The notes below the pieces were generated by a model. It was given only the letters and a program-made list of their open reading frames with translations, was not told where the DNA came from and made no database searches. A stretch of 64,000 nucleotides of DNA from Actinomycetota bacterium (lineage in GTDB: Bacteria > Actinomycetota > Thermoleophilia > Gaiellales > F1-60-MAGs149). The stretch is taken from assembly GCA_009885805.1 (NCBI GenBank), contig VFJZ01000009.1, forward strand, positions 1 to 64,000, written 5' to 3'. Below, one piece after another: positions 1-64,000 of this stretch; the stretch's first letter is position 1, and every line of letters starts with the position of its first letter. Position numbers and translations under genes: made by a program.

Positions 1-1
1 C

Positions 2-322
2 AGCCTGCTCGCCCGCGCCTCGATCGCGGCGGCGCGGCGCCTGGGCGAGCCCAGGCTCGTGGCCGGCTCACCGAAGCGCTTCGCGCAGGGGATCGGCGCG
101 GTGCTGTCGCTGGCGGCGCTGATCGCGGCGTACGGGCTCGAGGCGACCGGGCCGGCACGGGTGATTGCGGCGGCGATTGCCGCTGCCGCGTTGCTCGAAG
201 CGTCGTTCGGATTCTGCGTCGGCTGTCGCATCTTCGGCTGGCTGATGCGCGCCGGTCTCGTTCCGGCCCGAGTCTGCCTCGACTGCGCCGACATTGCTCG
301 GCGCAGTACGCTCCGGGCGTGA
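2..322 (+). CDS. DUF4395 family membrane protein, C-terminal part
   Basis: The reading frame is open from the left edge of the window, so the N-terminus is missing. About 106 residues remain. They hold a hydrophobic segment (LSLAALIAAYGLEATGPARV region), then a second hydrophobic stretch ending in AAALLEASFGFCVGC. The FGFCVGC ending with closely spaced cysteines is characteristic of DUF4395 membrane proteins of actinobacteria, which are often found near thioredoxin-like genes. The function is not known. The stop codon overlaps the GTG start of the next gene by 4 bases (GTGA), so the two are probably translationally coupled. Family assignment is by motif recognition only. Confidence 0.7.
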   Translation, partial: SLLARASIAAARRLGEPRLVAGSPKRFAQGIGAVLSLAALIAAYGLEATGPARVIAAAIAAAALLEASFGFCVGCRIFGWLMRAGLVPARVCLDCADIARRSTLRA

Positions 323-1269
323 CCGAACGGCTCGACCTCCCCTTCACGGGCATCGCGACCTTCGCGAAGGTCCCCTACCAGGCCGACGTCGAGACGCTCG
401 AGGCCGACGTCGCCATCATCGGCGCCCCGTACGACCTCGGCACCCAGGTCCGGAGCGGCGCCCGCTTCGGGCCTCGCGGGATCCGCAACGCGTCGACCAT
501 CTACGGCATGCGGACGCCGCGCTACTACGACGCGGAGTTCGACGAGATCTACCTCGACGGCGTCCGCATCGTCGACTGCGGCGACGTCGACATGGTGCAC
601 GGCGACCCGCGCCGGTGCCTCGACAACATCGAGGTGGCGATCGGAGCGCTCCTCGCGCGCGGCGCGCTGCCGGTGACGCTCGGCGGCGACCACTCCGTGC
701 CGATTCCGATCCTCCGCGCCTACGGCACGGCTGGCGTTGACGACATCTGCGTCGTGCAGATCGACGCCCACCTCGACTTCGTCGATGAGCGCATGGGCGT
801 TCGCGAGGGCCACGGCAACGTCATGCGGCGGATCGCCGAGATGGATCACGTCACCGGCATCGCGCAGATCGGCATCCGCGGGCCCGGCTCATCCGATCCG
901 TCGGACTTCGACGACGCGCGCCGGCTGGGGAGCGTCATCATCGGCCCACGTCGCTTCCGCGAGATCGGCGTCGCCGCCGTCGTCGAGCAGATTCCGCGGG
1001 CCACGCGGTACTACGTGACGATCGACTGCGACGGCTTCGATCCGGCCCTGATGCCGGGCAACGGATCGCCCTCGCCAGGCGGGCTCACCTACCACGAGGG
1101 TGTCGACCTGCTGCGCGGGATCGCCGGGCTCGGTGAGGTCGTCGGCTTCGACTTCGTCGAGGTCGCTCCCGTCTATGACCCGACCGAGATCACCCAGCAG
1201 ACGGCGGCCCGGATCGTGCTCGACTTCCTCGGCGCGATCTTCAAGGAGCGGGAGCGACGCGCGCCCTGA
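319..1269 (+). CDS. Agmatinase / arginase family ureohydrolase
   Basis: This 316-residue protein has the binuclear manganese signature of ureohydrolases. GGDHS lies near residue 121, DAHLDF near residue 150, and TIDCDGFDPALMPG near residue 235 gives the paired aspartates and the family proline-glycine. The family hydrolyses guanidino compounds such as agmatine (to putrescine and urea), arginine, guanidinobutyrate or formiminoglutamate; which one is used here cannot be read from the sequence. The length is typical for agmatinase. The GTG start overlaps the upstream stop (GTGA). The 3' end overlaps the convergent acetyltransferase gene by 29 bases. Confidence 0.85.
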   Translation: MTERLDLPFTGIATFAKVPYQADVETLEADVAIIGAPYDLGTQVRSGARFGPRGIRNASTIYGMRTPRYYDAEFDEIYLDGVRIVDCGDVDMVHGDPRRCLDNIEVAIGALLARGALPVTLGGDHSVPIPILRAYGTAGVDDICVVQIDAHLDFVDERMGVREGHGNVMRRIAEMDHVTGIAQIGIRGPGSSDPSDFDDARRLGSVIIGPRRFREIGVAAVVEQIPRATRYYVTIDCDGFDPALMPGNGSPSPGGLTYHEGVDLLRGIAGLGEVVGFDFVEVAPVYDPTEITQQTAARIVLDFLGAIFKERERRAP

Positions 1270-1834
1270 GACGCTCGCGCACCGCCGGCCACTCGGCCAC
1301 GAGGATCGAGAACATCGCCGCATCGCGCAGGCGGGCCGGCTCCTCGGCCCGGCGACCGTAGCCGCGCAGGACCCCTTCGAACGTGGCGCCGATGCCGAGG
1401 ATGGCGCGCCGCGAACGCTCGTTGCGCGCGTCGCACTTCAGCGACACCCGCTCCGCGCCGAGCACCTCGAAGGCGTGGGTCAGCAGCAGCAGCTTGCAGG
1501 CCGGATTGACGTGCGTACCCTGGTGCGGCCCGGAGTACCACGTATGGCCGATCTCGATCCGGGCATCGCCCGTCGCCAGATCGAGGTAGGACGTCGAGCC
1601 GGCGAAGTCGGCGCCGACGAGCACCGCGAACGGGATCCTCGATCCCGCCGCCGCCTCCCTCAGCGCGTCGTCGGTCCAGGCGTCGGCGCCGCCCGGCTGT
1701 ACCCCTGGGCCGGCGACGGTGAACGCGGCCGGGGCGACGGCGACGGACCCGCGCAGGGCAGCGCGATGGCTCTCCGCGAGCGGTTCGAGGCGGATGCCGT
1801 GGCCGGCCAGGACGACGGGTGTCGGCGTCTGCAT
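1241..1834 (-). CDS. GNAT family N-acetyltransferase, RimJ/RimL type
   Basis: This 197-residue protein begins with LAGHGIRLEPLAESH, the usual opening of RimJ/RimL-type GNAT enzymes. The IEIGHTWYSGPHQGTHVN block matches the conserved IG-W-P-Q-GT-N region, followed by the ERVSLKCDARNERSRRAI stretch that includes the acetyl-CoA binding part of motif A/B. It should transfer an acetyl group from acetyl-CoA to an amine, possibly a protein N-terminus; the substrate is unknown. A TAGATT box lies 6 bases before the ATG, fitting a leaderless transcript. It is divergent from the HNH gene and convergent with the ureohydrolase gene. Confidence 0.82.
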   Translation of the reverse strand: MQTPTPVVLAGHGIRLEPLAESHRAALRGSVAVAPAAFTVAGPGVQPGGADAWTDDALREAAAGSRIPFAVLVGADFAGSTSYLDLATGDARIEIGHTWYSGPHQGTHVNPACKLLLLTHAFEVLGAERVSLKCDARNERSRRAILGIGATFEGVLRGYGRRAEEPARLRDAAMFSILVAEWPAVRERLRARVAPAP

Positions 1835-1881
1835 CCACGGAATCTACCGGGGGCGTTGCGGGTCTGGTACGTTGGACGCAG

Positions 1882-2397
1882 ATGACCGGCCCCTTACCCA
1901 CGCACACGCTGGTGCTGAACGCCTCGCACGAGCCGCTGTCGGTCGTGCCGCTGCGGCGGGCGTTCACCCTCGTCGAGGCGGGGAAGGCTGATCTGATCGA
2001 GTCGGCAGGCGTCCTTCGCTCGCCGTCGCGGACGTTCGATGCGCCGGCCGTCGTCCGGCTCGCGCGCTACGTCCACGTGCCGTACCGGCGCTCGACGCAT
2101 GCCGTCCGCCGGGTCGTGCTGGCGCGCGACGCCTACCTCTGCCAGTACTGCGGCCGCGGTAGCCGGTCGCTGACCGTCGATCACGTCGTGCCGCGGTCGC
2201 GGGGCGGCGACACGACCTGGGAGAACGTCGTTGCCGCCTGCGTGCCGTGCAACCGGCGCAAGGGTGCCCGGCTGCCGTCCGAGGCGGGCATGCGACTGCT
2301 CCACCGACCGCTGATCCCGTCGCGGGCGCTCCTCCTCTGCCGCGGCATCCGGGCGATCCCGACGACCTGGGAGCCCTACCTGTCGCCCGCCCGGTAG
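1882..2397 (+). CDS. HNH endonuclease
   Basis: The protein is 171 residues long. The N-terminus (TLVLNASHEPLSVVPLRRA) is typical of actinobacterial stand-alone HNH nucleases. The catalytic core reads CQYCGRG, LTVDHVVPRSRGG and ENVVAACVPCNRRKG, which gives the two CxxC zinc pairs and the DH of the beta-beta-alpha metal fold. The frame could be extended upstream to 1819, but that would run over the start of the divergent acetyltransferase gene; the ATG at 1882 matches the family start and has a TACGTT box 8 bases upstream. It may act in DNA processing, but these small HNH proteins have no settled role. Confidence 0.85.
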   Translation: MTGPLPTHTLVLNASHEPLSVVPLRRAFTLVEAGKADLIESAGVLRSPSRTFDAPAVVRLARYVHVPYRRSTHAVRRVVLARDAYLCQYCGRGSRSLTVDHVVPRSRGGDTTWENVVAACVPCNRRKGARLPSEAGMRLLHRPLIPSRALLLCRGIRAIPTTWEPYLSPAR

Positions 2398-2398
2398 A

Positions 2399-3811
2399 TC
2401 ATCGAGAGCCGTAGGCGCGCGGCGGCCGTCGCGTGATCGCCAGTTCACGCTCGAGCGCCGCCGCCGCCCGCAGCACGCCCGCCTCGTCGCGGTGGCGGCC
2501 GACGATCTGCAGGCCGACCGGCAGTCCGTCGGCCGTGAAACCCACCGGGAGCGACAGCGCTGGTAGTCCGGTGACGGTGATCGCGTACGTGAGATGGAAC
2601 CACTGCGTGTAGTCGGCCAGCGGAACGCCGGCGATCGCCGTCGGATACGCCTGCTCGACCGGGAACGGGCGCACGGCCACCGTCGGTAGGCAGAGCAGAT
2701 CGAAGCCGGCCATGAAGGTAGCGACGCGCTCCCACAACTCGGCCCGCCGCCGAAGACCAGCCGCGATCATCGGCGCCGTCAGCGCGAGGCCCTGCTCGAT
2801 GTTGCCGACGAGCCCTGGCTGCATCACGTCGCGATGCTCGGCGTGATGGTCGGCGTGGTCCACGACCATCGAGAGACCGCGCGTGGCGTTCACGATCTCG
2901 CGGAGGCCGGAGACGTCCGGCGAGGCGTCCGTGACCCTCCCGCCGAGGCCCTCCAGCGCACGGACGGCGCATTCGCAGATCGCGGCAATCTCGGGATCGA
3001 CCGGCAGCAGCCCACCGAGGTCCGGCGTCCAGGCGATCCGCGTGCCGCTGACCACGGGCTGCGCAACGGCGTCCGTGAACGCGGCGGTGTCGACCGGGTA
3101 GGACAGCGGCGCGCGGTCGTCGGGGCCGGCGACGACGGACAGCATCAGCGCGCAGTCGGCGACCGACCGCGCCATCGGGCCCGTCACCGCGAGACCGTCG
3201 AAGGGGAGCGAATCCGGCCAGACCGGCACGAGACCGGCCGTCGTCCGGAAGCCCACGACGCCGCAGAACGCCGCCGGCGTCCGCAACGACCCGCCGAGGT
3301 CTGACCCCTCGGCGAGCGGGCTCATGCCGGCCGCCAGCGCTACCGCCGAACCGCCGGACGAGCCGCCGCAGGTCAGGTCGGGGTTCCAGGGGTTGCGCGT
3401 GGCGCCGAAGACGTCGTTGAAGGTGTTGCCGCCGGCGCCGAACTCGGGCGTGTTCGTCTTGCCGAGGATGATCGCGCCCGCGGCGCGGAGGCGCGCGACG
3501 ATCAGCGCGTCCGTGGCGGGGACGTGGTCGGCGTAGATGCGTGACCCGTACGTCGTGCGCACGCCGGCCGTCTCCGTGAGGTCCTTGATCCCGACCGGAA
3601 CGCCATGCAGCGGCCGGCCGCTGGGCCGTGCGGTCGCCTCGGCGGCAGCCGCGATCGCGGCCTCGCGGTCGACGGTGACGTACGCGTTGAGCAGCGGGTC
3701 GACGGCGTCGATGCGTTCCAGACACGCATCGAGCGCCTCGCTCGGCGAGACGTCTCCGGCACGAAACCGGGCGACCAGGTCACCGGCGTCGGCGAAGGCG
3801 AGATCGTCCAC
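2399..3811 (-). CDS. Amidase signature family hydrolase
   Basis: This 470-residue protein carries the amidase signature. The catalytic lysine lies in GIKDLTETAGV, and GGSSGGSAVALAAGM followed by GSDLGGSLRTPA supplies the glycine- and serine-rich block with the cis-serine and nucleophile serine. The family hydrolyses carboxylic amides or acts as GatA-like subunits. A lone gene without gatB or gatC neighbours argues against a tRNA amidotransferase role. Two in-frame GTG codons exist at 3817 and 3811. A TAGCAT box ends directly at 3818, so the second GTG, 6 bases away, is the better start. The gene is divergent from the next one with only 22 bases between starts. Confidence 0.85.
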   Translation of the reverse strand: MDDLAFADAGDLVARFRAGDVSPSEALDACLERIDAVDPLLNAYVTVDREAAIAAAAEATARPSGRPLHGVPVGIKDLTETAGVRTTYGSRIYADHVPATDALIVARLRAAGAIILGKTNTPEFGAGGNTFNDVFGATRNPWNPDLTCGGSSGGSAVALAAGMSPLAEGSDLGGSLRTPAAFCGVVGFRTTAGLVPVWPDSLPFDGLAVTGPMARSVADCALMLSVVAGPDDRAPLSYPVDTAAFTDAVAQPVVSGTRIAWTPDLGGLLPVDPEIAAICECAVRALEGLGGRVTDASPDVSGLREIVNATRGLSMVVDHADHHAEHRDVMQPGLVGNIEQGLALTAPMIAAGLRRRAELWERVATFMAGFDLLCLPTVAVRPFPVEQAYPTAIAGVPLADYTQWFHLTYAITVTGLPALSLPVGFTADGLPVGLQIVGRHRDEAGVLRAAAALERELAITRRPPRAYGSR

Positions 3812-3817
3812 AGGCAC

Positions 3818-3827
3818 ATGCTACGGT
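3818..3827. promoter_or_regulatory. Overlapping divergent -10 boxes
   Basis: On the minus strand TAGCAT (3823 to 3818) lies 6 bases before the amidase GTG at 3811. On the plus strand TACGGT (3822 to 3827) lies 6 bases before the GTG at 3834. The two hexamers share the same TA base pairs at 3822-3823. Both fit the actinobacterial TANNNT -10 pattern for leaderless transcripts. This is inferred from sequence only. Confidence 0.5.
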
Positions 3828-3833
3828 CGCGGC

Positions 3834-4868
3834 GTGGATCGCGGCAGCCTCGCGTCGCTCGCGGCGGTGATCTGCGCGGCCGGGATCGCCGTTGCCGCTC
3901 TGGCCGACGCGGGGCGCTCCGGATCGACGGGTCCGACGCCCACCGAACCCGGCGCGGCCGCTCCGACGACGGCGCCCCGCTCGATCGGCTCGGTCAGCGA
4001 GCGTCTGGCGCGGCTGCCACTGGTCGAGCGCGGACGGTTCGCCGGCCGCATCACCGCACGCGTGGCAGCCTGCGGCTGGCGTGAGATCGATCTTGCGACG
4101 GGCGCGCAGCGCGATCCGGCGCCGCCGGGCCAGTGTCCGCTCTGGCAGCCTGGCTGGCGCTACGGCTACCAGTTCGAGGTCGAGCAATCGGCGCGGGCGC
4201 CGATCGTCCGGGCGATCGATGTGATCGCCGTCGACGGACGACGCGTCGCGCGCATCGAGCCGCCGGCGACGCCGAACCGCGGCAGCGCGGGCACGCCCGC
4301 CGGACGCTTTGCGCTCTGCCTCGGCGGGGCGAGGCCGCGGACGCTGCTGTACCGCGTCGGTCGGCCGGACGGCGCCGTCGCGGCCTGCCCACCGGTCGCC
4401 TTCGACGAGCGTTTCGTGTTCGCTGACGGGCGGCGACTGCTCGACGAGGACGGCGCGGTCGTCCTCGACGCAGCCGGTACGGTGTTCCCGCTGCCGGCCG
4501 GCGCGTCCGCCGTCATCGCCAGGGCGACGATCACGGCGTACGACGGCGACGGTGCCGCTGCCTACGTGTGGCGCCTTCCACGCGCCCTCGCCGGCAGCCG
4601 CGTCGTCGAGGTCACCGGTGACTCGCGGACGCTCGTTCTGCGTGTTCACGCCGTCAACGCCGCCGACATCGTCGTCGCCCGGCGTGGTGCTGACGAGGTG
4701 TCGTACACACGATTCGGCACCGTGATCAGTGCTCATCCGGCGCCCGACGGCCGGCATGTCGCGGCCGTGATCGCGGGTGTCGCGGTGATCCTCGACGCGG
4801 CCACGCTGGCGCCGCTCGCCCGTCTCGCCCTGCCGCCGGGCGCGGTCGTCGCGGACTGGCGGATGTAG
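3834..4868 (+). CDS. Exported or membrane-anchored protein of unknown function
   Basis: This 344-residue protein is not recognised. It opens with a short charged start and one hydrophobic segment (SLASLAAVICAAGIAVAAL, about residues 4-22), which can serve as a signal or anchor. A Thr/Pro/Ala-rich linker follows, and the rest looks like an extracytoplasmic beta-rich domain with several cysteines. The C-terminal third (AHPAPDGRHVAAVIAGVAVI) resembles a beta-propeller-like blade, but I cannot assign a family. The GTG start is supported by a TACGGT box 6 bases upstream and by the hydrophobic segment beginning right after it. The much longer upstream open frame is only antisense to the amidase gene. 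Confidence 0.7.
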   Translation: MDRGSLASLAAVICAAGIAVAALADAGRSGSTGPTPTEPGAAAPTTAPRSIGSVSERLARLPLVERGRFAGRITARVAACGWREIDLATGAQRDPAPPGQCPLWQPGWRYGYQFEVEQSARAPIVRAIDVIAVDGRRVARIEPPATPNRGSAGTPAGRFALCLGGARPRTLLYRVGRPDGAVAACPPVAFDERFVFADGRRLLDEDGAVVLDAAGTVFPLPAGASAVIARATITAYDGDGAAAYVWRLPRALAGSRVVEVTGDSRTLVLRVHAVNAADIVVARRGADEVSYTRFGTVISAHPAPDGRHVAAVIAGVAVILDAATLAPLARLALPPGAVVADWRM

Positions 4869-4905
4869 CGCCGTAAGGAATCGGCCGACGACCGGTTATC
4901 GAGAC

Positions 4906-5073
4906 ATGAACGACGACAACGAGCAGCAGCAGGGGGGCCGGGTGCGGCCCCCCTCCATCGACGAGCAGCTGCTCGTCAAGTGGGCCGGTCGTGGCGTCGT
5001 GGATCTCGAGCGCTACCTCCTCGTGCGGTCGATCCTGGCCGACTACCTGGTGGAGCGTGAGGACCATGGGTAG
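4906..5073 (+). CDS. Small protein of 55 residues, unknown
   Basis: The short frame encodes a charged protein with a PPSIDEQLLVKWAGRG centre and a predicted amphipathic helix (DLERYLLVRSILADYLVERE). Codon third positions are almost all G or C, as in real genes here. It sits 37 bases after the exported protein gene and 10 bases before the sigma factor gene. Its stop codon TAG forms the first half of a TAGGGT box before the sigma gene. The position suggests a link with the sigma factor, but no function can be given. A perfect hairpin lies within codons 9-17. Confidence 0.55.
   Translation: MNDDNEQQQGGRVRPPSIDEQLLVKWAGRGVVDLERYLLVRSILADYLVEREDHG
4931..4954. repeat. Perfect 9-bp inverted repeat inside a small gene
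   Basis: AGGGGGGCC (4931-4939) and GGCCCCCCT (4946-4954) pair perfectly around the six-base loop GGGTGC. The predicted RNA hairpin is nearly all G-C. It starts 25 bases after the ATG of the small gene, so it could slow ribosomes or serve as an attenuator before the sigma factor gene. Confidence 0.7.
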
Positions 5074-5083
5074 GGTGTGATCG

Positions 5084-6703
5084 ATGGCGAGCGTGATCGA
5101 GCCTCCCCGCAACGCCGCCGCCGAGTTGCGGCTCCTGCAGCGGCTCCGCGATGGCGAAGGCGCAGCGTTCGAGGAGCTCTACCGGGCCTACGAGCGTCGC
5201 CTCTACGCCTTCTGCCACCGGCTCTGCGGCAATCCGGACGACGCCGCCGACCTGGTGCAGGAGACCTTCCTGCGCGTCGTCCGGCGTCTGCCCGAGCTCG
5301 ATCTGGCCCGCCTGAACGTGTCGGCCTACCTGTACACCGCGGCTCGCAACCTGTTCCTGAAGGAGGTCGCGCGCGGACGGCGCGTCCAGCCGACCGACGA
5401 TCTCGAGGGCGTCGCGCCGCCGTCGAACGTCCTCGAGGAACAGCCGGAGGGCGCCGCGCTGCTCGACGAGCAGCAGCGCGAGGTCCACGAAGCGAACCTC
5501 CGCCTCGCCGATCGCCAGCGCCTCGCTCTCGCCCTCTGCGAACTCGAAGACCGCTCCTACGCCGAGATCGGCGAGATCATGGCGATGAACGAGAACGCGG
5601 TCGCGCAGCTGATCCACCGCGCGCGGGCGAGCCTGCGGCGGGAGCTGCGACTGCGCCAGATCGACGAGTCCCTGCTCCCGGCAGAGTGCCGCGCCCGCGT
5701 CGCCGACATCTCGTCCCTGCTCGACGGTCAGGTGAAGGGCGACCGGCTCGTGGAACTCGAAGCGCACGTCCGCTCCTGCCCGACCTGCACCGCCGTTCGC
5801 GACGCCTTCTCGGAGGCCTCGCGGCGGTATCGCGCATTGCTACCGGCGCTGCCGCTGGCCGGTCTCTGGGCATCGACCGCCCGCGCCGCGACCGCCGAGG
5901 GTCTCGTGTCCTTCGCCAGTCCGCTGACGGCACGCGCACGCCGCCGTCGGCGCGCCGGCGCGGTTGGGGCGCTGGGCGCGCTGCTCGTCCTCGGCGCCGG
6001 CGGCGGGTACGTGGCGGCGCAGCAGGGAAGCGAGCCCGACCCGTCGCCGTCGTCGTCGCAACTGGTCGCAGACTCGGATTCGACCGCGACCGCGACCGCG
6101 ACTGCGACCACCGCGACCACGGTTGCACCGCCACCGACGACAACCGCCGTCGCGACGGCGACGACGGCACCGCCCGTGCCGACCTTCCGCGGCGAGGACG
6201 TGACCGTCCCGGTCGAGCCGGTGGCGACGGTTGACGCCACGACCACGACGACCACCACGACGACGACCACGACGACGACGACGACCTCGTCCGGATCGGG
6301 AACGACCAGTCCTGACCCGCCGGCCACGACCGGCGCGGTCGACGAGCCGCCGCCGACGACCGCGGAGCCGCCACCGACCGTGCCGCCGCCGCCGCCGCCG
6401 CCGGCGCCGAAGGCCGATCTCGTGATCGGCTCCGTCACCTACTCGGCCGGAACCGTCGTGGTCGTCGTCCTGAACGTCGGCGGTGGCGCCGCCGGCCGTT
6501 CGACGGCGACGCTGACGACGAAGAGCTACGGTTCGTACTCGCTCGCGGTCGGCGGGATTGGCGCTGGTGGCTCGTTCACCATCACCACGAAGGTGCGCTG
6601 CACCGCGCCCGCCTCCTACACCGCCAGTGCCGACTCGGGCGGCGCCGTGGACGAGGAGAACGAGGGCAACAATGGCTCTGCCGGCACCCTGAAGTGCCCG
6701 TGA
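5084..6703 (+). CDS. Membrane-tethered ECF sigma factor with zinc-finger, TM and CARDB-like domain
   Basis: This 539-residue single chain combines several parts. Sigma region 2 spans about residues 20-95 (AFEELYRAYERRLYAFCHRL, DLVQETFLRV) and region 4 about 140-190 (LCELEDRSYAEIGEIM). A zf-HC2-like anti-sigma motif with H-x3-C-x2-C lies near residue 225 (HVRSCPTC). A basic run RARRRRR precedes one transmembrane helix (about 287-310), and then come an outside Thr/Pro-rich stalk and a C-terminal CARDB-like beta-sandwich (KADLVIGSVTYSAG onward). Positive charges before the helix put sigma inside and CARDB outside. Activation probably needs proteolysis or a conformational signal, which is inference. 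A TAGGGT box lies 7 bases before the ATG and overlaps the stop of the small gene. Confidence 0.88.
   Translation: MASVIEPPRNAAAELRLLQRLRDGEGAAFEELYRAYERRLYAFCHRLCGNPDDAADLVQETFLRVVRRLPELDLARLNVSAYLYTAARNLFLKEVARGRRVQPTDDLEGVAPPSNVLEEQPEGAALLDEQQREVHEANLRLADRQRLALALCELEDRSYAEIGEIMAMNENAVAQLIHRARASLRRELRLRQIDESLLPAECRARVADISSLLDGQVKGDRLVELEAHVRSCPTCTAVRDAFSEASRRYRALLPALPLAGLWASTARAATAEGLVSFASPLTARARRRRRAGAVGALGALLVLGAGGGYVAAQQGSEPDPSPSSSQLVADSDSTATATATATTATTVAPPPTTTAVATATTAPPVPTFRGEDVTVPVEPVATVDATTTTTTTTTTTTTTTTSSGSGTTSPDPPATTGAVDEPPPTTAEPPPTVPPPPPPPAPKADLVIGSVTYSAGTVVVVVLNVGGGAAGRSTATLTTKSYGSYSLAVGGIGAGGSFTITTKVRCTAPASYTASADSGGAVDEENEGNNGSAGTLKCP
6236..6290 (+). repeat. Threonine-codon microsatellite
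   Basis: A run of ACG and ACC codons encodes about 16 consecutive threonines in the extracellular stalk of the sigma factor fusion. Such tracts can expand or shrink in units of three bases and so change stalk length without breaking the frame. A proline (CCG) run follows near 6380-6405. Confidence 0.8.
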
Positions 6704-6804
6704 CCGGAGGCGCGGACAATCGCGCCGGTGTCCGCGCGTTATCCTGAAGATGCGGGCACACGCCCGATCAATTGCAGCGGGATCCGAGCGAGGGGATGGG
6801 GACG

Positions 6805-7689
6805 ATGGCCGAGACCGGCACCATGCGCGTCAAGAGCGGGCTCGCCGAGATGCTCAAGGGCGGCGTCATCATGGACGTCACGACGCCCGAACAGGCCAGG
6901 ATCGCCGAGGACGCGGGGGCCTGCGCCGTCATGGCGCTGGAGCGCGTGCCGGCCGATATCCGCGTGCAGGGTGGCGTCGCGCGGATGTCGGATCCCGACA
7001 TCATCAGCGCCATCCAGGCGACAGTGACGATCCCGGTGATGGCGAAGGCGCGGATCGGGCACTTCGTCGAGGCGCAGGTGCTGCAGGCGCTCGAGGTCGA
7101 CTACATCGACGAGTCCGAGGTCCTGACGCCGGCCGACGAGGCGCATCACATCGACAAGTGGAAGTTCGAGGTGCCCTTCGTCTGCGGCGCGACGAATCTC
7201 GGTGAGGCCCTGCGCCGGATCGGCGAGGGTGCCGCGATGATCCGCTCGAAGGGCGAGGCCGGCACCGGCAACGTCGTCGAGGCGACCCGGCACATGCGGT
7301 CGATCCACGGTGAGATCCGTGCGTTGCACGCCGCTGACCCGGATGAACTCTTCTCGCGGTCGAAGGAGTTGCAGGCGCCGCTGCCGCTCGTCCAGTGGGT
7401 CGCCGCCAACGGCCGGCTGCCCGTCGTCTGCTTCACCGCCGGCGGCATCGCGACGCCTGCCGACGCGGCGATGATGATGCAGCTCGGCGCCGACGGCGTC
7501 TTCGTTGGCTCGGGCATCTTCAAGTCGGGTGACCCGGCGCTGCGGGCGCGCGCGATCGTCGAGGCAACGACGCATTTCCGCGACGCGAAGCGCATCGCCG
7601 ACGTCTCCCGGAACCTCGGCGAGCCGATGGTCGGACGGACGATGGAGGAGATCCCGGCCGCGCAACTCCTGCACACGCGCGGCTGGTAG
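6805..7689 (+). CDS. pdxS: Pyridoxal 5'-phosphate synthase lyase subunit PdxS
   Basis: This 294-residue TIM-barrel subunit makes pyridoxal 5'-phosphate from ribose 5-phosphate, glyceraldehyde 3-phosphate and ammonia in the DXP-independent pathway. The start [17 protein letters not shown], the MAKARIGHF lysine region and [11 protein letters not shown], with the second active lysine, are diagnostic. Ammonia comes from PdxT, encoded directly downstream, and the two form the 12+12 complex. In-frame TTG (6772) and ATG (6796) codons exist upstream, but ATG 6805 matches the family start and has a G-rich Shine-Dalgarno (AGGGG) before it. A TATCCT box at 6740 suggests a leader of about 50 bases. Confidence 0.97.
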
Positions 7690-7693
7690 GCGC

Positions 7694-8284
7694 GTGGCGA
7701 CGATCGGCGTGCTCGCGCTCCAGGGGGCGTTTCGCGAGCACTGCGCCGCCGTGCGGCGAGTCGGGCACGAGGCCGTCGAGGTCCGCACCCCGGCGAACCT
7801 CGCCCGCGTCGACGCCCTGATCCTGCCCGGTGGCGAGTCGACGACGATCGACAAGCTGCTTGACTCGTCCGGCCTTCGCGAGCCGCTCAGACGTCGCCTC
7901 GAAGCTGGCATGCCGGCGTTCGGTACGTGCGCCGGCCTGATCGTCCTGGCGACGTCCGCGGTCGATGGCATCCCCGGTCAGCGTCCCCTCGCCGCGATCG
8001 ACCTCGTCGCTCGCCGCAACGGCTTCGGCCGCCAGGTGCACTCGTTCGAGGCGCCGGTCGCCGTGGTCGGCGACTCCACGCCGATGATCGGCGTGTTCAT
8101 CCGCGCGCCGCGGATCGTCGCGACCGGTCCCGGCGTGACGGTGATCGCGACGATGGGCTCGGAGCCGGTGGCCGCGGAGTCAGCCACTATCATGGTGGCG
8201 TCGTTCCACCCGGAGCTGACCGACGACGATCGCCTGCACCGCCGCTTCTGCGAACGGGTCGCGGCCGTCGTCCAGCCCGTCTGA
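7694..8284 (+). CDS. pdxT: Pyridoxal 5'-phosphate synthase glutaminase subunit PdxT
   Basis: This class I glutamine amidotransferase of 196 residues supplies ammonia to PdxS. The start TIGVLALQGAFREH is the family opening. LPGGESTT, the nucleophile in GTCAGLI and the histidine-glutamate pair in FHPEL complete the catalytic triad. The GTG start lies 4 bases after the pdxS stop, as in many pdxST operons. The length agrees with the family (about 190-200 residues). Confidence 0.96.
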   Translation: MATIGVLALQGAFREHCAAVRRVGHEAVEVRTPANLARVDALILPGGESTTIDKLLDSSGLREPLRRRLEAGMPAFGTCAGLIVLATSAVDGIPGQRPLAAIDLVARRNGFGRQVHSFEAPVAVVGDSTPMIGVFIRAPRIVATGPGVTVIATMGSEPVAAESATIMVASFHPELTDDDRLHRRFCERVAAVVQPV

Positions 8285-8296
8285 CGGAGGATCCGC

Positions 8297-9034
8297 ATGT
8301 CCGGCCACTCCAAGTGGTCCTCGATCAAGCACAAGAAGGCCGCGACCGACAAGAAGCGCGGGCAGCTGTTCTCCAAGCTGTCCCGCGCGATCATGGTTGC
8401 GGTCCGTGAGGGCGGTCCGAACCCCGCCGACAACGTCGCCCTGCAGGCCGCGATCGCCAAGGCGCGCAGCTTCTCGATGCCGAAGGAGAACGTCGAACGC
8501 GCCATCGAACGCGCTGCGGGCGCCGGCGACGGTGCCGCGTACGAGACCGTCGTCTACGAGGGCTACGGCGGGGGCGGAGCGGCGCTGATCATCGAGGCGC
8601 TGACCGACAACCGCAATCGGACGGCGGCGAACGTGCGGGCCGCATTCAACAAGGCCGCCGGCTCGCTCGGCCAGTCCGGCTCGGTCGCGTACCTGTTCGA
8701 CCGGCTCGGCGTGATCGTGATCGACGCGGTCACCGATGAGGAGTCGCTGCTGCTCGTGGCCGCCGACGCTGGCGCCGACGACGTCGCGGGCGACGACGAC
8801 GTCTGGCAGGTGACGTGCGCGCCGGCTGTTCTCGCGCAGGTGCGAACGGCGCTCGAGGAGGCCGCGTTCGCGGTGGAGGCGGCCGAGATCCGGATGGTGC
8901 CGAAGTCCCTCGTGGAGGTCGACATCGAGACGGCGCGGACGCTCCTGCGGCTCGTGGACGCGCTCGAGGAGGACGACGACGTGCAGGAGGTCTACTTCAA
9001 CTTCGAGGTGCCGGAGGAACTCCTCAGCGAGTAG
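8297..9034 (+). CDS. YebC/PmpR family regulator / translation factor
   Basis: This 245-residue protein starts MSGHSKWSSIKHKKAATDKKRG, of which the first residues are the invariant YebC signature. The KENVERAIERA helix and YEGYGGGGAALIIE loop are also conserved, and the acidic C-terminus is typical. YebC proteins have been described as transcriptional regulators and more recently as ribosome-associated factors helping proline-rich translation; the latter is interesting here because the sigma fusion just upstream has polyproline. The gene follows pdxT by 12 bases with a GGAGG site (acggaggatccgc) and is likely in the same operon. In many actinobacteria yebC also sits next to pdxT. Confidence 0.95.
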   Translation: MSGHSKWSSIKHKKAATDKKRGQLFSKLSRAIMVAVREGGPNPADNVALQAAIAKARSFSMPKENVERAIERAAGAGDGAAYETVVYEGYGGGGAALIIEALTDNRNRTAANVRAAFNKAAGSLGQSGSVAYLFDRLGVIVIDAVTDEESLLLVAADAGADDVAGDDDVWQVTCAPAVLAQVRTALEEAAFAVEAAEIRMVPKSLVEVDIETARTLLRLVDALEEDDDVQEVYFNFEVPEELLSE

Positions 9035-9069
9035 CGTGGAACGCCGGGGCCGGGCCCCTAAGTGGTTCG

Positions 9070-9252
9070 TCACCGAAATGGCGAGTCGGTTGGAGCCTCG
9101 TCGCCGTCGCGGTAGCCGAGATGGCTCGTCAGCTCCGCACCGGCGGCGCGTTCGATCAGCCGCTTACGGAGCTGCTGGATCAACCCGTCCGGTCGTTCGG
9201 GATCTCGCTTGTCCCCATCTGGGGCTCCTTCCTGGCCGCCGCGGACGACCCG
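9070..9252 (-). pseudogene. IS256-type transposase fragment
   Basis: Read on the minus strand, this 60-codon open stretch contains GLIQQLRKRLIERAAGAELT followed by SHLGYRDGDEAP, which matches the N-terminal region of mutator (IS256) transposases that reads LTK-LVERAL-AELTEHLGYE. No start codon is available in frame, a TGA precedes it (9253-9255), and it stops at 9070 where the family continues for more than 300 residues. It is therefore a dead internal fragment. Confidence 0.6.
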
Positions 9253-9349
9253 TCAAGCGATACACAAAAAACCGCGCACCTCCGTCGGGGATCCGGTCTC
9301 CTCCGTGGATGCGGATGACGCTCATCGCGGAGGTCCATATCGAGTCCGC

Positions 9350-9481
9350 AGCGCCCAACCCGATCCGGCTGCGCTGCGCCAGCCGCTGCTGCGTCCGACC
9401 CCGCCGCGACCACGCCTCCAACTGCTCCCGCTCGGAAGCATCCAGAACCAGTACCGCCTTCGGTCGTCCCCTTCTTGCCAT
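9350..9481 (-). pseudogene. IS630-type transposase, N-terminal fragment
   Basis: The fragment starts MARRGRPKAVLVLDASEREQ and goes on with LEAWSRRGRTQQRLAQRSRI, the characteristic opening and first helix-turn-helix of IS630 transposases. Similarity ends after about 44 residues (family RIVLACAEG against RIGLGAADS here). A GGAGGGAGG ribosome site still precedes the ATG at 9481, so the 5' end of the element is well preserved while the DDE catalytic part is gone. Confidence 0.65.
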
Positions 9482-9558
9482 CTACGCCTCCCTCCAGGGT
9501 GCCGTAGAAGGCAACGGACCACCTCCCGACTTATTCCCCTAACCTCCGCGACAGGACA

Positions 9559-10239
9559 CTAGGTTCCAGGTGCAGGCGGGTACTCGACCTGGTCGCCGCG
9601 GTGCTCGCCGACCGTGAGGATTCGCAGGTCGGCATCGCCATCGTTGACGAACTGGTGCGCCCGCTCGGGCCCCTCCGTCTTCGCGAAGAAGTCGCCCGTA
9701 CCGACGCGGTAACTCGCGTCGCCGACCTGCAGCAGTCCGGTGCCGCTGAGGATGAGGAAGCACTCCTCCTCCTCGTGGTGCCAGTGGTACTTCGTCGACC
9801 GCTCACCGGGACGGATCACGTCCAGATTGACGCCGATCCGACGCAGGCCGGCGTGGTCGCCGACTCGCGTCGAGATCCCGAACGTCTCGCCGCCCGGTTC
9901 GTACTCGCCCTCGCCGGACGGTGCCTCGGACAGGGAGACGAGAAAGGGCGGACGGCCATCGGCGCGCTTCAGGAGGCGCTCCGCCGGCATCCCGTGTGCC
10001 TCGGAAACGCCGTACTCGCCGGCGGGCAACTGCCGCACCTGCACCCAGCGCTGCGGGCGAAAGGCCGGGTCGACCTCGACGCAGGCCGCCTCCCAGGCGC
10101 CCTCGCGGTCGACGAGCAGGAACGCGTCGGCCGCCGCTCCCGCGACGCGCTGCACCTCGCCAGCCGCAGCGGCGGCGTCGGGCCAGTACCGAGCGTGGTG
10201 CTCGACGAGTGCAACCGTCCGGATCTGCCGCTCCGCCAT
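9559..10239 (-). CDS. Cupin domain protein with an added N-terminal region
   Basis: The C-terminal half of this 226-residue protein is a cupin. Motif 1 reads PGERSTKYHWHHEEEECFLI with metal-binding histidines and glutamate, and motif 2 reads GTGDFFAKTEGPERAHQFVN. It probably binds a metal and a small molecule, or acts as an isomerase or dioxygenase. The first 90 residues are of unknown fold. A TACCAT box stands 8 bases before the ATG, back to back with the tpiA promoter. The 3' end abuts the transposon remnants, which may have deleted neighbouring genes. Confidence 0.75.
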   Translation of the reverse strand: MAERQIRTVALVEHHARYWPDAAAAAGEVQRVAGAAADAFLLVDREGAWEAACVEVDPAFRPQRWVQVRQLPAGEYGVSEAHGMPAERLLKRADGRPPFLVSLSEAPSGEGEYEPGGETFGISTRVGDHAGLRRIGVNLDVIRPGERSTKYHWHHEEEECFLILSGTGLLQVGDASYRVGTGDFFAKTEGPERAHQFVNDGDADLRILTVGEHRGDQVEYPPAPGT

Positions 10240-10277
10240 CGGCGCGGATGGTAGCGGGGCGGCCTACCCTTGCGCCC

Positions 10278-11057
10278 ATGACGGACGATGCCGACGCCCG
10301 CGCACCCTACGTCGCCGGCAACTGGAAGATGCACAAGCTGCGCGGCGAGGCGACGGCGTTCGCGCTCGCCCTCGCGGCTCGCCTCGACGAGCTCGACGAG
10401 GTCGACCTGGCGATCGCGCCGCCGCTGACCTGTCTCGCCGAGGTCGCCGACGTTCTGGCGCCACTCGGCGTCGGTGTCCTCGGCCAGAACGCCCACGCCG
10501 CCGCCGGGGGCGCCTTCACCGGCGAGGTGACGATGGCGATGCTGGTCGACGCCGGCGCGACCGGCGTCCTGCTCGGGCACTCCGAGCGCCGGCAGCTTCA
10601 CGGCGAGACTGACGGTGCCCTCGCCGAGAAGCTGCCGGCTGCGCTTGCGGCCGGGCTGGAGCCGATCCTCTGCATCGGCGAGACCGAGGCCGAGCGCGAT
10701 CACGGAGCGACGGAGGCGCGCCTCGCCGCCCAGCTCGAGGCGGGCCTCGCCAACGTCGCCGCCGCCCAGGCCGCCACGATCGTGGTCGCCTACGAGCCGG
10801 TGTGGGCAATCGGCACCGGCAAGACGGCCACACCGGAGCAGGCGCAGGCGGCCCACGCCCACATCCGGGCGGTCCTGGCGGCGCTCGTCGGCGATGAGGT
10901 CGCGGCGCTGATCAGGGTCCTCTACGGCGGCTCCGTCAAGCCGTCGAATGCTGCGGAGCTGTTCGCCCAGCCCGACATCGACGGCGGCCTGATCGGTGGC
11001 GCAGCGCTCGCCGTGGAGGACTTCGTCGCGATCGCCGCGGCCGCCGCGCCACGCTGA
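10278..11057 (+). CDS. tpiA: Triosephosphate isomerase
   Basis: This 259-residue enzyme interconverts dihydroxyacetone phosphate and glyceraldehyde 3-phosphate in glycolysis. GNWKMH holds the substrate-binding lysine, LLGHSERR the catalytic histidine, and VAYEPVWAIGTGKTA the catalytic glutamate and the start of the flexible loop 6. LYGGSVKPSNA and GGLIGGAAL form the phosphate-binding end. The ATG at 10278 has TACCCT ending 7 bases upstream, so the mRNA is probably leaderless; the longer open frame upstream is antisense to the cupin gene. Its stop overlaps the gpmI ATG (TGATG), indicating coupling. Confidence 0.97.
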   Translation: MTDDADARAPYVAGNWKMHKLRGEATAFALALAARLDELDEVDLAIAPPLTCLAEVADVLAPLGVGVLGQNAHAAAGGAFTGEVTMAMLVDAGATGVLLGHSERRQLHGETDGALAEKLPAALAAGLEPILCIGETEAERDHGATEARLAAQLEAGLANVAAAQAATIVVAYEPVWAIGTGKTATPEQAQAAHAHIRAVLAALVGDEVAALIRVLYGGSVKPSNAAELFAQPDIDGGLIGGAALAVEDFVAIAAAAAPR

Positions 11058-12565
11058 TGCGGCCGGTGGCCCTCGTCATCCTGGACGGCCTCGGCATCGC
11101 ACCGCCTGGCCCCGGGAACGCCGTCGAACTGGCGGCGACGCCGGTGCTCGACGGGCTCCTCGCGACCTACCCGTCGACGACCCTCGCGGCCTCGGGGCGC
11201 GCGGTTGGACTGCCGGAAGGTCAGATGGGGAACTCCGAGGTCGGGCACCTGACGATCGGGGCGGGGCGGATCGTCCGGCAGGATCTCGTCCGGGTCTCGG
11301 ATGCCGTCGCCGATGGCTCGTTCCTTCAGAACCCCGCGCTCGTCGCCGCGGCCGCGCGAGCGCGTGACGGCGGCAGCAGGCTGCACATCGTCGGGCTCGT
11401 CTCGGATGGCGGCGTCCACTCGCACGTCGACCACCTCCGCGCTCTCGTCGAGCTGGCGCGACGGACTGGCGTCATCCCGTTCGTGCACGCCATTACCGAC
11501 GGCCGCGACGTCTCGCCCCACCAGGCGGCGCCGCTGCTGGCGGCGCTGGCCGGGGAATGGGCCGACGGCCGGGCCCGGCTCGCGACCGTCTGCGGCCGGC
11601 TCTACGCGATGGATCGGGATCATCGCTGGGAGCGCACGCGACGATTCTACGAGCTGATCGTGACTGGATCCGGGACGCGGGCGGCGTCCGGATCGGCCGC
11701 CGTCGAGGCGTCGTACGGCGCCGGCGTCACCGACGAGTTCGTCGAGCCTGCGCGGCTCGATCCCGACGGCCTGATCCGCCGCGGCGACGAGGTCATCTTC
11801 CTCAACTTCCGGCCCGATCGGGCGCGCCAGATCTGTAGCGCGCTCGCCGACCCGGCCTTCGCCGGCTTCGACCGCGGCGCGGAGCCACCGCTCCCGACCC
11901 TCACCACGATGACCTCCTACGGTGCGGGTCAGCCGGGCGCTGTCGCCTTCGCGCCCGAGCAGGTCGAGGATGTCCTCGCGGACGTCCTCGAGCGTCACGG
12001 CGTGCGGCAGCTGCACGCCGCCGAGACGGAGAAGTACCCGCACGTCACGTACTTCCTGAACGGTGGCGACGAGACCGTTCACGAGGGCGAGGTGCGGATC
12101 CTGGTGCCGTCGCCGCGCGACGTCCGTACCTACGACGAGCGGCCGGCGATGAGTGCGCCCGAGTTGACGCAGCGCGTCTGCGACGCGCTCGTCGGAGGCG
12201 ACTTCGGGTTTGCCGTGATCAACTTCGCAAACCCCGACATGGTCGGTCACACCGGCGTGTTCGACGCCGTGATCGAGGCCGTCGAGGTCGTCGACGGCTG
12301 TCTCGGTCGGGTCCTCGAGGTTGTGGCGCAGATCGGCGGTGTCGCGCTCGTCACGGCCGACCACGGCAACGCCGAGGTGATGCTGACCGCGGCGGGCGAG
12401 CCGCATACGGCCCACACCACGAACCCCGTGCCGCTCGTCATCACCGATCGAGCGTGTGCCCTCGCCGATGGCCGTGGGCTCGTCGATCTCGCGCCGACGA
12501 TCCTCCGGCTGCTCGATCTAGACCAGCCTGCGGCAATGACCGGTCGCATGATCACCCTTGCATAG
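11057..12565 (+). CDS. gpmI: 2,3-bisphosphoglycerate-independent phosphoglycerate mutase
   Basis: This 502-residue member of the alkaline phosphatase superfamily interconverts 3- and 2-phosphoglycerate using two manganese ions. PVALVILDGLGIAPPGPGNA is the metal-binding opening. The phosphorylated serine lies in QMGNSEVGHL near residue 60. NFANPDMVGHTG and TADHGNAE are the second metal-ligand blocks. Length and motifs are those of a complete enzyme. Its product 2-phosphoglycerate is also the substrate of the 2-phosphoglycerate kinase encoded at 33.07 kb. Confidence 0.97.
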   Translation: MRPVALVILDGLGIAPPGPGNAVELAATPVLDGLLATYPSTTLAASGRAVGLPEGQMGNSEVGHLTIGAGRIVRQDLVRVSDAVADGSFLQNPALVAAAARARDGGSRLHIVGLVSDGGVHSHVDHLRALVELARRTGVIPFVHAITDGRDVSPHQAAPLLAALAGEWADGRARLATVCGRLYAMDRDHRWERTRRFYELIVTGSGTRAASGSAAVEASYGAGVTDEFVEPARLDPDGLIRRGDEVIFLNFRPDRARQICSALADPAFAGFDRGAEPPLPTLTTMTSYGAGQPGAVAFAPEQVEDVLADVLERHGVRQLHAAETEKYPHVTYFLNGGDETVHEGEVRILVPSPRDVRTYDERPAMSAPELTQRVCDALVGGDFGFAVINFANPDMVGHTGVFDAVIEAVEVVDGCLGRVLEVVAQIGGVALVTADHGNAEVMLTAAGEPHTAHTTNPVPLVITDRACALADGRGLVDLAPTILRLLDLDQPAAMTGRMITLA

Positions 12566-12585
12566 ATTTGAATCGGTTCTATACT
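12558..12585 (+). promoter_or_regulatory. Sigma-A type promoter TTGCAT-16-TATACT
   Basis: TTGCAT (12558-12563) and TATACT (12580-12585) are separated by 16 bases. The start point should lie near 12592, exactly at the second GTG of the following gene, which implies a leaderless mRNA. Confidence 0.5.
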
Positions 12586-12592
12586 CGTGCGA

Positions 12593-13081
12593 GTGGTCAG
12601 AGTCACCATTGACACGCCGCCCGTACAGGCGTTTGCTCGGGCGACCGAGCCCTACCGAGCTTCGGTCTACTCGGCCGCGCTCTGGTACGGCGGTGGCGAT
12701 CGACGGCACGCCCAACGGGTGTACGGCCGGACGTTCGCGCTGCTCGAGCGGCGCGGAGAGGAGGTCCGTCGCGTCAACGTCGCGCGCGCGCTCGGGCAGG
12801 CGCTGCTGCAGATACCGCGTCCCCGGCGACCACTGGAGCCGTCGTCGCGACGCACGTCGCGCCGCTACTGGGAGATCATGGCGGCGCTAGCGCCGGAGCA
12901 TGCCGTGCCGATGCTGCTGGTCGGTGTCCTCGGCCTCACGCACGCCCAGGCTGCCGACGCGCTCGCACTGCAACCGCGTGACGTTCGCCGGCGCATCTCC
13001 CTCGGGCGTGACACGATCGTCCGGCGCCTCGGGATCACGGTCGCGCTCGAGGCCGAGCGCGTCGCCGAGCTGCCCGGCTGA
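12593..13081 (+). CDS. Sigma-factor-like helix-turn-helix protein
   Basis: This 162-residue protein resembles a reduced ECF sigma factor. The N-terminal half (SVYSAALWYGGGDRRHAQRV) looks like a worn region 2. The C-terminal half (MLLVGVLGLTHAQAADALAL with PRDVRRRISLGRDTIVRRLG) looks like region 4 with its helix-turn-helix. It may be a true low-similarity sigma or a DNA-binding relic. GTG codons at 12587 and 12593 are in frame. The second is 7 bases after the TATACT box and is preferred. It starts just downstream of gpmI. Confidence 0.6.
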   Translation: MVRVTIDTPPVQAFARATEPYRASVYSAALWYGGGDRRHAQRVYGRTFALLERRGEEVRRVNVARALGQALLQIPRPRRPLEPSSRRTSRRYWEIMAALAPEHAVPMLLVGVLGLTHAQAADALALQPRDVRRRISLGRDTIVRRLGITVALEAERVAELPG

Positions 13082-13113
13082 CGGCAAGGGGCGAGCGCCG
13101 ACGGGCGCCGGTC

Positions 13114-13503
13114 GTGCACTCCTTCGTCGCCCTGCCGCTGCCGGACCAGCCGGTGCCACGACTGCTGCTGCGAGTCGAGATCGAGCACCGGGTGCCGCTG
13201 CTTTGCCTGATCGACACCGGCGCGATCGCCACGCGCCTGCCAGCGTGGGTCACTGATGCCCTCGCGCTCGACCTCCGCGGGGCGGTGACCCGGACGATCT
13301 GGCTCGGTGGCGTGCGCACGGTCGCTCGCCGCGCGGAGGTCGAGCTCACAGTCGGCGACGACTCCTTCGCCTGCCCCGTCTGGTTCTGCGATGCCTGGTC
13401 GCCGCCGTTCGGGCTGCTGGGCCAGGACGACTTCCTGCGCCGGTACCGCCTGACGCTCGCGGTCGCCGAGGAGTGGTTCTCCCTCGAGCGCGACTCCGCC
13501 TGA
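13114..13503 (+). CDS. Retropepsin-like aspartic protease
   Basis: The protein has 129 residues. LLCLIDTGAIATRLP carries the D-T-G catalytic triad of retropepsin-like proteases, followed by the usual psi-loop beta strands and a PPFGLLGQDDFLRRYRL end that matches the conserved LLG-DFL of this group. One copy of the catalytic motif means it must work as a homodimer. No signal peptide or membrane segment is seen, so it is likely cytoplasmic. It follows the sigma-like gene by 32 bases and may be co-transcribed. Confidence 0.75.
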   Translation: MHSFVALPLPDQPVPRLLLRVEIEHRVPLLCLIDTGAIATRLPAWVTDALALDLRGAVTRTIWLGGVRTVARRAEVELTVGDDSFACPVWFCDAWSPPFGLLGQDDFLRRYRLTLAVAEEWFSLERDSA

Positions 13504-13520
13504 ACGCGGCTCAGCGGTCG

Positions 13521-14261
13521 TCAGATCCCGAAGCTAAGGCGGTCGGCGAGGTGCTGCGGTAGGCCCGCCTCGGTGATCTGACGCTGGGCCAGCGCGACGT
13601 CGTACCTGACGCGCTCGAAGATCGCTCGTTCCGGCCTGCCGGCGTCGTCGAGGTAGAGCAGGAGCCAGGCGGCGCGGGCGTCACCGTCGCGGGGCTGACC
13701 GACGCTGCCGGGGTTCAGCAGCGTATGCCGCCCGCCGCGGACGTCGAAGGTGTTACCGGCTGCCGCGCGGCCACCGATCAGGCGCTCACCGACGATGCGG
13801 GCGGCGAGGGGCAGGTGGGTGTGTCCGCACAGGACCAGTTCGTGCGAGGTGCGGGACAAGGCGTCGAGGGCGGCCGCGCCGTCCGCGACGTACTCCCAGA
13901 CCGGGTCGCGCGGTGAGCCGTGGTAGAGGCCGATCGGCCCGCGCGTCGCGCTCGGCTCGAGCGTCGCGAGCCACTGCTCGGCAGCGGTGGGCAGCACCTC
14001 GCGCGTCCAGCGGATTGCGCGGCCGGCGTCCGCGGAGAAGGTCGCCGCGTCGGCCCTGCCACAGGCGACGAGGTCGTGGTTCCCGGCCAGCACGAGCTCG
14101 CAGTGCTCCTGCACGAGGCGGGAGCAGTCCTCCGGCCTCGCTCCGTAGCCGACGACGTCGCCGAGGCACCAGAGGACGTCGCAGCGGATCGAACACGCCT
14201 CCAGCACGGCCTCGAGTGCCGGCTGGTTCGAGTGGATATCCGAGAGCACGCCGACGCGCAT
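13521..14261 (-). CDS. Metallophosphoesterase (YfcE/MJ0936-like)
   Basis: This 246-residue calcineurin-fold phosphoesterase starts MRVGVLSDIHSNQPALEAVL, with D-x-H metal ligands. GDVVGYG, GNHDLV, and CGHTHLPL complete the five-motif signature, and LLNPGSVGQPRDGD is typical of the YfcE/MJ0936 branch. The expected activity is hydrolysis of phosphodiesters or nucleotides, with unknown physiological substrate. The open frame extends 59 codons upstream over the divergent DUF3467 gene, but the family start is the ATG at 14261. Confidence 0.88.
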   Translation of the reverse strand: MRVGVLSDIHSNQPALEAVLEACSIRCDVLWCLGDVVGYGARPEDCSRLVQEHCELVLAGNHDLVACGRADAATFSADAGRAIRWTREVLPTAAEQWLATLEPSATRGPIGLYHGSPRDPVWEYVADGAAALDALSRTSHELVLCGHTHLPLAARIVGERLIGGRAAAGNTFDVRGGRHTLLNPGSVGQPRDGDARAAWLLLYLDDAGRPERAIFERVRYDVALAQRQITEAGLPQHLADRLSFGI

Positions 14262-14303
14262 GTCCAGCGCTGTACGGCGGGAGATGGGTATCCTCCTGCA
14301 CCG

Positions 14304-14627
14304 ATGGACGACGACGGCGACGAGCGACGGCTCAACATCCACTTCACGCCGGAGTTGATGGCCGGTGTCTACGCCAACTTCGCCAACGTCAGCCACTCCG
14401 AGTACGAGTTCACGCTGACCTTCGCCCGTGTCGACCACGAGGTGGACGATGACGAGGTGCCGGGCTGGGTCGTCGCCCGGGTCAACGTCGCGCCGCGCTT
14501 CATGCGCGAACTGCTGGACGCGATGGAGGACAACTACTCGAAGTGGCTCGCCCGCGAACGGATCCGCGATCTGCCGGAGATCGGCGACCCCCGCGACGAC
14601 GTCGAGCCGACGGACGACGCGCCCTGA
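14304..14627 (+). CDS. DUF3467 protein
   Basis: This 107-residue protein contains the DUF3467 core: LNIHFTPELMAGVYANFANV, SHSEYEFTLTFARV and ARVNVAPRFMRELLDAMEDN. The family is small, widespread and of unknown function. A TATCCT box lies 9 bases before the ATG. The stop TGA (14625-14627) overlaps the probable CTG start of rlmH, so the two genes are coupled. Confidence 0.85.
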   Translation: MDDDGDERRLNIHFTPELMAGVYANFANVSHSEYEFTLTFARVDHEVDDDEVPGWVVARVNVAPRFMRELLDAMEDNYSKWLARERIRDLPEIGDPRDDVEPTDDAP

Positions 14628-15037
14628 TCCGCCTCGTCGCGGTCGGCCGTCCCCGCGGGCCGCTCGCCGACGCCGCGCGCGACTACGAGGCGCGGCTGGC
14701 GAAGGTGCTGCGGTTCGAGGTGGTCGACGTGCGCGACGGCCGGCCGTTCGAACACCACCTGACCGGGTTCCACGTCGTCTGCCTGGACCGGAGCGGAATG
14801 GCCCTGGCGAGCGTCGATCTGGCGGCGTTCGTCCGGGAGCGCGAGGAGCTGTCGCCGCAGCGGACGGCGTTCGTCATCGGCGGCGCCGACGGGCTGCCGC
14901 CGTCCGTCCTCGAAGCGGCGCAGACGCGTCTGTCGCTCGGGCCGGCGACGCTACCGCACCAGCTGGCGCGGGTCGTGCTCGTCGAGCAGCTGTACCGGGC
15001 GACGACGATCCTCCGCGGCGAGCCGTATCACCGATAG
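14624..15037 (+). CDS. rlmH: 23S rRNA (pseudouridine1915-N3)-methyltransferase RlmH, CTG start
   Basis: This SPOUT methyltransferase modifies pseudouridine 1915 in helix 69 of 23S rRNA. The protein should begin LIRLVAVGRPRGPL, which aligns with the family start M-I-LIAVGK-K. The knot region reads TAFVIGGADGLPPSVLEAA, with LSLGPATLPHQLARVVLVEQ and LYRATTILRGEPYHR at the C-terminus. No ATG, GTG or TTG lies near this point. The nearest upstream start is GTG 14543 and would add 27 arginine-rich residues antisense in character to the DUF3467 frame. CTG at 14624 overlaps the upstream stop (CTGA) and is the likely start. That gives about 137 residues, a little shorter than usual. Confidence 0.85.
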   Translation: MIRLVAVGRPRGPLADAARDYEARLAKVLRFEVVDVRDGRPFEHHLTGFHVVCLDRSGMALASVDLAAFVREREELSPQRTAFVIGGADGLPPSVLEAAQTRLSLGPATLPHQLARVVLVEQLYRATTILRGEPYHR

Positions 15038-15229
15038 GCGGAGCGCGTCGGCGGTGAGCAGGGCGAGGCCGGCCGGGAGCGCGACCGCGATCGCGGCGCT
15101 GCGCTGATCGACGGCCAGACCCGCGTGCGTGGCGACGGCGAGCGCGGCGAGGCCGACCACGGAGCGCAGCCGTGAGGCGCCGAGGCCGAGCGCCAGGAAG
15201 CCAGCGAACACGACGATTGAGACGGCCAC
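14951..15229 (-). CDS. Candidate small membrane protein
   Basis: On the minus strand between rlmH and argS an open frame encodes up to 92 residues with two or three hydrophobic helices (SIVVFAGFLALGLGASRL, VVGLAALAVATHAGLAV, AAIAVALPAGLALLTADALRL). Third codon positions are almost all G or C across 15038-15229, where no plus-strand gene exists, which supports real coding. GTG at 15229 is the first clear start. The 3' end overlaps rlmH by 87 bases, which is unusual and lowers confidence. No family is recognised. Confidence 0.4.
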   Translation of the reverse strand: MAVSIVVFAGFLALGLGASRLRSVVGLAALAVATHAGLAVDQRSAAIAVALPAGLALLTADALRLSVIRLAAEDRRRPVQLLDEHDPRQLVR

Positions 15230-15283
15230 GTCGGCGAGTATGACCAGGGGGGTCCCGGGTACGGCAGCCGATAGGGTTCGCCC

Positions 15284-16873
15284 GTGACCGACCTCATCGC
15301 GCGCCTCTCTGCACCGATCGCGGGCGCCGCCGCAGCCCTCGCCGATGGGGTGCCGGTCGACGTCGCGCTGGAGCGGCCAGCAGATGCCGAGCACGGCGAC
15401 TACGCAACCAGCGTGGCACTGCGACTGGCACCGATGCTGCGCCGCTCGCCACGCTCGATCGCCGAAGACATCGCAGCGCGGATCAGCGACGGCGGCGACT
15501 ACGCGGGCGTCGAGGTCGCCGGCGCCGGCTTCGTCAACCTGCACCTCTCACCTCACTGGTACCACGATGCCGTCGCCGAGGCGGCGGCGGCGGGCACTCG
15601 GTACGGGGCCGGCGCGCCGGCAGCGCGCCGGAACATCCTCGTCGAACTCGTCTCGGCCAACCCGACGGGTGACATCACGGTTGCCTCGGCGCGCAACGGG
15701 GCCTACGGCGACGCCGTCGCGCGTCTCGTCGCGTTCGCCGGGCACGACGTCGTCCGCGAGTACTACTTCAACGACCAGGGCGGACAGATCGACAAGTTCG
15801 GCGCATCGGTCCGGGCCCGCCGACGGGGGGAGGAGCCGCCCGAGGGCGGTTATCCCGGCGCCGAGCCGTCCGCGCTCGCCACGCAGCTCGACGTCGATCC
15901 GGATGCGTCCGTCGAGGAGTGGACAGCGGCTGCGGTTCCCCTGATGTTCGCCCGCATCAAGGCATCGCTGGCCCGGCTGCGCATCGACGTCGACATCTGG
16001 TTCAGCGAGCGCGAACTGCACTCCTCGGGCGCCGTCGATCGCGCCCTGGCGCGAGCCCGCGCCGCCGGCCACGTCTACGACCGCGATGGCGCCACCTGGC
16101 TCGCGACCGCACAGTTCGGTGACGACAAGGACCGCGTGCTGATCAAGGCGGACGGGGTGCCGACGTACTTCGCGGCCGACATCGCCTACATCGAGCACAA
16201 GTTCGCACGCGGCCACGATCGGCTCCTCTACATCCTCGGTGCCGACCACCACGGCTACGTCGCGCGGCTGCAGGCTGCGGCGGCATGTCTCGGCCACGAT
16301 CCGGCCGCGGTCGAGGTGCCGATCTACCAGATGGTCACCGTCTCGGGTGAGCGAATGGGGAAGCGCCGCGGCAACGTCGTCACGGCCGACGAGCTGATCG
16401 ACGCGATCGGGGTCGACGCGGCGCGGTTCTTCCTCGTTCAGCGATCCCACGACCAGACGATGGACATCGACCTCGATCTGGCCGTGCGGACGGAGCGGGA
16501 GAACCCCGTCTACTACGTCCAGTACGCGCACGCCCGCGCTCGATCGATCCTTCGTCGCGCCGCCGAGGAGGGCACCGGCCCGACTGCCGGTGGCTGGGCT
16601 CACGCGCCGGAGCGGCAGGAGCGGGAGCTCGTGAAGCGGCTCGTCGAGTGGCCGCAGGTCGCGCGCGAGGCCGCCGACCGGCGGGCGCCGCACCGGGTCG
16701 TCGCGTACCTGAGCCAACTGGCTGCGGACTTCCACGTCTTCCATCACGACCTGCGCGTCCTGCACGACGATGCGGACGTTCGGGCCTTCCGCCTCACGGT
16801 CACCGGGTGCGTGGGCGACACCATCGGTACAGCGCTCGACCTGATCGGCGTCGAAGCGCCGGACGCGATGTGA
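15284..16873 (+). CDS. argS: Arginyl-tRNA synthetase with altered HIGH motif
   Basis: This 529-residue class I synthetase charges tRNA-Arg with arginine. The N-terminal additional domain (YATSVALRLAPMLRRSP), VELVSANPTG, YYFNDQGGQIDKFG, the GERMGKRRGNVVT KMSKS-like loop near residue 358 and the DALR anticodon-binding end are all present. The HIGH element, normally NPTGPLHVGHAR, reads NPTGDITVASAR here (residues 126-137), so both catalytic histidines are replaced. GTG at 15284 lies 6 bases after TAGGGT. The stop overlaps the PfkB gene start (GTGA). A second, standard argS elsewhere in the genome is possible. Confidence 0.9.
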   Translation: MTDLIARLSAPIAGAAAALADGVPVDVALERPADAEHGDYATSVALRLAPMLRRSPRSIAEDIAARISDGGDYAGVEVAGAGFVNLHLSPHWYHDAVAEAAAAGTRYGAGAPAARRNILVELVSANPTGDITVASARNGAYGDAVARLVAFAGHDVVREYYFNDQGGQIDKFGASVRARRRGEEPPEGGYPGAEPSALATQLDVDPDASVEEWTAAAVPLMFARIKASLARLRIDVDIWFSERELHSSGAVDRALARARAAGHVYDRDGATWLATAQFGDDKDRVLIKADGVPTYFAADIAYIEHKFARGHDRLLYILGADHHGYVARLQAAAACLGHDPAAVEVPIYQMVTVSGERMGKRRGNVVTADELIDAIGVDAARFFLVQRSHDQTMDIDLDLAVRTERENPVYYVQYAHARARSILRRAAEEGTGPTAGGWAHAPERQERELVKRLVEWPQVAREAADRRAPHRVVAYLSQLAADFHVFHHDLRVLHDDADVRAFRLTVTGCVGDTIGTALDLIGVEAPDAM

Positions 16874-17718
16874 TCGTCGCGACGCTCGGCGATCTCGTGC
16901 TCGACGTCACGGCGCGGCCACTCGCCGCGATCGCCGCCGATACGGACACGCCGAGCGCGAACCGGCTGGAGGCCGGCGGGCAGGCGGCGAACGTCGCCGC
17001 CTGGGCTGCCTGGTGCGGCGCCTCGACGCGGCTGATCGCACGCCGGTCGTCCGACCCGGCAGGCCGGCTCGCGGAGGAGCGGGTGCGGGCACGCCGGGTC
17101 GAGGTGACCGGCCCGATCGGCCCGGAGCCCGCCGGCGTGATCGTCGCTCTGCTGGGCGACGGCGGCACCCGGTCGATGCTGACCGACCGTGGCGCCGGGC
17201 CGCTGCTGGCGGCGGCGGACCTCGATCCGCGCTGGCTCGATGACGTCGGCTGGCTGCACGTCTCGGGCTACGCGCTGGCCGTCGAGCCGGCGTGCGGCGC
17301 CGCGCACGAGGCCGCGCGACGGGTGCGGGCGCAAGGTGGCCGCGTCTCCGTCGACCTCGCCTCGACGGCCGCGATCGAGGCGACCGGCGCACGAGTGTTC
17401 CTGTCACGTGTCGCCGGACTCGCGCCGGCGATCGTCCAGGGGACGAGGGAGGAGTTGCGGCACGCCCCGGCCGACCTCGCGCCGCTCGTGGTGGAGACCC
17501 GCGGCGCCGCCGGTGCCGCGCTGCGCGGTAGCGTCGAGGCGGAGCGGCCGTCGCTCGCGGACGCGGTCGTGGACGCCACCGGCGCCGGCGATGCGCTCGC
17601 CGGCGGCCTGCTCGCGGCGCTCGCCCGCGGCGCCCCGGTCGGCGCCGCCCTCGACGCCGGTCTCGAGGCGGCTGCGGTCTGCGTCGGGCGGCGCGGCGCG
17701 ATGCCCCCGGCAGCGTGA
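16870..17718 (+). CDS. PfkB family carbohydrate kinase
   Basis: This 282-residue ribokinase-fold enzyme has the N-terminal glycine motif (AGGQAANVAAWAAWCGA) and the C-terminal PfkB signature DATGAGDALAGGLLAALARG, which provides the anion hole and catalytic aspartate. It phosphorylates a sugar or nucleoside; the substrate cannot be told from the sequence. GTG at 16870 overlaps the argS stop. No transporter or glycosidase genes sit beside it. Confidence 0.88.
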   Translation: MIVATLGDLVLDVTARPLAAIAADTDTPSANRLEAGGQAANVAAWAAWCGASTRLIARRSSDPAGRLAEERVRARRVEVTGPIGPEPAGVIVALLGDGGTRSMLTDRGAGPLLAAADLDPRWLDDVGWLHVSGYALAVEPACGAAHEAARRVRAQGGRVSVDLASTAAIEATGARVFLSRVAGLAPAIVQGTREELRHAPADLAPLVVETRGAAGAALRGSVEAERPSLADAVVDATGAGDALAGGLLAALARGAPVGAALDAGLEAAAVCVGRRGAMPPAA

Positions 17719-17763
17719 CGGGCGCTACTACGGCGGCGGGGAAAGAGAGTGTAGATCGGCGGC

Positions 17764-17875
17764 GGCGAGACGCGAGGCTGGCAAGGAGCCGTCCGCAGGC
17801 AATGCTCAGCATTGCCGAGGGCGGCGACGCCGCTCGCCGGCTTTGCCGGCGAGGTTCCAGCCGACGCGGATCGCC
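17764..17875 (+). ncRNA. Candidate structured RNA, three-way junction
   Basis: About 112 bases of the 206-base gap before tRNA-Gly fold into four nested helices by eye. P1 pairs 17764-17781 with 17857-17875 (GGCGA/TCGCC, CGCG/CGCG, GGCTGG/CCAGCC) with a tandem GA/GA internal loop. P2 pairs GCCGTCC (17788) with GGGCGGC (17819). P3 is GGCAATG-CTCAG-CATTGCC (17798-17816). P4 is a perfect 9-bp stem CTCGCCGGC-TTT-GCCGGCGAG (17833-17853). No known riboswitch or housekeeping RNA core is recognised. It could be an RNA gene, a 3' UTR element of the kinase operon or a dispersed repeat. Strand is uncertain. Confidence 0.5.
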
Positions 17876-17924
17876 ACGCCCGGTCAACCTATTTACCCGC
17901 CAGCGTAGTACACTCGCTGTCCGC

Positions 17925-17997
17925 GCGGACGTAGCTCAGCTGGTAGAGCGACGGCTTCCCAAGCCGTAGGTCGCGGGTTCGACCCCCGTCGTCCGCT
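17925..17997 (+). tRNA. tRNA-Gly (anticodon CCC)
   Basis: The acceptor stem pairs GCGGACG with CGTCCGC. The D arm contains AGCTCAGCTGGTAGAGC. The anticodon stem ACGGC/GCCGT closes the loop TTCCCAA, so the anticodon is CCC, reading GGG codons. The T arm reads CGGGTTCGACCCCCG. CCA is not encoded. A TACACT -10 box lies at 17909-17914, about 10 bases upstream. The next ATG begins only 4 bases after the discriminator base. Confidence 0.97.
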
Positions 17998-18001
17998 CTC
18001 C

Positions 18002-18622
18002 ATGACCGCCCACACCGTTCCTCGCGCGAGTTCGCGGGCTACCGTGCGCCACGCGACGACGGGGCTCGCCGTCGGTGGACTCGTCGGCCTGGTGGTCGGT
18101 GGCATCGGGGGGCGCCTGGCGATGCTGCTCCTGCGGGTCACGTCGTCACCGCTTCTCACCGGCACCGACACCGACGACGGGTTCGAGATCGGCCGGTTCA
18201 CGGTCGGCGGAACGCTGAACCTCGCGATCGCCGGCGCCCTGCTCGGCGGCGTCGCCGGGCTCGTGTACGCCGTTTCGCGCGGCTTCCTGCCGGCCCGGGG
18301 CCGCGTGGTCGCCTGGACGGCGTTCTGCGGTACCGTCGGCGGCGCCGCCTTCGTGCACGCCGACGGCGTCGACTACCTCCTGCTCCGGCCGCTCTGGCTC
18401 GCGGTCGCGACCTTCACGGTCCTGCCGGCCGTCGGCGGTCTTGCCATCGCCGCGGTCGTCGAGCGTCGACACGCCCGGCTGCGCATGCCGGCCGTGTCGG
18501 TCATCGCCACGCTCCGCTCGACCCGCGCCGTCCGCGTTGTCGCCCTTCTAACCTTCCTTGCCGTGACCTCGCTCGCGGGTCGGTCGCTGGTGAACGAGGC
18601 GTCCGTCATTCTCCAGCGTTGA
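18002..18622 (+). CDS. Integral membrane protein, unknown
   Basis: This 206-residue protein has about five predicted membrane helices. The first, TTGLAVGGLVGLVVGGIGGRL, runs into AMLLLRVTS. A DDGFEIGRFTVGGTLNLAIAG block and VVALLTFLAVTSLAGRSLV follow. I do not recognise a named family. The ATG begins 4 bases after the 3' end of tRNA-Gly, so tRNA processing could create a nearly leaderless mRNA. The stop overlaps the next ATG (TGATG). Confidence 0.7.
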   Translation: MTAHTVPRASSRATVRHATTGLAVGGLVGLVVGGIGGRLAMLLLRVTSSPLLTGTDTDDGFEIGRFTVGGTLNLAIAGALLGGVAGLVYAVSRGFLPARGRVVAWTAFCGTVGGAAFVHADGVDYLLLRPLWLAVATFTVLPAVGGLAIAAVVERRHARLRMPAVSVIATLRSTRAVRVVALLTFLAVTSLAGRSLVNEASVILQR

Positions 18623-18978
18623 TGGCGTACACCCTGCTCCACCGCGACGACGACTCGATCCAGAACTTCCGCGGCAGCTTCTTCAAGATTAGGGACGCCC
18701 TCGGGGTGACCGGCTTCGGGATCAACGAGGTCAGCCTCCCTGCCGGGGTTCAGGGCCCGGAGCACGACGAGGCGGAGTACGACGAGGAAGAGGTCTACGT
18801 CGGCCTCGACGGGTCGGGCTCGATCACGGTCGACGGCGACGAGCTCGCGTTCGGGCAGGGCTGGTACCTGCGCGTCGATCCGGGCGCTACGCGGCAGGTG
18901 AAGGCCGGGCCGGAGGGCCTACGCTTCCTCGTCGTTGGTGGCGTCGCCGGCTCGCGCCGAGGTCGGCCTCAGCTCTGA
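18622..18978 (+). CDS. Small cupin protein
   Basis: This 118-residue protein looks like a single cupin domain. Its core is GFGINEVSLPAGVQGPEHDE, then DEEEVYVGLDGSGSITVDGD, with the LRVDPGATRQVKAGPEGLRF end. The usual HxH-E-H ligands are reduced to one histidine, so metal binding is doubtful and a ligand-binding role is as likely. The ATG at 18622 overlaps the stop of the membrane protein gene, which implies an operon. The 3' end overlaps the GST gene by 10 bases. Confidence 0.75.
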   Translation: MAYTLLHRDDDSIQNFRGSFFKIRDALGVTGFGINEVSLPAGVQGPEHDEAEYDEEEVYVGLDGSGSITVDGDELAFGQGWYLRVDPGATRQVKAGPEGLRFLVVGGVAGSRRGRPQL

Positions 18979-19574
18979 GCTGCCTGGATTGCCCGCGCCC
19001 GCTGCATCGCCGGCCGCGCCTCGAGCCGATCGACGTAAGCGGCGACGGCGGCTGGCAGCGGGGCGAGTTCCGCGATGCGCCCGAACGCGACGACCGATCC
19101 GAGCACGATGTCCGCGACCGACAGGCCATCCCCGACGAGGAACTCCCGGTCGCCCATCAGGTCCTCGACCGGAGCGACGTTGGCGGCGAAGCGGGCTTGT
19201 GCCTTCTCAACCGCGGTGGCATCGGCCTCGTCGCTCCAGAGCTGGCGCGCGACATCGATCAGCGGCGCCTCCAGTTCGGTCATCCCGAAGAACGACCACT
19301 GGTACTGCTGGGCTCGCTCGTAGCTACCGACGGCGCCGGCCAGGCCGGCCGACGGATGCTCGTCCGCGAGCTGCCAGGCGAGCGCCGCCGACTCGAACAG
19401 CGGGCCGCCATCGAGCATCGCAGCGGGTGACCGTCCGAGCGGATGGATGGCCCGGAACCACGACTCCGCCTTCTCCTCGCGGGTGATCAGCTGCAGGTCG
19501 TAGGGCGCCCCGATCTCCTCCAGCGCCCACAGAATCCGGGTCGACCGCGTGCGTGGCTGGTGATAGAGACGCAT
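18969..19574 (-). CDS. Glutathione S-transferase family protein
   Basis: This 201-residue protein has the thioredoxin-like N-domain (MRLYHQPRTRSTRILWALEE, IHPLGRSPAAMLDGGPLFES with the cis-proline and ES glutathione-binding pair) and an all-helical C-domain with GDGLSVADIVLGSV, the conserved aspartate cap. Actinobacteria mostly use mycothiol, so the thiol partner is uncertain. A TACGCT box stands 6 bases before the ATG. An upstream in-frame extension to 19682 is not supported. Confidence 0.85.
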   Translation of the reverse strand: MRLYHQPRTRSTRILWALEEIGAPYDLQLITREEKAESWFRAIHPLGRSPAAMLDGGPLFESAALAWQLADEHPSAGLAGAVGSYERAQQYQWSFFGMTELEAPLIDVARQLWSDEADATAVEKAQARFAANVAPVEDLMGDREFLVGDGLSVADIVLGSVVAFGRIAELAPLPAAVAAYVDRLEARPAMQRARAIQAAQS

Positions 19575-19636
19575 CGCCGGAGCGTACCCCGTCGGAGGTA
19601 CTTGCCGCGCCGGGGCGATGGCCTGACAATGGCGCC

Positions 19637-19840
19637 ATGCACACCCGCTACGTCCCCGTGACGCCGGAAGGCGTCGAGGCACTCGCTGCCGCCGCCGAGC
19701 ACGTCTCCGAGGACCGGCTGCGCCAGGCCCTGTCGGCGCCGCTCCGCGCGTACGACTCCTCGACGGTGGCGTGCCTGCACGAGCGGACGATGCGCGCGGG
19801 TTCCAGCCGCAAGTGCTGCTCCTGCGGTTCCTGGCTTTAG
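19637..19840 (+). CDS. Small cysteine-rich hypothetical protein
   Basis: The 67-residue frame begins MHTRYVPVTPEGVEALAAAA and ends with a cysteine cluster (RKCCSCGSWL). Third positions are strongly G or C, as expected for a gene here. No family is recognised. The compact cysteine tail could bind zinc. It fills the gap between the GST and thymidine kinase genes. It may be real or the start of a truncated gene. Confidence 0.4.
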   Translation: MHTRYVPVTPEGVEALAAAAEHVSEDRLRQALSAPLRAYDSSTVACLHERTMRAGSSRKCCSCGSWL

Positions 19841-19861
19841 GGAACCACTAGATCCGCCCGG

Positions 19862-20491
19862 CTACGCGCGGTACGGCGGCGCGAGCCGCCGCACGCGGCA
19901 CGCGGTCGGTTCCGGGATGCCGATCCGGTGGCAGCCGCGGCAACGCGCCTCGTACTGCTCGCCGGCGCCGACCACGATCGTGGCACCGTCGAACGGCGCC
20001 GGCTCGCCGTCGACGAGACGCTGGGTCATCGTCCCCGGCCCGCCGCACCGGTGGCAGACGGCCTGCAGCTTGTCGACGAACTCCGCGATCGCGAGCAACT
20101 GTGGCATCGGGCCGAAGGGAAGGCCGCGATAGTCGGTGTCGAGTCCACCGCAGACGACGCGGCGGCCACCGCGCGTCAACGCGGCGACGACGTCGACGAT
20201 CTCCGCGCCGAGGAACTGGGCCTCGTCGATCCCGACCACATCGAGGTCCTCGGCCAGGTCGGCGACCTCGGCGGCATCGCGGACCGCGACCGCCCGCATC
20301 CGCAGCCCGGCGTGGGAGACGACGTCGACGGCGTCGAAGCGGTCGTCGATCGCTGGTTTGAAGATGCCGGCGGCCTGCCCGGCGATCTCCGACCGGCGCA
20401 TCCGCCGCATCAGTTCCTCGCTCTTGCCCGAAAACATCGGACCGCAGACGACCTCGAGCCAGCCACCGGCAGACGGGTGCAATCGCATCAC
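19862..20491 (-). CDS. tdk: Thymidine kinase
   Basis: This type II thymidine kinase phosphorylates thymidine with ATP in nucleotide salvage. It starts WLEVVCGPMFSGKSEELMRR, whose P-loop is diagnostic. VVGIDEAQFL is the Walker B motif, CGGLDTDYRG the lasso region, and CHRCGG with CRGCH forms the structural zinc site. ATG 20488 and GTG 20491 are adjacent; TACGCT ends 7 bases before the GTG, so I place the start there (209 residues). It is divergent from the large repeat protein. Confidence 0.94.
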   Translation of the reverse strand: MMRLHPSAGGWLEVVCGPMFSGKSEELMRRMRRSEIAGQAAGIFKPAIDDRFDAVDVVSHAGLRMRAVAVRDAAEVADLAEDLDVVGIDEAQFLGAEIVDVVAALTRGGRRVVCGGLDTDYRGLPFGPMPQLLAIAEFVDKLQAVCHRCGGPGTMTQRLVDGEPAPFDGATIVVGAGEQYEARCRGCHRIGIPEPTACRVRRLAPPYRA

Positions 20492-20600
20492 GGCCGACAG
20501 CGTACGGCTCTCGCCGGACAGCCCCGTTCCCCCCGCCCGGGGGAGGCCGCCGCGGCCGCACACTGGTTGGCTTCGGTACGGGCTTTTAGAGGGGGACAGC

Positions 20601-23591
20601 GTGTTCGGCATGACTACGAGACGGCAGGGACGAGCGGCCAGCCTGGTGGCGTTCGTCGCGCTGCTCGTGATGACCGGCAGCGCCAACGCCGCGCCACCGA
20701 CGATCACGTCGTTCGCGCCGACCAGCGCCAACACGGGCGCGAGCGTCACCCTCACCGGCACCAACTTCATCGCCGGCGCGGCCAACAACACCGTGAAGTT
20801 CAACAACGTCACCGCGACCGTGACGTCCGCGACCGTCACGCTGATCGTCGCGACCGTGCCGGCGACCGGCACCTCCGGGAAGATCTCGGTGACGAACACG
20901 AACGGGACGGTGGCGTCTGCGAGCGATTTCTTCGTGCTGCCGACCGGCTACTCCGCCGCCCAGGTCGCCGTGATGAGCCGGCTGACGCTCGGTACCGGCC
21001 AGGCCGTCGCGATCCCGGTGTCGAAGATCGCCCTGCTGCTCTTCGACACCTCCGCGCCGAACCAGCGTGTCTTCTTCCGCTGGTCCGGATCGACGATCGG
21101 CTCGATGTCGATTGCGATCAAGAACCCGGCCGGCGGCTTCGTCGTCGCCTCCTCGGCCGGCGCCGGCTCGAGCTACATCGATACGACGACCATGGCAACG
21201 CAGGGGACGTACTCGATCCAGATCACCCCGGACGCATCGTTCTCCGGCGCGCTGACGGTCACCGTCTCGGCGGTCGCGGCGGACGTGACGGCCGCCGTCA
21301 CCGCATCGACTGGCGGCGGCGCGGCGACTCTCGCGATCGTCGCTGCCGGTCAGAACGGGCGAGTGACCTTCACCGGCACCGGCGGGCGGCGCATCTTCGT
21401 CCGGCTTGCCGGATCGACGATCATGGGCGGCGCTGCCGCGTTGCTCGACGTCAACGGCGCACCGATGGCGATCGAGGCGATCTCGTCCAGCGTCAATGGC
21501 ACCTACATCGACACGACGATGCTGCCGGCCTCGCCGGCGAGCGGAACGTACACGGTCCTCGTCGACCCGTCAGGGCTCAACACCGGCACCATCACCGTCA
21601 CCGTCTACGACGTCGGCGTCTCCGATCCGGCGCCGCAGAACATCGCCACTCTGCCCGGGTCGGCCGTCGTGACCACGGACGCGCCCGGGATCAACGCCGC
21701 CCTGACGTTCACGATCGCCGCCGGGCACAAGGTCGCGGTGAAGATGACAGGGTCGACGTTCACGTCGGTCAACCTCTCGCTCCGCAAGCCGGACGGGTCG
21801 CAGCTCGGAACGGCCATGACGGCGCACGCCGCAACCGCGTTCGTCGACGCCGTCGCGGTCACTGGCGCTGGTCTGCACTCGTTGCGGATCGACCCGACGG
21901 GCGCCGCGTTCGGTACAGCCACGTTCACGGTCTACGACATCACGTCGGACGTCGGGGGGAGTGTCGTGCTGACGTCGCCGGCGCCGTCGGCCGCCAACGG
22001 CACGCTGACGACCACCACTCCCGGACAGAACCCGGCCATCACATTCGCGGGGACGGCAGGCATGCGCGTCGCGCTGTCGATCGGCACCTCGACGATTCCG
22101 TCCGGTCAGGTCTCGATCCTCGCGCCCGGCGGCTCGACCGTCGCCACCGGGGCGCTGGCGAAGGGCAGCTTCGTCGACGTGGCACCCCTGGCGACGACCG
22201 GCACCTTCACGGTCCGCTTCGACCCCGGTGACTCGGCGGTCGGTACGGTGACGTATGTCCTCTACAACGTCCCCGCAGACATCGGCTCGCCGACGCCCAT
22301 TGGCATCGTCCCGGCGGGCACTGCCACCGGCGGGTCGGGAGCGGCGACGATCACCACGCCGGGGCAGAACGCCTGGTTCTCCTTCGCCGGCACCAGCGGG
22401 CAGCGGCTTGCGTTCAAGGTCGCAGGGACGTTCATCAAGTCGGGCACCCTGACGATCCTCAACCCGTCCGACGCCCCGGTCGGAGCGCCTGTCACCTTCG
22501 GCACGGCAGGCGGCTTCGGCGATGGCTACACGCTGCCGACCACGGGCACCTACAAGATCTTCGCCAACGCGAACGGTCTCAACACGGGTAACGTCGTCGT
22601 CGCGGCCTTCCTCGTGCCGGCCGACGCGACCGGCTCGGTCACCGCGGGCGGCCCCGCGACGACCGTCGGCACCACGGTCCCGGGGCAGAACATCCGGGTC
22701 ACGTTCGCCGGTGTCGCCGGTCGTGGCGCCCTCGTCCAGGTGAGCGCGTCGACGATCTCCTCCGGCACGGTGCGCGTGCTCCGCGCAGACGGTACGACCG
22801 TGCTCGGGACCGGTACGCTGTCGACGTCCGGCGGGGTCGTCGACACGGTGGCACTGCCGGCGACGGAGACCTATACGGTGCTCGTCGACCCGAAGAACGC
22901 CGTCATCGGCGCCGGCGCCGTGCAGGTCTTCGACGTGCCCGGAGACGTCACCGCAGCGTTGCCGATGAATGGGACGCCGGTGGTCCTGACGACGACGCCC
23001 GGGCAGAACATCTCGCTCTCGCTCGCCGCAACGGCCGGTCAGAAACTCGCCCTGCACGTCTCGGGGCCCGGCTTCTCCGGCACCGTGAAGGTGATCCGGC
23101 CGGATGCTTCGCAGATGAGTTCGAAGACCTTCAACACCGTCGGCGTCTTCGTCGACGCCGCCGTCGTCACGGTCACCGGTACGCACACGGTGCGCGTCGA
23201 CCCGTCGGGAACGGGCTTCGGGAATGTCACCGTCACCGCCTACAGCGTCCCCGCCGACGTCGACGGCGGCACGGTGACGGCGGGCGGCGCGGCCGTCCGT
23301 GTCGCGACAACAGTTCCCGGCCAGAACGGCGTGCTCACCTTCACGGGCGTCGCGCAGGCCTCGATGCGTCTGGTGATGGCTGGCGTCACAACAGGGACGT
23401 CGACGTGCTGCGGCGCGAAGGTCTCGGTGATCGGGCCCGGCGCCGTCACGACGATGCTGCCGAAGAACGTCGGCACCAACGGCGCCGCCTTCACCTTCAC
23501 CCTGCCGTCGAGCGGCTCCTACACCATCAAGCTCGACCCGCTGAACGCTGCAGTCGGCGGCGTGACGTTCACCCTCGAACCGAACGCCTAG
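20601..23591 (+). CDS. Secreted protein with IPT/TIG domain and eight tandem beta modules
   Basis: This 996-residue protein has a signal peptide (RRQGRAASLVAFVALLVMTG, cleavage after SANA). An IPT/TIG domain spans about residues 31-115 (PTITSFAPTSANTGASVTLT). Eight tandem modules of about 105 residues follow. Each reads roughly PGQN-x3-TF-G-AGQR ... STI-SG ... FVD ... TGTYTV-VDP ... TVTVY-VPAD, resembling bacterial pre-peptidase C-terminal type sandwiches. No LPXTG, membrane anchor or catalytic domain is seen. It is probably a surface adhesin or matrix component. GTG at 20601 has a GAGGGGGA site 5 bases away, while ATG 20610 is too far. Confidence 0.82.
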   Translation: MFGMTTRRQGRAASLVAFVALLVMTGSANAAPPTITSFAPTSANTGASVTLTGTNFIAGAANNTVKFNNVTATVTSATVTLIVATVPATGTSGKISVTNTNGTVASASDFFVLPTGYSAAQVAVMSRLTLGTGQAVAIPVSKIALLLFDTSAPNQRVFFRWSGSTIGSMSIAIKNPAGGFVVASSAGAGSSYIDTTTMATQGTYSIQITPDASFSGALTVTVSAVAADVTAAVTASTGGGAATLAIVAAGQNGRVTFTGTGGRRIFVRLAGSTIMGGAAALLDVNGAPMAIEAISSSVNGTYIDTTMLPASPASGTYTVLVDPSGLNTGTITVTVYDVGVSDPAPQNIATLPGSAVVTTDAPGINAALTFTIAAGHKVAVKMTGSTFTSVNLSLRKPDGSQLGTAMTAHAATAFVDAVAVTGAGLHSLRIDPTGAAFGTATFTVYDITSDVGGSVVLTSPAPSAANGTLTTTTPGQNPAITFAGTAGMRVALSIGTSTIPSGQVSILAPGGSTVATGALAKGSFVDVAPLATTGTFTVRFDPGDSAVGTVTYVLYNVPADIGSPTPIGIVPAGTATGGSGAATITTPGQNAWFSFAGTSGQRLAFKVAGTFIKSGTLTILNPSDAPVGAPVTFGTAGGFGDGYTLPTTGTYKIFANANGLNTGNVVVAAFLVPADATGSVTAGGPATTVGTTVPGQNIRVTFAGVAGRGALVQVSASTISSGTVRVLRADGTTVLGTGTLSTSGGVVDTVALPATETYTVLVDPKNAVIGAGAVQVFDVPGDVTAALPMNGTPVVLTTTPGQNISLSLAATAGQKLALHVSGPGFSGTVKVIRPDASQMSSKTFNTVGVFVDAAVVTVTGTHTVRVDPSGTGFGNVTVTAYSVPADVDGGTVTAGGAAVRVATTVPGQNGVLTFTGVAQASMRLVMAGVTTGTSTCCGAKVSVIGPGAVTTMLPKNVGTNGAAFTFTLPSSGSYTIKLDPLNAAVGGVTFTLEPNA

Positions 23592-23617
23592 GATACGGGC
23601 TCGGCTACCCTGAGGCC

Positions 23618-23857
23618 GTGCCCGAGCTCCAGCAGGTCAAGCAGCTGATCGAGGCCGCCCTCCCCGGTGCCGAGGTCGAGATCGACGACTTCGCCGGCGG
23701 TGGCGGCGACCATCTGACGGCCACCGTCCATGCGCCGCAGTTCGCGGGCCGGTCGCTGATCGAGCAGCATCGCCTGGTCTACGCCGCGGTCGAGCGGGAG
23801 CTTGGCTCCGGCGCCATTCACGCACTGTCCATCAAGACCTCGGTGAAGGAGGCCTGA
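23618..23857 (+). CDS. BolA family protein
   Basis: The 79-residue protein is a compact BolA domain. QQVKQLIEAALPGAEVEIDD is followed by a glycine loop and LTATVHAPQFAGRSLIEQHR with the conserved R-L-V-Y helix, then IHALSIKTSVKE as the last strand and tail. BolA proteins pair with monothiol glutaredoxins to hold or deliver 2Fe-2S clusters. The monothiol glutaredoxin gene lies 4 bases downstream, which makes that partnership very likely. TACCCT ends 6 bases before the GTG start. Confidence 0.9.
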   Translation: MPELQQVKQLIEAALPGAEVEIDDFAGGGGDHLTATVHAPQFAGRSLIEQHRLVYAAVERELGSGAIHALSIKTSVKEA

Positions 23858-23861
23858 TCCC

Positions 23862-24191
23862 GTGATCACCACTGACGAGCAGATTCTGGGCGAGATCAAG
23901 AAGATCCTCGCCGACCACCGCGTCGCGCTCTTCATGAAGGGCATGCCGGAGGCGCCGCGTTGCGGTTTCTCGGCCCGCGTTGCGGGCCGCCTCGACGCCG
24001 CCGGTGTCGACTACGCGGCGGTCGACGTGCTCGTCGATCCACGGATCCGCCAGGTGCTCTCGGGCTACTCCAACTGGCCGACCGTCCCGCAGCTCTTCGT
24101 CGACGGCGAACTCGTGGGCGGCTGCGACATCGTCGAGGAGCTCGCCGAGTCGGGCGAGCTCGACGCGATCCTCGCCGCGCCCGCTACCTGA
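23862..24191 (+). CDS. grxD: Monothiol glutaredoxin (Grx4 type)
   Basis: This 109-residue protein has the CGFS active site at cysteine 34 (APRCGFSARV), WPTVPQLFVDGELVGGCDIV with the cis-proline and the glutathione-binding GG-D, and the FMKG lysine motif before the active site. CGFS glutaredoxins carry and hand over Fe-S clusters. It follows bolA immediately, forming a Grx-BolA module. Most actinobacteria lack glutathione, so a 2Fe-2S bridge with another thiol or BolA is likely. Confidence 0.95.
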   Translation: MITTDEQILGEIKKILADHRVALFMKGMPEAPRCGFSARVAGRLDAAGVDYAAVDVLVDPRIRQVLSGYSNWPTVPQLFVDGELVGGCDIVEELAESGELDAILAAPAT

Positions 24192-24284
24192 CGCTCCGAG
24201 GGACGACCCTGGATGTAGTATTCGCGGTCTGGATGCGGCATGATTGCGTCGTCCTTCTGAAACTTCATCGCGGGGAACCCTCAG

Positions 24285-25025
24285 ATGCCGTCGTCCGCCC
24301 ACCTGACCCACATCCTCTCCGGGCTCCGGCTCTTCGACGGCGTTCCGGCCGAGCGTCTCGCCGCGATCGCGGCGATGTTCACGGCTCGGACGCAGGAGCG
24401 CGGTGAGGAACTCGTCGCCGCCCACGAAGCAGCCGGCCGGACCTACCTGATGGCGGCCGGAGCGGCCCGCGTGTCGCGCGTCAGTCGCGACGGCCGCGCG
24501 TTCGCGATCGCACTGATCGATACCGGCGACCTGTTCGGGCAGCTCCCGTTCGATGAGCAGAGCGGCGCCGAGCGGGTCGACGCGCTCGAGCGGTGCACCG
24601 TCCTGTGGTGCCCGGCGTCCGATTTCGACGCGATGCTGCGGGTCGAGCCGGGTGTTGCGCTCCACGTGCTCGCCAACCTCTCCAGTCGTCTCCGGGTCAC
24701 GGGGCAGCGGCTCGAGGCGCTCGCCTCCCAGCAGGTTCCGGCGCGTCTCGCGCGGGTGCTGATCGAGCTGTCCGACCGGTACGGGAAGGTGACGGCGACC
24801 GGTGTCCGGGTCGATGTCCGCATCACCCATGGACACCTCGCGGAGTTCGTCGCGACGACCAGGGAGACGCTGACCAAGGTGGCCGGCTGGCTGCGGTCGG
24901 AGGGCATCGCCTCGCTCGAGCGGCGGCAGATCTGGATCGCCGACTACGCCGTGCTGCAGGCGGTCGCCGACGGCTCGCGCCTCATGCCGGGGCGGGCGTC
25001 GCGCGCATCAGCCGGGGACGACTAG
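24285..25025 (+). CDS. Crp/Fnr family transcriptional regulator
   Basis: This 246-residue protein has an N-terminal cyclic-nucleotide-binding fold (LSGLRLFDGVPAERLAAIAA, GDLFGQLPFDE). The long dimer helix follows, and then a C-terminal winged helix (VRITHGHLAEFVATTRETLT KVAGWLR) that is the Crp-type helix-turn-helix. The cAMP pocket residues R-S of true Crp are not obvious, so the ligand is uncertain. A TAGTAT box lies at 24216 in the 93-base leader. It follows grxD and may respond to redox or Fe-S status, but that is inference. Confidence 0.88.
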   Translation: MPSSAHLTHILSGLRLFDGVPAERLAAIAAMFTARTQERGEELVAAHEAAGRTYLMAAGAARVSRVSRDGRAFAIALIDTGDLFGQLPFDEQSGAERVDALERCTVLWCPASDFDAMLRVEPGVALHVLANLSSRLRVTGQRLEALASQQVPARLARVLIELSDRYGKVTATGVRVDVRITHGHLAEFVATTRETLTKVAGWLRSEGIASLERRQIWIADYAVLQAVADGSRLMPGRASRASAGDD

Positions 25026-26741
25026 CCGAACGCGACCGCCGTCCGTCTGCAGGTGCGGGACGATCAGTCCCTCGCTGCGGATGACGCGGAGCGTCTCGCC
25101 CGTCCGCACGTCGCGCCATCGCACCACGGAGCGGTTCGTGCGGCCGGAGTAGCTGACGATCACGGCCGTGCGTCCGGCGCGGGCGACGATCTTCACCCTG
25201 CGGAGGCTGCCATCGTCGCGTCGCGAGATGCGAATCGCGTAGCCGTTTCGCGCGGGGTGCAGGACCGGGCCGCCGTCGTAGGCGAGATCGCTGATGCGGA
25301 GGCCGTCGTCGAGGTCGTCGACGTCCGCCAGTTCATTGATCCGTCGGACGTGAGCAATCGTCTCGTGACCCGCGACGCGGGCCACGACCAGTCGCCGGCC
25401 GACCCGCTCGACCTCGCCACCGTGCGTCTCGCCGATCACGATCTTGTCCGTCTCGGGGTCGAAAGCGACGTCCATCTCCGCCGCCGTCGGCGGCGGCGCG
25501 GTGACGAGAATGGTGAACGAAGCACGCGCCTCGTTGCCGTGGGCGTCGGTCGCCGTGCACGCTACGACGGTGGCGCCGGGCGCGAACAACGATCCGGACG
25601 GCGGCACGCAGGTGACCATCGGCGCCGGGTCGACGCCGTCGGTCGCCGTCGTCTCGAAGTCGACGAGCGCACCTTCCGGCGCCTCCGCGGCGATCTGAAG
25701 ATCTCCCGGCAGCGTCAGCAGCGGCGGCTCCCAGTCGGCAGTGAACGGCCCGGAGCCGGTGCCGGCGTTCCCCGCCGCGTCGGTGGCGATCACGGTCACG
25801 GTGTGTGCGCCGGGCGACAGCGGGTCGACGAGCGCGCCGTCCGTGCAGTCGGCGAGCGGCACTGCGTCGAGCGTGCAGGCGAGCGACGCCTCCTCGGAGA
25901 CCGTGACGTGCAGCGTCGCGGCGTGCAGTCCAGCCCTGCCTGGTTCGACCGCGACGGTCACGGCCGGTGCGGCGCGGTCGACGACGAAGCTCGCCGTCGC
26001 GGGATCCGACTCGTTGCCCATCTGATCGGTTGCGCGTACGACGACCGCGTGTGGCCCGTCGGCCAGGCCGGCGAGGCTCAGGGGCGGGTCGCACGGAGCG
26101 GCTGCTGCGCCGTCGAGCGCGCAGGAGAACGTCGCCGGCGACTCATCGGCAGCAAAGGTCACGAGGATCGGGTCGGCAGCGGTGGGCGACGGCGGGCCGG
26201 TCACGGTGACGGCGGGCGGCGTCAGGTCCGGCGGGCCCGCAATCAGGCCGAGGGCGAAGGCGGGCGCCTGGTGGAACCAGCTGCCGTCGGAGAAGCGGAT
26301 CCAGGCGCCGTCACCGGGCGGATCGACGCACTCGGTCCAGGCGATCGCACCGGGTTGGGCGGGGGGATGGACGAGCACGGCGTAGCTGCCCGCGGCGAGG
26401 CGCTGCGGCCGCTCGAACGTCACGGTGCGCAGCGCGACCGCGCCCGTCCCGAGCGGCACGGAGGCGATCACCTGGTCGGCCAGCGGTGGGCCGGCCGGCG
26501 CGGTCGGCACCAGGTCGACGGTCGCGTCGCCGGCGAGCACGCCGATCACGAGTTCGAGACCGGCGACATCCGTGGTCGTGTCGAGCTCGAACGCCTGGCC
26601 GAGCAGCAGGCCCGCCGACGGCGTCTGCGCCTGGTCTCCGGTCGTGCACGTCACCGCGCCCGCCGTCGGTACGCCGACGAGCAGTGCGACGAGCGCAGCA
26701 CCGACCGCAGCCCATTTCCCCGAGTTCCCCTGTCGCTCCAC
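25008..26741 (-). CDS. Exported protein with Ig-like and HYR domains
   Basis: This 577-residue protein begins with a signal peptide (KWAAVGAALVALLVGVPTAG). An N-terminal beta domain (residues 30-170) with paired cysteines is followed by two Ig-like repeats (DLTPPAVTVTGPPSPTAADP and the RAAPAVTVAVEPG unit, each with SFSC/ACTLD cysteines). A HYR domain (PPSGSLFAPGATVVACTATD) comes next, then a C-terminal region of about 140 residues that is beta-rich and basic. It is likely a cell-surface or secreted structural protein. The GTG start has a GGGAGG site. The 3' end overlaps the Crp gene by 18 bases. Confidence 0.75.
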   Translation of the reverse strand: MERQGNSGKWAAVGAALVALLVGVPTAGAVTCTTGDQAQTPSAGLLLGQAFELDTTTDVAGLELVIGVLAGDATVDLVPTAPAGPPLADQVIASVPLGTGAVALRTVTFERPQRLAAGSYAVLVHPPAQPGAIAWTECVDPPGDGAWIRFSDGSWFHQAPAFALGLIAGPPDLTPPAVTVTGPPSPTAADPILVTFAADESPATFSCALDGAAAAPCDPPLSLAGLADGPHAVVVRATDQMGNESDPATASFVVDRAAPAVTVAVEPGRAGLHAATLHVTVSEEASLACTLDAVPLADCTDGALVDPLSPGAHTVTVIATDAAGNAGTGSGPFTADWEPPLLTLPGDLQIAAEAPEGALVDFETTATDGVDPAPMVTCVPPSGSLFAPGATVVACTATDAHGNEARASFTILVTAPPPTAAEMDVAFDPETDKIVIGETHGGEVERVGRRLVVARVAGHETIAHVRRINELADVDDLDDGLRISDLAYDGGPVLHPARNGYAIRISRRDDGSLRRVKIVARAGRTAVIVSYSGRTNRSVVRWRDVRTGETLRVIRSEGLIVPHLQTDGGRVRLVVPG

Positions 26742-26818
26742 GCAGCCTCCCAGTGCGAAGCATCGGCACCGCCACCTGTAGACTGCAGGGTCCGGACGGG
26801 GGATTCGTGTCGGAAGCA

Positions 26819-26838
26819 GGTAGTTTCCGGTAACTACC
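26819..26838 (-). terminator. Hairpin over the stop of the hydrolase gene
   Basis: GGTAGTT and AACTACC pair around a six-base loop (TCCGGT). The hairpin overlaps the TAG stop of the beta-lactamase-fold gene on the minus strand. It has no U-tract, so it is a probable weak or L-shaped actinobacterial terminator. Confidence 0.4.
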
Positions 26839-27922
26839 GGAGCCGTTTCAGGGAGAGGGCGAGGACGCGGCGGGCGTACGCGCGCGTGCTCGAGGGGCCG
26901 ACACCGCCGCCCTGGCTCATCACCACGGCGACGATCGTTCCCTGGCCGTCGAAGATGAGCGCGGCGTCGTGCTCGACGCCCGCGAGCCAGCCCGCCTTGT
27001 GCCCGACCGCGTCCCGGACGTTCGGGCGGATGAGGCCCGGATACCGCGCCTGGAGCAGAAGGCGGATCGCAACGCGCGCCTCGTGGCGCGTGATCCCCTC
27101 ACGACGCGCCCTGCCGCGGCCGGCGGCGGCGTCCACGAGCGAGGCGAGCAGAATCCCGAGGTCATGCGCTGTCGTGTACTTCCCCGCCCCGGGGAGCGAC
27201 GGTCGTTGCTCGACCCGTACCGGTGGGATGTCGATCGCCGCCGCCCGCCGTATCGTGGTGAGTTCGTAGCCACCGTACATCTGCGTGTCGCGGCAGCCGA
27301 TCGACCGGCAGAAGCGGTTGACCATCGCCGAGCCGGCGGAGGTCGAGCCCGCCATCTGCACCTCGACGGCGTTGGCGCTGGCGTTGTCCGAGTCGATCAC
27401 CATCCGCTGATAGGCGCCCCAGACCGGTCCGGACACCGGGCGCCGGTCGTTGTGCGCGAGCGACGTCATCAGGATCGCGAGCTTGAGCGTCGATGCCGCC
27501 GTGAAGCGGGCGCCGGCGTTGTAGGACGCGGCGTCGCCGCTCGCCATCCCGCGCATCCACACGGCCCGCACCCCCGGCCCCGCGGCGCGCTTCAACGCTC
27601 GCTGCACGGAGAGATCCGTACGCCGCGCCCCTCGCACTCTGAACGCGAGCCGGGGCAGGCCGTAGAGGTGCCTGACGGTTGCCGAGCCGAGCACGCGACC
27701 GTTGTCGTAGGCGACCACGCGAACGCTGCGGTCGCCACGCGGCAGACCCGTCGCGGGGATTGCGAACTGCCCACCGTCGACCGGCCGCCGGACGACCAGC
27801 CGATAGCCGTCGGTCGTCGAGACGAAGACCCGTACGTCGGTCGTCCCGGCCGGTGCGCGTCCCTCGATCCGGCCTTCGGACGCCTCGTACGGCGCAGGGA
27901 GCGAGACGGCGAGGAGGGCCAT
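26834..27922 (-). CDS. Class A beta-lactamase-fold serine hydrolase with Ig-like N-domain
   Basis: This 362-residue protein carries an N-terminal beta domain (about residues 15-100, APAGTTDVRVFVSTTDGYRL) and a C-terminal class A beta-lactamase fold. The S-x-x-K motif is STLK with serine 144, SDN lies in IDSDNASANAVE, and the KTG equivalent is HKAGW. It may be a true beta-lactamase or a cell-wall peptidase. The added Ig-like domain and no clear signal peptide make it unlike resistance enzymes. TACACT lies 10 bases before the ATG. It is divergent from the small gene at 27986. Confidence 0.8.
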   Translation of the reverse strand: MALLAVSLPAPYEASEGRIEGRAPAGTTDVRVFVSTTDGYRLVVRRPVDGGQFAIPATGLPRGDRSVRVVAYDNGRVLGSATVRHLYGLPRLAFRVRGARRTDLSVQRALKRAAGPGVRAVWMRGMASGDAASYNAGARFTAASTLKLAILMTSLAHNDRRPVSGPVWGAYQRMVIDSDNASANAVEVQMAGSTSAGSAMVNRFCRSIGCRDTQMYGGYELTTIRRAAAIDIPPVRVEQRPSLPGAGKYTTAHDLGILLASLVDAAAGRGRARREGITRHEARVAIRLLLQARYPGLIRPNVRDAVGHKAGWLAGVEHDAALIFDGQGTIVAVVMSQGGGVGPSSTRAYARRVLALSLKRLR

Positions 27923-27985
27923 GCGAGCGCGGAGTGTAGCCGTGGTCGCAGAGTTCCGTCCGACCCGAAAACTACGATCTGCAGC

Positions 27986-28204
27986 GTGAACGTCGAACGG
28001 GAAACCCTCGCCCAGGTCGTCGACCTGCGTCTGACCGACCTCTGGCGCGAGGTGTTCGAGATCCCGCAGGAGCAGTGGGACCTCGAGCTGCTCGGCTGGT
28101 TCCTGCGCACCGCGTACGGTCAGGGGTACTGCGATGCCCTCCGTGAGCAGCAGCGGGGGCAGCTCTGCCAGGAGCTCTCCGACGCCGTCGCTGCCACGCT
28201 CTGA
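27986..28204 (+). CDS. Small acidic protein, unknown
   Basis: This 72-residue protein (NVERETLAQVVDLRLTDLWR, then LELLGWFLRTAYGQGYCDAL) is predicted to be helical. I recognise no family. A TACGAT box lies exactly 7 bases before the GTG start, so it heads a leaderless transcript. It sits 19 bases upstream of ccmE and may belong with cytochrome c maturation, but nothing in the sequence proves it. Confidence 0.6.
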   Translation: MNVERETLAQVVDLRLTDLWREVFEIPQEQWDLELLGWFLRTAYGQGYCDALREQQRGQLCQELSDAVAATL

Positions 28205-28223
28205 GCGTGGCTACACTACTGCC

Positions 28224-28658
28224 GTGAGCGAGGCAGCGGCACCGGGCGGGCGGCGTCATATCCGACTGGTCTTCGCTCTCGTGATCGCGTCGCTGCTCGG
28301 GACGTTCGCCGTCTACACGGCCCTGATCGGCGACACGACGCCCCTGCTCGGGGTCGCCGAGGCCTCGGCCGGCACCCATCGCGGCGAGGAGGTGAAGCTG
28401 ACCGGCAAGGTCGTCTCGCACAGCGGCGACGCCTCGTCCGCAGCAGGGATGACGATCGTGCTGGCGGACTACGACCAGGCGGGCGAGTCGGTCACCGTGA
28501 TCTACCGCGGCAGCGTCCCCGACGCCTTCCGGGTCGATCGCTCGATCGTCGTCGACGGCACGCTCACCGACGGCATCTTCACGGCGCAGGCCGACTCGCT
28601 GGTCACGAAGTGTCCGTCCAAATACGCCCCGCAGGCCGGCGCGACGACGCAGGGCTGA
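28224..28658 (+). CDS. ccmE: Cytochrome c maturation protein CcmE, cysteine type
   Basis: The 144-residue periplasm-facing heme chaperone has an N-terminal membrane helix (RLVFALVIASLLGTFAVYTA). An OB-fold with LTGKVVSHSG and VTVIYRGSVPDAFRVDRSIV follows. The heme-binding site reads C-P-S-K-Y (cysteine 130, tyrosine 134) instead of the common H-x3-Y. Cysteine-type CcmE proteins are known from some sulfate reducers and archaea and occur with reduced Ccm systems lacking CcmH-type parts. TACACT ends 6 bases before the GTG. ccmF follows 3 bases later. Confidence 0.9.
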   Translation: MSEAAAPGGRRHIRLVFALVIASLLGTFAVYTALIGDTTPLLGVAEASAGTHRGEEVKLTGKVVSHSGDASSAAGMTIVLADYDQAGESVTVIYRGSVPDAFRVDRSIVVDGTLTDGIFTAQADSLVTKCPSKYAPQAGATTQG

Positions 28659-28661
28659 CGG

Positions 28662-30656
28662 ATGGCGACGCTCGGCCGCGGCGCGTTGCTGCTCGCGCTG
28701 CTCCTGGCACTGTACGCCGCCGCGACCGGAGTACTCGGCGCGCGCCGGCGCGACCGGCGCCTGATCGCCTCGGCGCGGCAGTCGACCTACGCGCTGTTCG
28801 GCGCCGTGCTCGCCGCCGACGCGGTGCTGGTCGCCGCGATCGTCGGGCACGATTTCTCCTTTCGGATCGTTGCCGAGACCAGTTCGCGCGAGCTGCCGAC
28901 CGGCTACCTGCTGTCGTCCTTCTGGGCGTCGCAGGAGGGATCGCTGCTGCTGTGGTTGACGATCCTCGCCGGCTTCACCGCCGCGGTCGTCGCGACCAAC
29001 CGCCGGACGAACGGCGAACTGATGCCGTGGGTGATCGCCATCCTGGCGGGAACGTCGGCCTTCTTCGCCGCGATGATGACCTTCGCCGCCAACCCGTTCG
29101 CGACGCAGGTGGCCCCGGCAGACGGGTTCGGGCTCAACCCGTCGTTGCAGAACCCGTACATGATGGCGCACCCGCCGAGCCTCTACCTCGGCTACGTCGG
29201 AGTCGCGGTCCCGTTCGCCTTCTGCATGGCCGCGCTGCTTGCCGGACGGAGCGACGCCCGCTGGATCGTGTCGACCCGCCGCTGGACGCTCGCGGCCTGG
29301 GCCTTCCTCGGCATCGGCATGCTGCTCGGCGCCCACTGGGCGTACGTCGAGGTCGGCTGGGGCGGCTTCTGGGCCTGGGATCCGGTCGAGAACGCCGCGC
29401 TCCTGCCGTGGCTGACGGCCTCCGCGTTCCTGCATTCGGTGATGGTGCAGGAGAAGAAGGGGATGCTGAAGCTGTGGAACGTCGTGCTCGTGACGGCGAC
29501 GTTCGTCCTGTCGCTGTTCGGCACGTTCCTGACGCGGAGCGGCATCCTCTCGTCGATCCACGCGTTCGTGTCGAGCGACATCGGCTACTGGTTCATTGCC
29601 TTCATCGCGGTCGTAATCGCCGGCGCCACGCTTCTCGCCACCCGGCGTTCGTACCTGCTGCGGGCGGAGCATCGGATGGAGTCGCTCGTGTCGCGCGAGG
29701 CGACGTTCCTGTTCAACAACCTGCTCTTCGTCGGGCTCGCCTTCGCGGTTCTCTGGGGCGTCACCTTCCCGCTCATCTCCCAGGCCGTGACAGGCTCCGA
29801 CGTCACCGTCAGCGCGCCGTTCTATGAGTTCTTCGCCGTCGCCTTCGGACTGCCGCTCGTCCTGCTGATGGGGATCGGGCCGCTGATCGCCTGGCGCCGG
29901 GCCTCCCTGCGCAGCCTGCGGACGACCTTCGGGCTGCCGTTCGCGATCGGCGGCGTGGCGGGCGCGATGCTCGTCGCGGCCGGGTATGGCGACCACCCGG
30001 CCGGCGTCGCCGCCTACTCGCTGTCCGTATTCGTCGCGGTCGCGATCGTGCTCGAGTTCGTGCGCGGTACGCGGGCTCGCCGCGCGCTCGGCGACGAGGC
30101 CTGGCCCCGCGCCTTCGTCTCGCTCGTGGGCCGGAACCGGCGGCGCTACGGCGGCTACGTCGTCCACCTCGCCGTCGTCATCTTCGTGATCGGCGCGACC
30201 GGTGTCTCCGCCTACGCGACCGTCGGCGAGGGCGTACTCCGACCGGGCGAGCGCCTCGACGTCGGTGCCTACGCGCTCACGTTCGAGGGTCTCGAGCGAC
30301 GTAGCGGCGCCAACTACGAGGAGCGCTCTGCCGTGCTCACTGTCGCCCGTGACGGCCGTTCGATCGGCACCCTCGAGCCCGGGCAGCGGGCCTATCCGGC
30401 GGAAGGGCAGACATCGAACGAGGTCGCGATCCGCACCGACTGGCGACGCGGGGAGGACCTGTTCGTCATCCTCGACGGCGCCCGGACGGACGGCTCGGTG
30501 AAGCTCAAGGTGCTCGTCAACCCACTGGTGAATCTGCTCTGGGTCGCCGCCGTCGTGTTCGCGTTCGGTGCGCTCGTCGCCGCCTGGCCCGATCGGCGCG
30601 AGGCACGGCGGCTCGCCCGCCGCTACGCCGACGCCACCGTCCCCGGCGAGGCCTGA
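28662..30656 (+). CDS. ccmF: Cytochrome c heme lyase subunit CcmF
   Basis: This 664-residue polytopic membrane protein attaches heme to apocytochrome c. The WWD domain reads WGGFWAWDPVENAALLPWL (from tryptophan 233). Flanking conserved parts are NPYMMAHPPSLYLGYVG and GTFLTRSGILSSIHAF. The C-terminal periplasmic domain and last helix (VLVNPLVNLLWVAAVVFAFG) are present. It receives heme from CcmE encoded just upstream. Size and order match CcmF family proteins. Confidence 0.95.
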   Translation: MATLGRGALLLALLLALYAAATGVLGARRRDRRLIASARQSTYALFGAVLAADAVLVAAIVGHDFSFRIVAETSSRELPTGYLLSSFWASQEGSLLLWLTILAGFTAAVVATNRRTNGELMPWVIAILAGTSAFFAAMMTFAANPFATQVAPADGFGLNPSLQNPYMMAHPPSLYLGYVGVAVPFAFCMAALLAGRSDARWIVSTRRWTLAAWAFLGIGMLLGAHWAYVEVGWGGFWAWDPVENAALLPWLTASAFLHSVMVQEKKGMLKLWNVVLVTATFVLSLFGTFLTRSGILSSIHAFVSSDIGYWFIAFIAVVIAGATLLATRRSYLLRAEHRMESLVSREATFLFNNLLFVGLAFAVLWGVTFPLISQAVTGSDVTVSAPFYEFFAVAFGLPLVLLMGIGPLIAWRRASLRSLRTTFGLPFAIGGVAGAMLVAAGYGDHPAGVAAYSLSVFVAVAIVLEFVRGTRARRALGDEAWPRAFVSLVGRNRRRYGGYVVHLAVVIFVIGATGVSAYATVGEGVLRPGERLDVGAYALTFEGLERRSGANYEERSAVLTVARDGRSIGTLEPGQRAYPAEGQTSNEVAIRTDWRRGEDLFVILDGARTDGSVKLKVLVNPLVNLLWVAAVVFAFGALVAAWPDRREARRLARRYADATVPGEA

Positions 30657-30664
30657 CGCCCCGC

Positions 30665-30949
30665 GTGGAGTACGTCCTGCTCGCCTTGATCGTGGCCGCG
30701 TCTGTCGTCGTCATCGGCTGGCCGTTCCTGCGCGAGCCGAGTGCGGACGACCGCGTCGCGGCGGTCGCTGCCGGTGCGCTCGAGCTGGTCCGCCTGCGGG
30801 AGGAGCGCGACGCCGCGCTCGAGGCCCTGCGCGACCTCGAGCTCGACTGGCGGACCAACAAGGTCGCAGCCGAGGACTACGCGGCGCTCGACGCCGAATT
30901 GCGGGCGCGTGCCAGCGCCGCGATCGAGGCCCTCGAGCAGCACCAGTAA
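30665..30949 (+). CDS. CcmI-like small membrane protein
   Basis: This 94-residue protein has one N-terminal membrane helix (EYVLLALIVAASVVVIGWPF) and a coiled-coil (LREERDAALEALRDLELDWR, TNKVAAEDYAAL), the arrangement of the N-terminal part of CcmI. The tetratricopeptide part of CcmI is missing. The D-x-x-T-x-K-x-x-x-x-D-Y motif is common in short CcmI-like proteins next to ccmF. It should help handle apocytochrome. Its stop TAA forms the first half of the -10 box of the next gene. Confidence 0.75.
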   Translation: MEYVLLALIVAASVVVIGWPFLREPSADDRVAAVAAGALELVRLREERDAALEALRDLELDWRTNKVAAEDYAALDAELRARASAAIEALEQHQ

Positions 30950-30958
30950 GATGGCACC

Positions 30959-31738
30959 GTGGCCGCCCGGCCCTTCACCATCGCGCACATCTCCGACCTG
31001 CACTGCGGGTCGCCGTACTTCGTCCCGAACCTGATGGACCGCGCGATCATCGAGATCAACGATCTCGAGCCGGACGTCGTGGTGGTGTCGGGTGACCTGA
31101 CCACGTTCGGCTTCCGCCAGGAGTACCTCCAGGCCCGCGCCTACCTGGACCGCATCGACTGCCCGGACGTGATCGTCGTCCCCGGCAACCACGACTCCCG
31201 CAACGTCGGGTACGTCCACTTCGAGGAGCTGTTCGGTGCGCGCCAGCAGGTGCTGCGGCGTGCGGACGTCTGCCTGCTGGCGGTCGACTCGTCCGAGCCG
31301 GATCTCGATCACGGCGTCGTCGGCCGCTCCCGTTATCCGTGGATCATCAAGGAGTTCGCCGTCCCCGCCCGCCTGCGGATCTTCGTGCTCCACCATCATC
31401 TTCTGCCGATTCCGGGCACCGGTCGCGAGCGCAACGTCGTCCACGATGCCGGCGACGCACTCGAGGCGCTCTGCGCGAGCGGTTGTCGGCTCGTCCTGAG
31501 CGGCCACAAGCACGTCCCCCATGCCTGGCGGATCGAGGACCTGTTCGTCGTCAACGCCGGCACCGTCTCGACGTTGCGGCTGCGTGGGAAGGGTCGGCCC
31601 TGTTACAACGTCGTCGAGGTGCACGACGACCGGGTCGAGGTTCACCGCGCCTACCCGTTCCACGAGCGCGACCGCATCCTGGAGTTCTCGCTGACGACCC
31701 TCGACCACCGCAAGTGGCCGCCCGGCGCCGCGCGATAG
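30959..31738 (+). CDS. Metallophosphoesterase (calcineurin-like)
   Basis: This 259-residue enzyme has IAHISDLHCGSPYF, VVSGDLTTFG, VPGNHDSRN, LHHHLLPIPGTG and LSGHKHVPHAW, the full set of metal ligands in the calcineurin-like family, and resembles the CpdA/Icc phosphodiesterase branch. The substrate is unknown. TAAGAT (30947-30952) ends 6 bases before the GTG and overlaps the stop codon of the CcmI-like gene. The 3' end overlaps the synthetase gene by 25 bases. Confidence 0.9.
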   Translation: MAARPFTIAHISDLHCGSPYFVPNLMDRAIIEINDLEPDVVVVSGDLTTFGFRQEYLQARAYLDRIDCPDVIVVPGNHDSRNVGYVHFEELFGARQQVLRRADVCLLAVDSSEPDLDHGVVGRSRYPWIIKEFAVPARLRIFVLHHHLLPIPGTGRERNVVHDAGDALEALCASGCRLVLSGHKHVPHAWRIEDLFVVNAGTVSTLRLRGKGRPCYNVVEVHDDRVEVHRAYPFHERDRILEFSLTTLDHRKWPPGAAR

Positions 31739-33030
31739 CGCTCGTCGACGGCGAGCACTACCCGCCCGTCGTCGCTGCAGCGATCGAGGTGACCGGTGGC
31801 GTCGTCGCCGCGCTGCTCCTCGGCGGCTCCGAGAAGCTCCGTGGTGCGCCGGTGGCAGCCGATTACGGCGTTGCCCGGCTCGACGAGGCGCTCGGCGACG
31901 CGCCGGCGGCGCTCGCACGGCTGATCCGTGACACGCGAGCCGAGGTTGTCATCGATCTCAGCGACGAGCCGGTCGCCTCGCAGCGCGATCGCCTGCACCT
32001 CGCCGCCGTCGCCATGGCCGGTGGCGCCGCCTATCGCGCGGGCGGCCTGACGATCGAGCCCGAGGATCGGATCGCCTACGCCTATCCGGCGATCGCCGTC
32101 GCCGGTACCGGCAAGCGGGTGGGGAAGACCGCCGTCGCCGGGCACCTGGCACGGATCGCGCGTGGCGCACTGACGCCGGGTGCGGTCGTGATCGTCGCGA
32201 TGGGCCGTGGTGGACCGGCTGCGCCCGAGCTGATCGACCCGACCGCGACGCCGCTCGGCATCGCCGACCTGCTGGTGCGGTCGCGGGCCGGCGCCCACGC
32301 CGCCTCGGACTTCCTCGAGGACGCCGTCCTCGCCGGCGTTCCCGCGATCGGCTGCCGGCGCTGCGGCGCCGGCCTCGCCGGCGATGTCATCCATTCGAGC
32401 GTGGCCGAGGGCGCGGCGCTGGCGGCGAGCCGACGGCCCGCGCTGACCGTGTTCGAGGGCTCCGGCGCCGGCCTGCCGCCGGTGGACGTGGCGCGCACCG
32501 TCCTCGTCACCTCGTCGGCCGCGCCGCCCGAGGAGGTGCTCGGCTACCTGGGGCCGTACCGCCTCCTCCGGGCCGACGCCGTCATCGTCGTCGGCGAGCG
32601 CGGCTCGTCGACCCTGATCGACGGCATCAGGGCGCTGCGTCCGGGTGTGCCGGTCGTCGAGGCCACCCTGCGCCCGCGGCCGGCGGCCCCGATCGACGGC
32701 CGGCGGGTCGCCGTCTTCACGACCGCGCCGGCGGCACTGCACGACGCGCTCGCCCGCGAGCTGCGCGATCGCTACGGCGCGACCGTCGAGTCGGTGTCCG
32801 GAGCCCTCGCCGACCGGGTCGCCCTCCGCGCCGCGATCGACGCGTCGCGTGCCGAGGTCTTCCTGACGGAGCTGAAGGCGGCGGCCGTCGACGTCGTCGC
32901 GGAGGCCGCCGTCGTGCGCGGAGTCGAACTCGTCCTGGTCGCGAACGAACCGGTCGCGCTGGACGGCTCCGACGCCGTCGACCACCTGCTGCTGACCCTC
33001 GTCCGCGAGGCGACTGCAACCGGATCGTGA
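31714..33030 (+). CDS. cpgS: Cyclic 2,3-diphosphoglycerate synthetase
   Basis: This 438-residue enzyme closes 2,3-diphosphoglycerate into the cyclic anhydride with ATP. It opens AIALVDGEHYPPVVAAAIEV. The ATP-binding loop is AVAGTGKRVGKTAVAGHLAR near residue 131, and IVAMGRGGPAAPELIDP and VFEGSGAGLPPVDVARTV are further conserved blocks. The family was defined in Methanothermus and its homologues occur in some actinobacteria. GTG at 31714, inside the end of the phosphoesterase gene, gives the family-like start. The next gene encodes the 2-phosphoglycerate kinase that makes its substrate. Confidence 0.88.
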   Translation: MAARRRAIALVDGEHYPPVVAAAIEVTGGVVAALLLGGSEKLRGAPVAADYGVARLDEALGDAPAALARLIRDTRAEVVIDLSDEPVASQRDRLHLAAVAMAGGAAYRAGGLTIEPEDRIAYAYPAIAVAGTGKRVGKTAVAGHLARIARGALTPGAVVIVAMGRGGPAAPELIDPTATPLGIADLLVRSRAGAHAASDFLEDAVLAGVPAIGCRRCGAGLAGDVIHSSVAEGAALAASRRPALTVFEGSGAGLPPVDVARTVLVTSSAAPPEEVLGYLGPYRLLRADAVIVVGERGSSTLIDGIRALRPGVPVVEATLRPRPAAPIDGRRVAVFTTAPAALHDALARELRDRYGATVESVSGALADRVALRAAIDASRAEVFLTELKAAAVDVVAEAAVVRGVELVLVANEPVALDGSDAVDHLLLTLVREATATGS

Positions 33031-33067
33031 TCTGCGGCGCGGCGGCCGTGGCTACGCTTGTCACACC

Positions 33068-33952
33068 ATGCCCGGCCGGACCCGCCTGGTCGTCTCCGCG
33101 GAGCGCGAGTTCCCCTACTCGAAGGGGTTGATGGCGCAGTCGCTGATGGCGTGCGGCCTGGCGCCCGACCGCGCCTATCGGATCGCGCGCCTCGTCAACG
33201 CGGAGTTGCAGCGTGGCAGCGATACGCTGGTGACGACCGACGAGCTGAGGGCGGTCGCAACGGGAGTGCTGGAACGGGAGGAGGGTGGAGCTGCTGTCGC
33301 GCGCTACCGGCGCTGGCACGACCTCCGCCACACCACCGAGCCGCTGATCGTGCTGATCGGCGGTGCGCCCGGCACCGGCAAGTCGACGGTCGCGACCCAG
33401 GTCGCTCATCGCCTCGGGATCACGCGCATCGTCTCGACCGACGTCGTCCGTCAGGTGATGCGGGCGGTGATCGCGCCGGAGGTGCTGCCGCAGATCCACA
33501 CCTCGTCGTTCGACGCCGCGCGCCTGATCCCCGAGGGCGCCGGTGGCGATCGGACGATCGGTGGCTTCTGGCAACAGGCCGAGACCGTTCGCGCCGGCCT
33601 GCGCAACGTCGTCGCCCGCGCCGTCGAGGAGCGCTTCCCGCTGGTGCTGGAGGGCGTCCACCTCGTTCCCGGCGTGCCCCTCCTCGCAGGCGACGCGACG
33701 GCGCAGATCGTCGAGGTCGTCCTCGCCTCGGCGGACCCGGGCCAGCACCAGGCGAACTTCGTGCTGCGGGCCGAGAACACGAGCGACGCGCGGCCCGCCG
33801 AGCGCTACCTCGACGCCTTCCACGCGATCCGCCAGATCCACGACTTCCTCGTGCTCGAGGCGAAGCGCTGCGGCACGCCGATCGTGGAGGCGACGGACAT
33901 CGACGGCGCCGTGCGGGCGGTGATGGACCTGGTGCTCGTGCGCGTGGCGTAG
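33068..33952 (+). CDS. 2-phosphoglycerate kinase
   Basis: This 294-residue protein has an N-terminal ATP-cone-like region (FPYSKGLMAQSLMACGLAPD) and a P-loop kinase domain. IGGAPGTGKSTVATQVAHRL starts near residue 98, followed by STDVVRQVMR and LEGVHLVPGVPL. The arrangement is that of archaeal 2-phosphoglycerate kinase, which makes 2,3-diphosphoglycerate. It follows the cyclising synthetase by 37 bases, so the pair forms a two-step pathway from 2-phosphoglycerate. TACGCT lies 9 bases before the ATG. Its TAG stop overlaps the -10 box of the next gene. Confidence 0.87.
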   Translation: MPGRTRLVVSAEREFPYSKGLMAQSLMACGLAPDRAYRIARLVNAELQRGSDTLVTTDELRAVATGVLEREEGGAAVARYRRWHDLRHTTEPLIVLIGGAPGTGKSTVATQVAHRLGITRIVSTDVVRQVMRAVIAPEVLPQIHTSSFDAARLIPEGAGGDRTIGGFWQQAETVRAGLRNVVARAVEERFPLVLEGVHLVPGVPLLAGDATAQIVEVVLASADPGQHQANFVLRAENTSDARPAERYLDAFHAIRQIHDFLVLEAKRCGTPIVEATDIDGAVRAVMDLVLVRVA

Positions 33953-33962
33953 GCTTCGGCCG

Positions 33963-34778
33963 GTGCCGACACTCGCCGACCTGCACAGGGACGCCCGCGA
34001 ACGCGGCATCGAGCGCTACCGGACGCTGACGCGGGACGAGCTGTCCGCGCTCCTCGACGGGCCGCGCGTGGCCGTGCGAGTCGACCGTCACGGCCCGCTC
34101 GCCGTGATCGTCCTCGATGATCCGCCGACCAGGAACGCGCTGTCGAGCGCCGTGCTCGACGCGCTCGACACCGTGCTCGCCGACCTCGAGCGCGACACCG
34201 ACGTGCGGCTCGTGGCGTTGACGGGGGCCGGGCCGGTGTTCTGCGCCGGCGCGGACATCCGCGAGTACGACGCCCTGACCGATGGCGGCGCCCTCCTCAC
34301 CGACCGCGGCACCGCGGTGCTCGACCGTCTCGCCGGTCTCGCCGTTCCCACCGTCGCCCTCGTCAACGGGCACGCAGTCGGCGGGGGCATCGAGCTCGCG
34401 CTCGCCTGCGATTGGCGCCTGATCGCGCCCGCGGCCGAGCTCCGCTTCGTCCACGCGACGCTTGGCCTGACGCCCGGGTTCGGCGGGCTCGGCCGGCTCG
34501 CGCGGCTCGTCGGCGACGGCATGGCGTTGCGCCTCCTGGCGACCGCCGACGTGATCTCGGGCCGCCGCGCCGTCCAGATCGGCCTCGGCGACGGCGTCGT
34601 GACGGCGCCCGAGCAGCGGGCCGAAGCCCGACGACTGGCCGACCGTGTCGCCGTGACTGATCGCAGCGCCGTCGCGGCTGCGAAGGGGGCGCTCGCGACG
34701 GGCGGGCGGGCCGCCGAGCGAGCGGCGTTCATCGCCTCCTGGCCGAACCGGCTGCTGCCGGACGCTGCCCGGGCCTGA
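33963..34778 (+). CDS. Enoyl-CoA hydratase/isomerase with a Rho-N-like head
   Basis: Residues 45-270 form a crotonase fold: LIVLDDPPTRNALS-type opening (VIVLDDPPTRNALSSAVLDA), GAGPVFCAGADIREY for the first oxyanion hole, and VNGHAVGGGIELALACDWRL for the second. It should hydrate or isomerise an acyl-CoA. The first 38 residues (TLADLHRDARERGIERYRTL then TRDELSALL) match the Rho termination factor N-terminal helical motif, normally a nucleic-acid-binding module. TAGGCT ends 7 bases before the GTG and starts with the stop codon of the kinase gene. Confidence 0.85.
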   Translation: MPTLADLHRDARERGIERYRTLTRDELSALLDGPRVAVRVDRHGPLAVIVLDDPPTRNALSSAVLDALDTVLADLERDTDVRLVALTGAGPVFCAGADIREYDALTDGGALLTDRGTAVLDRLAGLAVPTVALVNGHAVGGGIELALACDWRLIAPAAELRFVHATLGLTPGFGGLGRLARLVGDGMALRLLATADVISGRRAVQIGLGDGVVTAPEQRAEARRLADRVAVTDRSAVAAAKGALATGGRAAERAAFIASWPNRLLPDAARA

Positions 34779-34801
34779 CCGCTGTCGGCTATCCTCCAGG
34801 G

Positions 34802-35098
34802 ATGGTCACCGAGGAGATCGTCCGCGACGCGCTCAACCTCGTCGAGGACCCCGAGCTGATGATGGGGATCGTCGACCTCGGTCTCGTCTACGAGGTGCAG
34901 ATCGAGGACAGCAAGGTCAAAGTGATCTTCACGCTGACCTCGATGGGCTGCCCGGTCGGGCCCTGGATCGCGGAGCAGGTCGACCTCGCCGCCCGCGGTG
35001 TCGACGGGGTGGAGGAGGTCGAGACCGACCTCGTCTTCTCGCCGCCCTGGAATCCCGAGATGATGTCCGACGACGCGAAGTTCGCGCTCGGCTTCTAG
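34802..35098 (+). CDS. MIP18/SufT-like Fe-S assembly protein
   Basis: The 98-residue protein is a MIP18 (DUF59) domain. [20 protein letters not shown] and [17 protein letters not shown] with the conserved cysteine are diagnostic, and [17 protein letters not shown] is the typical end. Related proteins (SufT, PaaD) help Fe-S cluster maturation. No suf genes lie nearby. TATCCT ends 6 bases before the ATG. The 3' end overlaps the convergent rnhA gene by 4 bases. Confidence 0.92.
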
Positions 35099-35556
35099 AA
35101 CGAGCCGTCACCCCGCGCCGCGTCGCGCGCGGCCACGGCGAGGCGGTCGGCGCGCTCGTTCATCTCGACACCGGCGTGGCCCGCGACCCGTTCGACGTGC
35201 ACCGTGTGCGCCGTCAGGGCCGCATCGAGCGCCTCCCAGAGATCCTGGTTTGCGACCGGCTTCTTCGCCGACGTCCGCCAGCCGTTGCGCTTCCAGCGTT
35301 CGAGCCACCCGTCGGTGAGGGCCTTCTGCAGGTAGGCCGAGTCGGTGAGCACGCGGACGACGGTCGGCCGGCGGAGCGCCCGCAGACCCTCGATGACCCC
35401 CATCAGCTCCATCCGGTTGTTCGTGGTCTCCGCCTCGCCTCCCGACAGCTCGCGCTCGTGACCGCGCCAGCAGAGGATCGCGCCCCAACCGCCGGGCCCG
35501 GGATTGCCGGAGCAGGCGCCGTCGGTCCAGATGTCAACCGTCTCGTCTGTCATCAC
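35095..35556 (-). CDS. rnhA: Ribonuclease HI
   Basis: This 153-residue enzyme cleaves RNA in RNA-DNA hybrids. [20 protein letters not shown] holds the first catalytic aspartate, [13 protein letters not shown] the glutamate, [12 protein letters not shown] the second aspartate, and [12 protein letters not shown] the last histidine and aspartate. The start is GTG followed by ATG; TAGCCT ends 6 bases before the GTG, which supports it. Length is typical of the E. coli type. Confidence 0.96.
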
Positions 35557-35645
35557 CGCGGCAGGCTACCGGGCCGGCGTGCCCTTGACGACGGCCACGA
35601 CAGCGACTACGTATGAGAGAGGTATCCCCCCCGAAGGAGGCCCCT

Positions 35646-37016
35646 GTGGCCGCCATCTCCGCTCTCCCCCCGGCACCGGTCGCCGCCGGCAGCGCGCGCA
35701 GGATCGCCGCGCTCCGTGCCTGGCTCGGCACGTGCGGGTACGACGAGCCCGGCCTGAGGACACTGCTCGGGGCGAAGGAGGCGTCGCTCGTCGAGGCCGG
35801 TGCGCGGCCCGCAGCCCGGCGCCGCCTGCTGGAGGCAGACTCGCCCGCGGCGCTCGTCGCGATGCTGTTCCTCGTCGGGGAGTCCGTCGCGACCGGCTCG
35901 CTCGTGCGTCGGATCGGGCCGCTGGCGGACGAACTGCAGGCGCTCGGGCTGCTCCTGATCACCGGCGACCTGGCCGTGCCTGCGGTGCGACTCGTGCCGT
36001 ACGATCGGCTACTGATCGCGAGCGACCTCGGCGGCGCCGCCATGACGTCCATCCCGCCGGTCGACTGGTCGGCCTCGCGGCTCGCGTCCCTCACCGTCCG
36101 CCGGCACGTCCGGCGCGCCCTCGACATCGGCACCGGAAACGGCCTGCAGGCGCTGCTGATGAGCCGTCACGCCGACCGTGTCATCGCGACCGATGCGAAC
36201 GAACGGGCGCTGGCGTTCGCGGCGTTCAACTGCGCGCTCAACGACATCGACAACATCGAGTTCCGGCACGGTCACCTACCCGACCCCGGTGCCGGCGAGT
36301 GTTACAGCCTCGTGGTTGCGAACCGCGCCGGCCCGTTCCCTGACGGCGGCGCCGCATCCGAGGCGATCGTGAGGGCGCTGCCAACGCTGCTCGAGCCCGG
36401 CGGCTACGGGACGGCGCTGATCACGTGGGACGCGACGCACGGCGACATCGCCGACCTGCCCGCCGGCTGGTTGGACGGCGAGGATGTCGACGCCTGGGTA
36501 TTGCACACGGGCACGCAGGATCCGATCGAGGCCGCCACCGGCCTCGGCGGCGCGGAGCCGGACGCGGACGGAGCGATCGAGCACTGGCTGGCCGAGTACG
36601 GTCGCCTCGGGGTTCAGTTCATCGCGTCGGGCGCCGTCGTCGTGCGGCTGCGCCCTGGTGGCGGCACGGTCCGCGCGATCGGCCTGCCGAGCCACGTCCG
36701 GCCCGACGCCGGCGCGCATCTCGAGCGGATGTTCGACGCGCCGCATGCGCCGCTCCGGCCCGGCGCTCGCGTGGCACTCGTGCCCGGCGTCGAGCTCGTC
36801 GGCTGCGAGCGACCGGGGGCCGGGGGCTGGACCGTCTCCTCCTACGAACTGCGGCTCCGCGACGGACTGCGGTTCGCCGCGGAACTCGACGCCGAGGCGG
36901 CAGCGATCGTGCGTGAACTCGACGGCCGTTCGACGGTGGCGGACCTTGCGCTCGGCGTCGCCGAGCGACGGTTCGTCCAGCGGTTGGTCGAGCTCGGCTT
37001 CGCAGAAGCGGCGTAG
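35646..37016 (+). CDS. SAM-dependent methyltransferase (DUF7059-like)
   Basis: This 456-residue protein has an N-terminal helical region (about 1-130), a class I methyltransferase domain (DIGTGNGLQALLMSRHADRV is the SAM motif I; ATDANERALAFAAFN is motif II), and a C-terminal region of about 200 residues. This layout is common in actinobacterial homologues that usually carry an NPPF catalytic motif. Here that position reads VVANRAGPFPDGG, so the catalytic asparagine-proline-proline is not seen. GTG at 35646 has a perfect AAGGAGG site 5 bases away, which is better than ATG 35613. Confidence 0.75.
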   Translation: MAAISALPPAPVAAGSARRIAALRAWLGTCGYDEPGLRTLLGAKEASLVEAGARPAARRRLLEADSPAALVAMLFLVGESVATGSLVRRIGPLADELQALGLLLITGDLAVPAVRLVPYDRLLIASDLGGAAMTSIPPVDWSASRLASLTVRRHVRRALDIGTGNGLQALLMSRHADRVIATDANERALAFAAFNCALNDIDNIEFRHGHLPDPGAGECYSLVVANRAGPFPDGGAASEAIVRALPTLLEPGGYGTALITWDATHGDIADLPAGWLDGEDVDAWVLHTGTQDPIEAATGLGGAEPDADGAIEHWLAEYGRLGVQFIASGAVVVRLRPGGGTVRAIGLPSHVRPDAGAHLERMFDAPHAPLRPGARVALVPGVELVGCERPGAGGWTVSSYELRLRDGLRFAAELDAEAAAIVRELDGRSTVADLALGVAERRFVQRLVELGFAEAA

Positions 37017-37038
37017 GGGCTCGACGCCGCCGCCCTCT

Positions 37039-37081
37039 GGAGCGTGAAAGAGCGGGATCTGATCCCTTTCTTTCACGCTCC
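37039..37081. terminator. Large imperfect palindrome after the methyltransferase gene
   Basis: GGAGCGTGAAAGA (37039-37051) pairs with TCTTTCACGCTCC (37069-37081), and GGGATC pairs with GATCCC inside, with one two-base mismatch. The symmetry centre is at 37060. The RNA would form a long stem typical of a terminator without a U-tract. A protein-binding operator before queG is the alternative. The rest of the 142-base gap shows nothing. Confidence 0.5.
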
Positions 37082-37158
37082 GGAAGGCGAAGGACGATGC
37101 AGGTGCGCCAAGCGCCTCGCCATGTCGGTGTCGCACCACCAAGTACGGTTCCCGCCCG

Positions 37159-38145
37159 ATGGGCGGCCTCGACGATCTTGCAGCGCTCGTCCGCGAGGAG
37201 GGTGTGATCCTCGCCGCCGCGCCGGCGGCGCCGTATGCGGACACCGAGGCCGCAATCCGTGATCGCCGCGCGCGCGGGCTGTTCGCCGACATGCGCTTCA
37301 CGATGCACCAGCCGGAACGGTCGTGCCACCCCGAATTGGCCGTCCGCGACGCGCGCACTGTGATCTCCGCGCTGCTGCCGGTCGCCGCACCGGATCCGCC
37401 GCCGCCGGCCGGACCGGTCGGCCGGCTGCCGCGCTACGCCCGCGGCGATCCGTACTCCCGCCTGCGCCTCGCCCTCGACCGCGTTCGCGACGCGCTCCGT
37501 GCCGAGGGGGCACGGGCGGGGGTGTTCGTCGACCACAACATGCACGTCGACCGCGAGGGTGCTCGCCGCGCGGGCCAGACGTTCTACGGCCGCAACACGA
37601 TGGCGATCGCGCCCGGCCTCGGGTCGTTCGTCGCGATCGGGACGGTGATCACGGATGCGGCGCTGGTCGCCGTGGCACCGGCGCCGGTCCGGGACGGCTG
37701 CGGATCGTGCCGGCTGTGCGTCGAGGCCTGCCCGACCGGGGCGCTCGATGAGCCCGGCGTCCTCGACGCGCGTCGCTGCCTGTCGTACTGGACGCAGAGC
37801 GTCGACGATGCTCCGGTCGATTTCGCGGCGGCGCTCGGCGACCGTGTCTACGGCTGCGACATCTGCCAGGACGTGTGCCCGTGGAACAGCGGCCCGCAGC
37901 GGCGCTCGACGGCTGCGCCCGGCGAGGCGTTCGTCTCCCTCGCGGACTGGCTGCAAGCGCCCGACGCCGACCTTCGCGAGCGGTACGACCGCCTCTACGT
38001 GCCGGATCGCGATCCGCGTTACCTGCGCCGCAACGCCCTCGTCGCCCTGTCGAACGGCGACCCGGCGCACCATGCCCTCGCGGAGCCGTTCCATGGGTGC
38101 GGCGACCCGCTGCTCGAGCGCGCGGCACGGCGCTGCGGGTCTTGA
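37159..38145 (+). CDS. queG: Epoxyqueuosine reductase QueG
   Basis: This 328-residue cobalamin- and Fe-S-dependent enzyme reduces epoxyqueuosine to queuosine in tRNA, the last step of the pathway. ADMRFTMHQPERSCHPEL corresponds to the conserved start region. DGCGSCRLCVEACPTGAL (from cysteine 181) and YGCDICQDVCPWN (cysteine 233) bind two 4Fe-4S clusters. VDHNMHVDREGARRAG is the substrate and cobalamin side. No other queuosine genes are in the window. The C-terminal HEAT-like extension of some QueG proteins is short here (RYLRRNALVALSNGD). Confidence 0.93.
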   Translation: MGGLDDLAALVREEGVILAAAPAAPYADTEAAIRDRRARGLFADMRFTMHQPERSCHPELAVRDARTVISALLPVAAPDPPPPAGPVGRLPRYARGDPYSRLRLALDRVRDALRAEGARAGVFVDHNMHVDREGARRAGQTFYGRNTMAIAPGLGSFVAIGTVITDAALVAVAPAPVRDGCGSCRLCVEACPTGALDEPGVLDARRCLSYWTQSVDDAPVDFAAALGDRVYGCDICQDVCPWNSGPQRRSTAAPGEAFVSLADWLQAPDADLRERYDRLYVPDRDPRYLRRNALVALSNGDPAHHALAEPFHGCGDPLLERAARRCGS

Positions 38146-38217
38146 TCCGGCGTCGTTACCGGGCGTTCGCGGCGAACATCCGGACGCTGTCGTGGACTGC
38201 AGCCGTCGCGCCGTCGC

Positions 38218-39168
38218 TCACGGCTCGAGGAGCACGCCCGCTCCCGCACGTTCCGCACTGACCGCGACGGCGTTCGCGAACAGCAGGTCGGCCGCGCCCT
38301 GGCCGAGGTTCTGGCAGACGACACGGCCGGCCGGTCGCGGCGAGCGGATGGCATCGCCGTCGTAGCCGTCGGGTTCCCTGTAGCCGGGGAACGAGCCCTT
38401 CTCGACGAAGCGGAGGAACTGCGGCACGTCGTCGGCGTAGAGGTGCGCGTCGTTCGCGATCTCCGACCCGACCGACGAGCCCCAGTCGAGCGGCAGCAGC
38501 AGCGCGTCGTCGCGGACGGCGGCCGGATCGAGCAATCCGCCGGTCACCCCGATCGGGATCCCGGTGACGATGATGCCGGCACCGTCGGTGGCGGCTGCAG
38601 CGCCGGTCGTGATCGTGACCGCGAGCGATGGTGTGTGAGCGCGTGCCCAGTCGAGCAGGGCGGCGCCGGCTTCCGGGCGGCGGGCGAAGACGCGAACCGC
38701 CCGCTGGCCGAGCTGCTCGCAGACCTCGAGGTGCGAACGCGCCTGGACCCCGGCGCCGGTGATAGCGACGTGGCCGACCTCGGCGGGTGCCAGCGCCTCC
38801 ATGCACGCTCCGGAGACAGCCGCCGTGCGGATACCGGTCAGGAAGCCAGCGCCCATCAGGGCGCGGGGGAGTCCTGTGTCAGTGTCGCAGAGGAGGACGA
38901 CACCGTTGATGATCGGCAGTCCGCGGGCCGGGTTGGACGCGTAGACGGACACCCATTTGAAGCCGAGCTGATCCCCCCAGCCGACGTCGGAGATGTACGC
39001 GGGCATCGCGTTCGAGAACGATCCGGGCCGCGGGTGGACCGACGGCTTCGGTGGCAGTTGGGCCGAGCCCTCTGCCAACGCGACGAGCGCCGCCCGCGCC
39101 AGGTCGATGCCTTCGCCTACCGTCGGCCGGGCGCGTTCGACCTCCGCCTCGGACAGGTAGCGGATCAC
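38218..39168 (-). CDS. Ornithine cyclodeaminase / mu-crystallin family protein
   Basis: This 316-residue NAD(P)-dependent protein begins IRYLSEAEVERARPTVGEGI. MPAYISDVGWGDQLGFKWVS provides the substrate lysine region, and TGIRTAAVSG with AITGAGVQARSHLEVCEQL forms the Rossmann nucleotide site. Family members include ornithine cyclodeaminase, alanine dehydrogenase and ketimine reductase; the exact reaction is open. GTG at 39168 overlaps the stop of the WYL regulator gene (GTGA), so the two are translated together. Confidence 0.87.
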   Translation of the reverse strand: MIRYLSEAEVERARPTVGEGIDLARAALVALAEGSAQLPPKPSVHPRPGSFSNAMPAYISDVGWGDQLGFKWVSVYASNPARGLPIINGVVLLCDTDTGLPRALMGAGFLTGIRTAAVSGACMEALAPAEVGHVAITGAGVQARSHLEVCEQLGQRAVRVFARRPEAGAALLDWARAHTPSLAVTITTGAAAATDGAGIIVTGIPIGVTGGLLDPAAVRDDALLLPLDWGSSVGSEIANDAHLYADDVPQFLRFVEKGSFPGYREPDGYDGDAIRSPRPAGRVVCQNLGQGAADLLFANAVAVSAERAGAGVLLEP

Positions 39169-41231
39169 CGGGCGGCGGTGTTGGCCCGGCCGGCGTGCAG
39201 CGCCTCGGCGAGCTCGGCCGCGCGCGTGGCGACGACCGCTCGCAGGTGGGCCGGTGCGATCAGGACGGCGTCGCCGCGGTGCTTCAGCACCTCGGTCGCG
39301 AGCCATCGCTCCGAGCCGTAGGAGATGGTCGCCAGCGCGGCCCCGTCGCGGAGCGGCGAGCTGGACGGCAGGTTCTCGGTCTCGCGGGGCGCGATCGCCC
39401 GCGAGAACCAGATCGACGCCGTGCCGGAGCGCCCGCGCGGCGCGCGATTCTCCGCCAGCACCTCGAGCCCCTCCCGTGGGGTGAACGACTCAGCAAGGGT
39501 CGTCACGGCCTGCATCCGGTCGACGCGGAACGTCCGCTCACCGTCGGCGCTGCGGTCGTAGCTCTCCACGTACCAGTCGGAACCGACGCCGCGCAGCAGG
39601 TACGGCTCGACCACGCGCTCGGTGATCCCGTCGCCGCTGCGCCCGAGGTACGAGACGCGCAGGAGCGTGCGCCGACGGATCGCGTCGTTGATCGCCGTGA
39701 GGATGTCCTCGCTGTCGCGCTGCGCGACCGGAGGCGGTGTCTCCCGTAGCGCGAATCGTCCTGAGGCCGCCTCGACTTTCCGGCGCACCTTGTCGAGGGT
39801 CGTTCCGGCGCCGGCGGCGACCTGCGGTCCGACGAGGTCGAGCGCCATCAGGATCGCCTTCGCCTCGAGCGGCGAGAGGCGGGCCGGACGGCGGAACTCC
39901 TCGCCGTACAACTCCTTCTCGACCGTGATCGTGTCGCCGTCGAACTCCGCGTAGACGGCGTAACAGCCGCCGCCGAAGTTGACCAGGTTGAGCAGGTTCA
40001 CCTGCTCGATCAGGGCGTCCTCGGTCAGCGCGTAGCGCTCCATCAGCGCGCGGGCGGAGATCTCGCCGCGTGGCTCCGAGCCACAGCTCTCGAGCAGGTC
40101 GGCGAGCATCGCCTGCAGGACGGCGAACCGCTCGGGCGCGACGGGCGAGACGCGGCGCATCGGCGCCGCCACGGCGGCTGCCTGCTCGGGGACGATCGTG
40201 ATCGGCGAGGCGATCGGCGGCGGCTCGCCGTCGTGCGCGGCGACGCCACGCTCGAGCGCCGTCGCGAGCTCGTGGACGAGTTCGGGCGGCGCGAGCGGGA
40301 CGGCCTGGCCGTCCATGCCGATGATCCACGTCGCGAGCAGCTCGACGCTGGCGTACGGGGTCGTGAAGCGCGCCGACCGGTCGGCGTGGACGTCGACGGT
40401 GCCGTGGTTCGCGAACAGCCGCTCCACGAGCCAGGCGGCGCTCGGGGCGATGTCGAGGACAGCCTCGCCGATCGGCTCACCGAGCTGCCAGGGCGCGCGG
40501 TCGCGGTAGGAGGCGGGATCGAAGCCCTCCGGGAAGCGGAAGTCACGCTCGCGGCGGGTTGCGAAGCGGAGATCGCCGCGGATGCGGGAGACGCGGAAGA
40601 CGCGCGTCGCGTCGCGATCGTGGTCGCGGCCGACGACGTACCACTGGCCACCCTGGAAGTAGAGGCTGTACGGGTCGACCGTCCGCGTCGCCTCCTCGCC
40701 GGTGCTCATCGCGAAGTACGGGAAGACGAGCGTGCGCTGCTTCGAGATCGCCGTCTCGAGCTTCGCGAGGCGCTGCGCGATCTCGGGCGAGTAGCCGCCG
40801 CCGGCGAGGTTCAGCGTGACGGCGCCGTCGGGCGCCGGCGCCGTTGGGTTCGGGCGGCCGAGCGCGAGGTTCTGCAGGGCGAGCCGCAGCGGCTCGGAGT
40901 AGGCGAACTGGCCTTCGAGGAGGTAGAGGCAGGTCTGCAGCGCTGCGAGTTCGGCGTCGTCGAGGTGCAGCGGCGGCAGGAAGTAGTCCTCGCGCTGCAG
41001 CGTGTAGAGCTCCTCGCCGGTGAACTCGTCGCGCTGCGAGGTGATGCCGACGCCGAGCTGCAGCAGCTCCGCGCGGTCGGCGTAGAAGCGGCGGGCGAAC
41101 GCCTCGTCACTCATCTCCGAGTAGCCCTCGACGGCCGACTTCGCATCGCGCGCCGTCACGGGCCGCCGCTCGGCCATCAGGTACGCAACGAGGGAGAGTT
41201 GCCGGATCAGCTTGTCGCCGTCGTGACTCAC
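39165..41231 (-). CDS. PafB-PafC fusion, WYL-domain DNA damage regulator
   Basis: This 688-residue protein contains two complete HTH-WYL units in one chain. Unit 1 starts KLIRQLSLVAYLMAERRPVT with its helix-turn-helix, and its WYL core is QGGQWYVVGRDHDRDATRVF. Unit 2 starts near RRVSPVAPERFAVLQAMLAD and has GVGSDWYVESYDRSADGERT. PafBC is the main LexA-independent activator of DNA damage genes in actinobacteria, and natural fusions are known. The gene is divergent from dinB with 73 bases between starts. A TATGAT box and a GGAGGAA site support GTG 41231. Confidence 0.9.
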   Translation of the reverse strand: MSHDGDKLIRQLSLVAYLMAERRPVTARDAKSAVEGYSEMSDEAFARRFYADRAELLQLGVGITSQRDEFTGEELYTLQREDYFLPPLHLDDAELAALQTCLYLLEGQFAYSEPLRLALQNLALGRPNPTAPAPDGAVTLNLAGGGYSPEIAQRLAKLETAISKQRTLVFPYFAMSTGEEATRTVDPYSLYFQGGQWYVVGRDHDRDATRVFRVSRIRGDLRFATRRERDFRFPEGFDPASYRDRAPWQLGEPIGEAVLDIAPSAAWLVERLFANHGTVDVHADRSARFTTPYASVELLATWIIGMDGQAVPLAPPELVHELATALERGVAAHDGEPPPIASPITIVPEQAAAVAAPMRRVSPVAPERFAVLQAMLADLLESCGSEPRGEISARALMERYALTEDALIEQVNLLNLVNFGGGCYAVYAEFDGDTITVEKELYGEEFRRPARLSPLEAKAILMALDLVGPQVAAGAGTTLDKVRRKVEAASGRFALRETPPPVAQRDSEDILTAINDAIRRRTLLRVSYLGRSGDGITERVVEPYLLRGVGSDWYVESYDRSADGERTFRVDRMQAVTTLAESFTPREGLEVLAENRAPRGRSGTASIWFSRAIAPRETENLPSSSPLRDGAALATISYGSERWLATEVLKHRGDAVLIAPAHLRAVVATRAAELAEALHAGRANTAAR

Positions 41232-41304
41232 CGTCCAGATTCCTCCGCGCCCATCCGGTGGATCATAGGGGCGGACCCGTGAAACGGTGGTAGATTCGAC
41301 CGCC

Positions 41305-42369
41305 GTGGGGAGGGTCGTCGCGCATCTCGACCTCGACGCCTTCTTCGCGGCGGTCGAGGTCCTCGAGCATCCGGATCTCGCCGGGCTGCCGGTCGTCGTC
41401 GGTGGAAGCCCTGACGGCCGGGGCGTGGTTGCCACGGCGAGCTACGAGGCGCGTGCGTTCGGCATCCACTCGGCGATGAGTGCCGCGGAGGCGCGTCGGC
41501 GGTGCCCGACGGCTCGCTTCGTCCGCCCCGACCACGGCCTCTATAGCCGGCACTCGCGGCGAGTGTGGACACTGGTGGAGGCGAGCGTGCCGCTCGCCGA
41601 GCAGGTCGGGATCGACGAGGGCTACCTCGATCTGACCGGCGCGGTCGCGACGGCTGGTGACGCGGACCGCTACCTGCGCGCGCTGCAGCAGCGGATCCTG
41701 GCCGAGACCGGCCTGTCCGCTTCGTTCGGCTGCGGCACCTCGAAGGTGGTGGCGAAGATCGCATCCGACCGGGAGAAGCCGCGCGGCGTCACGGTCGTCG
41801 CTGCCGGTCGCGAGGCCACGTTCCTGGCGCCGCTGCGACTGCGCGTCCTGCCCGGCATCGGGCCGAAGACGGACGAGCGGTTCCAGGCCGCCGGCCTCGC
41901 AACGATCGGCGACCTGGCGGCGCTCGACGACGCCGCGCTGGCGCGTCTCGTCGCCGGCGCCGTTGGGCCGGAGCTGCGCGACCGGGCGCGGGGCATCGAT
42001 CCGCGTCCCGTGACGCTGCCCGGGCGCGCGCAGTCCGTCTCGGTGGAAGAGACGTTCGAGCGCGACATCGCAACCGCGGGCGAGGTGCGCGAGATCGTGC
42101 TGCGGATGGCGGACGACGTCGCCGAGCGCCTGGCGCGGGATGCGCGTGGCGCGCAGGCGGTGACCGTCAAGCTGCGCTACCCGGACTTCGCGATCGCGAC
42201 GCGCTCGCAGTCGGCGGCGGCGCCGTTCTCGGGGCCGGAGGAGATCGCGCGGCTCGCGCTGCTCGCGGTCGATCGCGCGCTCGCCGCTCGGCGGCCACCG
42301 GTCCGCCTGGTCGGCGTGGGGGTGGCGCGCCTCGTCGACGCCGAGCAGTTGCGCTTGCCGCTGCCGTGA
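41305..42369 (+). CDS. dinB: DNA polymerase IV (Y family)
   Basis: This 354-residue translesion polymerase begins VVAHLDLDAFFAAVEVLEHP, with the first catalytic aspartates. ATASYEARAFGIHSAM is the steric-gate and finger region, VGIDEGYLDLTGA holds the second acidic pair (an SxDE variant), and GCGTSKVVAKIASDREKP is palm. LPGIGPKTDERFQAAGLATI is the helix-hairpin-helix, followed by the little-finger domain. GTG at 41305 lies 8 bases after TAGATT. No beta-clamp peptide is obvious, but the C-terminus EQLRLPLP resembles QLxLPL clamp-binding motifs. Its partner across the promoter is PafBC. Confidence 0.95.
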   Translation: MGRVVAHLDLDAFFAAVEVLEHPDLAGLPVVVGGSPDGRGVVATASYEARAFGIHSAMSAAEARRRCPTARFVRPDHGLYSRHSRRVWTLVEASVPLAEQVGIDEGYLDLTGAVATAGDADRYLRALQQRILAETGLSASFGCGTSKVVAKIASDREKPRGVTVVAAGREATFLAPLRLRVLPGIGPKTDERFQAAGLATIGDLAALDDAALARLVAGAVGPELRDRARGIDPRPVTLPGRAQSVSVEETFERDIATAGEVREIVLRMADDVAERLARDARGAQAVTVKLRYPDFAIATRSQSAAAPFSGPEEIARLALLAVDRALAARRPPVRLVGVGVARLVDAEQLRLPLP

Positions 42370-42382
42370 CGAGCGACGCGGT

Positions 42383-42881
42383 CTACCGTGCGCGGAGCAG
42401 TTCGACCCTCGCACGGATCATCGATTGCTGGTCGACCCAGGCGTCCCAGACGGCGGTCGCCCAGGCCTCGGCGCGCGCTCGGTAGTCGTCAACGTCGCTC
42501 GCGCCGAACATCTCGAGCACGGTGGGCGACGCTTGACTGACCGGTCGAGGCAGGGCGGGGAAGTCCGGACGGTTCTCGAGCGCTCGTCGAATGATTGCGA
42601 CGCGCTCCGCCCGGGTGGCGCCGTGTTCGAGCGTCGCGCACAACGCGATCAGGTGAAGCACGACGGACTGGCGGGCGCGCCGCTCGCGGCCATCGCCTGG
42701 ATGCTGAGCCGTGTACGCATCGACGACGAGTCCGTGCGTCGGGGTACCCGAATCGGGCCAACTCGTCGGCTTGCACCTCGCCGAACGCCTTCCAGCATCC
42801 CGGTGAGGCCGAGACGTAGGCATGTGTCGGACCAGGATCGGCCGTGACGAGCGCTCCACACTCGGGGCACGGCTCGCGCAC
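42383..42881 (-). pseudogene. DUF5946 gene with a frameshift
   Basis: The N-terminal part begins REPCPECGALVTADPG and runs to ELARFGYPD in one frame. The remainder, PTHGLVVDAYTAQHPGDGRE through AWATAVWDAWVDQQSMIRAR, is in another frame. Joined, they give a full DUF5946 protein of about 165 residues (zinc-ribbon start, DAYAAQHPG core, W-x-AW end). The break is near 42740-42750 and one inserted or two deleted bases would repair it. Either the gene is newly dead or the read has an error there. Function of the family is unknown. Confidence 0.65.
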
Positions 42882-42898
42882 GTCCGCGCCGACTTGCC

Positions 42899-43309
42899 TC
42901 AGACGAGCGCGGGCTCTTCGAGGTGCTGGTGGCTCGGGCAGTACTCCTTGCCCGGCAGCGGCGTGCGCTGGCAGGGCTTGCCCTTGCGCGTCGTCGCTCG
43001 GCAGGGCGTCAGCGTGCCCTCGCCCGAGCGCTCGATCTCGTCCTGGATGAACTGGTGCGCGATCGCGAGCGTGCGCTCGATCGTGTAGTAGACCCGCGTC
43101 TGCTCGGTGATCGGGAAGTAGCAGCGGATCTCCTGGAAGAGGCTCCGCGCGGGCTTCGGGAAGTAGCGAGGATCGCGCGCCATGCGCTCGATCGTCTCCT
43201 CGCACGAGCGCAGCACGCGTCGGCGCGCCTCGTGGACCGGGATCGTGTCAGGGTGCGGATCGATCGCATCCTTGATGTTCGTGAAGATCTGGCGGCTGAA
43301 TCGGTACAT
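42899..43309 (-). CDS. DUF5763-like zinc-binding protein
   Basis: This 136-residue protein has a basic N-terminal helical part (MYRFSRQIFTNIKDAIDPHP) and a C-terminal zinc motif, PCRATTRKGKPCQRTPLPG followed by KEYCPSHQ, the C-x-C-YC-x2-H pattern of DUF5763. The motif recurs in small nucleic-acid-associated proteins, but no role is proven. ATG 43309 starts at MYRF. A promoter TTGAAA-16-TACAGT lies 120 bases upstream. The DUF5946 pseudogene follows 17 bases later and was probably in the same operon. Confidence 0.7.
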   Translation of the reverse strand: MYRFSRQIFTNIKDAIDPHPDTIPVHEARRRVLRSCEETIERMARDPRYFPKPARSLFQEIRCYFPITEQTRVYYTIERTLAIAHQFIQDEIERSGEGTLTPCRATTRKGKPCQRTPLPGKEYCPSHQHLEEPALV

Positions 43310-43427
43310 GGTCTCTCGCTCCCACAGGGAAGAATCGCGGGCCCAACGTGACACGCGAACGAGGTGACACCTTGCCGACCGGTCTCCGCGGGTTCGCCGC
43401 GGACCGACCTCCTCCTCGTCATGACCC

Positions 43428-43455
43428 ACTGTACCGGCCCTCGGGTGAATTTCAA
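43428..43455 (-). promoter_or_regulatory. Sigma-A promoter TTGAAA-16-TACAGT
   Basis: On the minus strand TTGAAA (43455-43450) and TACAGT (43433-43428) are 16 bases apart. It would drive the DUF5763-like gene with a leader of about 110 bases, which is long for this window. Nothing else is seen in the 221-base gap. Confidence 0.5.
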
Positions 43456-43530
43456 GGGTTCGCGGCAGATTTGTTGCAAAGTCATCTCGATTGGGCGTGT
43501 CGATGCGCTCCTCGCTGTCACAATCTCGTG

Positions 43531-44436
43531 GTGCACCCAGTCGTCTTCACCCACTCGGCCCACGCCGAACATGTGTCGGATGGACACCCGGAGCAACCCG
43601 CGCGGATCGCCGCGTTCCTCGCCGGGCTGGGCGGCGCGGTGGCGATCGCGGAGGCGCCGCTGGCGCCGCTCGATGCGGTGGGCCGCGTCCACCCGCTGGC
43701 GTACGTGGAGGAACTGTTCGCGCAGGCCGCGGCCGGGGTGCGGTTCGATCCCGACACCTACGGCGGCCCCGGCGCCCGCGAGGCGGCGCTCCGGGCCGCT
43801 GGTGCCGCGATCGCGGCGGTCGACGAGTCGCTCCGCGGCGGTGCGGGCATCGCCGTGATGCGGCCGCCAGGCCATCACGCCCTGCCCCAGCGGCCGATGG
43901 GGTTCTGCCTGCTCGCGAACGCTGCGATCGCGGTGCGGCACGCCAGGGCGGAGCACGGCGTGGAGCGGGTGGCGGTGGTCGACTGGGACGTGCATCACGG
44001 CAACGGCACCCAGGCCGTCTTTCAGGACGACCCGGCGGTGCTGACGCTGTCGCTGCACCAGGCCGATCTGTGGCCGTTCAGCGGCGGCGTCGAGGAAAAC
44101 GGCGCGGCGGTGCGGAACATCCCGCTGCCGGCCGGGACGGGACACGAGGACTATCTGCAGCGGTTCCGCGACGAGGCGCTGCCGGTCGTCGAGGCGTTTT
44201 CGCCGGACATCGTCGTGATCGCCTGCGGCCTCGACGCCCACCGGCGCGATCCGCTGGCCGACCTGGAGTTGGAGGATCGCACCTACGGCCTCCTCCTGTC
44301 GGACGTGCGCGACCTGACAGAGCGGCTGGGGATCCCGGAGCCCGCCGTCATCCTCGAGGGCGGCTACGACCTGATCGCGCTCGGTGGGGCTGCTGCGGAA
44401 CTCGCCGCCGTCTACTCCGCCACGCGGCGCACGTAG
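43531..44436 (+). CDS. Histone deacetylase family protein
   Basis: This 301-residue zinc hydrolase belongs to the HDAC/acetylpolyamine amidohydrolase family. HPEQPARIAAF is the substrate-rim motif, VMRPPGHHALPQRPMGFCLL has the tandem catalytic histidines, and VVDWDVHHGNGTQAVF and CGLDAHRRDPLADL hold the zinc ligands; EGGYDL is the closing loop. It may deacetylate polyamines, acetoin-pathway proteins or lysines. Two GTG codons (43528, 43531) are adjacent. No chromatin or acetoin genes are nearby. Confidence 0.92.
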   Translation: MHPVVFTHSAHAEHVSDGHPEQPARIAAFLAGLGGAVAIAEAPLAPLDAVGRVHPLAYVEELFAQAAAGVRFDPDTYGGPGAREAALRAAGAAIAAVDESLRGGAGIAVMRPPGHHALPQRPMGFCLLANAAIAVRHARAEHGVERVAVVDWDVHHGNGTQAVFQDDPAVLTLSLHQADLWPFSGGVEENGAAVRNIPLPAGTGHEDYLQRFRDEALPVVEAFSPDIVVIACGLDAHRRDPLADLELEDRTYGLLLSDVRDLTERLGIPEPAVILEGGYDLIALGGAAAELAAVYSATRRT

Positions 44437-45155
44437 GCGTCGGGATAGCCGTTGGCGCGTACTTCGACCTTCACCGCCTCGGCCGCCGTCTTCGAGTCGT
44501 ACGGCCCGAGGTACAGCACCCAGTAGCCCGGGTTGAGGGTGAAGTAGTCGTCGGAGTTGAGCACGCCCGCGTTGTCGTGGCCCTTCGCCTCCGCCGCATC
44601 CTTCTGCTGCGTGATGAAGGCGAAGTCGAACTGCTCCGTGTCCTTCGAGGCGAGCAGCACGGCGAAGCCGTCGGTACCCTCGGGCCAGTCGTTCGTCTCC
44701 TCGGGCGGCGTGGTCTCGGTTGTGCTCGTCGAGGTCGTCGGGTCGCTCGTGCCGGTCGGGTCGGGGATGCTCGTGCCTGTCGGGTCGGGCGGAGGCGCCG
44801 TGAACGTCGGAATGGGGTCGTTGGTCGGCACCGATGCGGTCGACGGGATGCTGACGCCGGTCGACAGCGTCGCGCCCGTCACCGACGACTTCGCGGTCGT
44901 CGAGGCCGTCGCGCTGCGGGCCTCCTCGCGGGTGAAGCCCCAGGCAATCCCGAGGCCACCGGCGAGCACGAGTGCCGCCCCGGCCGCGACCAGCGGCACG
45001 CCGCTGCGCCGGCGCCGCAGCGGGCTCGCTGACGGTGGACCGGGAGGCTGGAGCCGTTCGCCGCAGAGCAGGCAGAATTGCTGGTCCGGCTCCAGGGCGC
45101 CGAGGCACGCGGGGCAGCGCGGTGTGGCTGGCTCGAAGAGGGCGTCGTCCGTCAC
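44412..45155 (-). CDS. Zinc-ribbon, single-pass membrane protein with SPOR-like end
   Basis: This 247-residue protein has a cytoplasmic zinc ribbon (CPACLGALEPDQQFCLLCG), then a basic run and one membrane helix (GVPLVAAGAALVLAGGLGIAW), a Thr/Pro/Ser-rich outside stalk of about 90 residues, and a C-terminal SPOR-like domain (FAVLLASKDTEQFDFAFITQ, YWVLYLGPYDSKTAAEAVKV). SPOR domains bind denuded glycan strands at division sites. The GTG start overlaps the stop of the upstream zinc-ribbon gene (GTGA). It probably links a cytoplasmic partner to the cell wall. Confidence 0.8.
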   Translation of the reverse strand: MTDDALFEPATPRCPACLGALEPDQQFCLLCGERLQPPGPPSASPLRRRRSGVPLVAAGAALVLAGGLGIAWGFTREEARSATASTTAKSSVTGATLSTGVSIPSTASVPTNDPIPTFTAPPPDPTGTSIPDPTGTSDPTTSTSTTETTPPEETNDWPEGTDGFAVLLASKDTEQFDFAFITQQKDAAEAKGHDNAGVLNSDDYFTLNPGYWVLYLGPYDSKTAAEAVKVEVRANGYPDAYVRRVAE

Positions 45156-45658
45156 CTGCCCTCCCGCGCGGTGCCGCAGTACGGACAGAAGTTGGCGTCG
45201 GTCTGGAACGTGCCGGCGCAACTCGGGCACTGGACCGGCGTCGGCGACGGCGCCGTCCACGCCGGCAGCTGCGCCGGCGCGCGCAGGTGGCTGCGGCGGA
45301 CGTCGGTGGCCGCGGCGATCTGCCCGTCGAGCTCGGCGATGCGCCGCTCGAGCTCCACGACCTCGAGCGCCCGCCGTTCGGCCAGTGTGTGGTTGAAGGC
45401 GTCGCGACGTGCCATCTCGACGAGGAGGCCGCCGAGGTCGGCCGTCGCGACCTCGTGCTGACGGATCAGGTTCCGGCGCTCGCGGCGGAGCGCCCTGGAC
45501 GCGGCGCCGGGGCGCGGGACGGCCTCGACCAGCACCCCGACATCGACCGCCTCGGCCTCCTCGATCGCATCGAGGATGATCAGCTCGGGCTCCCCCTCGC
45601 CAATCTCCGGTGGGGCGCCGCCACGCGGTGTCCGCAACCGGTCGCGAAGTCGCGCCAT
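45152..45658 (-). CDS. Coiled-coil protein with C-terminal zinc ribbon
   Basis: This 168-residue protein has an acidic N-terminal part, a long central helix (RALRRERRNLIRQHEVATAD and ALEVVELERRIAELDGQIAA) and a C-terminal zinc ribbon VQCPSCAGTFQTDANFCPYC. It lacks membrane segments. The ribbon resembles that of the membrane partner encoded next, so the two may bind the same target or each other. TACACT ends 6 bases before the ATG. Confidence 0.75.
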   Translation of the reverse strand: MARLRDRLRTPRGGAPPEIGEGEPELIILDAIEEAEAVDVGVLVEAVPRPGAASRALRRERRNLIRQHEVATADLGGLLVEMARRDAFNHTLAERRALEVVELERRIAELDGQIAAATDVRRSHLRAPAQLPAWTAPSPTPVQCPSCAGTFQTDANFCPYCGTAREGR

Positions 45659-45718
45659 GAGCCCAGTGTACCCCGGGCACCGGTAGGATCCGGGCCGTCC
45701 AGGAACGGAGGCGGGGGC

Positions 45719-46570
45719 GTGGCGATCGGAACCGTTGGTGTGGTCGGGCTCGGGACGATGGGGGCCGGCATCGCCCAGGTCTGTCTGGAGGCCGGGCATG
45801 TGGTCGTGGCCAGCGACGCTGCGCCGGAGGCGGTGGCCGCCGGCGTCGGTCGGATCGAGGCTGGCCTGGCGAAGCGGGTGGCCAAGGGACTGCTGACCGA
45901 CGAGGTCGCGACCGCGGCCCGCGCGCGCCTGACGGCGACCACCGACTCGGCGGCGCTCGGCGCCGCGGGGATCGTGATCGAGGCGATCGTCGAGGAACTC
46001 GCGCCCAAGCGCGCGCTGTTTGCCAGTCTGCATGAGGTCTGTCCGGCCGACACGATCCTGGCGACCAACACCTCGGCGCTGTCGGTGTCGGCGATCGCGG
46101 CCGGCTGCGGGCGGCCGGAGCGGGTTGTGGGGCTGCACTTCTTCAACCCGGCGCCGCTGATGCGCCTGGTGGAGGTCGTCCGGACGGAGGTCGTCGACGC
46201 CGACGTGTTCGCGTCTGCGCTCGCCTTCGCGGCGGCGCTCGGCAAGGAGGCGGTGCCCTGTGCGGACACCCCTGGCTTCCTCGTCAACCGGCTCCTGATC
46301 CCGATCCTGAACGACGCGATCCGCGCCATGGAGGAGACGGGCGCGAGCCCGGAGGACATCGACCGCGCGATGCGGTTCGGCGCCGGCTGGCCGATGGGGC
46401 CGTTCGCGCTCGCCGATCTCGTCGGGCTCGACGTGCACGCGCACGCGTCGGAGGCGATCTGGCGCGGCCTGCGCGAGGAGCGGATGGCACCGCCCGCCCG
46501 CCTGCAGCGGATGGTCGAGGCCGGCTTGCTCGGCCGCAAGGCGGGCCGCGGCTTCTACGACTACTCCTGA
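45719..46570 (+). CDS. 3-hydroxyacyl-CoA dehydrogenase (3-hydroxybutyryl-CoA type)
   Basis: This 283-residue enzyme oxidises or reduces 3-hydroxyacyl-CoA with NAD(P). GVVGLGTMGAGIAQVCLEAG is the Rossmann loop. NTSALSVSAIA with the catalytic serine, GLHFFNPAPLMRLVEVV with the histidine, and DTPGFLVNRLLIPILNDAI with the asparagine are diagnostic. It matches stand-alone 3-hydroxybutyryl-CoA dehydrogenases in size. GTG at 45719 follows a GGAGG site; TAGGAT lies at 45694. Confidence 0.94.
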   Translation: MAIGTVGVVGLGTMGAGIAQVCLEAGHVVVASDAAPEAVAAGVGRIEAGLAKRVAKGLLTDEVATAARARLTATTDSAALGAAGIVIEAIVEELAPKRALFASLHEVCPADTILATNTSALSVSAIAAGCGRPERVVGLHFFNPAPLMRLVEVVRTEVVDADVFASALAFAAALGKEAVPCADTPGFLVNRLLIPILNDAIRAMEETGASPEDIDRAMRFGAGWPMGPFALADLVGLDVHAHASEAIWRGLREERMAPPARLQRMVEAGLLGRKAGRGFYDYS

Positions 46571-46587
46571 CACCGCGGCTCGCGGTG
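46571..46587 (+). terminator. Hairpin directly after the dehydrogenase stop
   Basis: CACCGCG and CGCGGTG pair around the loop GCT. The hairpin starts at the first base after the TGA stop. There is no U-tract. Confidence 0.6.
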
Positions 46588-46638
46588 GCCAGGTTGTCAT
46601 GACTCTCGATCCGCTTCGAGTGTTTGCACTAGTAGATC

Positions 46639-46669
46639 TTGACTTAGCATGCTAGAGGTAGTAGACTAC
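46639..46669 (+). promoter_or_regulatory. hicAB promoter with operator-like palindromes
   Basis: TTGACT (46639-46644) and TAGACT (46662-46667) are 17 bases apart, and the -10 box ends 6 bases before the hicA GTG. The spacer holds the perfect palindrome TAGCATGCTA (46645-46654). GTAGT-AG-ACTAC (46658-46669) overlaps the -10 box. Both are good candidates for the binding site of the HicB helix-turn-helix. Confidence 0.6.
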
Positions 46670-46673
46670 GATC

Positions 46674-46874
46674 GTGAAGCAGAGGGATCTCCTGAAGGCA
46701 CTGAGGCGGATCGCCGCCGAGAGGAACGCCGAGTTACGGCTCATCCGCACGACGGGCGGCCACGATCTCTACCGCATCGGCGACGGCCGGAACCTACCGA
46801 TCCCCCGCCACGCCGAGATCGGCGAGACCTTCGCCAAGACCATCATCAAGGACGCGACCCGGAGCACCCCATGA
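46674..46874 (+). CDS. hicA: HicA-like toxin
   Basis: This 66-residue double-stranded-RNA-binding-like fold protein matches HicA mRNA interferases: KQRDLLKALRRIA as first helix, TTGGHDLYRIGDGRNLPIP with the catalytic histidine 30, and RHAEIGETFAKTIIKDA as the last helix. HicA cleaves mRNA and is held by HicB, encoded directly downstream with an ATGA overlap. Toxin first, antitoxin second is the usual hic order. Confidence 0.85.
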   Translation: MKQRDLLKALRRIAAERNAELRLIRTTGGHDLYRIGDGRNLPIPRHAEIGETFAKTIIKDATRSTP

Positions 46875-47284
46875 CCAGACCCGTCTACATCGCCACCGTC
46901 GAGCGCGACGGCTCGTGGTGGATGATCAGCGTTGAGGGCGTCGAGTTCGGCTACACACAGGCGCGGCGGCTGGATCAGGTCGAAGCGGTCACGCGCGACA
47001 TGCTCGGCGGCGTGCTCGAGACTCCGGCGGACTCGTTCGACCTCGACGTTCGCATCGTGCTCCCGGTCGACGTCCAGGAGAAGGTCGACCGCGTCCGGCG
47101 CCTGCAGGCCGCCGCCGCGAAGGCCGCGGCGGCGGCGACGGCCGCGAATCGGGCGACCGCGCGCGAGCTCGCGGCCAGCGGCATGCCGATCCGCGATGTC
47201 GGCAACGTGATGGGCGTGTCGTACCAGCGCGCGCAGCAGTTGGCCGGTCCGCGCAGGTCGACGGCGGCGCGCGCAGCCGGCTGA
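46871..47284 (+). CDS. hicB: HicB-like antitoxin with helix-turn-helix
   Basis: The N-terminal 70 residues (YIATVERDGSWWMISVEGVE, AVTRDMLGGVLETPADSFDL) form the HicB partial RNase H-like fold that covers HicA. A long alanine-rich helix follows, then a C-terminal helix-turn-helix (ATARELAASGMPIRDVGNVM, SYQRAQQLAG) that should bind the promoter palindromes. At 137 residues it is a common actinobacterial variant. The ATG at 46871 overlaps the hicA stop. Confidence 0.82.
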   Translation: MTRPVYIATVERDGSWWMISVEGVEFGYTQARRLDQVEAVTRDMLGGVLETPADSFDLDVRIVLPVDVQEKVDRVRRLQAAAAKAAAAATAANRATARELAASGMPIRDVGNVMGVSYQRAQQLAGPRRSTAARAAG

Positions 47285-47347
47285 CGATTAACGTACTCCT
47301 TACATGTCGCTCACCACTTCCGGGGCCAGAGGATCGATAATCGACTT

Positions 47348-47821
47348 GTGAGGTTTTCGCGAGACATTGTGATCGGCGTCGTCGTCGCTGCGGTCCTGAC
47401 CGCGGCGCCGGCCGCTGCCCACGCGGCGACCGTCGTCGTCGACGGCGTCGGCGTGGCGACCATGCAGGCGCAGCGCGCGCAGGTGATCGGCGTCGTCGTC
47501 AAGCCAACCGGCCGCGTGAAGCTGACCGCGTCGAACGGCGAGTCGTTCAGGCCCAGGTGCGTCAAGCGGAGCTCCAGGCGCTGCGTCCGCTACGACGAGG
47601 AAACCGGGTCGTGGATCGTGCTGCGCCCGGTCAAGTTCATCTACGACGGCAAGCGGTTCTCCCTCCGCGTCCAGTCGCGCGGCGGTTTCAAGATCAGCAT
47701 CTCCGGCGTCGGCAGCCTGAAGCTGAACGGCAAGGGCGTCTACACGCTCGATGGCGTCGAGCACCGCTACGACGGCAACATCCCGCGCATCAGGCTCGCC
47801 AAGGACGAGAACGGCGACTGA
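47348..47821 (+). CDS. Small secreted protein, unknown
   Basis: This 157-residue protein has a signal peptide (DIVIGVVVAAVLTAAPAAAH, cleavage near AHA-A) and a basic beta-rich mature part with one likely disulfide (RPRCVKRSSRRCVRY). The end (SISGVGSLKLNGKGVYTLDG) looks like repeated strands. No family is recognised. GATAAT ends 6 bases before the GTG start. It lies just upstream of a two-component system and could be related, but this is not shown. Confidence 0.7.
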   Translation: MRFSRDIVIGVVVAAVLTAAPAAAHAATVVVDGVGVATMQAQRAQVIGVVVKPTGRVKLTASNGESFRPRCVKRSSRRCVRYDEETGSWIVLRPVKFIYDGKRFSLRVQSRGGFKISISGVGSLKLNGKGVYTLDGVEHRYDGNIPRIRLAKDENGD

Positions 47822-47863
47822 CCCCGCGCGCCGGGTCCCCGTGACGTCAGTAGGATGAGGCCG

Positions 47864-48553
47864 ATGGCCGAGCGCATCCTGATCATCGAGGACGAGGCGA
47901 ACATCGCCTCCTTCGTGAAGCTCTACCTGGAGAAGGCGGGCTTCGCCGTGGAGCGTGCCGCAACCGGCACCGACGGCGTCGCGCGGGCGCTCGCGTCCTC
48001 ACCGGTCCTGATCCTGCTCGACCTGAACCTGCCCGACATCGACGGGCTCGAGGTCTGCCGGCGGATCCGCGCCACCTCCCAGGTGCCGATCCTGATGCTG
48101 ACCGCGCGTGACGACGACATCGACAAGATCGTCGGGCTCGAGGTCGGCGCCGACGACTACGTCACGAAGCCGTTCAATCCGCGCGAACTCGTCGCGCGCA
48201 TCAAGACGATCCTGCGGCGGACGGCGGCGCCTGCGCCGGGCGGCGAACGCGGCCCGTTGGTGCTCGGCACGGTCAAGATCGATGCAGCGCGACGGGAGGT
48301 GACGGTCGCCGGCCGCGCCGTGCAGCTGACACCGAAGGAGTTCGACCTCCTGCACGCGCTGATGGAGCACCGCGGCATCGTCCTCACCCGCGACCAGCTG
48401 CTCGAGCGGGTCTGGGGGTACACCTTCGCCGGCGATACGCGGACGGTCGACGTGCACGTGCGGCAGCTCCGGCGCAAGATCGGCGACGAGTGCCCGGTGG
48501 TGACCGTCTGGGGAGTCGGGTACAAGGTATCCGACGATGCTGCGGTCGCTTAG
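47864..48553 (+). CDS. OmpR-family response regulator
   Basis: This 229-residue regulator has a receiver domain (RILIIEDEANIASFVKLYLE) with phospho-acceptor aspartate 53 in LLDLNLPDIDGLEV and conserved K in YVTKPFNPREL. A winged-helix domain ends with GYTFAGDTRTVDVHVRQLRR and GVGYKV. ATG 47864, 7 bases after TAGGAT, is preferred to the ATG at 47855. The histidine kinase gene overlaps by 17 bases. Confidence 0.95.
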   Translation: MAERILIIEDEANIASFVKLYLEKAGFAVERAATGTDGVARALASSPVLILLDLNLPDIDGLEVCRRIRATSQVPILMLTARDDDIDKIVGLEVGADDYVTKPFNPRELVARIKTILRRTAAPAPGGERGPLVLGTVKIDAARREVTVAGRAVQLTPKEFDLLHALMEHRGIVLTRDQLLERVWGYTFAGDTRTVDVHVRQLRRKIGDECPVVTVWGVGYKVSDDAAVA

Positions 48554-49958
48554 AGTCCGACTGGTCGTCTTTTTCGTCGTTCCGGTGCTGGTCGCCGGTG
48601 GCCTTGCGCTCGTCCTCACGACCCGTTCCGTCACCGACTACGAGCGAGCAGCGACGGAGGCGACCCTGCGGCAGCAGGGCCCCGGCGTGGTGCGCCAGTT
48701 CGCCGAGGCGGCGCGCAACGCGTTCGACACGGACGGCGAGCCCGGGCAGATCAACATCCGCACGTTTGTGCGCCAGATCACCGGAGCGGACATCCTCTTC
48801 GTCGCCAACCCGGACTACGCGGAGCCGTATCCCGGCGGCAACGTCGAGACCTGGCCGGCGCTCGACCTCGACTGGGCGCGCCTGGCCCGCGGCGAGCAGC
48901 TCGTCTTCGAGGCCAGGCCCCCCAACCGCGAGCCGTCGCTGGTTGTCGTGTCCGGCGTCTTCCTGACGCGGAACTTCCGACCCGACCCGGACGGGACGAT
49001 CGCCGCCTTCGGCGCGATCCTGCTCGCGCGGCCGCTGGCGACGCTGGCGCCGGAGCAGTCGTTCTGGGCGCGACGGCTGGCGCCCGCGTTCCTCGCTGCC
49101 GGTGCGGCCTCGCTGATCCTCGCGCTCCTGCTCGGCCTACGCATCATCGCGCCGCTGCGGCGGCTGGTGACAGCCGCCGGCGCGATCGCGCGTGGACGCT
49201 ACGACTCCGTCCGGCTCGACCGCAAGCGCGGCGACGAGATCGGGCAGCTGAACCGCGCGTTCGGGGACATGGCCAGCCAGTTGTCCGAAGCGCGCGAGCA
49301 CGAGCGCCTGTTCCTGATGCGGGTCTCGCATGAGCTGCGGACGCCGCTGACCGCAATCCAGGGACACGTCAGCGCGCTCAGCGACGGCATCGCGGAGACC
49401 GCGGAGGAGCAGGCCGACGCCTACGCCGTGATCGCCTCTGAGTCGTCACGGCTGGAGCGGCTGATCCGCGACCTTCTCGACCTCGCCAAGCTCGAGGCCC
49501 GGCGCTTCACCCTGGAGCGTGCCGCCGTCGACGTCGCCGAGGTCGTCCGGCAGTGCCACGCCGTCCACAGCACGCCGGCGCTTCCGGACGGCGTCGACTT
49601 CGTGCTCGGCGCGGTCGAGCCCGGCGTGGTGATCGGCGACGGCGACCGCATCCGGCAGGTGATCGCGAATCTCCTCGAGAACGCGATTCGCTGGACGCCG
49701 CCCGGCGGCGTCGTTCGCCTCTCGACCGTCTCGAACGCGACGCAGGTGATCGTCGAGGTGGCCGATGCCGGTCCGGGCGTGGCGCCGGAACGGCGCGCCG
49801 ACGTGCTCCGTCCATTCTTCTCCGGGGACGCGCACGGCACCGGCCTCGGCCTCGCGATCGCCGCTGAGCTGACGATCGCGATGGGTGGTTCGCTGACGAT
49901 CGGCGACGCACCCGAGGGTGGGGCGCTGTTCTCGTGCGCCCTGCCGCGCATCGTGTAG
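48537..49958 (+). CDS. Sensor histidine kinase
   Basis: This 473-residue kinase has a membrane helix near residues 8-28 (LVVFFVVPVLVAGGLALVLT), an outside sensor of about 150 residues, a second helix (PAFLAAGAASLILALLLGLR), a HAMP linker, the phospho-acceptor histidine 265 in RVSHELRTPLTAI, and an ATPase domain with NLLENAIRWT, DAGPGVAPE and GTGLGLAI. It should phosphorylate the regulator encoded upstream. The signal is unknown. The small secreted protein upstream and pilin genes downstream are possible links. Confidence 0.95.
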   Translation: MLRSLRVRLVVFFVVPVLVAGGLALVLTTRSVTDYERAATEATLRQQGPGVVRQFAEAARNAFDTDGEPGQINIRTFVRQITGADILFVANPDYAEPYPGGNVETWPALDLDWARLARGEQLVFEARPPNREPSLVVVSGVFLTRNFRPDPDGTIAAFGAILLARPLATLAPEQSFWARRLAPAFLAAGAASLILALLLGLRIIAPLRRLVTAAGAIARGRYDSVRLDRKRGDEIGQLNRAFGDMASQLSEAREHERLFLMRVSHELRTPLTAIQGHVSALSDGIAETAEEQADAYAVIASESSRLERLIRDLLDLAKLEARRFTLERAAVDVAEVVRQCHAVHSTPALPDGVDFVLGAVEPGVVIGDGDRIRQVIANLLENAIRWTPPGGVVRLSTVSNATQVIVEVADAGPGVAPERRADVLRPFFSGDAHGTGLGLAIAAELTIAMGGSLTIGDAPEGGALFSCALPRIV

Positions 49959-50062
49959 CACTCCGGCACGGAACGGTTGCATTCGGGCACAGACGCGAGA
50001 CTGTACGGCAGGGCACGCTCGCAGTGGCGACCTCGGAGTCGCCCGAACCGAGGAGGCAATGC

Positions 50063-50263
50063 GTGTCCAGTTCCGCCAACCGATCCCGCTCGCGGGGACA
50101 GGGAACCGTCGAGTACATCGGGCTCCTGCTCGCGATCGGGGCGCTGCTCCTCGCCGTCTCCAGCCAGGTCAAGGGTGGCGCGCTCGTCGGGCAGATCGAG
50201 CGCGGCTTCACCGCCGCCGTGCAGAAGGTGGTCGGGAGCGAGGGGACGACGCCGCGGCGCTGA
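50063..50263 (+). CDS. Flp-type small pilin
   Basis: This 66-residue protein carries the classic Flp prepilin signal RGQGTVEY (cleavage G/Q, glutamate +5, tyrosine +6) followed by one hydrophobic helix (IGLLLAIGALLLAVSSQV). It is the best candidate for the major pilin of the Tad system encoded at 56.7-61.0 kb. GTG at 50063 has an AGGAGG site 6 bases upstream. The prepilin peptidase (TadV) is not in the window. Confidence 0.85.
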   Translation: MSSSANRSRSRGQGTVEYIGLLLAIGALLLAVSSQVKGGALVGQIERGFTAAVQKVVGSEGTTPRR

Positions 50264-50274
50264 GGCGACGGCCG

Positions 50275-51036
50275 TCAGCAGCGCTCGCCGGCCAGCAGCT
50301 GGTCGGCGAGCACCCGGCCGTTCCGTACGACGACGACGTGGACAGCGAGCGCGAGCGGCTGAGTGTCGAGCTCGCCGGCCCTCAGCCAGCGCAGCTCGAT
50401 TGGCTCGCAGAGGACGCCGTCCCCTGCCCGGAGTCCCGGCGGTGGCCCGACCTCATCGCCGGGTGCAAGGAGTCCGATCACGGCCAGGCCGAGATCGGCG
50501 CCGCGCAGGATCCGGGCCAGCGGCCGCGTCGCGCGGTTCGCGTCGAGCGACTCCTCGAGCGCCTGACGGCCTGCCTCCGATGCGATCGGCCCGAGGTCGC
50601 GGTCGGTCTCGGGCAACGGCTCGTCGGAGGGTGTCGCGATCACGACCGTCGGCGGCCCGGAGGGGACGGCGAGCAGCCGAACGGTCGGCGAGGGCGCGAC
50701 GCCGACGACGGCGCTGGCGTCTCGCGTCCGCCCGAGGCGGCTTCCGTACCGCGCCAGGATGCGGGTGCTCAGGTAGCGGTCGGCGGCAGCGGCACCGACC
50801 TCCCGCACCAGCAGTCGTCGGGCCGCGAGGAGCGTCGGGCGTCCCGTGTCGACCGCGCGTTCGAGAACGGCGTGCGCGGCCGGTCGCTCGGGGTCGCGGT
50901 CGCCGTCGAGCGCGCGGGCGACGAGCGGCGCGACCCGGACGATGCCGACGACGAGCGCGGCGCAGAGCAGCGCCACGGCGAGCCAGAGGCCGATCGCCTC
51001 GACGCTCGCCTGGCCGCGACTACCAGCGGCAGTCAT
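50275..51036 (-). CDS. TadE-like pseudopilin with large outer domain
   Basis: This 253-residue protein begins with a class III type signal RGQASVEAIG and one helix (LWLAVALLCAALVVGIVRVA). The remaining 200 residues are an outside domain of unknown fold with a C-terminal cysteine pair (GDGVLCEPIELR, LLAGERC). The first residues match the other pilin-like proteins of the window. ATG 51036 lies inside the end of the upstream gene (17-base overlap). Confidence 0.75.
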   Translation of the reverse strand: MTAAGSRGQASVEAIGLWLAVALLCAALVVGIVRVAPLVARALDGDRDPERPAAHAVLERAVDTGRPTLLAARRLLVREVGAAAADRYLSTRILARYGSRLGRTRDASAVVGVAPSPTVRLLAVPSGPPTVVIATPSDEPLPETDRDLGPIASEAGRQALEESLDANRATRPLARILRGADLGLAVIGLLAPGDEVGPPPGLRAGDGVLCEPIELRWLRAGELDTQPLALAVHVVVVRNGRVLADQLLAGERC

Positions 51037-51727
51037 CGCCGGCGATGACGCGGTGGCGCAACACGATCCCTGCACGGACGACGGCGAGCGCCATCGCCGG
51101 GCGCAGCAGCGGCTGCAGGGGCGGCCGCCGTTCCACCCGCTGCCAGACCGGCGCGCACAGCACCACGTCACCGGCGCGGGCGCCGGCCGGCAGGGCCGCG
51201 CCGGGGCGGTCGGCGACCTGCGAGCCACCGGCGGCGATGATCCCGGCGACGCCCGCCACCGGCCCCGCCGCCGCGGCTGCGCCGCCGACGATCTGCAGGA
51301 GCGCGTCGCGCCGCTCGGCGGAGCGGCGAGCGAGACGCAGCAGCGGCAGCACGGCGGCCTCGTCGGCGGGTGTCACGACGTGCGCGACGATGTCGCCGCT
51401 GTGCGGCCGCAGCGGCGCGGTGACGACCGCGGCGGACAGGACCCGCACGGCCAGCTCGTCCAGCCGTCGCTGCGCCTCGCGCGAGCCGAGGCTGTCGGCG
51501 AGCAGCACGGCGACGTCGTCGACCGTCGGCGCCGTTGCGTCACCGATCAGTGCGGCGGCCGCCAGCGACAGGTCGGGCGCAGGCGTCCCGCGATCGCCGT
51601 CGATCGCGCGCGCGATCGTCCCGACGAGCCCGCCGTGCGCCAGGCCGACCGCCAGTGCGAGTGTCAGGGCGACCGCGCAGAGCAGGAGGCCGAGGTGTTC
51701 GACCGTCGCCTGGCCGCGTTCGGACAT
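51020..51727 (-). CDS. Second TadE-like pseudopilin
   Basis: This 235-residue protein starts MSERGQATVEHLG followed by a hydrophobic helix (LLLCAVALTLALAVGLAHGG) and an outside domain that ends VLRHRVIAGDDCRW with GDVVLCAPVWQR, echoing the cysteine layout of its neighbour. The two probably arose by duplication and form a pair. TACGCT ends 6 bases before the ATG, so it heads a leaderless two-gene transcript. Confidence 0.75.
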   Translation of the reverse strand: MSERGQATVEHLGLLLCAVALTLALAVGLAHGGLVGTIARAIDGDRGTPAPDLSLAAAALIGDATAPTVDDVAVLLADSLGSREAQRRLDELAVRVLSAAVVTAPLRPHSGDIVAHVVTPADEAAVLPLLRLARRSAERRDALLQIVGGAAAAAGPVAGVAGIIAAGGSQVADRPGAALPAGARAGDVVLCAPVWQRVERRPPLQPLLRPAMALAVVRAGIVLRHRVIAGDDCRW

Positions 51728-51790
51728 GCAGCGAGCGTACGGCCGTAGCGACGCACCGGTCCGCACCGGACCGTCAAGGAAGTGTGCCGG

Positions 51791-52240
51791 TCAGGCGCCG
51801 AACGGCTGTGCGCCCGGCTCCGTCTGCACGGAGATGCGCACGCGCCGGTCGAGCTTCTCCGACACGGAGGCGACCACCGGCGTCAGCGCCGCGACCGCAG
51901 CCGTGAGGCCGGCGACGGCCTGCTCGAGTGCCGCTACCCGTCGTTCCTGCGACTCGGCGGCGGCGGCGATCAGGTCGACCAGCGCTTCGAGGTCGCCGAT
52001 CCGGCCGAGACGCTCGGCGTGCAGGTCGCGGGCGACCGTGTGCACCGCCCGCTGCAGTTCGGCGACCTGCGTGGGCAGCGGCTTGCCCTCGGCGGAGGAG
52101 AGCGCGCGGGCGACCGCCGCCTCGATGCGGGTCGGCAGCACCGCCGCGAGGTCGGCGACGGCGTCACGCGCCGCCGTCGCGGCGGTGTCCGGCGGGGAGA
52201 CCACGGCGGTCGCGTCGCCCGTCAGGTGATCGTCGCGCAT
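51791..52240 (-). CDS. Coiled-coil protein, unknown
   Basis: This 149-residue protein is almost wholly helical (AARDAVADLAAVLPTRIEAA, then LEALVDLIAAAAESQERRVA and VSEKLDRRVRISVQ). It has no cysteine, signal or membrane segment. I recognise no family. TAGCAT ends 6 bases before the ATG, and its TAG is also the stop codon of the upstream gene. It precedes the pilin-like genes on the same strand. Confidence 0.6.
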   Translation of the reverse strand: MRDDHLTGDATAVVSPPDTAATAARDAVADLAAVLPTRIEAAVARALSSAEGKPLPTQVAELQRAVHTVARDLHAERLGRIGDLEALVDLIAAAAESQERRVAALEQAVAGLTAAVAALTPVVASVSEKLDRRVRISVQTEPGAQPFGA

Positions 52241-52249
52241 GGCAACATG

Positions 52250-52681
52250 CTACTGGCGGTTGCGGCGCCGGGCCAACTCGAACGTCGGCACGTCGCCGTC
52301 GAGGCTCGGCGGCACCTCGTAGCCGTCGACGCAGAACGCGAACCGACCACGTGCCTCGTCGAAGTCGACGCCGAGTCGCCCATCGCGGAGCCGCTCGTCG
52401 ATCCACGCCGATCGGAACACGAGCTTGCGCAGCCAGTACACGATGAGGTCGCGGTCGTCGGCGCTGTCGAGGCGCGCACCCGCCTCGGTGCGCGGCTGCG
52501 GGAGCGCACCGTGGGCGGTGAGATCGGCGAGGTCGTCGATCACGGCGTCGGGCCCGTCGGGCAGTCCCAGCCGCGCCGCCGCGGCCGCGACGCGCTGCCC
52601 GAAGTCGGTGTGCGCGAAGGCGTAGCGGAGCCCCACGAACTCGAGGGTGACGTCGGCGGCTGTGCGATTCGATTCGGGCAC
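52250..52681 (-). CDS. Hypothetical protein
   Basis: This 143-residue protein (GLRYAFAHTDFGQRVAAAAA, DLIVYWLRKLVFRSAWIDER, GYEVPPSLDGDVPTFELARR) is probably soluble and mixed alpha-beta. No family is recognised. GTG at 52681 is chosen because TACACT stands 8 bases upstream; the longer open frame runs over the divergent DUF192 gene. Its stop TAG forms half of the -10 box of the next gene. Confidence 0.55.
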   Translation of the reverse strand: MPESNRTAADVTLEFVGLRYAFAHTDFGQRVAAAAARLGLPDGPDAVIDDLADLTAHGALPQPRTEAGARLDSADDRDLIVYWLRKLVFRSAWIDERLRDGRLGVDFDEARGRFAFCVDGYEVPPSLDGDVPTFELARRRNRQ

Positions 52682-52700
52682 GTGTATCAAGTGTAGGGAG

Positions 52701-53054
52701 ATGGGACGCATTCTCACAGCCGACGGAAGGGTGCTCTTCGACAGGATCACCGTCTCGCGGGCCGGCGAGCGGCGCAACGCGAAGGGCCTGCTCGGCCGCG
52801 ACGGCCTCGAGCCCGGCGAGGGCCTGCTGCTCTCCGACCCGACCGGGATGATCCACATGTTCTTCATGCGCTTCGCGATCGACGCCGTCTTCTGCACCGC
52901 CGACCTCGAGGTCGTGAGGGTGGCGTCCGGCCTGCGGCCATGGCGCATCGCCCGCGCGGCGCGCGCCCGGCGGATCCTCGAGGTCGGGGCCGGCGAGGCG
53001 GCGCGAGCCGGCATCGTGGTCGGCGATCGACTCGTGCTCGACGACGCGGCCTGA
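52701..53054 (+). CDS. DUF192 protein
   Basis: The 117-residue protein is a DUF192 domain: ERRNAKGLLGRDGLEPGEGL, the IHMFFMRFAIDAVFCTADLE core (family: IHTFFMRFPIDVVFLD) and the G-A-x-x-A-x-GI-x-GD-x-L end. The family is often secreted or membrane-attached and of unknown role; here no signal peptide is seen. ATG 52701 is the first codon of the domain. Confidence 0.88.
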   Translation: MGRILTADGRVLFDRITVSRAGERRNAKGLLGRDGLEPGEGLLLSDPTGMIHMFFMRFAIDAVFCTADLEVVRVASGLRPWRIARAARARRILEVGAGEAARAGIVVGDRLVLDDAA

Positions 53055-53296
53055 GCGCCTGCATTTCGTCGACGCGCGCCAGACTCAGCGATCGGCGGCC
53101 GCGACGAGCGCGACGTGGTGGCGGGCGACCTGCACACGTGTGCCAGGGTCTCTGGTCGGGCAGCCGTGCGCGCCGACCGGACGAAGAACCAGGCGGCGTG
53201 GCCGAGACGAGGATGTCGCATCACTCGGCGGCCGGCGAACGGCTTCGCCGCTCGGCACGATTCCTCGGCGCCGGGCATCGGCGAGGTCCTCGGTGC

Positions 53297-53857
53297 CTAC
53301 TCGTCCACGGCGAAGATCGTGTCGTCGAGCGTTGCGAACCCGAGACAGTCTTGGAACACGACGCGTAGCGCGTCTTCGGCGAACAGGACGTGTCGCTCCC
53401 CTGCACGGTCCTCGCCGTCGTTCTCGTCGTTCTCGTCGTTCTCGTCGTCCTCGATGCTGACGATCCGTCCGGCGATCTCGGTGGCGGTGCTGGCGCGCGG
53501 TGCGTGCGTCGCCGACCAGGTGGCGAGCGCTTCGACGGCGGCGTGATGCCGGGACGGATCGAGCCACTGATGGGTGTGGCCATCGTCGGAGTCGTCGTAG
53601 GACCGGTTGATCGCCAGCCACCCGAGCGCCGTCTCAGGGGCTGCGAACACGATCGCGGCGGCGTCCGAGTCAGCGACGAAGGCCCCGATCGCCGGGACTC
53701 CTAACCGACTGGCGATCTCCTCAACGGCGTCGGTCAAGTCCACGTCGAAGGGCACGTGGCTGTACGACCAGCCGTCGTGCGTGGCGAGTTGCGTTGCGCC
53801 GGCGAGCCCGACCGGATCCGACGAACGCGCGATGACGAACTGGTCCCAGAGTCCCAT
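53297..53857 (-). CDS. Hypothetical protein with acidic repeat
   Basis: This 186-residue protein starts MGLWDQFVIARSSDP. A beta-alpha core (AIGAFVADSDAAAIVFAAPE, LGWLAINRSYD) is followed near residue 150 by a repeat DDENDENDENDGED encoded by a (gttctcgtc)n run, then HVLFAEDALRVVFQDCLGFA. No family is recognised. The repeat could vary by slippage in 9-base units. The gap on its left (53055-53296) and the gap on its right (53858-53963) show no gene. Confidence 0.55.
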   Translation of the reverse strand: MGLWDQFVIARSSDPVGLAGATQLATHDGWSYSHVPFDVDLTDAVEEIASRLGVPAIGAFVADSDAAAIVFAAPETALGWLAINRSYDDSDDGHTHQWLDPSRHHAAVEALATWSATHAPRASTATEIAGRIVSIEDDENDENDENDGEDRAGERHVLFAEDALRVVFQDCLGFATLDDTIFAVDE

Positions 53858-53963
53858 CGTCCGATTCTCGCCCGCTGGCGCCCCTCCGTGCAACTGTTTG
53901 CAGCCGATCGTGAGCGGCACGTGCCGGCAGACGCGCCGCCTCGTCAAGCAAGCGAACTGACCG

Positions 53964-54587
53964 CTACCAGCCGTTGCGGTGCACGATCGCGTCGAGTGGC
54001 CGCCGCGCCGCCGGCCGGAAGCTGTCGCCGAGCGTGTGGCCGGCGGTGACGAGCCCGACCTGGGCGTACCGCCCGTGCGGGATGCCGAGCAGCGCGGCGA
54101 CCTCCTCCTCGTAGGCGAGGTGCAGCGTCGTGAAGCAGGTGCCGAGGCCGCGGGCGCGCGCGGCGAGCTGGAAGCTCCACGTGGCCTGAAGGATCGAGCC
54201 GTACTGGCTCGCCTGGCTCGTGAGGCCCTGCTGCTCCGGCCGACCGCGCAGCACCGGGATCACGTACACCGGCACCTCCGCGAAGCGGTCGGCGAGGTAC
54301 GTCGCGGACTTCACCAGTCGTGCCCCGGCCGCGTCGTCGGCTGCGGCCGGTCGGATGTAGTCGGCGAACGAGCGCCGGTAGTGGACGGCGATCGCCTCAC
54401 GCAGCGCCGGGTCGGTGACAACGACGAAGTGCCACGGCTGGCTGTTGGATGCGGTCGGCGCCTGGAGCGCGATCTGCAGGCACTCGTCGATCAGATCTGG
54501 CTCAACCGGCCGGTCGAAGTCCAGCCGTAGACGGACGGCGCGCGTTGTCGTCAGCAGGGTGTCGGGGTCGAGCGGCGCCTGGTTCAT
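53964..54587 (-). CDS. Nitroreductase family oxidoreductase
   Basis: This 207-residue flavoprotein has TTTRAVRLRLDFDRPVEPDL (FMN phosphate arginines), QAPTASNSQPWHFVVVTDPA (the family A-P-S-x-x-N-x-Q-P-W motif) and the dimer helix ARGLGTCFTTLHLAYEEEVA. It should reduce nitro, quinone or enone compounds using NAD(P)H and FMN or F420. TACGGT ends 6 bases before the ATG at 54587. An upstream ATG (54635) is not needed. Confidence 0.9.
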   Translation of the reverse strand: MNQAPLDPDTLLTTTRAVRLRLDFDRPVEPDLIDECLQIALQAPTASNSQPWHFVVVTDPALREAIAVHYRRSFADYIRPAAADDAAGARLVKSATYLADRFAEVPVYVIPVLRGRPEQQGLTSQASQYGSILQATWSFQLAARARGLGTCFTTLHLAYEEEVAALLGIPHGRYAQVGLVTAGHTLGDSFRPAARRPLDAIVHRNGW

Positions 54588-54764
54588 GGCGGAACCGTAG
54601 AGGCTTGCGCGCGAACTGGTACCGAAGTGCAACATCCGCCAGACGGCCCTTGTCGGGCATCAAACCCGGCAGTACGGTGAACTCACCCCGCGGCGCCGAT
54701 TGACGGACAGCTGGCGCCCGGGGATCTCTCCGAATCCGACGACCCGAAGGGGCGCGTACGAGCC

Positions 54765-55460
54765 ATGGGCGCGAACGTGTTGATCATCGAGGACGAGGCT
54801 GCGATCGTTGACTTCGTCGTCGACAACCTCAGGCAAGACGACCACCAGACCCAGTCGGCGACGAGCGTCCGCGAGGCGCTTGTCCAGCTGCGCCGCACGC
54901 GGCCGGACATCGTGCTGGTCGACATCGGCCTGCCCGATGGCTCCGGTCTCGACATCATCCGCTCGGTGCGCGGCGGCGAGGCCGGCGACCCCGGCGTCGG
55001 CATCATCCTGCTCACGGCCCGAGCGGAGGAGCAGGATCGTCTGCGCGGCTTCGCGCGCGGCGCGGACGATTACGTCACGAAGCCGTTCAGCTATCCGGAA
55101 CTGCTCGCCCGGATCGCAGCGCTCCATGCTCGTCTGGTGCGGTCTACCAGTCACGACGTGATCTGCGTCGGGGCGCTCCGTGTGGACGTGTCGGCGCGGC
55201 GAGCGAGCGTCGACGGTCAGGCGATCGGCCTGCCGGCGAAGGAGTTCGAGCTGCTGGTCGCGCTGGCTCGCGACCCCGAGCGGGTGTTCGAGAAGACCGA
55301 CCTGCTGGAGCGGGTGTGGGGCTACAGGAACTCGCGAACGACCCGGACACTCGATTCGCACGCGTCGAGACTGCGCCGCCGGCTCGAGGACGCCTCGCCG
55401 GGCAGTCGCTTCATCATCAACCGCTGGGGCGTCGGGTACGCCCTGGTGGCGGGGGTGTGA
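54765..55460 (+). CDS. OmpR-family response regulator, head of Tad operon
   Basis: This 231-residue regulator has a receiver domain (NVLIIEDEAAIVDFVVDNLR) with phospho-acceptor aspartate 53 in VDIGLPDGSGLDI, the YVTKPFSYPELLARI lysine, and a winged helix ending WGYRNSRTTRTLDSHASRLR. It is the first gene of a tightly packed string that continues through the kinase and the Tad genes. A TACGGT box at 54671 would give a leader of about 80 bases. Confidence 0.94.
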   Translation: MGANVLIIEDEAAIVDFVVDNLRQDDHQTQSATSVREALVQLRRTRPDIVLVDIGLPDGSGLDIIRSVRGGEAGDPGVGIILLTARAEEQDRLRGFARGADDYVTKPFSYPELLARIAALHARLVRSTSHDVICVGALRVDVSARRASVDGQAIGLPAKEFELLVALARDPERVFEKTDLLERVWGYRNSRTTRTLDSHASRLRRRLEDASPGSRFIINRWGVGYALVAGV

Positions 55461-55461
55461 C

Positions 55462-56751
55462 GTGCGCGGCGTGCTGGCGCGGCGCCTGGTCGTGGCCGTC
55501 GCCGCGGTTGCCGTCACGATCTCGGCTGCGTTCGGCGCGTTCGTCGTACTCCCGGTCAACGACCTCGTTGACCGCGGCCACGCCGCCGCCGTCGCCGACC
55601 GCGCCGACCTGACCACCGCGCTGGCGCGGGGTGGCGTCGCGCCGACCGGCGATGCGGTGATCCTCGCCGCGCCCTCAGCGGCCGGGAGCGCGGGCGACTC
55701 GCCGGTCGACTGGCTCCACGTCGACGACCCGACCTGGCGCCGCGACGTGCACCGCGGCCGCCTGGCGCAGTCGGTTCGCGCGCTCGGCGACGGACGCCTC
55801 CTGGTCATCAGCGACGAGCGGGACGGCGCGATCGAGCGCCGCGAACGGGTCGGTCTGGTCGCCGCACTCCTCGTCGTCCTGGCCGCGACGATGGGCTGGG
55901 CGCTGTGGGCCGGAGGGCTCCACGCGCGGCGCCTCGGGCGAGTCGCGATGACGGCGCGGCGGATCGCCGACGGCGACCTCGGCGCACGCTCGGCACTGAG
56001 CGGTGCCGACGAGGTTGCCCGACTGGGCGCGGACGTCGATCGGATGGCGGTCCGGCTCGACGCTCTCGAGAAGGCGCGGGCCGAGTTCGTCGCCCGCATC
56101 TCCCACGACCTGCGCACGCCGCTGACCGTGATCAAGGGGTACGCGTACACCCTGGCGCGCCGCGCGCAACCCGACGATCCGTCGCTCCGCCGCCTCGCCG
56201 CGATCTCCCGGGAGACCGATCGCCTGGCCGCGCTCGTCGACGACCTTCTGACGCTGTCCCAGGCGCGGGCCGGGGGCCTACGGATTGCCCGCGAACCCTT
56301 TGCCGCTGCCGACCTGCTCGCCGAGATCCTGGAGCGGGTCGGGCCACTTGCGGCGGAGCGCGGTGTCCGCACCGTCGCGGCGGAGACCGAGGTGGTGATC
56401 GACGGCGACCGTCGGCGTCTGGCGCAGGTCCTGACGAACCTTGCCGTCAACGCCGTGAAGGCGACGCCGACCGGCGGCACCGTCACGCTCGGCGCCGATC
56501 TGGACGACGCCGGCGAGGTGGTGCTGGCGGTCGACGACGACGGCCCAGGCATCGATGCCGACCAGCTGCCGCGACTCCTGCGCCCGTTCGCGTCCGGACA
56601 GGCCGCCGGCACGGGGCTCGGGCTCGCGATCGTCACCGAACTCGTCGCCCTGCACGACGGCAGTCTCGCGCTCGATCCGCGGCCGCTCGGTGGCACCCGC
56701 GCGCGGGTCACGCTCCGGCACGCCGTCGCGGTGCCGGCGGCCCGACCGTGA
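55462..56751 (+). CDS. Sensor histidine kinase of the Tad operon
   Basis: This 429-residue kinase has two membrane helices (VVAVAAVAVTISAAFGAFVV and VGLVAALLVVLAATMGWALW) enclosing a sensor of about 110 residues. A HAMP domain, histidine 215 in RISHDLRTPLTVI and an ATPase domain (NLAVNAVKAT, DDDGPGIDAD, GTGLGLAIV) follow. GTG at 55462 starts 1 base after the regulator stop. The stop overlaps the cpaB start (GTGA), so sensing and pilus assembly are translated as one unit. Confidence 0.94.
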   Translation: MRGVLARRLVVAVAAVAVTISAAFGAFVVLPVNDLVDRGHAAAVADRADLTTALARGGVAPTGDAVILAAPSAAGSAGDSPVDWLHVDDPTWRRDVHRGRLAQSVRALGDGRLLVISDERDGAIERRERVGLVAALLVVLAATMGWALWAGGLHARRLGRVAMTARRIADGDLGARSALSGADEVARLGADVDRMAVRLDALEKARAEFVARISHDLRTPLTVIKGYAYTLARRAQPDDPSLRRLAAISRETDRLAALVDDLLTLSQARAGGLRIAREPFAAADLLAEILERVGPLAAERGVRTVAAETEVVIDGDRRRLAQVLTNLAVNAVKATPTGGTVTLGADLDDAGEVVLAVDDDGPGIDADQLPRLLRPFASGQAAGTGLGLAIVTELVALHDGSLALDPRPLGGTRARVTLRHAVAVPAARP

Positions 56752-57335
56752 GACGGCGCGCGCTCCTCATCGTCGCCGCCGGGCTGATGATTGCGGCGGT
56801 CATCGCCGGCCTGCGGCCAGGTGCCGACGCGGCGCCCGGCGCGGACGCCGTTCGGGTGCTGGTCGCCACCTCCGCCATTCCGGCCGGCCGGCCGATCGAT
56901 CCCGCCCTGCTCGCCGTCGTCCTCGTACCTGCGCAGATCGCGCCGGAGGGCGCCCTGACGGAGCCTGACCAGGCGGCGTTTCGCTCGCCGGCCGTCCGGC
57001 TGCCGGCCGGCATGCCGTTGTACGACGCCCTGCTGGCGCGCGGCGCCGGCGTCGCCTCGCTGGCGGCGGACGAGCGGGCCGTGGGCGTCCGCGTCGACGA
57101 CGTGACCGGACTACCAGGGTTCCTGGATGTCGGCGCCAGGGTCGACGTTCTCGTCGGCTCCGGCAGCGACCGGCTCGCGATCGAGTCAGCGGGCGTCCTC
57201 GGACGCCCCCGTCGGAGCGCCGACGGCGGCTGGGCGGTCGCTCTGCGGCTGCCGGCCGCTCTCGCGACCGCGGTTGCCGACGCGCAATCGGCGGGCGCCG
57301 AGGTGCGTCTCCTCGCCCGCGGGAGCGGCTCGTGA
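56748..57335 (+). CDS. CpaB/RcpC-like SAF-domain protein
   Basis: This 195-residue protein has an N-terminal membrane helix (RALLIVAAGLMIAAVIAGL) and a SAF domain (RVLVATSAIPAGRPIDPALL), followed by the CpaB-type region GVRVDDVTGLPGFLDVGARV. CpaB proteins bind the wall or envelope and help pilus assembly. Together with the next four genes this defines a Tad apparatus. The GTG start overlaps the kinase stop. Confidence 0.85.
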   Translation: MRRRALLIVAAGLMIAAVIAGLRPGADAAPGADAVRVLVATSAIPAGRPIDPALLAVVLVPAQIAPEGALTEPDQAAFRSPAVRLPAGMPLYDALLARGAGVASLAADERAVGVRVDDVTGLPGFLDVGARVDVLVGSGSDRLAIESAGVLGRPRRSADGGWAVALRLPAALATAVADAQSAGAEVRLLARGSGS

Positions 57336-58345
57336 CCGTGGGGCCGCTCCTGGTCGCGCTGACCGGCGGACAGCCGCGGGATCGCGCGACGTTCGACGAG
57401 ATCCTCGCCTCGGCGGGCGATCTCGCCGTGGCGACCGAGACCGATGCCGACGTGCTCGTGGTGGCGGATGACACCGGCTGCTCGGCGCTCGACCGCTGCC
57501 GTGCGGCGGACCGGCCGTGCGTCGTGCTGCTCGAGCAGGCGACGCTCGCGACCGTCACCGAGGCGATGCGGGCCGGCGCCCGCGGTGCCGTCGCGCGCGA
57601 TCCGCTGGAGCCGTTCGGCCTGCTCAACGCGATTCGCGATGCCGCCGCCTTTCGTCGGGCGCGGCTCGACCAGGGCGCTGCACCCGGGCGTCTGCTGGTC
57701 GTCTCCGGTGCCCGCGGCGGCTGCGGTACCTCCACCGTCGCGCTGGCCGTTGCGCGCGCGCTGAGCGGCGCCGTCGCGCTACTCGACCTCGACCTGGCAG
57801 GCGGATCGCTGGGCCCGATGCTGGGGCTGCCGGGCGATCCTGCGCTCGCCGGCCTCGCCGCCGAGACGTCCGGCGCGCGCGCCTTCGAGCGTCTGGCCGT
57901 GGACGTCGGTCCGATCCGGGTCGTGCCTGCGCCACCGCGGCCCGATCTGGCCTGGATCGTCCGGCCGGGGCTCTGTGCCGACCTCGCGCGGGCGGCGCGC
58001 AACGCCTGCGCGACCGTCGTCGCCGACATCGGTCGCGCTGCCGGCCCGGCGCTCGAGGTCGTCGCGGACGCGTCGCTGATCATCGTCGCGACGAGCCCGA
58101 CGCGGATCGCGCTCGGTGCAGCACACCGACATGCCAGCTTCCTGCGTGGACTGACCGGCGCACGCTGCGATGTCCACCTCGTCGCCACGCCCGTCCGGCT
58201 GCGGGACGAACCGATCCTGCGGCTCGCGGCGATGGTCGACGGCATCGAAGTCGTCGGCAGGCTTCCCCGTCTGACGTCCGCCGGCGGCTTCGCGCCGCGG
58301 TCGCGGCGGCAGCTGGAGCCGGCGCTGATCGGAGCGTCCAGATGA
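57332..58345 (+). CDS. TadZ/CpaE-like ATPase
   Basis: This 337-residue protein has an N-terminal receiver-like domain without the phospho-acceptor pattern and a C-terminal MinD-like ATPase. The deviant Walker A reads SGARGGCGTSTVALAVARAL, and LLDLDLAGGSLGPMLGLPGD is the following switch. TadZ/CpaE localises the Tad machine in the cell. The GTG start overlaps the cpaB stop by 4 bases. Confidence 0.88.
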   Translation: MTVGPLLVALTGGQPRDRATFDEILASAGDLAVATETDADVLVVADDTGCSALDRCRAADRPCVVLLEQATLATVTEAMRAGARGAVARDPLEPFGLLNAIRDAAAFRRARLDQGAAPGRLLVVSGARGGCGTSTVALAVARALSGAVALLDLDLAGGSLGPMLGLPGDPALAGLAAETSGARAFERLAVDVGPIRVVPAPPRPDLAWIVRPGLCADLARAARNACATVVADIGRAAGPALEVVADASLIIVATSPTRIALGAAHRHASFLRGLTGARCDVHLVATPVRLRDEPILRLAAMVDGIEVVGRLPRLTSAGGFAPRSRRQLEPALIGASR

Positions 58346-59295
58346 TCGCGCTCGCCGCCGGCCCACTGGCGCCGCTGTTCGACGACCCGCGCGTCACCGA
58401 GATCCTCGTCAACGGACCGACGGTCGTCTACGCCGAGGTGGGTGGCCGCCTCCAGCGCTCTGACATCGCGTTCCGCGACGCGGCCGACCTCCGTCAGACC
58501 ATCGCGCGGCTCGTCGGGCTCTGCGGTCGCCGGGTCGATGACGCCAATCCGCTCGTCGACGCGCGGCTGCCGGACGGTTCGCGGGTGAACGCCGTGCTCC
58601 CGCCGCTCGCCATTGACGGCCCGCTGCTGACCGTCCGGCGCTTCGGGTCGCGGCGCCTGACCATGGACGACCTGGTCGCGCTCGGCTCGGTGACCCAGGC
58701 ACAGGCGCTCCTCCTGCGGGACGTGATCGTCGGACGTCGCAACGTGGTCATCTCCGGCGGCACGTCGTCGGGAAAGACGACGCTGCTCGCGGCGATGGCC
58801 GCGTACGTCGACCCGGCCGAGCGGATCGTCACCGTCGAGGACGCCGCCGAACTCGTGTTGCCGGTGCCGCACGTGGCACGGCTGGAGGCCCGTCCCGCGA
58901 GCGTGGAGGGGCGCGGCGGCATCGACGTCCGCGCGCTCGTCCGCAACGCCTTGCGGATGCGGCCCGATCGTCTCGTCGTCGGCGAGGTGCGCGGCGGTGA
59001 AGCGCTCGATCTGCTGCTCGCACTCAACACCGGTCACGACGGGTCGCTCGCTACGGTGCACGCGAACGGCCCGGCGGACGCGCTGCGCCGCCTCGAGACA
59101 ATGGCGTTGATGGCCGGTGTCGATCTGCCGCACCGCGCCGTCCGCGAGTCGATCGCCGGCGCGATCCACGCCGTCGTGCACGTCGATCGGCAGGCCGATG
59201 GTCAGCGCGCTGTCAGCGCCATCGTCGCCGTCAGCCGCGACGGCGACGGGTGGCAGGTGACCGACCTGCCGTCCGCGGCCGGCGGTGCGGCGTGA
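58342..59295 (+). CDS. tadA: TadA/CpaF-type secretion ATPase
   Basis: This 317-residue ATPase is a short TadA. TEILVNGPTVVYAEVGGRLQ is the N-domain, ISGGTSSGKTTLLAAMAAYV the Walker A (residues 137 on), TVEDAAELVLP and HVARLEARPASVEGRGGIDV the Asp and His boxes, and RPDRLVVGEVRGGEALDLLL the Walker B. It powers pilus extension. The long linker found in many CpaF proteins before the core is missing, so it is shorter than usual (about 400-500 residues). ATG 58342 overlaps the upstream stop (ATGA). Confidence 0.93.
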   Translation: MIALAAGPLAPLFDDPRVTEILVNGPTVVYAEVGGRLQRSDIAFRDAADLRQTIARLVGLCGRRVDDANPLVDARLPDGSRVNAVLPPLAIDGPLLTVRRFGSRRLTMDDLVALGSVTQAQALLLRDVIVGRRNVVISGGTSSGKTTLLAAMAAYVDPAERIVTVEDAAELVLPVPHVARLEARPASVEGRGGIDVRALVRNALRMRPDRLVVGEVRGGEALDLLLALNTGHDGSLATVHANGPADALRRLETMALMAGVDLPHRAVRESIAGAIHAVVHVDRQADGQRAVSAIVAVSRDGDGWQVTDLPSAAGGAA

Positions 59296-59861
59296 TCGCC
59301 GTGCTGCGTCGAGGCCCGAGCACGAACGACCTGCTGGCAGCGCAGTTGCCCGACCTCGCCCGTGCCCTCGCCCGGGCTTACGCGGCCGGCCTCCCGCTCG
59401 CGACCGCGTGCGAACGGGCGGCGGACGCCCTGGAGGAGCCGGCGGCCGGAGTACTCCGCAGCGGCGCCGTCGCCGCGGCGCGCGGGCGGCCGGCGGCAGA
59501 GGTGCTGACGCCGCTCGTCGCCGTCGAAGGCGGCGCCCTCGTCCGCGCCGCCGTCGCGGTCTGCGACGAGGTGGGCGGCGACCTCGTGCGGGCGCTCGAG
59601 GCCGTCGCGAAGGCGTTGCAGCAGCGGGAACGGCTGCGCGGCGAGATCGCGGTCGCGACGGCGCAGGCACGCTTCGCCGCGCGCGTCGTGCCGATCGTGC
59701 CCGTCGCTGCGCTCGGCCTGCTCGCTGTCCTCAGCCCCACCGCGCTGCGCCCGCTGCTGACCACGCCCGCCGGCTGGCTGGTGCTGGCCGCCAGCGCGGC
59801 GCTCGATCTGCTGGCCCTCGTCGTCCTCCGCCACATCGAACGAGGCGTGACCTCCGCGTGA
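59292..59861 (+). CDS. TadB-like membrane platform protein
   Basis: The protein has 189 residues, shorter than usual for TadB. A T2SF-type helical domain (LARALARAYAAGLPLATACE, VAVCDEVGGDLVRALEAVAK) is followed by two C-terminal membrane helices (VVPIVPVAALGLLAVLSPTA, WLVLAASAALDLLALVVL). The N-terminal pair of membrane helices of full TadB is missing. It should form the inner membrane platform with TadC. Both ends overlap neighbours by 4 bases. Confidence 0.85.
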   Translation: MIAVLRRGPSTNDLLAAQLPDLARALARAYAAGLPLATACERAADALEEPAAGVLRSGAVAAARGRPAAEVLTPLVAVEGGALVRAAVAVCDEVGGDLVRALEAVAKALQQRERLRGEIAVATAQARFAARVVPIVPVAALGLLAVLSPTALRPLLTTPAGWLVLAASAALDLLALVVLRHIERGVTSA

Positions 59862-60397
59862 CGACGGCGCTTCTCCTCGCCGGCGCGGTCGCCGCCGTGC
59901 TCGCAGCGGTCCCGGCGGTGGCGGGAGGGCGTGACGGCGCGACCTCGTCCCGCAATCGCGCCCGCCTCGTCCGCGATGCGCTTCCCGACGCGCTCGACCT
60001 CCTGGCCGCGGCGCTTGACGGGGGCGCGTCCGTCGAGCGCGGGCTCGAGGCCGTCGGCGGCTACGTGCCCGATCCGCTCGGGGCGACGCTGCGGGCCGCT
60101 GCCCTGGGCGCCGGCGGTGCCCGGCCGGCCGTCACGCTCCGCGCGGAGCCCGACCTGAGGGCGACCGCCGCCCTGCTGGCCGCGTCCGACGACCTCGGCG
60201 TGCCGCTGGCGGAGGCGCTGCGAGATCTCGCCAGCGACGAGCGGGAACGTCAGTCCCGCACCGTCCGTCTGCGTGCGGCGGCGGCGGGCCCACGGATGAC
60301 GCTGGTCGTCGGCGGCCTGCTGGCGCCGGCTGCACTGCTGCTCGTCGTCGGCGCCGAGGTCCTGGCGGTGTTCGAGACCGTCGGGAGCCTCCCGTGA
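59858..60397 (+). CDS. TadC-like membrane platform protein
   Basis: This 179-residue protein has an N-terminal helix (ALLLAGAVAAVLAAVPAVAG), a T2SF domain (LPDALDLLAAALDGGASVER, ASDDLGVPLAEALRDLASDE) and a C-terminal helix (MTLVVGGLLAPAALLLVVGA). With TadB it should anchor the ATPase. It is truncated relative to typical TadC (about 300 residues). GTG 59858 overlaps the tadB stop. Confidence 0.85.
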   Translation: MTTALLLAGAVAAVLAAVPAVAGGRDGATSSRNRARLVRDALPDALDLLAAALDGGASVERGLEAVGGYVPDPLGATLRAAALGAGGARPAVTLRAEPDLRATAALLAASDDLGVPLAEALRDLASDERERQSRTVRLRAAAAGPRMTLVVGGLLAPAALLLVVGAEVLAVFETVGSLP

Positions 60398-61032
60398 GGC
60401 AGGCCCGCGGCCAGGCCGCCGTCGAGTCGGTGCTCGTCGCCGTCGTCGTTGCGGTCTGCGGCCTCGGCGTTGTGGTCGCGGCGCGCGCCGCGAGCCCCGA
60501 TCCGAGTCGCGCCCTGACGGCAGCGGCGACCGCCGCCGGCCCCGTCGGCGCGATCGGCTCGGACCTCGCCCTCGACGGTCTGCCGACCGTCGCCGGTGCG
60601 CGCGTCGCCGCGATCGCCGAGCGCCTCGTCCCCCTCGACATCACGGAGACGTCCGCCGCCGGAGCGATCTGGATCCCGCGGTTCACGGACGGCAACACAG
60701 AGGCGTGGTGCGCCGACTTCGCCTCGTGGGTCCTCCGCCATGCCGGACACCCGGTGAGCGGCGGCAGCTCCGGCGGCTGGCGGATCGCCGGCGCCGCCGC
60801 TCTCCGCGACTGGTTCGCGATGCGTGGGCGGTACGCGCCGCGTTCCGTGGCTCGCCCGATCCCCGGCGACATCGTCTACTTCAACCACAGCCACATCGGC
60901 ATCGTCGTCGCCGTTCGCGGCGACGTGCTGGAGACGATCGAGGGCAACAGTTCGGACGCCGTGCGTCGTCGCATCTACGCCGGTTGGCGCTCGATCGCGG
61001 ACATCGACGGCTTCGGGCGGCCCGGAACCTGA
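60394..61032 (+). CDS. Pilin-type signal fused to CHAP peptidoglycan hydrolase
   Basis: This 212-residue protein begins MRQARGQAAVESVLV, the same RGQ-x2-VE class III signal as the three pilin-like proteins at 50-52 kb, followed by one helix (VAVVVAVCGLGVVVAARAAS). The C-terminal 120 residues are a CHAP amidase/endopeptidase: NTEAWCADFASWVLRHAGHP with cysteine 106 and IVYFNHSHIGIVVAVRGDVL with histidine 167, then EGNSSD. It is the last gene of the Tad operon, overlapping tadC by 4 bases. It may cut peptidoglycan to let the pilus pass, or be the pilus cargo. I know of no described pilin-CHAP fusion. Confidence 0.87.
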   Translation: MRQARGQAAVESVLVAVVVAVCGLGVVVAARAASPDPSRALTAAATAAGPVGAIGSDLALDGLPTVAGARVAAIAERLVPLDITETSAAGAIWIPRFTDGNTEAWCADFASWVLRHAGHPVSGGSSGGWRIAGAAALRDWFAMRGRYAPRSVARPIPGDIVYFNHSHIGIVVAVRGDVLETIEGNSSDAVRRRIYAGWRSIADIDGFGRPGT

Positions 61033-61056
61033 CGCAGCCCGCGGCGGCCGTATCAG

Positions 61057-61103
61057 GCGTAAAGGAGGCAAGACCGTCCGACGACAACACTTGCCTCCTA
61101 CGC
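61057..61103. terminator. Bidirectional hairpin after the Tad operon
   Basis: GCGTA-AA-GGAGGCAAG (61057-61072) pairs with CTTGCCTCC-TACGC (61090-61103) over 14 base pairs with a two-base bulge, closing a 17-base loop. The right arm overlaps the stop codon of the convergent RES remnant, so the hairpin can end transcripts from both sides. Confidence 0.6.
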
Positions 61104-61463
61104 CGGGTTGGAGCGGGTTGTGCGCGCCAGGATCTCGAGCGTGGATGGGACGCGCAGTCGTTCCGCGAAGACGACCAGCACGTCGCCGACGCCGGTCGCC
61201 GACGGCGCCATGATCGCTTCGAATCCCTGGACATGCGCTGCGTGTCCAATGCGTCGAGTGGTGCTCACGTCGTCGGAAACCAGGTCGTCTTCCGAGATCT
61301 GCAACGCGTGCCGCGTGTCGGGTGTCCGGAGATCGACCGTGTCGGAAAGGTCGACGCGAAGCGTCAGCCAGCGAGGGAGGAAGCTCTCCACGGTCAGCCC
61401 CTGGCGCTCAGCGAGGCGGGCTGCGCCGCTGCTGCTGGACGAAGGCACCTCCACCCATGGCAT
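61098..61463 (-). pseudogene. RES-domain toxin, N-terminally truncated
   Basis: The 121-residue frame contains only the C-terminal half of a RES toxin: LPRWLTLRVDLSDTVDLRTP, RHALQISEDDLVSDDVSTTR, then HAAHVQGFEAIMAPSATGVG and DVLVVFAERLRVPSTLEIL. RES toxins degrade NAD+. The N-terminal half with the R-x-G-G-R-F-N motif that binds NAD is missing, and the first 25 residues are read from overlapping antitoxin sequence. It is therefore probably inactive. The antitoxin gene overlaps upstream. Confidence 0.65.
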
Positions 61464-61770
61464 CGATGGCGCCGAGAACCGAGCGGAACTGACGCGCTCG
61501 AAGAAGGTCGATGGGCTTCTCGTGGTCGAGGGACGGATTCGGGCCGTAGAGCCAGTCGTGCGCGGCGTCCGGGCGCAGCACTCGCGCTAGGCGTTCGAGG
61601 ACGGCGAGAACTTCAAGAAGGCGCTCTCGGTTGACTCCGCGCGGCGTCGTCTCCTGCGCGAGCCATCGGCTCACGGTGCGCGGGCTGGTGGCGAGGGCGC
61701 GCGCGAGATCAGCCTGGTCGAGGTCGGTTTGCTCGACGGCCGAGCCAATGCGTACAAGCAGCGTGGTCAA
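61408..61770 (-). CDS. Xre/MbcA/ParS-type antitoxin
   Basis: The 120-residue protein has an N-terminal helix-turn-helix (DLDQADLARALATSPRTVSR) and the MbcA/ParS toxin-binding domain (DAAHDWLYGPNPSLDHEKPI, LLRARQFRSVLGAIDAMGGG). It should neutralise a RES toxin and repress its own promoter. About 15 extra residues follow the family end AFV, as expected from the deletion into the RES gene. The TTG start has an AGGAG site. The 90 bases upstream are unusually AT-rich for this window. Confidence 0.75.
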   Translation of the reverse strand: MTTLLVRIGSAVEQTDLDQADLARALATSPRTVSRWLAQETTPRGVNRERLLEVLAVLERLARVLRPDAAHDWLYGPNPSLDHEKPIDLLRARQFRSVLGAIDAMGGGAFVQQQRRSPPR

Positions 61771-61897
61771 TGTGTGACACTCCTATTGTCTGCGTATTTG
61801 CCCATCATTTTGTCGTCGATTATGACGGATAGTATCGAAAACCGGCACCGGGCGTCGGCCCGGTTCGCCTCAACGTCGACGACGACGACACCGGCAC

Positions 61898-62077
61898 GTG
61901 CTCCGCGCAGGGGGGACCACGGGTGTCGACGTCGCGCACGGCGAGCCGATCACGACCTCGACGGGCGATCGCCGGACGCGGGCCTCGCGACACGCAGCAG
62001 CGGACTTCATCGAGTTGCTCGACCGGCTCCTGCAGCGATTCGACCTGCGGGACTTGACGCCGACCACCGACCACTGA
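61898..62077 (+). CDS. Candidate small protein of 59 residues
   Basis: The open frame ends HAAADFIELLDRLLQRFDLR then DLTPTTDH, which reads like an amphipathic helix with a polar tail. Third codon positions are mostly G or C. The GTG at 61898 is the only start within the frame that fits. No family is recognised. It lies in the 320-base gap between the antitoxin gene and the oxidoreductase operon, whose other part (61771-61897) is AT-rich promoter-like DNA. Confidence 0.35.
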   Translation: MLRAGGTTGVDVAHGEPITTSTGDRRTRASRHAAADFIELLDRLLQRFDLRDLTPTTDH

Positions 62078-62093
62078 TCCACTACCGGGCGAC

Positions 62094-62708
62094 ATGCTGA
62101 TCTACATCGAGTTCATCTCGCGGCGGCCCGGCATCGGGCTCCACGAGTTCCACACCGTCGCGGGCGGCGGCCAGTCCGGCTGGGCGGGCGACTACGGCGA
62201 CGACATCGCCCTGCTGAACCTCGGCCGCTCGTGGCGGATCGGACCCGACCCGGAGTACATGTGCGTCTGGTACACCCCGGGATCCGGCCTCGACCGCATC
62301 GACTTCTGGGAGCAGACGTTCCGCTCCGGCGACGCCGACGCCTACGAGGAGCCGTTCCGCCTCGCCGCCCGCATCGACCGCGCCGGCTGTTACGAGCCGA
62401 TCGGCGAACCCGTCCGCGGCACCGCCGGCCGCTACTACGCCGAGTGGTTCGAGCCAGCACCGGGTGTCACCGCCGCCGAGCTGGAGACGTGGTTCGCGGA
62501 GCGCGCCGCCCGCCACGGCGACCTGCAGCTGAACCTCGCCTGCCTGCGCATCGGGCACCTCGGCCCCGAGCCGCGCGGCCTGGCGGTCTGGGGCCTGCCG
62601 AGCTGGGGCGCCAGCGACGCGATCGTCCGCGAGCTCGACGGCGCCGAGCAGCCCGTGCACCTCGTCACCGCCTCGTTCTACGCCGACTGGGGCCAGGAAC
62701 AGCTGTGA
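62094..62708 (+). CDS. Hypothetical protein, possibly dimeric alpha-beta barrel
   Basis: This 204-residue protein begins MLIYIEFISRRPGIGLHEFH and repeats a second related unit (YYAEWFEPAPGVTAAELETW, FAERAARHGDLQLNLACLRI), so it looks like two ferredoxin-like barrels in tandem. I cannot name the family with confidence; EthD- or NIPSNAP-like enzymes are candidates. It starts a three-gene string with a short-chain dehydrogenase and a sugar isomerase-like gene, coupled by 4-base overlaps, suggesting a catabolic operon. Confidence 0.6.
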   Translation: MLIYIEFISRRPGIGLHEFHTVAGGGQSGWAGDYGDDIALLNLGRSWRIGPDPEYMCVWYTPGSGLDRIDFWEQTFRSGDADAYEEPFRLAARIDRAGCYEPIGEPVRGTAGRYYAEWFEPAPGVTAAELETWFAERAARHGDLQLNLACLRIGHLGPEPRGLAVWGLPSWGASDAIVRELDGAEQPVHLVTASFYADWGQEQL

Positions 62709-63487
62709 CCGCCGGAGCGGCGCTCGTCACCGGCGGCGCGCGCGGCATCGGAGCGGCGATCGCGATCCGGCTCGCCGAGAGCGGCCACGACGTCGCTGTC
62801 GCCGACGTCCGTGACGCGGGCGAGACCGCCCGCGCAATCGAGGCGTTCGGCCGCCGTGCGCTCGCCCTCTCCTGTGACGTCCGCGACGACGCTGCCGTCG
62901 CCGCCGCCGTCGGCGCCACCGAGGCAAAGCTCGGCCCGCTCACCGCCGCCGTTCAGGTCGCCGGCGTCTGGGAGACCATCGCCTTCCTCGACCTCGACCC
63001 GGCGGCGTGGCGCCGCGTGCTCGACGTCAACCTCGACGGCACCTTCCACGTCTGCCGCCACGCCGCCCGGGCGATGGCGCCACGCCGCGCCGGCGCGATC
63101 GTCGTCATCGCCTCCAACGCCGCCACGCTGGCGTGGGCCGGCGGCGTCCACTACACCGCCTCCAAGGCCGCCGTCGTCGGGCTCGTCAAGGGGATGGCGT
63201 ACGAGCTCGGCCCGCTCGGCATCCGCGTCAACGCCGTCTGCCCCGGCACCATCGACACGCCCGCCACCGCCGACGAGCTCGCCGACCCCGCCGCCCGGGA
63301 ACGCCAGGCGCGCAGCGTCCCGCTCGGCCGTGTCGGCCAGCCGGGCGACGTCGCCGAGGCCGTTGCGTTCCTCGTCGACCCGGTCCGCGCAGCCTTCATC
63401 TCCGGCGAGTCGCTCTACGTCGACGGCGCCTACGGCACCCACGGCGAGGACGCCGGGTTCGGCGGCCAGGTGCACTCCGTCGTATGA
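62705..63487 (+). CDS. Short-chain dehydrogenase/reductase
   Basis: This 260-residue SDR has ALVTGGARGIGAAIAIRLAE for cofactor binding, the CDVRDDAAV aspartate, VIASNAATLAWAGGVHYTAS with tyrosine and lysine in the Y-x3-K motif (HYTASKAAV), and CPGTIDTPATADELADPAAR with the substrate cover. The end LYVDGAYGTHGEDAGFGG is family-like. It is likely an NAD(P)-dependent dehydrogenase for a sugar acid or polyol. It overlaps the upstream stop (GTGA) and the downstream start (ATGA). Confidence 0.92.
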   Translation: MTAGAALVTGGARGIGAAIAIRLAESGHDVAVADVRDAGETARAIEAFGRRALALSCDVRDDAAVAAAVGATEAKLGPLTAAVQVAGVWETIAFLDLDPAAWRRVLDVNLDGTFHVCRHAARAMAPRRAGAIVVIASNAATLAWAGGVHYTASKAAVVGLVKGMAYELGPLGIRVNAVCPGTIDTPATADELADPAARERQARSVPLGRVGQPGDVAEAVAFLVDPVRAAFISGESLYVDGAYGTHGEDAGFGGQVHSVV

Positions 63488-64000
63488 CGATCCTCGTCGG
63501 CACCGACACGCTCTGCTGGCACCTGCGGATCGAAACCGGACGCGTCACGATCGAGGACGTGATCGACGTGTCGGCCGCGCTCGGCGCCGACTGCGTCGGC
63601 ATCAACCTCCACCACGTCCGCACCCACCGCGACCTTGGGGCGCTCGCCGCCCGCGCCGCCGATCGCGACCTCAGGCTCGGCGCCTCCGGCGACTTCCTCG
63701 GCGCCGCCCGCCGCGGCGACACCGTCGCCGCCGGCGTGGAGCGCGTCCGGCGCTGGCTCGAGCGCGCCGTCGCGCTGGGAAGCGACACGCTGCGCGTCGC
63801 GTCGGGCTTCTACCGCGCGGAGCTCGCGGGACAGCCCGACGTGATCGAGCGCGAGCGCGCGCTCGTCACCGGCGTGCTCGCGGCGACCGCCGACGAGGCG
63901 CGCGCGGCCGGCGTCACGCTGCTGCTCGAGAACCACTCCGACTTCACGATCGCCGAGTACCGCCTGATCGTGGACGGGGTCGGACGCGACCGGATCGGCG
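63484..64000 (+). CDS. Sugar phosphate isomerase/epimerase-like protein, 3' end outside window
   Basis: The first 172 residues are present. A xylose-isomerase-like TIM barrel is indicated by TILVGTDTLCWHLRIETGRV, ADCVGINLHHVRTHRDL, LGSDTLRVASGFYR and VTLLLENHSDFTIAEYRLIV with the metal-binding glutamate. Such proteins are epimerases, isomerases or dehydratases of sugars and inositol. The ATG at 63484 overlaps the SDR stop, so it belongs to the same operon. Confidence 0.75.
   Translation, partial: MTILVGTDTLCWHLRIETGRVTIEDVIDVSAALGADCVGINLHHVRTHRDLGALAARAADRDLRLGASGDFLGAARRGDTVAAGVERVRRWLERAVALGSDTLRVASGFYRAELAGQPDVIERERALVTGVLAATADEARAAGVTLLLENHSDFTIAEYRLIVDGVGRDRIG

Follow-up and report, generated by a model that had tools for sequence, protein, structure and literature searches.

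Does a bacterium encode the route by which methanogens make cyclic 2,3-diphosphoglycerate (cDPG)? The question arises from a locus in an Actinomycetota genome, carried on a stretch of 64,000 nucleotides (the window), in which adjacent genes for cDPG synthetase and 2-phosphoglycerate kinase (2PGK) had been predicted at 31714–33952. A 2023 paper describes cDPG as exclusive to hyperthermophilic methanogens (PMC10690619), and the literature found for "diphosphoglycerate synthetase" concerns methanogens, Pyrococcus yayanosii, ammonia-oxidising archaea and reviews. No description of a bacterial cDPG pathway was found in the literature searched, which covered few subscription papers; the name of the gene by itself may already stand in databases. 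The host, a soil-type actinobacterium, has relatives at the level of the Gaiellales, and its genome (3.56 Mb, 95% complete) holds the window on contig C30. Both predicted open reading frames are present, with full-length family matches, as the second and third genes of a block on the + strand that reads metallophosphoesterase, cDPG synthetase homologue and 2PGK homologue. The first of these, a third conserved part of the locus at 30959–31738, had been overlooked in the original prediction.

The synthetase and kinase homologues

The gene at 31714–33030 (+ strand, 438 aa, GTG start) encodes, as judged from its sequence and predicted fold, a full-length homologue of cDPG synthetase (cDPGS). No Pfam model exceeds its cut-off and no NCBIfam model matches the protein. 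Its phmmer matches are three solved chains, each bearing the name cyclic 2,3-diphosphoglycerate synthetase (8ork, E 6.2e-72; 8oru, 9.6e-72; 9sxb, 8.9e-71), and they cover residues 4–430, nearly the entire length. Foldseek with the predicted structure (pLDDT 89.8, pTM 0.89) yields no PDB matches at E ≤ 0.001 other than the two cDPGS entries of Methanothermus fervidus, at TM scores of 0.90/0.86 and 0.87/0.83, the value of 0.90 being that for 8oru by query length over 456 columns. In this model the structural alignment includes the N-terminal domain particular to cDPGS, for which the crystal study reports no counterpart in other proteins (PMC10690619).

The likeness extends to the active site. 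In the M. fervidus crystal, 2,3-DPG, Mg2+ and phosphate are contacted by E45, K46, K145, R146, K149, T150, D208 and K406 (PMC10690619), all of which are kept in an alignment of the window protein, 9SXB and 15 relatives and are invariant among 27 bacterial sequences. The window synthetase thus shares with the M. fervidus enzyme (8ORK/8ORU) and 9SXB full-length homology, the P-loop GTGKRxGKT and the residues that bind substrate and metal. Among the adenosine contacts, T353 and E404 are conserved, E305 is glutamate in the window protein and aspartate or a gap in some relatives, and the column for P335 shows phenylalanine under the numbering used, so that this residue could not be placed. Unlike the M. 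fervidus enzyme, to which it is 35% identical over 418 aligned residues, the window synthetase is bacterial and is encoded in a block with a metallophosphoesterase. In a quick tree, whose only non-actinobacterial sequences were 8ORK and 9SXB, it groups with other Thermoleophilia (support 93) on an end branch that is unusually long (1.08 changes per site, where the median is 0.2), though the active-site residues checked are retained. Recent transfer into the host genome was rejected on the strength of this grouping, long branch included.

The kinase gene (33068–33952, + strand) follows the synthetase after a gap of 37 nt; the two genes also adjoin each other in the Pyrococcus yayanosii pair PYCH_14390-400 (PMC4890121). 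Its 294-aa product consists of an ATP-cone-like N-terminal region and a P-loop kinase and, like archaeal 2PGK, matches the family models at full length, N-terminal region included, with 283 bits for PRK12337, the longer form, and 271 bits for PRK04220 (positions 8–291 of 306, E 1.6e-80). Unlike archaeal 2PGK, the window kinase is bacterial and scores below the curated equivalog cut-offs, which are 343 for PRK04220 and 603 for PRK12337, a model of a longer protein. It is therefore named here a 2PGK homologue and no certified equivalog, and the assignment of its substrate rests on the nearest family together with the neighbouring gene. The related model PRK12338 gives only 140 bits. Identity as a mevalonate-3-phosphate 5-kinase was rejected at 77 bits for PRK12339 (cut-off 250), far under the 2PGK scores, as was a Zeta-toxin reading (Pfam Zeta_toxin, 22 bits against 271–283). 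By these model scores the protein is clearly nearer to 2PGK than to mevalonate-3-phosphate 5-kinase.

TACGCT (33053–33068) and TAGGCT (33950–33963), both fitting TANNNT, lie about 7–9 nt 5' of the start codons of the kinase and of a downstream enoyl-CoA hydratase, respectively. Since neither gene has a clear ribosome-binding site, both could be leaderless starts from internal promoters.

The supply of 2-phosphoglycerate had been attributed to a GpmI at 11.06–12.57 kb, and a 2,3-bisphosphoglycerate-independent phosphoglycerate mutase is indeed encoded there, outside the block, at 11057–12565 (+ strand; TIGR01307, 624 bits against a cut-off of 330.65). No 2,3-BPG-dependent mutase (GpmA) scored over its cut-off in the 95%-complete host genome; priming of such a mutase is therefore no obvious purpose of the kinase, and that explanation was set aside. 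A broader alternative is that the kinase chiefly supplies 2,3-bisphosphoglycerate as a cofactor or regulator, while the synthetase homologue turns another phosphorylated acid into some other cyclic or activated phosphate, the substrate of the phosphoesterase. The modest identity to the archaeal synthetase leaves room for this, as does the occurrence of the kinase elsewhere: mesophilic methanogens have 2PGK without the synthetase, suggesting other roles (PMC2686161), and COG2074 is found in Thermus and Deinococcus (PMC1274311). 2PGK-like genes, mostly below cut-off, also turned up in the control genomes of Thermus, Deinobacterium, Haloferax and Sulfolobus; the kinase family may thus also act outside cDPG metabolism. 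This alternative is nevertheless improbable when set against a host that has GpmI and no GpmA over cut-off, the invariance of the 2,3-DPG and metal contacts E45, K145, R146 and D208 among the bacterial synthetases, and the nearly constant co-occurrence of kinase and synthetase in the phylum.

A conserved three-gene block and the candidate hydrolase

The overlooked gene at 30959–31738 (+ strand, 259 aa, GTG start), whose 3' end is overlapped for 25 nt by the synthetase's GTG start at 31714, encodes a calcineurin-like metallophosphoesterase, a candidate cDPG hydrolase or phosphodiesterase (Pfam Metallophos PF00149, 64 bits against a cut-off of 21.5). The nearest solved structures are those of the class III phosphodiesterases Rv0805, a cyclic-nucleotide phosphodiesterase, and GpdQ, a glycerophosphodiesterase, with which it shares the calcineurin-like fold and the dinuclear metal motifs. 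The metal-site motifs DxH, GD, GNHD, HHH and GHKH are invariant in the alignment of the family, and the set of class III dinuclear metal residues is complete (D13, H15, D46, N77, H78, H145–147, H183 and H185, invariant in 20 rows). The window family differs from Rv0805 and GpdQ in its low identity to them (~20–24%), in invariant stretches of its own (HHHLLPxPGTGRERN and RLRG) and in its tie to cDPGS genes. Further invariant residues are basic (R81, R95, R123, R156, R158, K184, R207 and R209), and these arginines and the lysine are what would be expected for a highly anionic substrate. The phosphoesterase is also the best conserved of the three proteins, with a mean pairwise identity of 66% against 53% and 51% for the other two.

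A defence-system reading was rejected, since PADLOC returned a weak match to the phosphoesterase (30 bits) and nothing for the synthetase or kinase. In the phylum sample described below, many genomes of three families (f6, f20 and f26) carry a second, more distant phosphoesterase copy, and in two genomes of f6 (G167 and G408) a copy persists with synthetase and kinase absent.

Across relatives the three genes keep their company. Where enough upstream sequence is available, the phosphoesterase lies directly 5' of the synthetase in 76 of 79 named loci, at 52–71% identity, and the overlap of the two genes seen in the window recurs at L100, L108 and L119. The kinase lies directly 3' of the synthetase, within 0.7 kb, in 64 of 64 informative loci, defined as non-Rubrobacter relatives with enough contig left; this placement argues that the pair is no chance neighbourhood. 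Rubrobacteraceae depart from the pattern, with the kinase not next door in 13 of 13 loci; genomes of this family (f20) mostly hold it elsewhere. When the open reading frames of 80 named loci were clustered, only the phosphoesterase, synthetase and kinase families recurred across lineages, the remaining neighbours being lineage-specific, such as the cytochrome c maturation genes of Gaiellales. Phosphoesterase, synthetase and kinase therefore form a conserved block within neighbourhoods that change. Divergence is correlated among the three proteins (r 0.87–0.90 between their matrices, 60 loci), an agreement that also reflects shared descent.

Immediately 5' of the block in the window are ccmE, ccmF and a short CcmI-like open reading frame (28134–30949); the same ccm cluster stands ~2.5–3 kb upstream of the block in other Gaiellales, with intervening genes. 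Closely 3' lie the enoyl-CoA hydratase and a SUF-type FeS assembly protein (33963–35098), the latter gene being found downstream in many Gaiellales and absent from the Rubrobacter or Coriobacteriia loci. Farther on, 35613–37016 encodes a methyltransferase between domains resembling DUF7059 and DUF7782, both below cut-off.

Synthetase relatives lie on 476 contigs in a scan that took one genome per species. The best 80 of these 476 matches are all from actinobacterial or untitled bacteria, mostly actinobacterial MAGs, and span Thermoleophilia/Gaiellales, Rubrobacteria, Coriobacteriia, Acidimicrobiia and unclassified members. Searches of viral contigs and of plasmids returned no synthetase relative. 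Among 396 Actinomycetota genomes sampled across the phylum, the synthetase is present in 200, the kinase in 198, the phosphoesterase in 198 and all three in 187; carriers of the synthetase also hold the kinase in 194 and the phosphoesterase in 193 of the 200 cases (Fisher p ~1e-99 and ~1e-96, uncorrected for shared ancestry). Within the host's order, 69 of 101 genomes have all three genes and 27 have none, by hand counts that took a kinase E below 1e-15 and a phosphoesterase identity of at least 57%. Joint absences recur inside a single family, f3 (G036, G042, G052, G053, G059 and G060), which argues for repeated joint loss. By homology, then, the pathway is widespread in deep-branching Actinomycetota and is no peculiarity of this bacterium. 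In the window's own family, only one other genome has any part of the block, a contig-edge kinase of 62% identity (G002:C232:85-966, locus L037), and the other 14 members searched are without all three genes.

These patterns bear on whether the phosphoesterase belongs to the pathway at all. It might instead have no part in cDPG metabolism, synthetase and kinase making cDPG by themselves; as a cyclic-nucleotide phosphodiesterase, for example, it could stay beside them through nothing more than chance or co-regulation. The solved proteins nearest to it do act on cyclic nucleotides and glycerophosphodiesters, and at three loci (L125, L142 and L153) it is missing next door. Such an assortment is unlikely, however, in view of its adjacency to the synthetase at nearly all loci, in differing gene contexts, and of its presence in almost every synthetase genome and loss together with the synthetase. 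A role as cDPG hydrolase is accordingly proposed, as an inference from synteny and co-occurrence together with the phosphodiesterase-like relatives and the basic residues; that it acts on cDPG or 2,3-DPG is judged slightly better than an even chance. No gene named for cDPG hydrolase was found in the literature searched. In Methanothermobacter the activity is known biochemically and is membrane-bound (PMC1224877). The window protein resembles the cDPG hydrolase of Methanothermobacter thermautotrophicus in proposed reaction only: the archaeal enzyme, compared here by its biochemical description, is membrane-bound and inhibited by K+ and phosphate, whereas the window phosphoesterase is predicted to adopt a plain soluble fold.

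Heat protection or a turnover-controlled reserve

The two-step archaeal route claimed for the locus stands as far as its genes are concerned, both enzymes being encoded, adjacent and co-inherited; production of cDPG itself we infer from them. By homology, the kinase would convert 2-phosphoglycerate and ATP to 2,3-diphosphoglycerate, and the synthetase would use a second ATP to form cDPG, ADP and Pi. During cyclisation, the phosphates may be shielded by Mg2+ and the GKRxGKT P-loop, an idea put forward for the M. fervidus synthetase, whose residues and mechanism have been described (PMC10690619). The dinuclear metallophosphoesterase would then return the cyclic anhydride to 2,3-diphosphoglycerate, so that the operon could both build and draw down a trianionic reserve of phosphate, energy and carbon that also serves as an osmotic counter-ion. 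That carriers make cDPG is quite probable on the homology of both enzymes, within limits set by the 35% identity to the proven enzyme, the long branch of the window synthetase and a kinase below both 2PGK cut-offs.

The role of the compound is a separate matter. It had been suggested that cDPG may here protect against heat or drying, or store phosphate, and it might accumulate as a solute protective against heat, drying or radiation, much as it does in hyperthermophilic methanogens, with the phosphoesterase confined to trimming excess. The enzymes are the same as those of the methanogen pathway, in archaea the compound shields proteins and DNA (PMC10690619), and among the carriers are some soil or Rubrobacter lineages that face drying or heat. 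Against this, MAGs titled fen and palsa (L104, L105 and L118) carry the block. Methanobrevibacter smithii is a mesophile. cDPG has been reported in that methanogen too (PMC1224877), and Gaiella occulta, of the same order as the host, has its optimum at 35–37 °C (PMC6741124). Taken together, the fen and palsa carriers, the Gaiella optimum and the M. smithii report make heat protection unlikely as a general function, and this part of the original prediction is not upheld. A 16S rRNA gene, sought in the host MAG as a proxy for growth temperature, was not found. In the available portions of two Rubrobacter reports (PMC4148983, PMC3505630), the solutes named are trehalose, mannosylglycerate and some DIP, not cDPG, and the 2012 study quantified only those three. 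To the extent of those portions, cDPG is no obvious bulk solute in Rubrobacter, and the idea of an accumulated protectant appears unlikely overall.

A reserve that is turned over, rather than mainly a heat protectant, is the favoured role, with a reasonable likelihood of being correct. A review takes the regulation of cDPG degradation in Methanothermobacter to suit storage of carbon and phosphate (PMC1224877). The preferred account of the locus as a whole, held as somewhat probable, is that the operon makes cDPG from 2-phosphoglycerate, that the phosphoesterase hydrolyses it, and that the product is a phosphate, energy and anion reserve controlled by turnover. A wider generalisation is offered more tentatively, as falling a little short of an even chance: that cDPG occurs widely as a metabolite in deep-branching, largely non-thermophilic Actinomycetota, where it is handled by a dedicated three-gene operon whose phosphoesterase is the cDPG hydrolase, and that it is a general bacterial phosphate and energy buffer, not an archaeal heat protectant.

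The enzyme families themselves are already known; what is new is their occurrence in bacteria as a set of three genes, together with the candidate hydrolase. The phosphoesterase provides a sequence candidate for cDPG hydrolase, and an operon conserved in roughly half of the Actinomycetota genomes sampled would bring cDPG to common bacteria of soil, subsurface and wetland. In hosts that are non-hyperthermophilic and partly culturable (Rubrobacteraceae and probably relatives of Gaiella), the candidate roles of cDPG in heat protection and as a phosphate or energy store could be tested.

Follow-up and report, generated by a model that had tools for sequence, protein, structure and literature searches.

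The DNA analysed here (the window), with a G+C content of 72%, covers the opening 64 kb of contig C30 in a draft genome of 3.56 Mb. At 54765-61032, on the forward strand, it carries a tad operon in the order response regulator, histidine kinase, CpaB, TadZ, TadA, TadB, TadC and a 212-aa protein that joins a prepilin helix to a CHAP domain. This operon with its fusion gene, first noted in a sequence-only reading of the window, is real, and the gene coordinates and reading frames given there were correct. The 4-base overlaps given there hold for the six junctions from the histidine kinase through the fusion gene, with the correction that the regulator does not overlap the kinase: it ends at 55460, leaving 1 base before the GTG start of the kinase at 55462.

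The response regulator (54765-55460, +), a gene call kept in the readable related loci, opens the operon and is followed by a histidine kinase with HAMP, HisKA and HATPase_c domains (55462-56751, +). TadZ and CpaB/RcpC of the Tad pilus are both present: the CpaB/RcpC-like protein (56748-57335, +) scored 24.4 bits for SAF (cut-off 21) and was borderline on the CpaB model TIGR03177 (70.8 bits, just below the cut-off of 71), and the TadZ/CpaE-like ATPase of the ParA family (57332-58345, +) matched ParA at 30.3 bits and its closest named model, TIGR03815, weakly at 28.4 bits. The TadA/TadB/TadC set is made up of a 317-aa TadA ATPase (58342-59295, +; T2SSE 188.5 bits, TIGR03819 341.9 bits from model position 51) and two proteins with one T2SSF domain (PF00482) each, TadB (59292-59861, +; 38.4 bits) and TadC (59858-60397, +; 45.7 bits). 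The fusion gene (60394-61032, +), assigned from a PF05257 match, an alignment and an AlphaFold2 (AF2) model, likewise starts with GTG. The genes called at the locus did not include a secretin; an outer-membrane secretin is not expected in a monoderm. Directly 3' of the operon and in opposite orientation, positions 61098-61770 (-) hold a RES-domain gene (match just below cut-off) and an Xre/MbcA/ParS-type antitoxin gene, a pair that was not seen at the related loci examined.

TadA, TadB and TadC had all been taken to be shortened, suggesting a minimal machine. Measured against a sister family of the same order, TadA (317 versus 380-387 aa) and TadC (179 versus 288-290 aa, the latter from two intact sister loci) are indeed shorter, with TadA lacking about 65 N-terminal residues that its sister-family counterpart has, whereas TadB is not (189 versus 169-197 aa). 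The notion of a minimal machine was nevertheless the weak part of that claim, because compact tad operons are already known, such as tadZABC-flp-tadEF of M. tuberculosis (PMC9531140).

Other pilus genes in the window and the genome

The machine is not devoid of ordinary pilins: a gene for a Flp-type pilin and genes for two class III proteins, conserved in related loci, lie 3-11 kb upstream of the operon. A second response regulator (47864-48553, +) and a second histidine kinase (48537-49958, +), both gene calls, precede a 66-aa Flp-type prepilin (SRGQGTVEYIGLLLAIG...; 50063-50263, +), and this order is repeated in loci L265 and L266 and inverted in L269, all three of which hold orthologues of the prepilin of 65-69 aa. 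The prepilin was assigned by motif and size, its PF04021 match being weak and below cut-off, and it is the likely major pilin. Next to it on the opposite strand are a 253-aa class III protein (SRGQASVEAIG...; 50275-51036, -), a candidate TadE/F-like minor pilin, and a 235-aa class III protein (ERGQATVEHLG...; 51020-51727, -), a further minor pilin candidate. Neither had a Pfam match, and the pair is conserved beside the Flp gene, with paired counterparts in L044, L046, L265 and L269; both are likely to be unrecognised minor pilins. Since a separate Flp-type prepilin and these two class III proteins lie upstream, the fusion is unlikely to be the major pilin.

Only one A24 prepilin peptidase (59.5 bits) is encoded in the genome, and its gene lies elsewhere. 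One such peptidase was found in 12 of the 16 genomes of the same Gaiellales family, and the other four, all drafts, gave no match. A second tad locus of the genome, on contig C21, is of the ordinary type: it holds two Flp genes and a TadE-like gene, and its TadA, TadB and TadC are long. Small-genome relatives hold the present TadA alone (at E 1e-60), and cpaB was not among the called genes of their readable loci.

The prepilin helix-CHAP protein

The fusion protein comprises a leader (residues 1-6), a helix (7-33), a linker extending to approximately residue 62 and a CHAP domain (63-210). Its class III prepilin signal, judged by motif, reads G6/QAAVE11 and runs into the hydrophobic helix. The Pfam pilin models (Flp, TadE, class III signal) did not match the protein, which gave only CHAP and a weak DUF2272, and it is therefore termed prepilin-like rather than a Flp pilin. 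Where a pilin joined to a CHAP domain had been proposed, the prepilin signal and helix stand; the protein has no pilin fold, only the helix.

Conservation was assessed in 13 aligned orthologues, which were 41-50% identical to the window protein. Q7, E11, C106, H167, E183 and N185 were invariant, and mean column identity was 87% over residues 6-11, 37% over the linker (34-62) and 79% over residues 99-212. Type IV prepilins are recognised by G(-1) and E(+5) (PMC9531140); the fusion has glycine at -1 (position 6) in 12 of the 13 sequences and alanine in one, and glutamate at +5 in all 13. In addition, the leader was positive in every aligned orthologue and the first 16 residues past E11 were uncharged, on which basis an N-in/C-out topology is predicted. 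The proposed RGQAAVE signal was also borne out more broadly, as RGQ-x2-(V/T/I)E was kept in all orthologues with an intact N-terminus, contrary to what an ordinary anchor would have left.

Residues 99-185 matched the CHAP profile PF05257 at 39.6 bits (curated cut-off 26), and C106, H167, E183 and N185 form the putative active site, of which the cysteine and the histidine had been correctly named in the sequence-only reading. The AF2 model, built on a 13-row alignment, had a pLDDT of 80.5, with residues 2-33 helical, a linker of poor prediction quality (42-55) and a confident domain from approximately residue 61; residues 90-212, for which a structure prediction had been suggested, adopted a confident CHAP fold within this model of the full fusion. 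Foldseek placed the CHAP lysin Ly7917 first among solved structures (E 3.6e-4), followed by Acd24020, an autolysin of C. difficile (E 4e-3). The fold thus matches CHAP and NlpC/P60 enzymes at modest E-values and with low query-normalised TM-scores (0.36-0.41), to which the lack of a helix and linker in the target structures contributes. A sequence profile searched against solved structures gave nothing significant.

A search for class III signals in front of CHAP domains, of the kind that the sequence-only reading had proposed, was run as a regular expression for the signal plus a hydrophobic stretch. It was positive in 12 of 158 CHAP reading frames, all of them orthologues of the fusion gene, and in none of the other 146 from genomes and viral contigs. 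A chance motif or an ordinary anchor was ruled out by these 146 negative frames and by the invariant Q7 and E11 in the 13 sequences. In 10 of 14 genomes the fusion was the sole Pfam CHAP protein.

Distribution of the fusion and the sister locus

Among 61 relatives searched, the same Gaiellales family yielded orthologues that were full-length or nearly so (E 2e-42 or better) in 14 of its 16 genomes, and matches outside the family were weaker and mainly to the CHAP domain. The two family genomes without the fusion are drafts of 70-71% completeness, in one of which the contig ends inside tadA. The fusion gene lay directly 3' of tadC in all 13 readable loci; homologues outside tad loci, which would have spoken against the sequence-only reading, were not found among them. 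When profile searches were extended to 399 genomes of the class and 397 of the phylum, family members scored E 6e-84 or better and all others 1e-27 or weaker, chiefly over the CHAP domain, and no class III signal was present in the called N-termini of the non-family matches (eight loci with long N-terminal coverage together with the loci from the phylum search).

A wider distribution was rejected on these searches, full-length matches being confined to the Gaiellales family among approximately 400 class and 400 phylum genomes. A viral origin was likewise rejected, as viral contigs gave CHAP-domain matches only, without a class III signal. Furthermore, an assembly chimera was excluded, because the same gene order is repeated in independent MAGs. 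Copies in public collections came mostly from lake or river MAGs titled Actinobacteria, Thermoleophilia or Gaiellales. Two lake MAG records with the Gaiellales locus (L069 and L071) are titled Bifidobacterium breve, a label with which their sequence disagrees and which is apparently a mislabelling.

In the sister family the locus again comprises regulator, kinase, CpaB, TadZ, TadA, TadB and TadC with unchanged flanks (including the same two genes beside the regulator), and its TadA is 63-66% identical to the present one. Besides the longer TadA and TadC, it differs in the gene that follows tadC: three of the four sister loci readable past this point (L254, L256 and L257) end in a plain class III pilin of ~70 aa, beginning RGQATIEYVLL... 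or ERAQATIEYTALV..., and none was seen in the fourth. These plain pilins (L256 2928-3146; after tadC in L254 and L257) share a terminal P-C-[LV]-C-P motif. An additional gene of 237-256 aa lies between the kinase and cpaB in the sister family (L254 4121-4834, L255 3722-4471, L257 4533-5303), and the one copy scanned matched no Pfam family above cut-off. A third family, in which tadB and tadC are fused, has tadA and a Flp-type gene but no counterpart of the gene that follows tadC. In a TadA tree, for which midpoint rooting only was used, the copies of the present family grouped with full support.

Because the sister locus has a plain class III pilin after tadC, this place is a pilin position, and the hydrolase was most simply added there by fusion, while the sister family kept the unfused state. 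The simplest history would then be that the pilin after tadC acquired a CHAP domain in a single event in the ancestor of the family. A fused hydrolase is not generally needed for such a machine, since the sister family and the second tad locus of the present genome do without one.

A putative wall-opening pilus subunit

Taking the gene, its conserved residues and its position together, we consider it probable (roughly 58%) that the fusion is a minor pilin or pseudopilin of the Tad system, exposing a peptidoglycan hydrolase with which the cell opens its own wall to the pilus. The protein would be inserted into the membrane N-in and C-out, and the prepilin peptidase would cleave it after G6, giving Q at +1 and E at +5. 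TadA, TadB and TadC would then accept it as a subunit of a pilus or pseudopilus, presumably early and in low copy, because by its arrangement the gene shares a transcript with the machine genes rather than with the gene of the Flp-type pilin. Either among the first subunits to emerge or at the base, the CHAP domain would cleave the peptides in the peptidoglycan of its own cell, allowing the fibre to pass the thick actinobacterial wall. The more specific proposal of an enzymatically active minor pilin, possibly sited at the tip, which the machine pushes out first to cut the murein of its own cell, may be given even odds.

The main rival to the minor-pilin reading is an enzyme that never polymerises: a membrane-anchored wall hydrolase, processed or not, that sits at the base of the machine and whose helix serves only to target it to TadA, TadB and TadC. 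Such an enzyme would account for the retention of the helix alone and for the flexible linker, and in M. luteus the class III TadE/F proteins were absent from sheared pili and have been proposed to form a wall-spanning base (PMC4322843). An ordinary anchor, however, requires neither the invariant Glu at +5 nor the Gln at +1, and the sister family has a small pilin at that very position; a base-anchored hydrolase is thus the less likely account, at perhaps one chance in four. The expected active-site Cys, His, Glu and Asn, invariant in 13 sequences, argue against a CHAP-fold domain that serves as a non-catalytic wall anchor or adhesin, a role with which the moderate fold match would agree but which we regard as very improbable.

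It is also doubtful, and more so than a base-anchored enzyme, that the fusion is an effector whose CHAP domain is shown to other cells by the pilus or pseudopilus for predation, sibling lysis or DNA capture. CHAP enzymes can be lysins, as the Ly7917 match illustrates, and tad genes are required for transformation in M. luteus (PMC4322843). A Tad-like Kil apparatus is required for contact killing by Myxococcus, with local loss of the prey wall, although the toxic part there is not the pilins themselves (PMC8460266). Against an effector, the gene shares its operon with the machine, apart from the Flp gene, and is kept in all readable family loci without the variation expected of effectors. Related loci had no conserved immunity-like gene downstream of the fusion, and the weapon suggested in the sequence-only reading gained nothing from our searches. 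Since such a conserved immunity-like neighbour is lacking and the gene accompanies the machine throughout, a role in opening the wall of the same cell is preferred to one in attack on others.

According to a 2025 paper on the structure of RcpC, a peptidoglycan hydrolase had yet to be reported for Tad pili, and a borrowed one was suggested (PMC12307814). Our own partial coverage of the literature found no account joining a Tad pilus or prepilin with a CHAP domain, and none of Tad pili with a lytic transglycosylase, in line with the sequence-only reading, to which no description of such a fusion was known. The Tad machine is known and the predicted catalytic pilin is new; similar fusions could exist in other phyla. 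The pilus of this Gaiellales family may carry its own wall-opening enzyme, which, if true, would be the first peptidoglycan hydrolase linked to any Tad pilus, and the question of how a Tad pilus crosses the peptidoglycan layer becomes testable with one gene and one cysteine.

With the Tad/Flp (type IVc) pili of P. aeruginosa (rcp-tad) and A. actinomycetemcomitans, the present system shares CpaB/RcpC, TadZ, TadA/B/C, class III prepilins and an A24 peptidase; it differs from them in the putative hydrolase fused to the prepilin helix and in having no secretin gene called at the locus. The loci of M. tuberculosis (Rv3660c-Rv3654c) and M. luteus (tad-1 and tad-2) likewise have TadA/B/C, a pilin gene after tadC and TadE/F-like proteins, but their pilins and TadE/F are described without enzymatic domains, and the present operon is headed by a regulator-kinase pair. 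Ly7917 and Acd24020, as CHAP and NlpC/P60 wall hydrolases, have the fold and the Cys/His active-site pattern in common with the fusion, whereas these lysins and autolysins are without a prepilin signal. FlgJ of flagella is an enzyme dedicated to an appendage, with its wall-cutting domain inside a structural part; the fusion is alike in this built-in domain, while machine, enzyme family and export route differ. A flagellar locus with genes resembling flgK and flgL encodes, flanked by flagellin-like genes, a CHAP protein without a pilin signal (L054 3764-4555), possibly the FlgJ-type wall enzyme of those flagella; proteins resembling it are widespread in the class.
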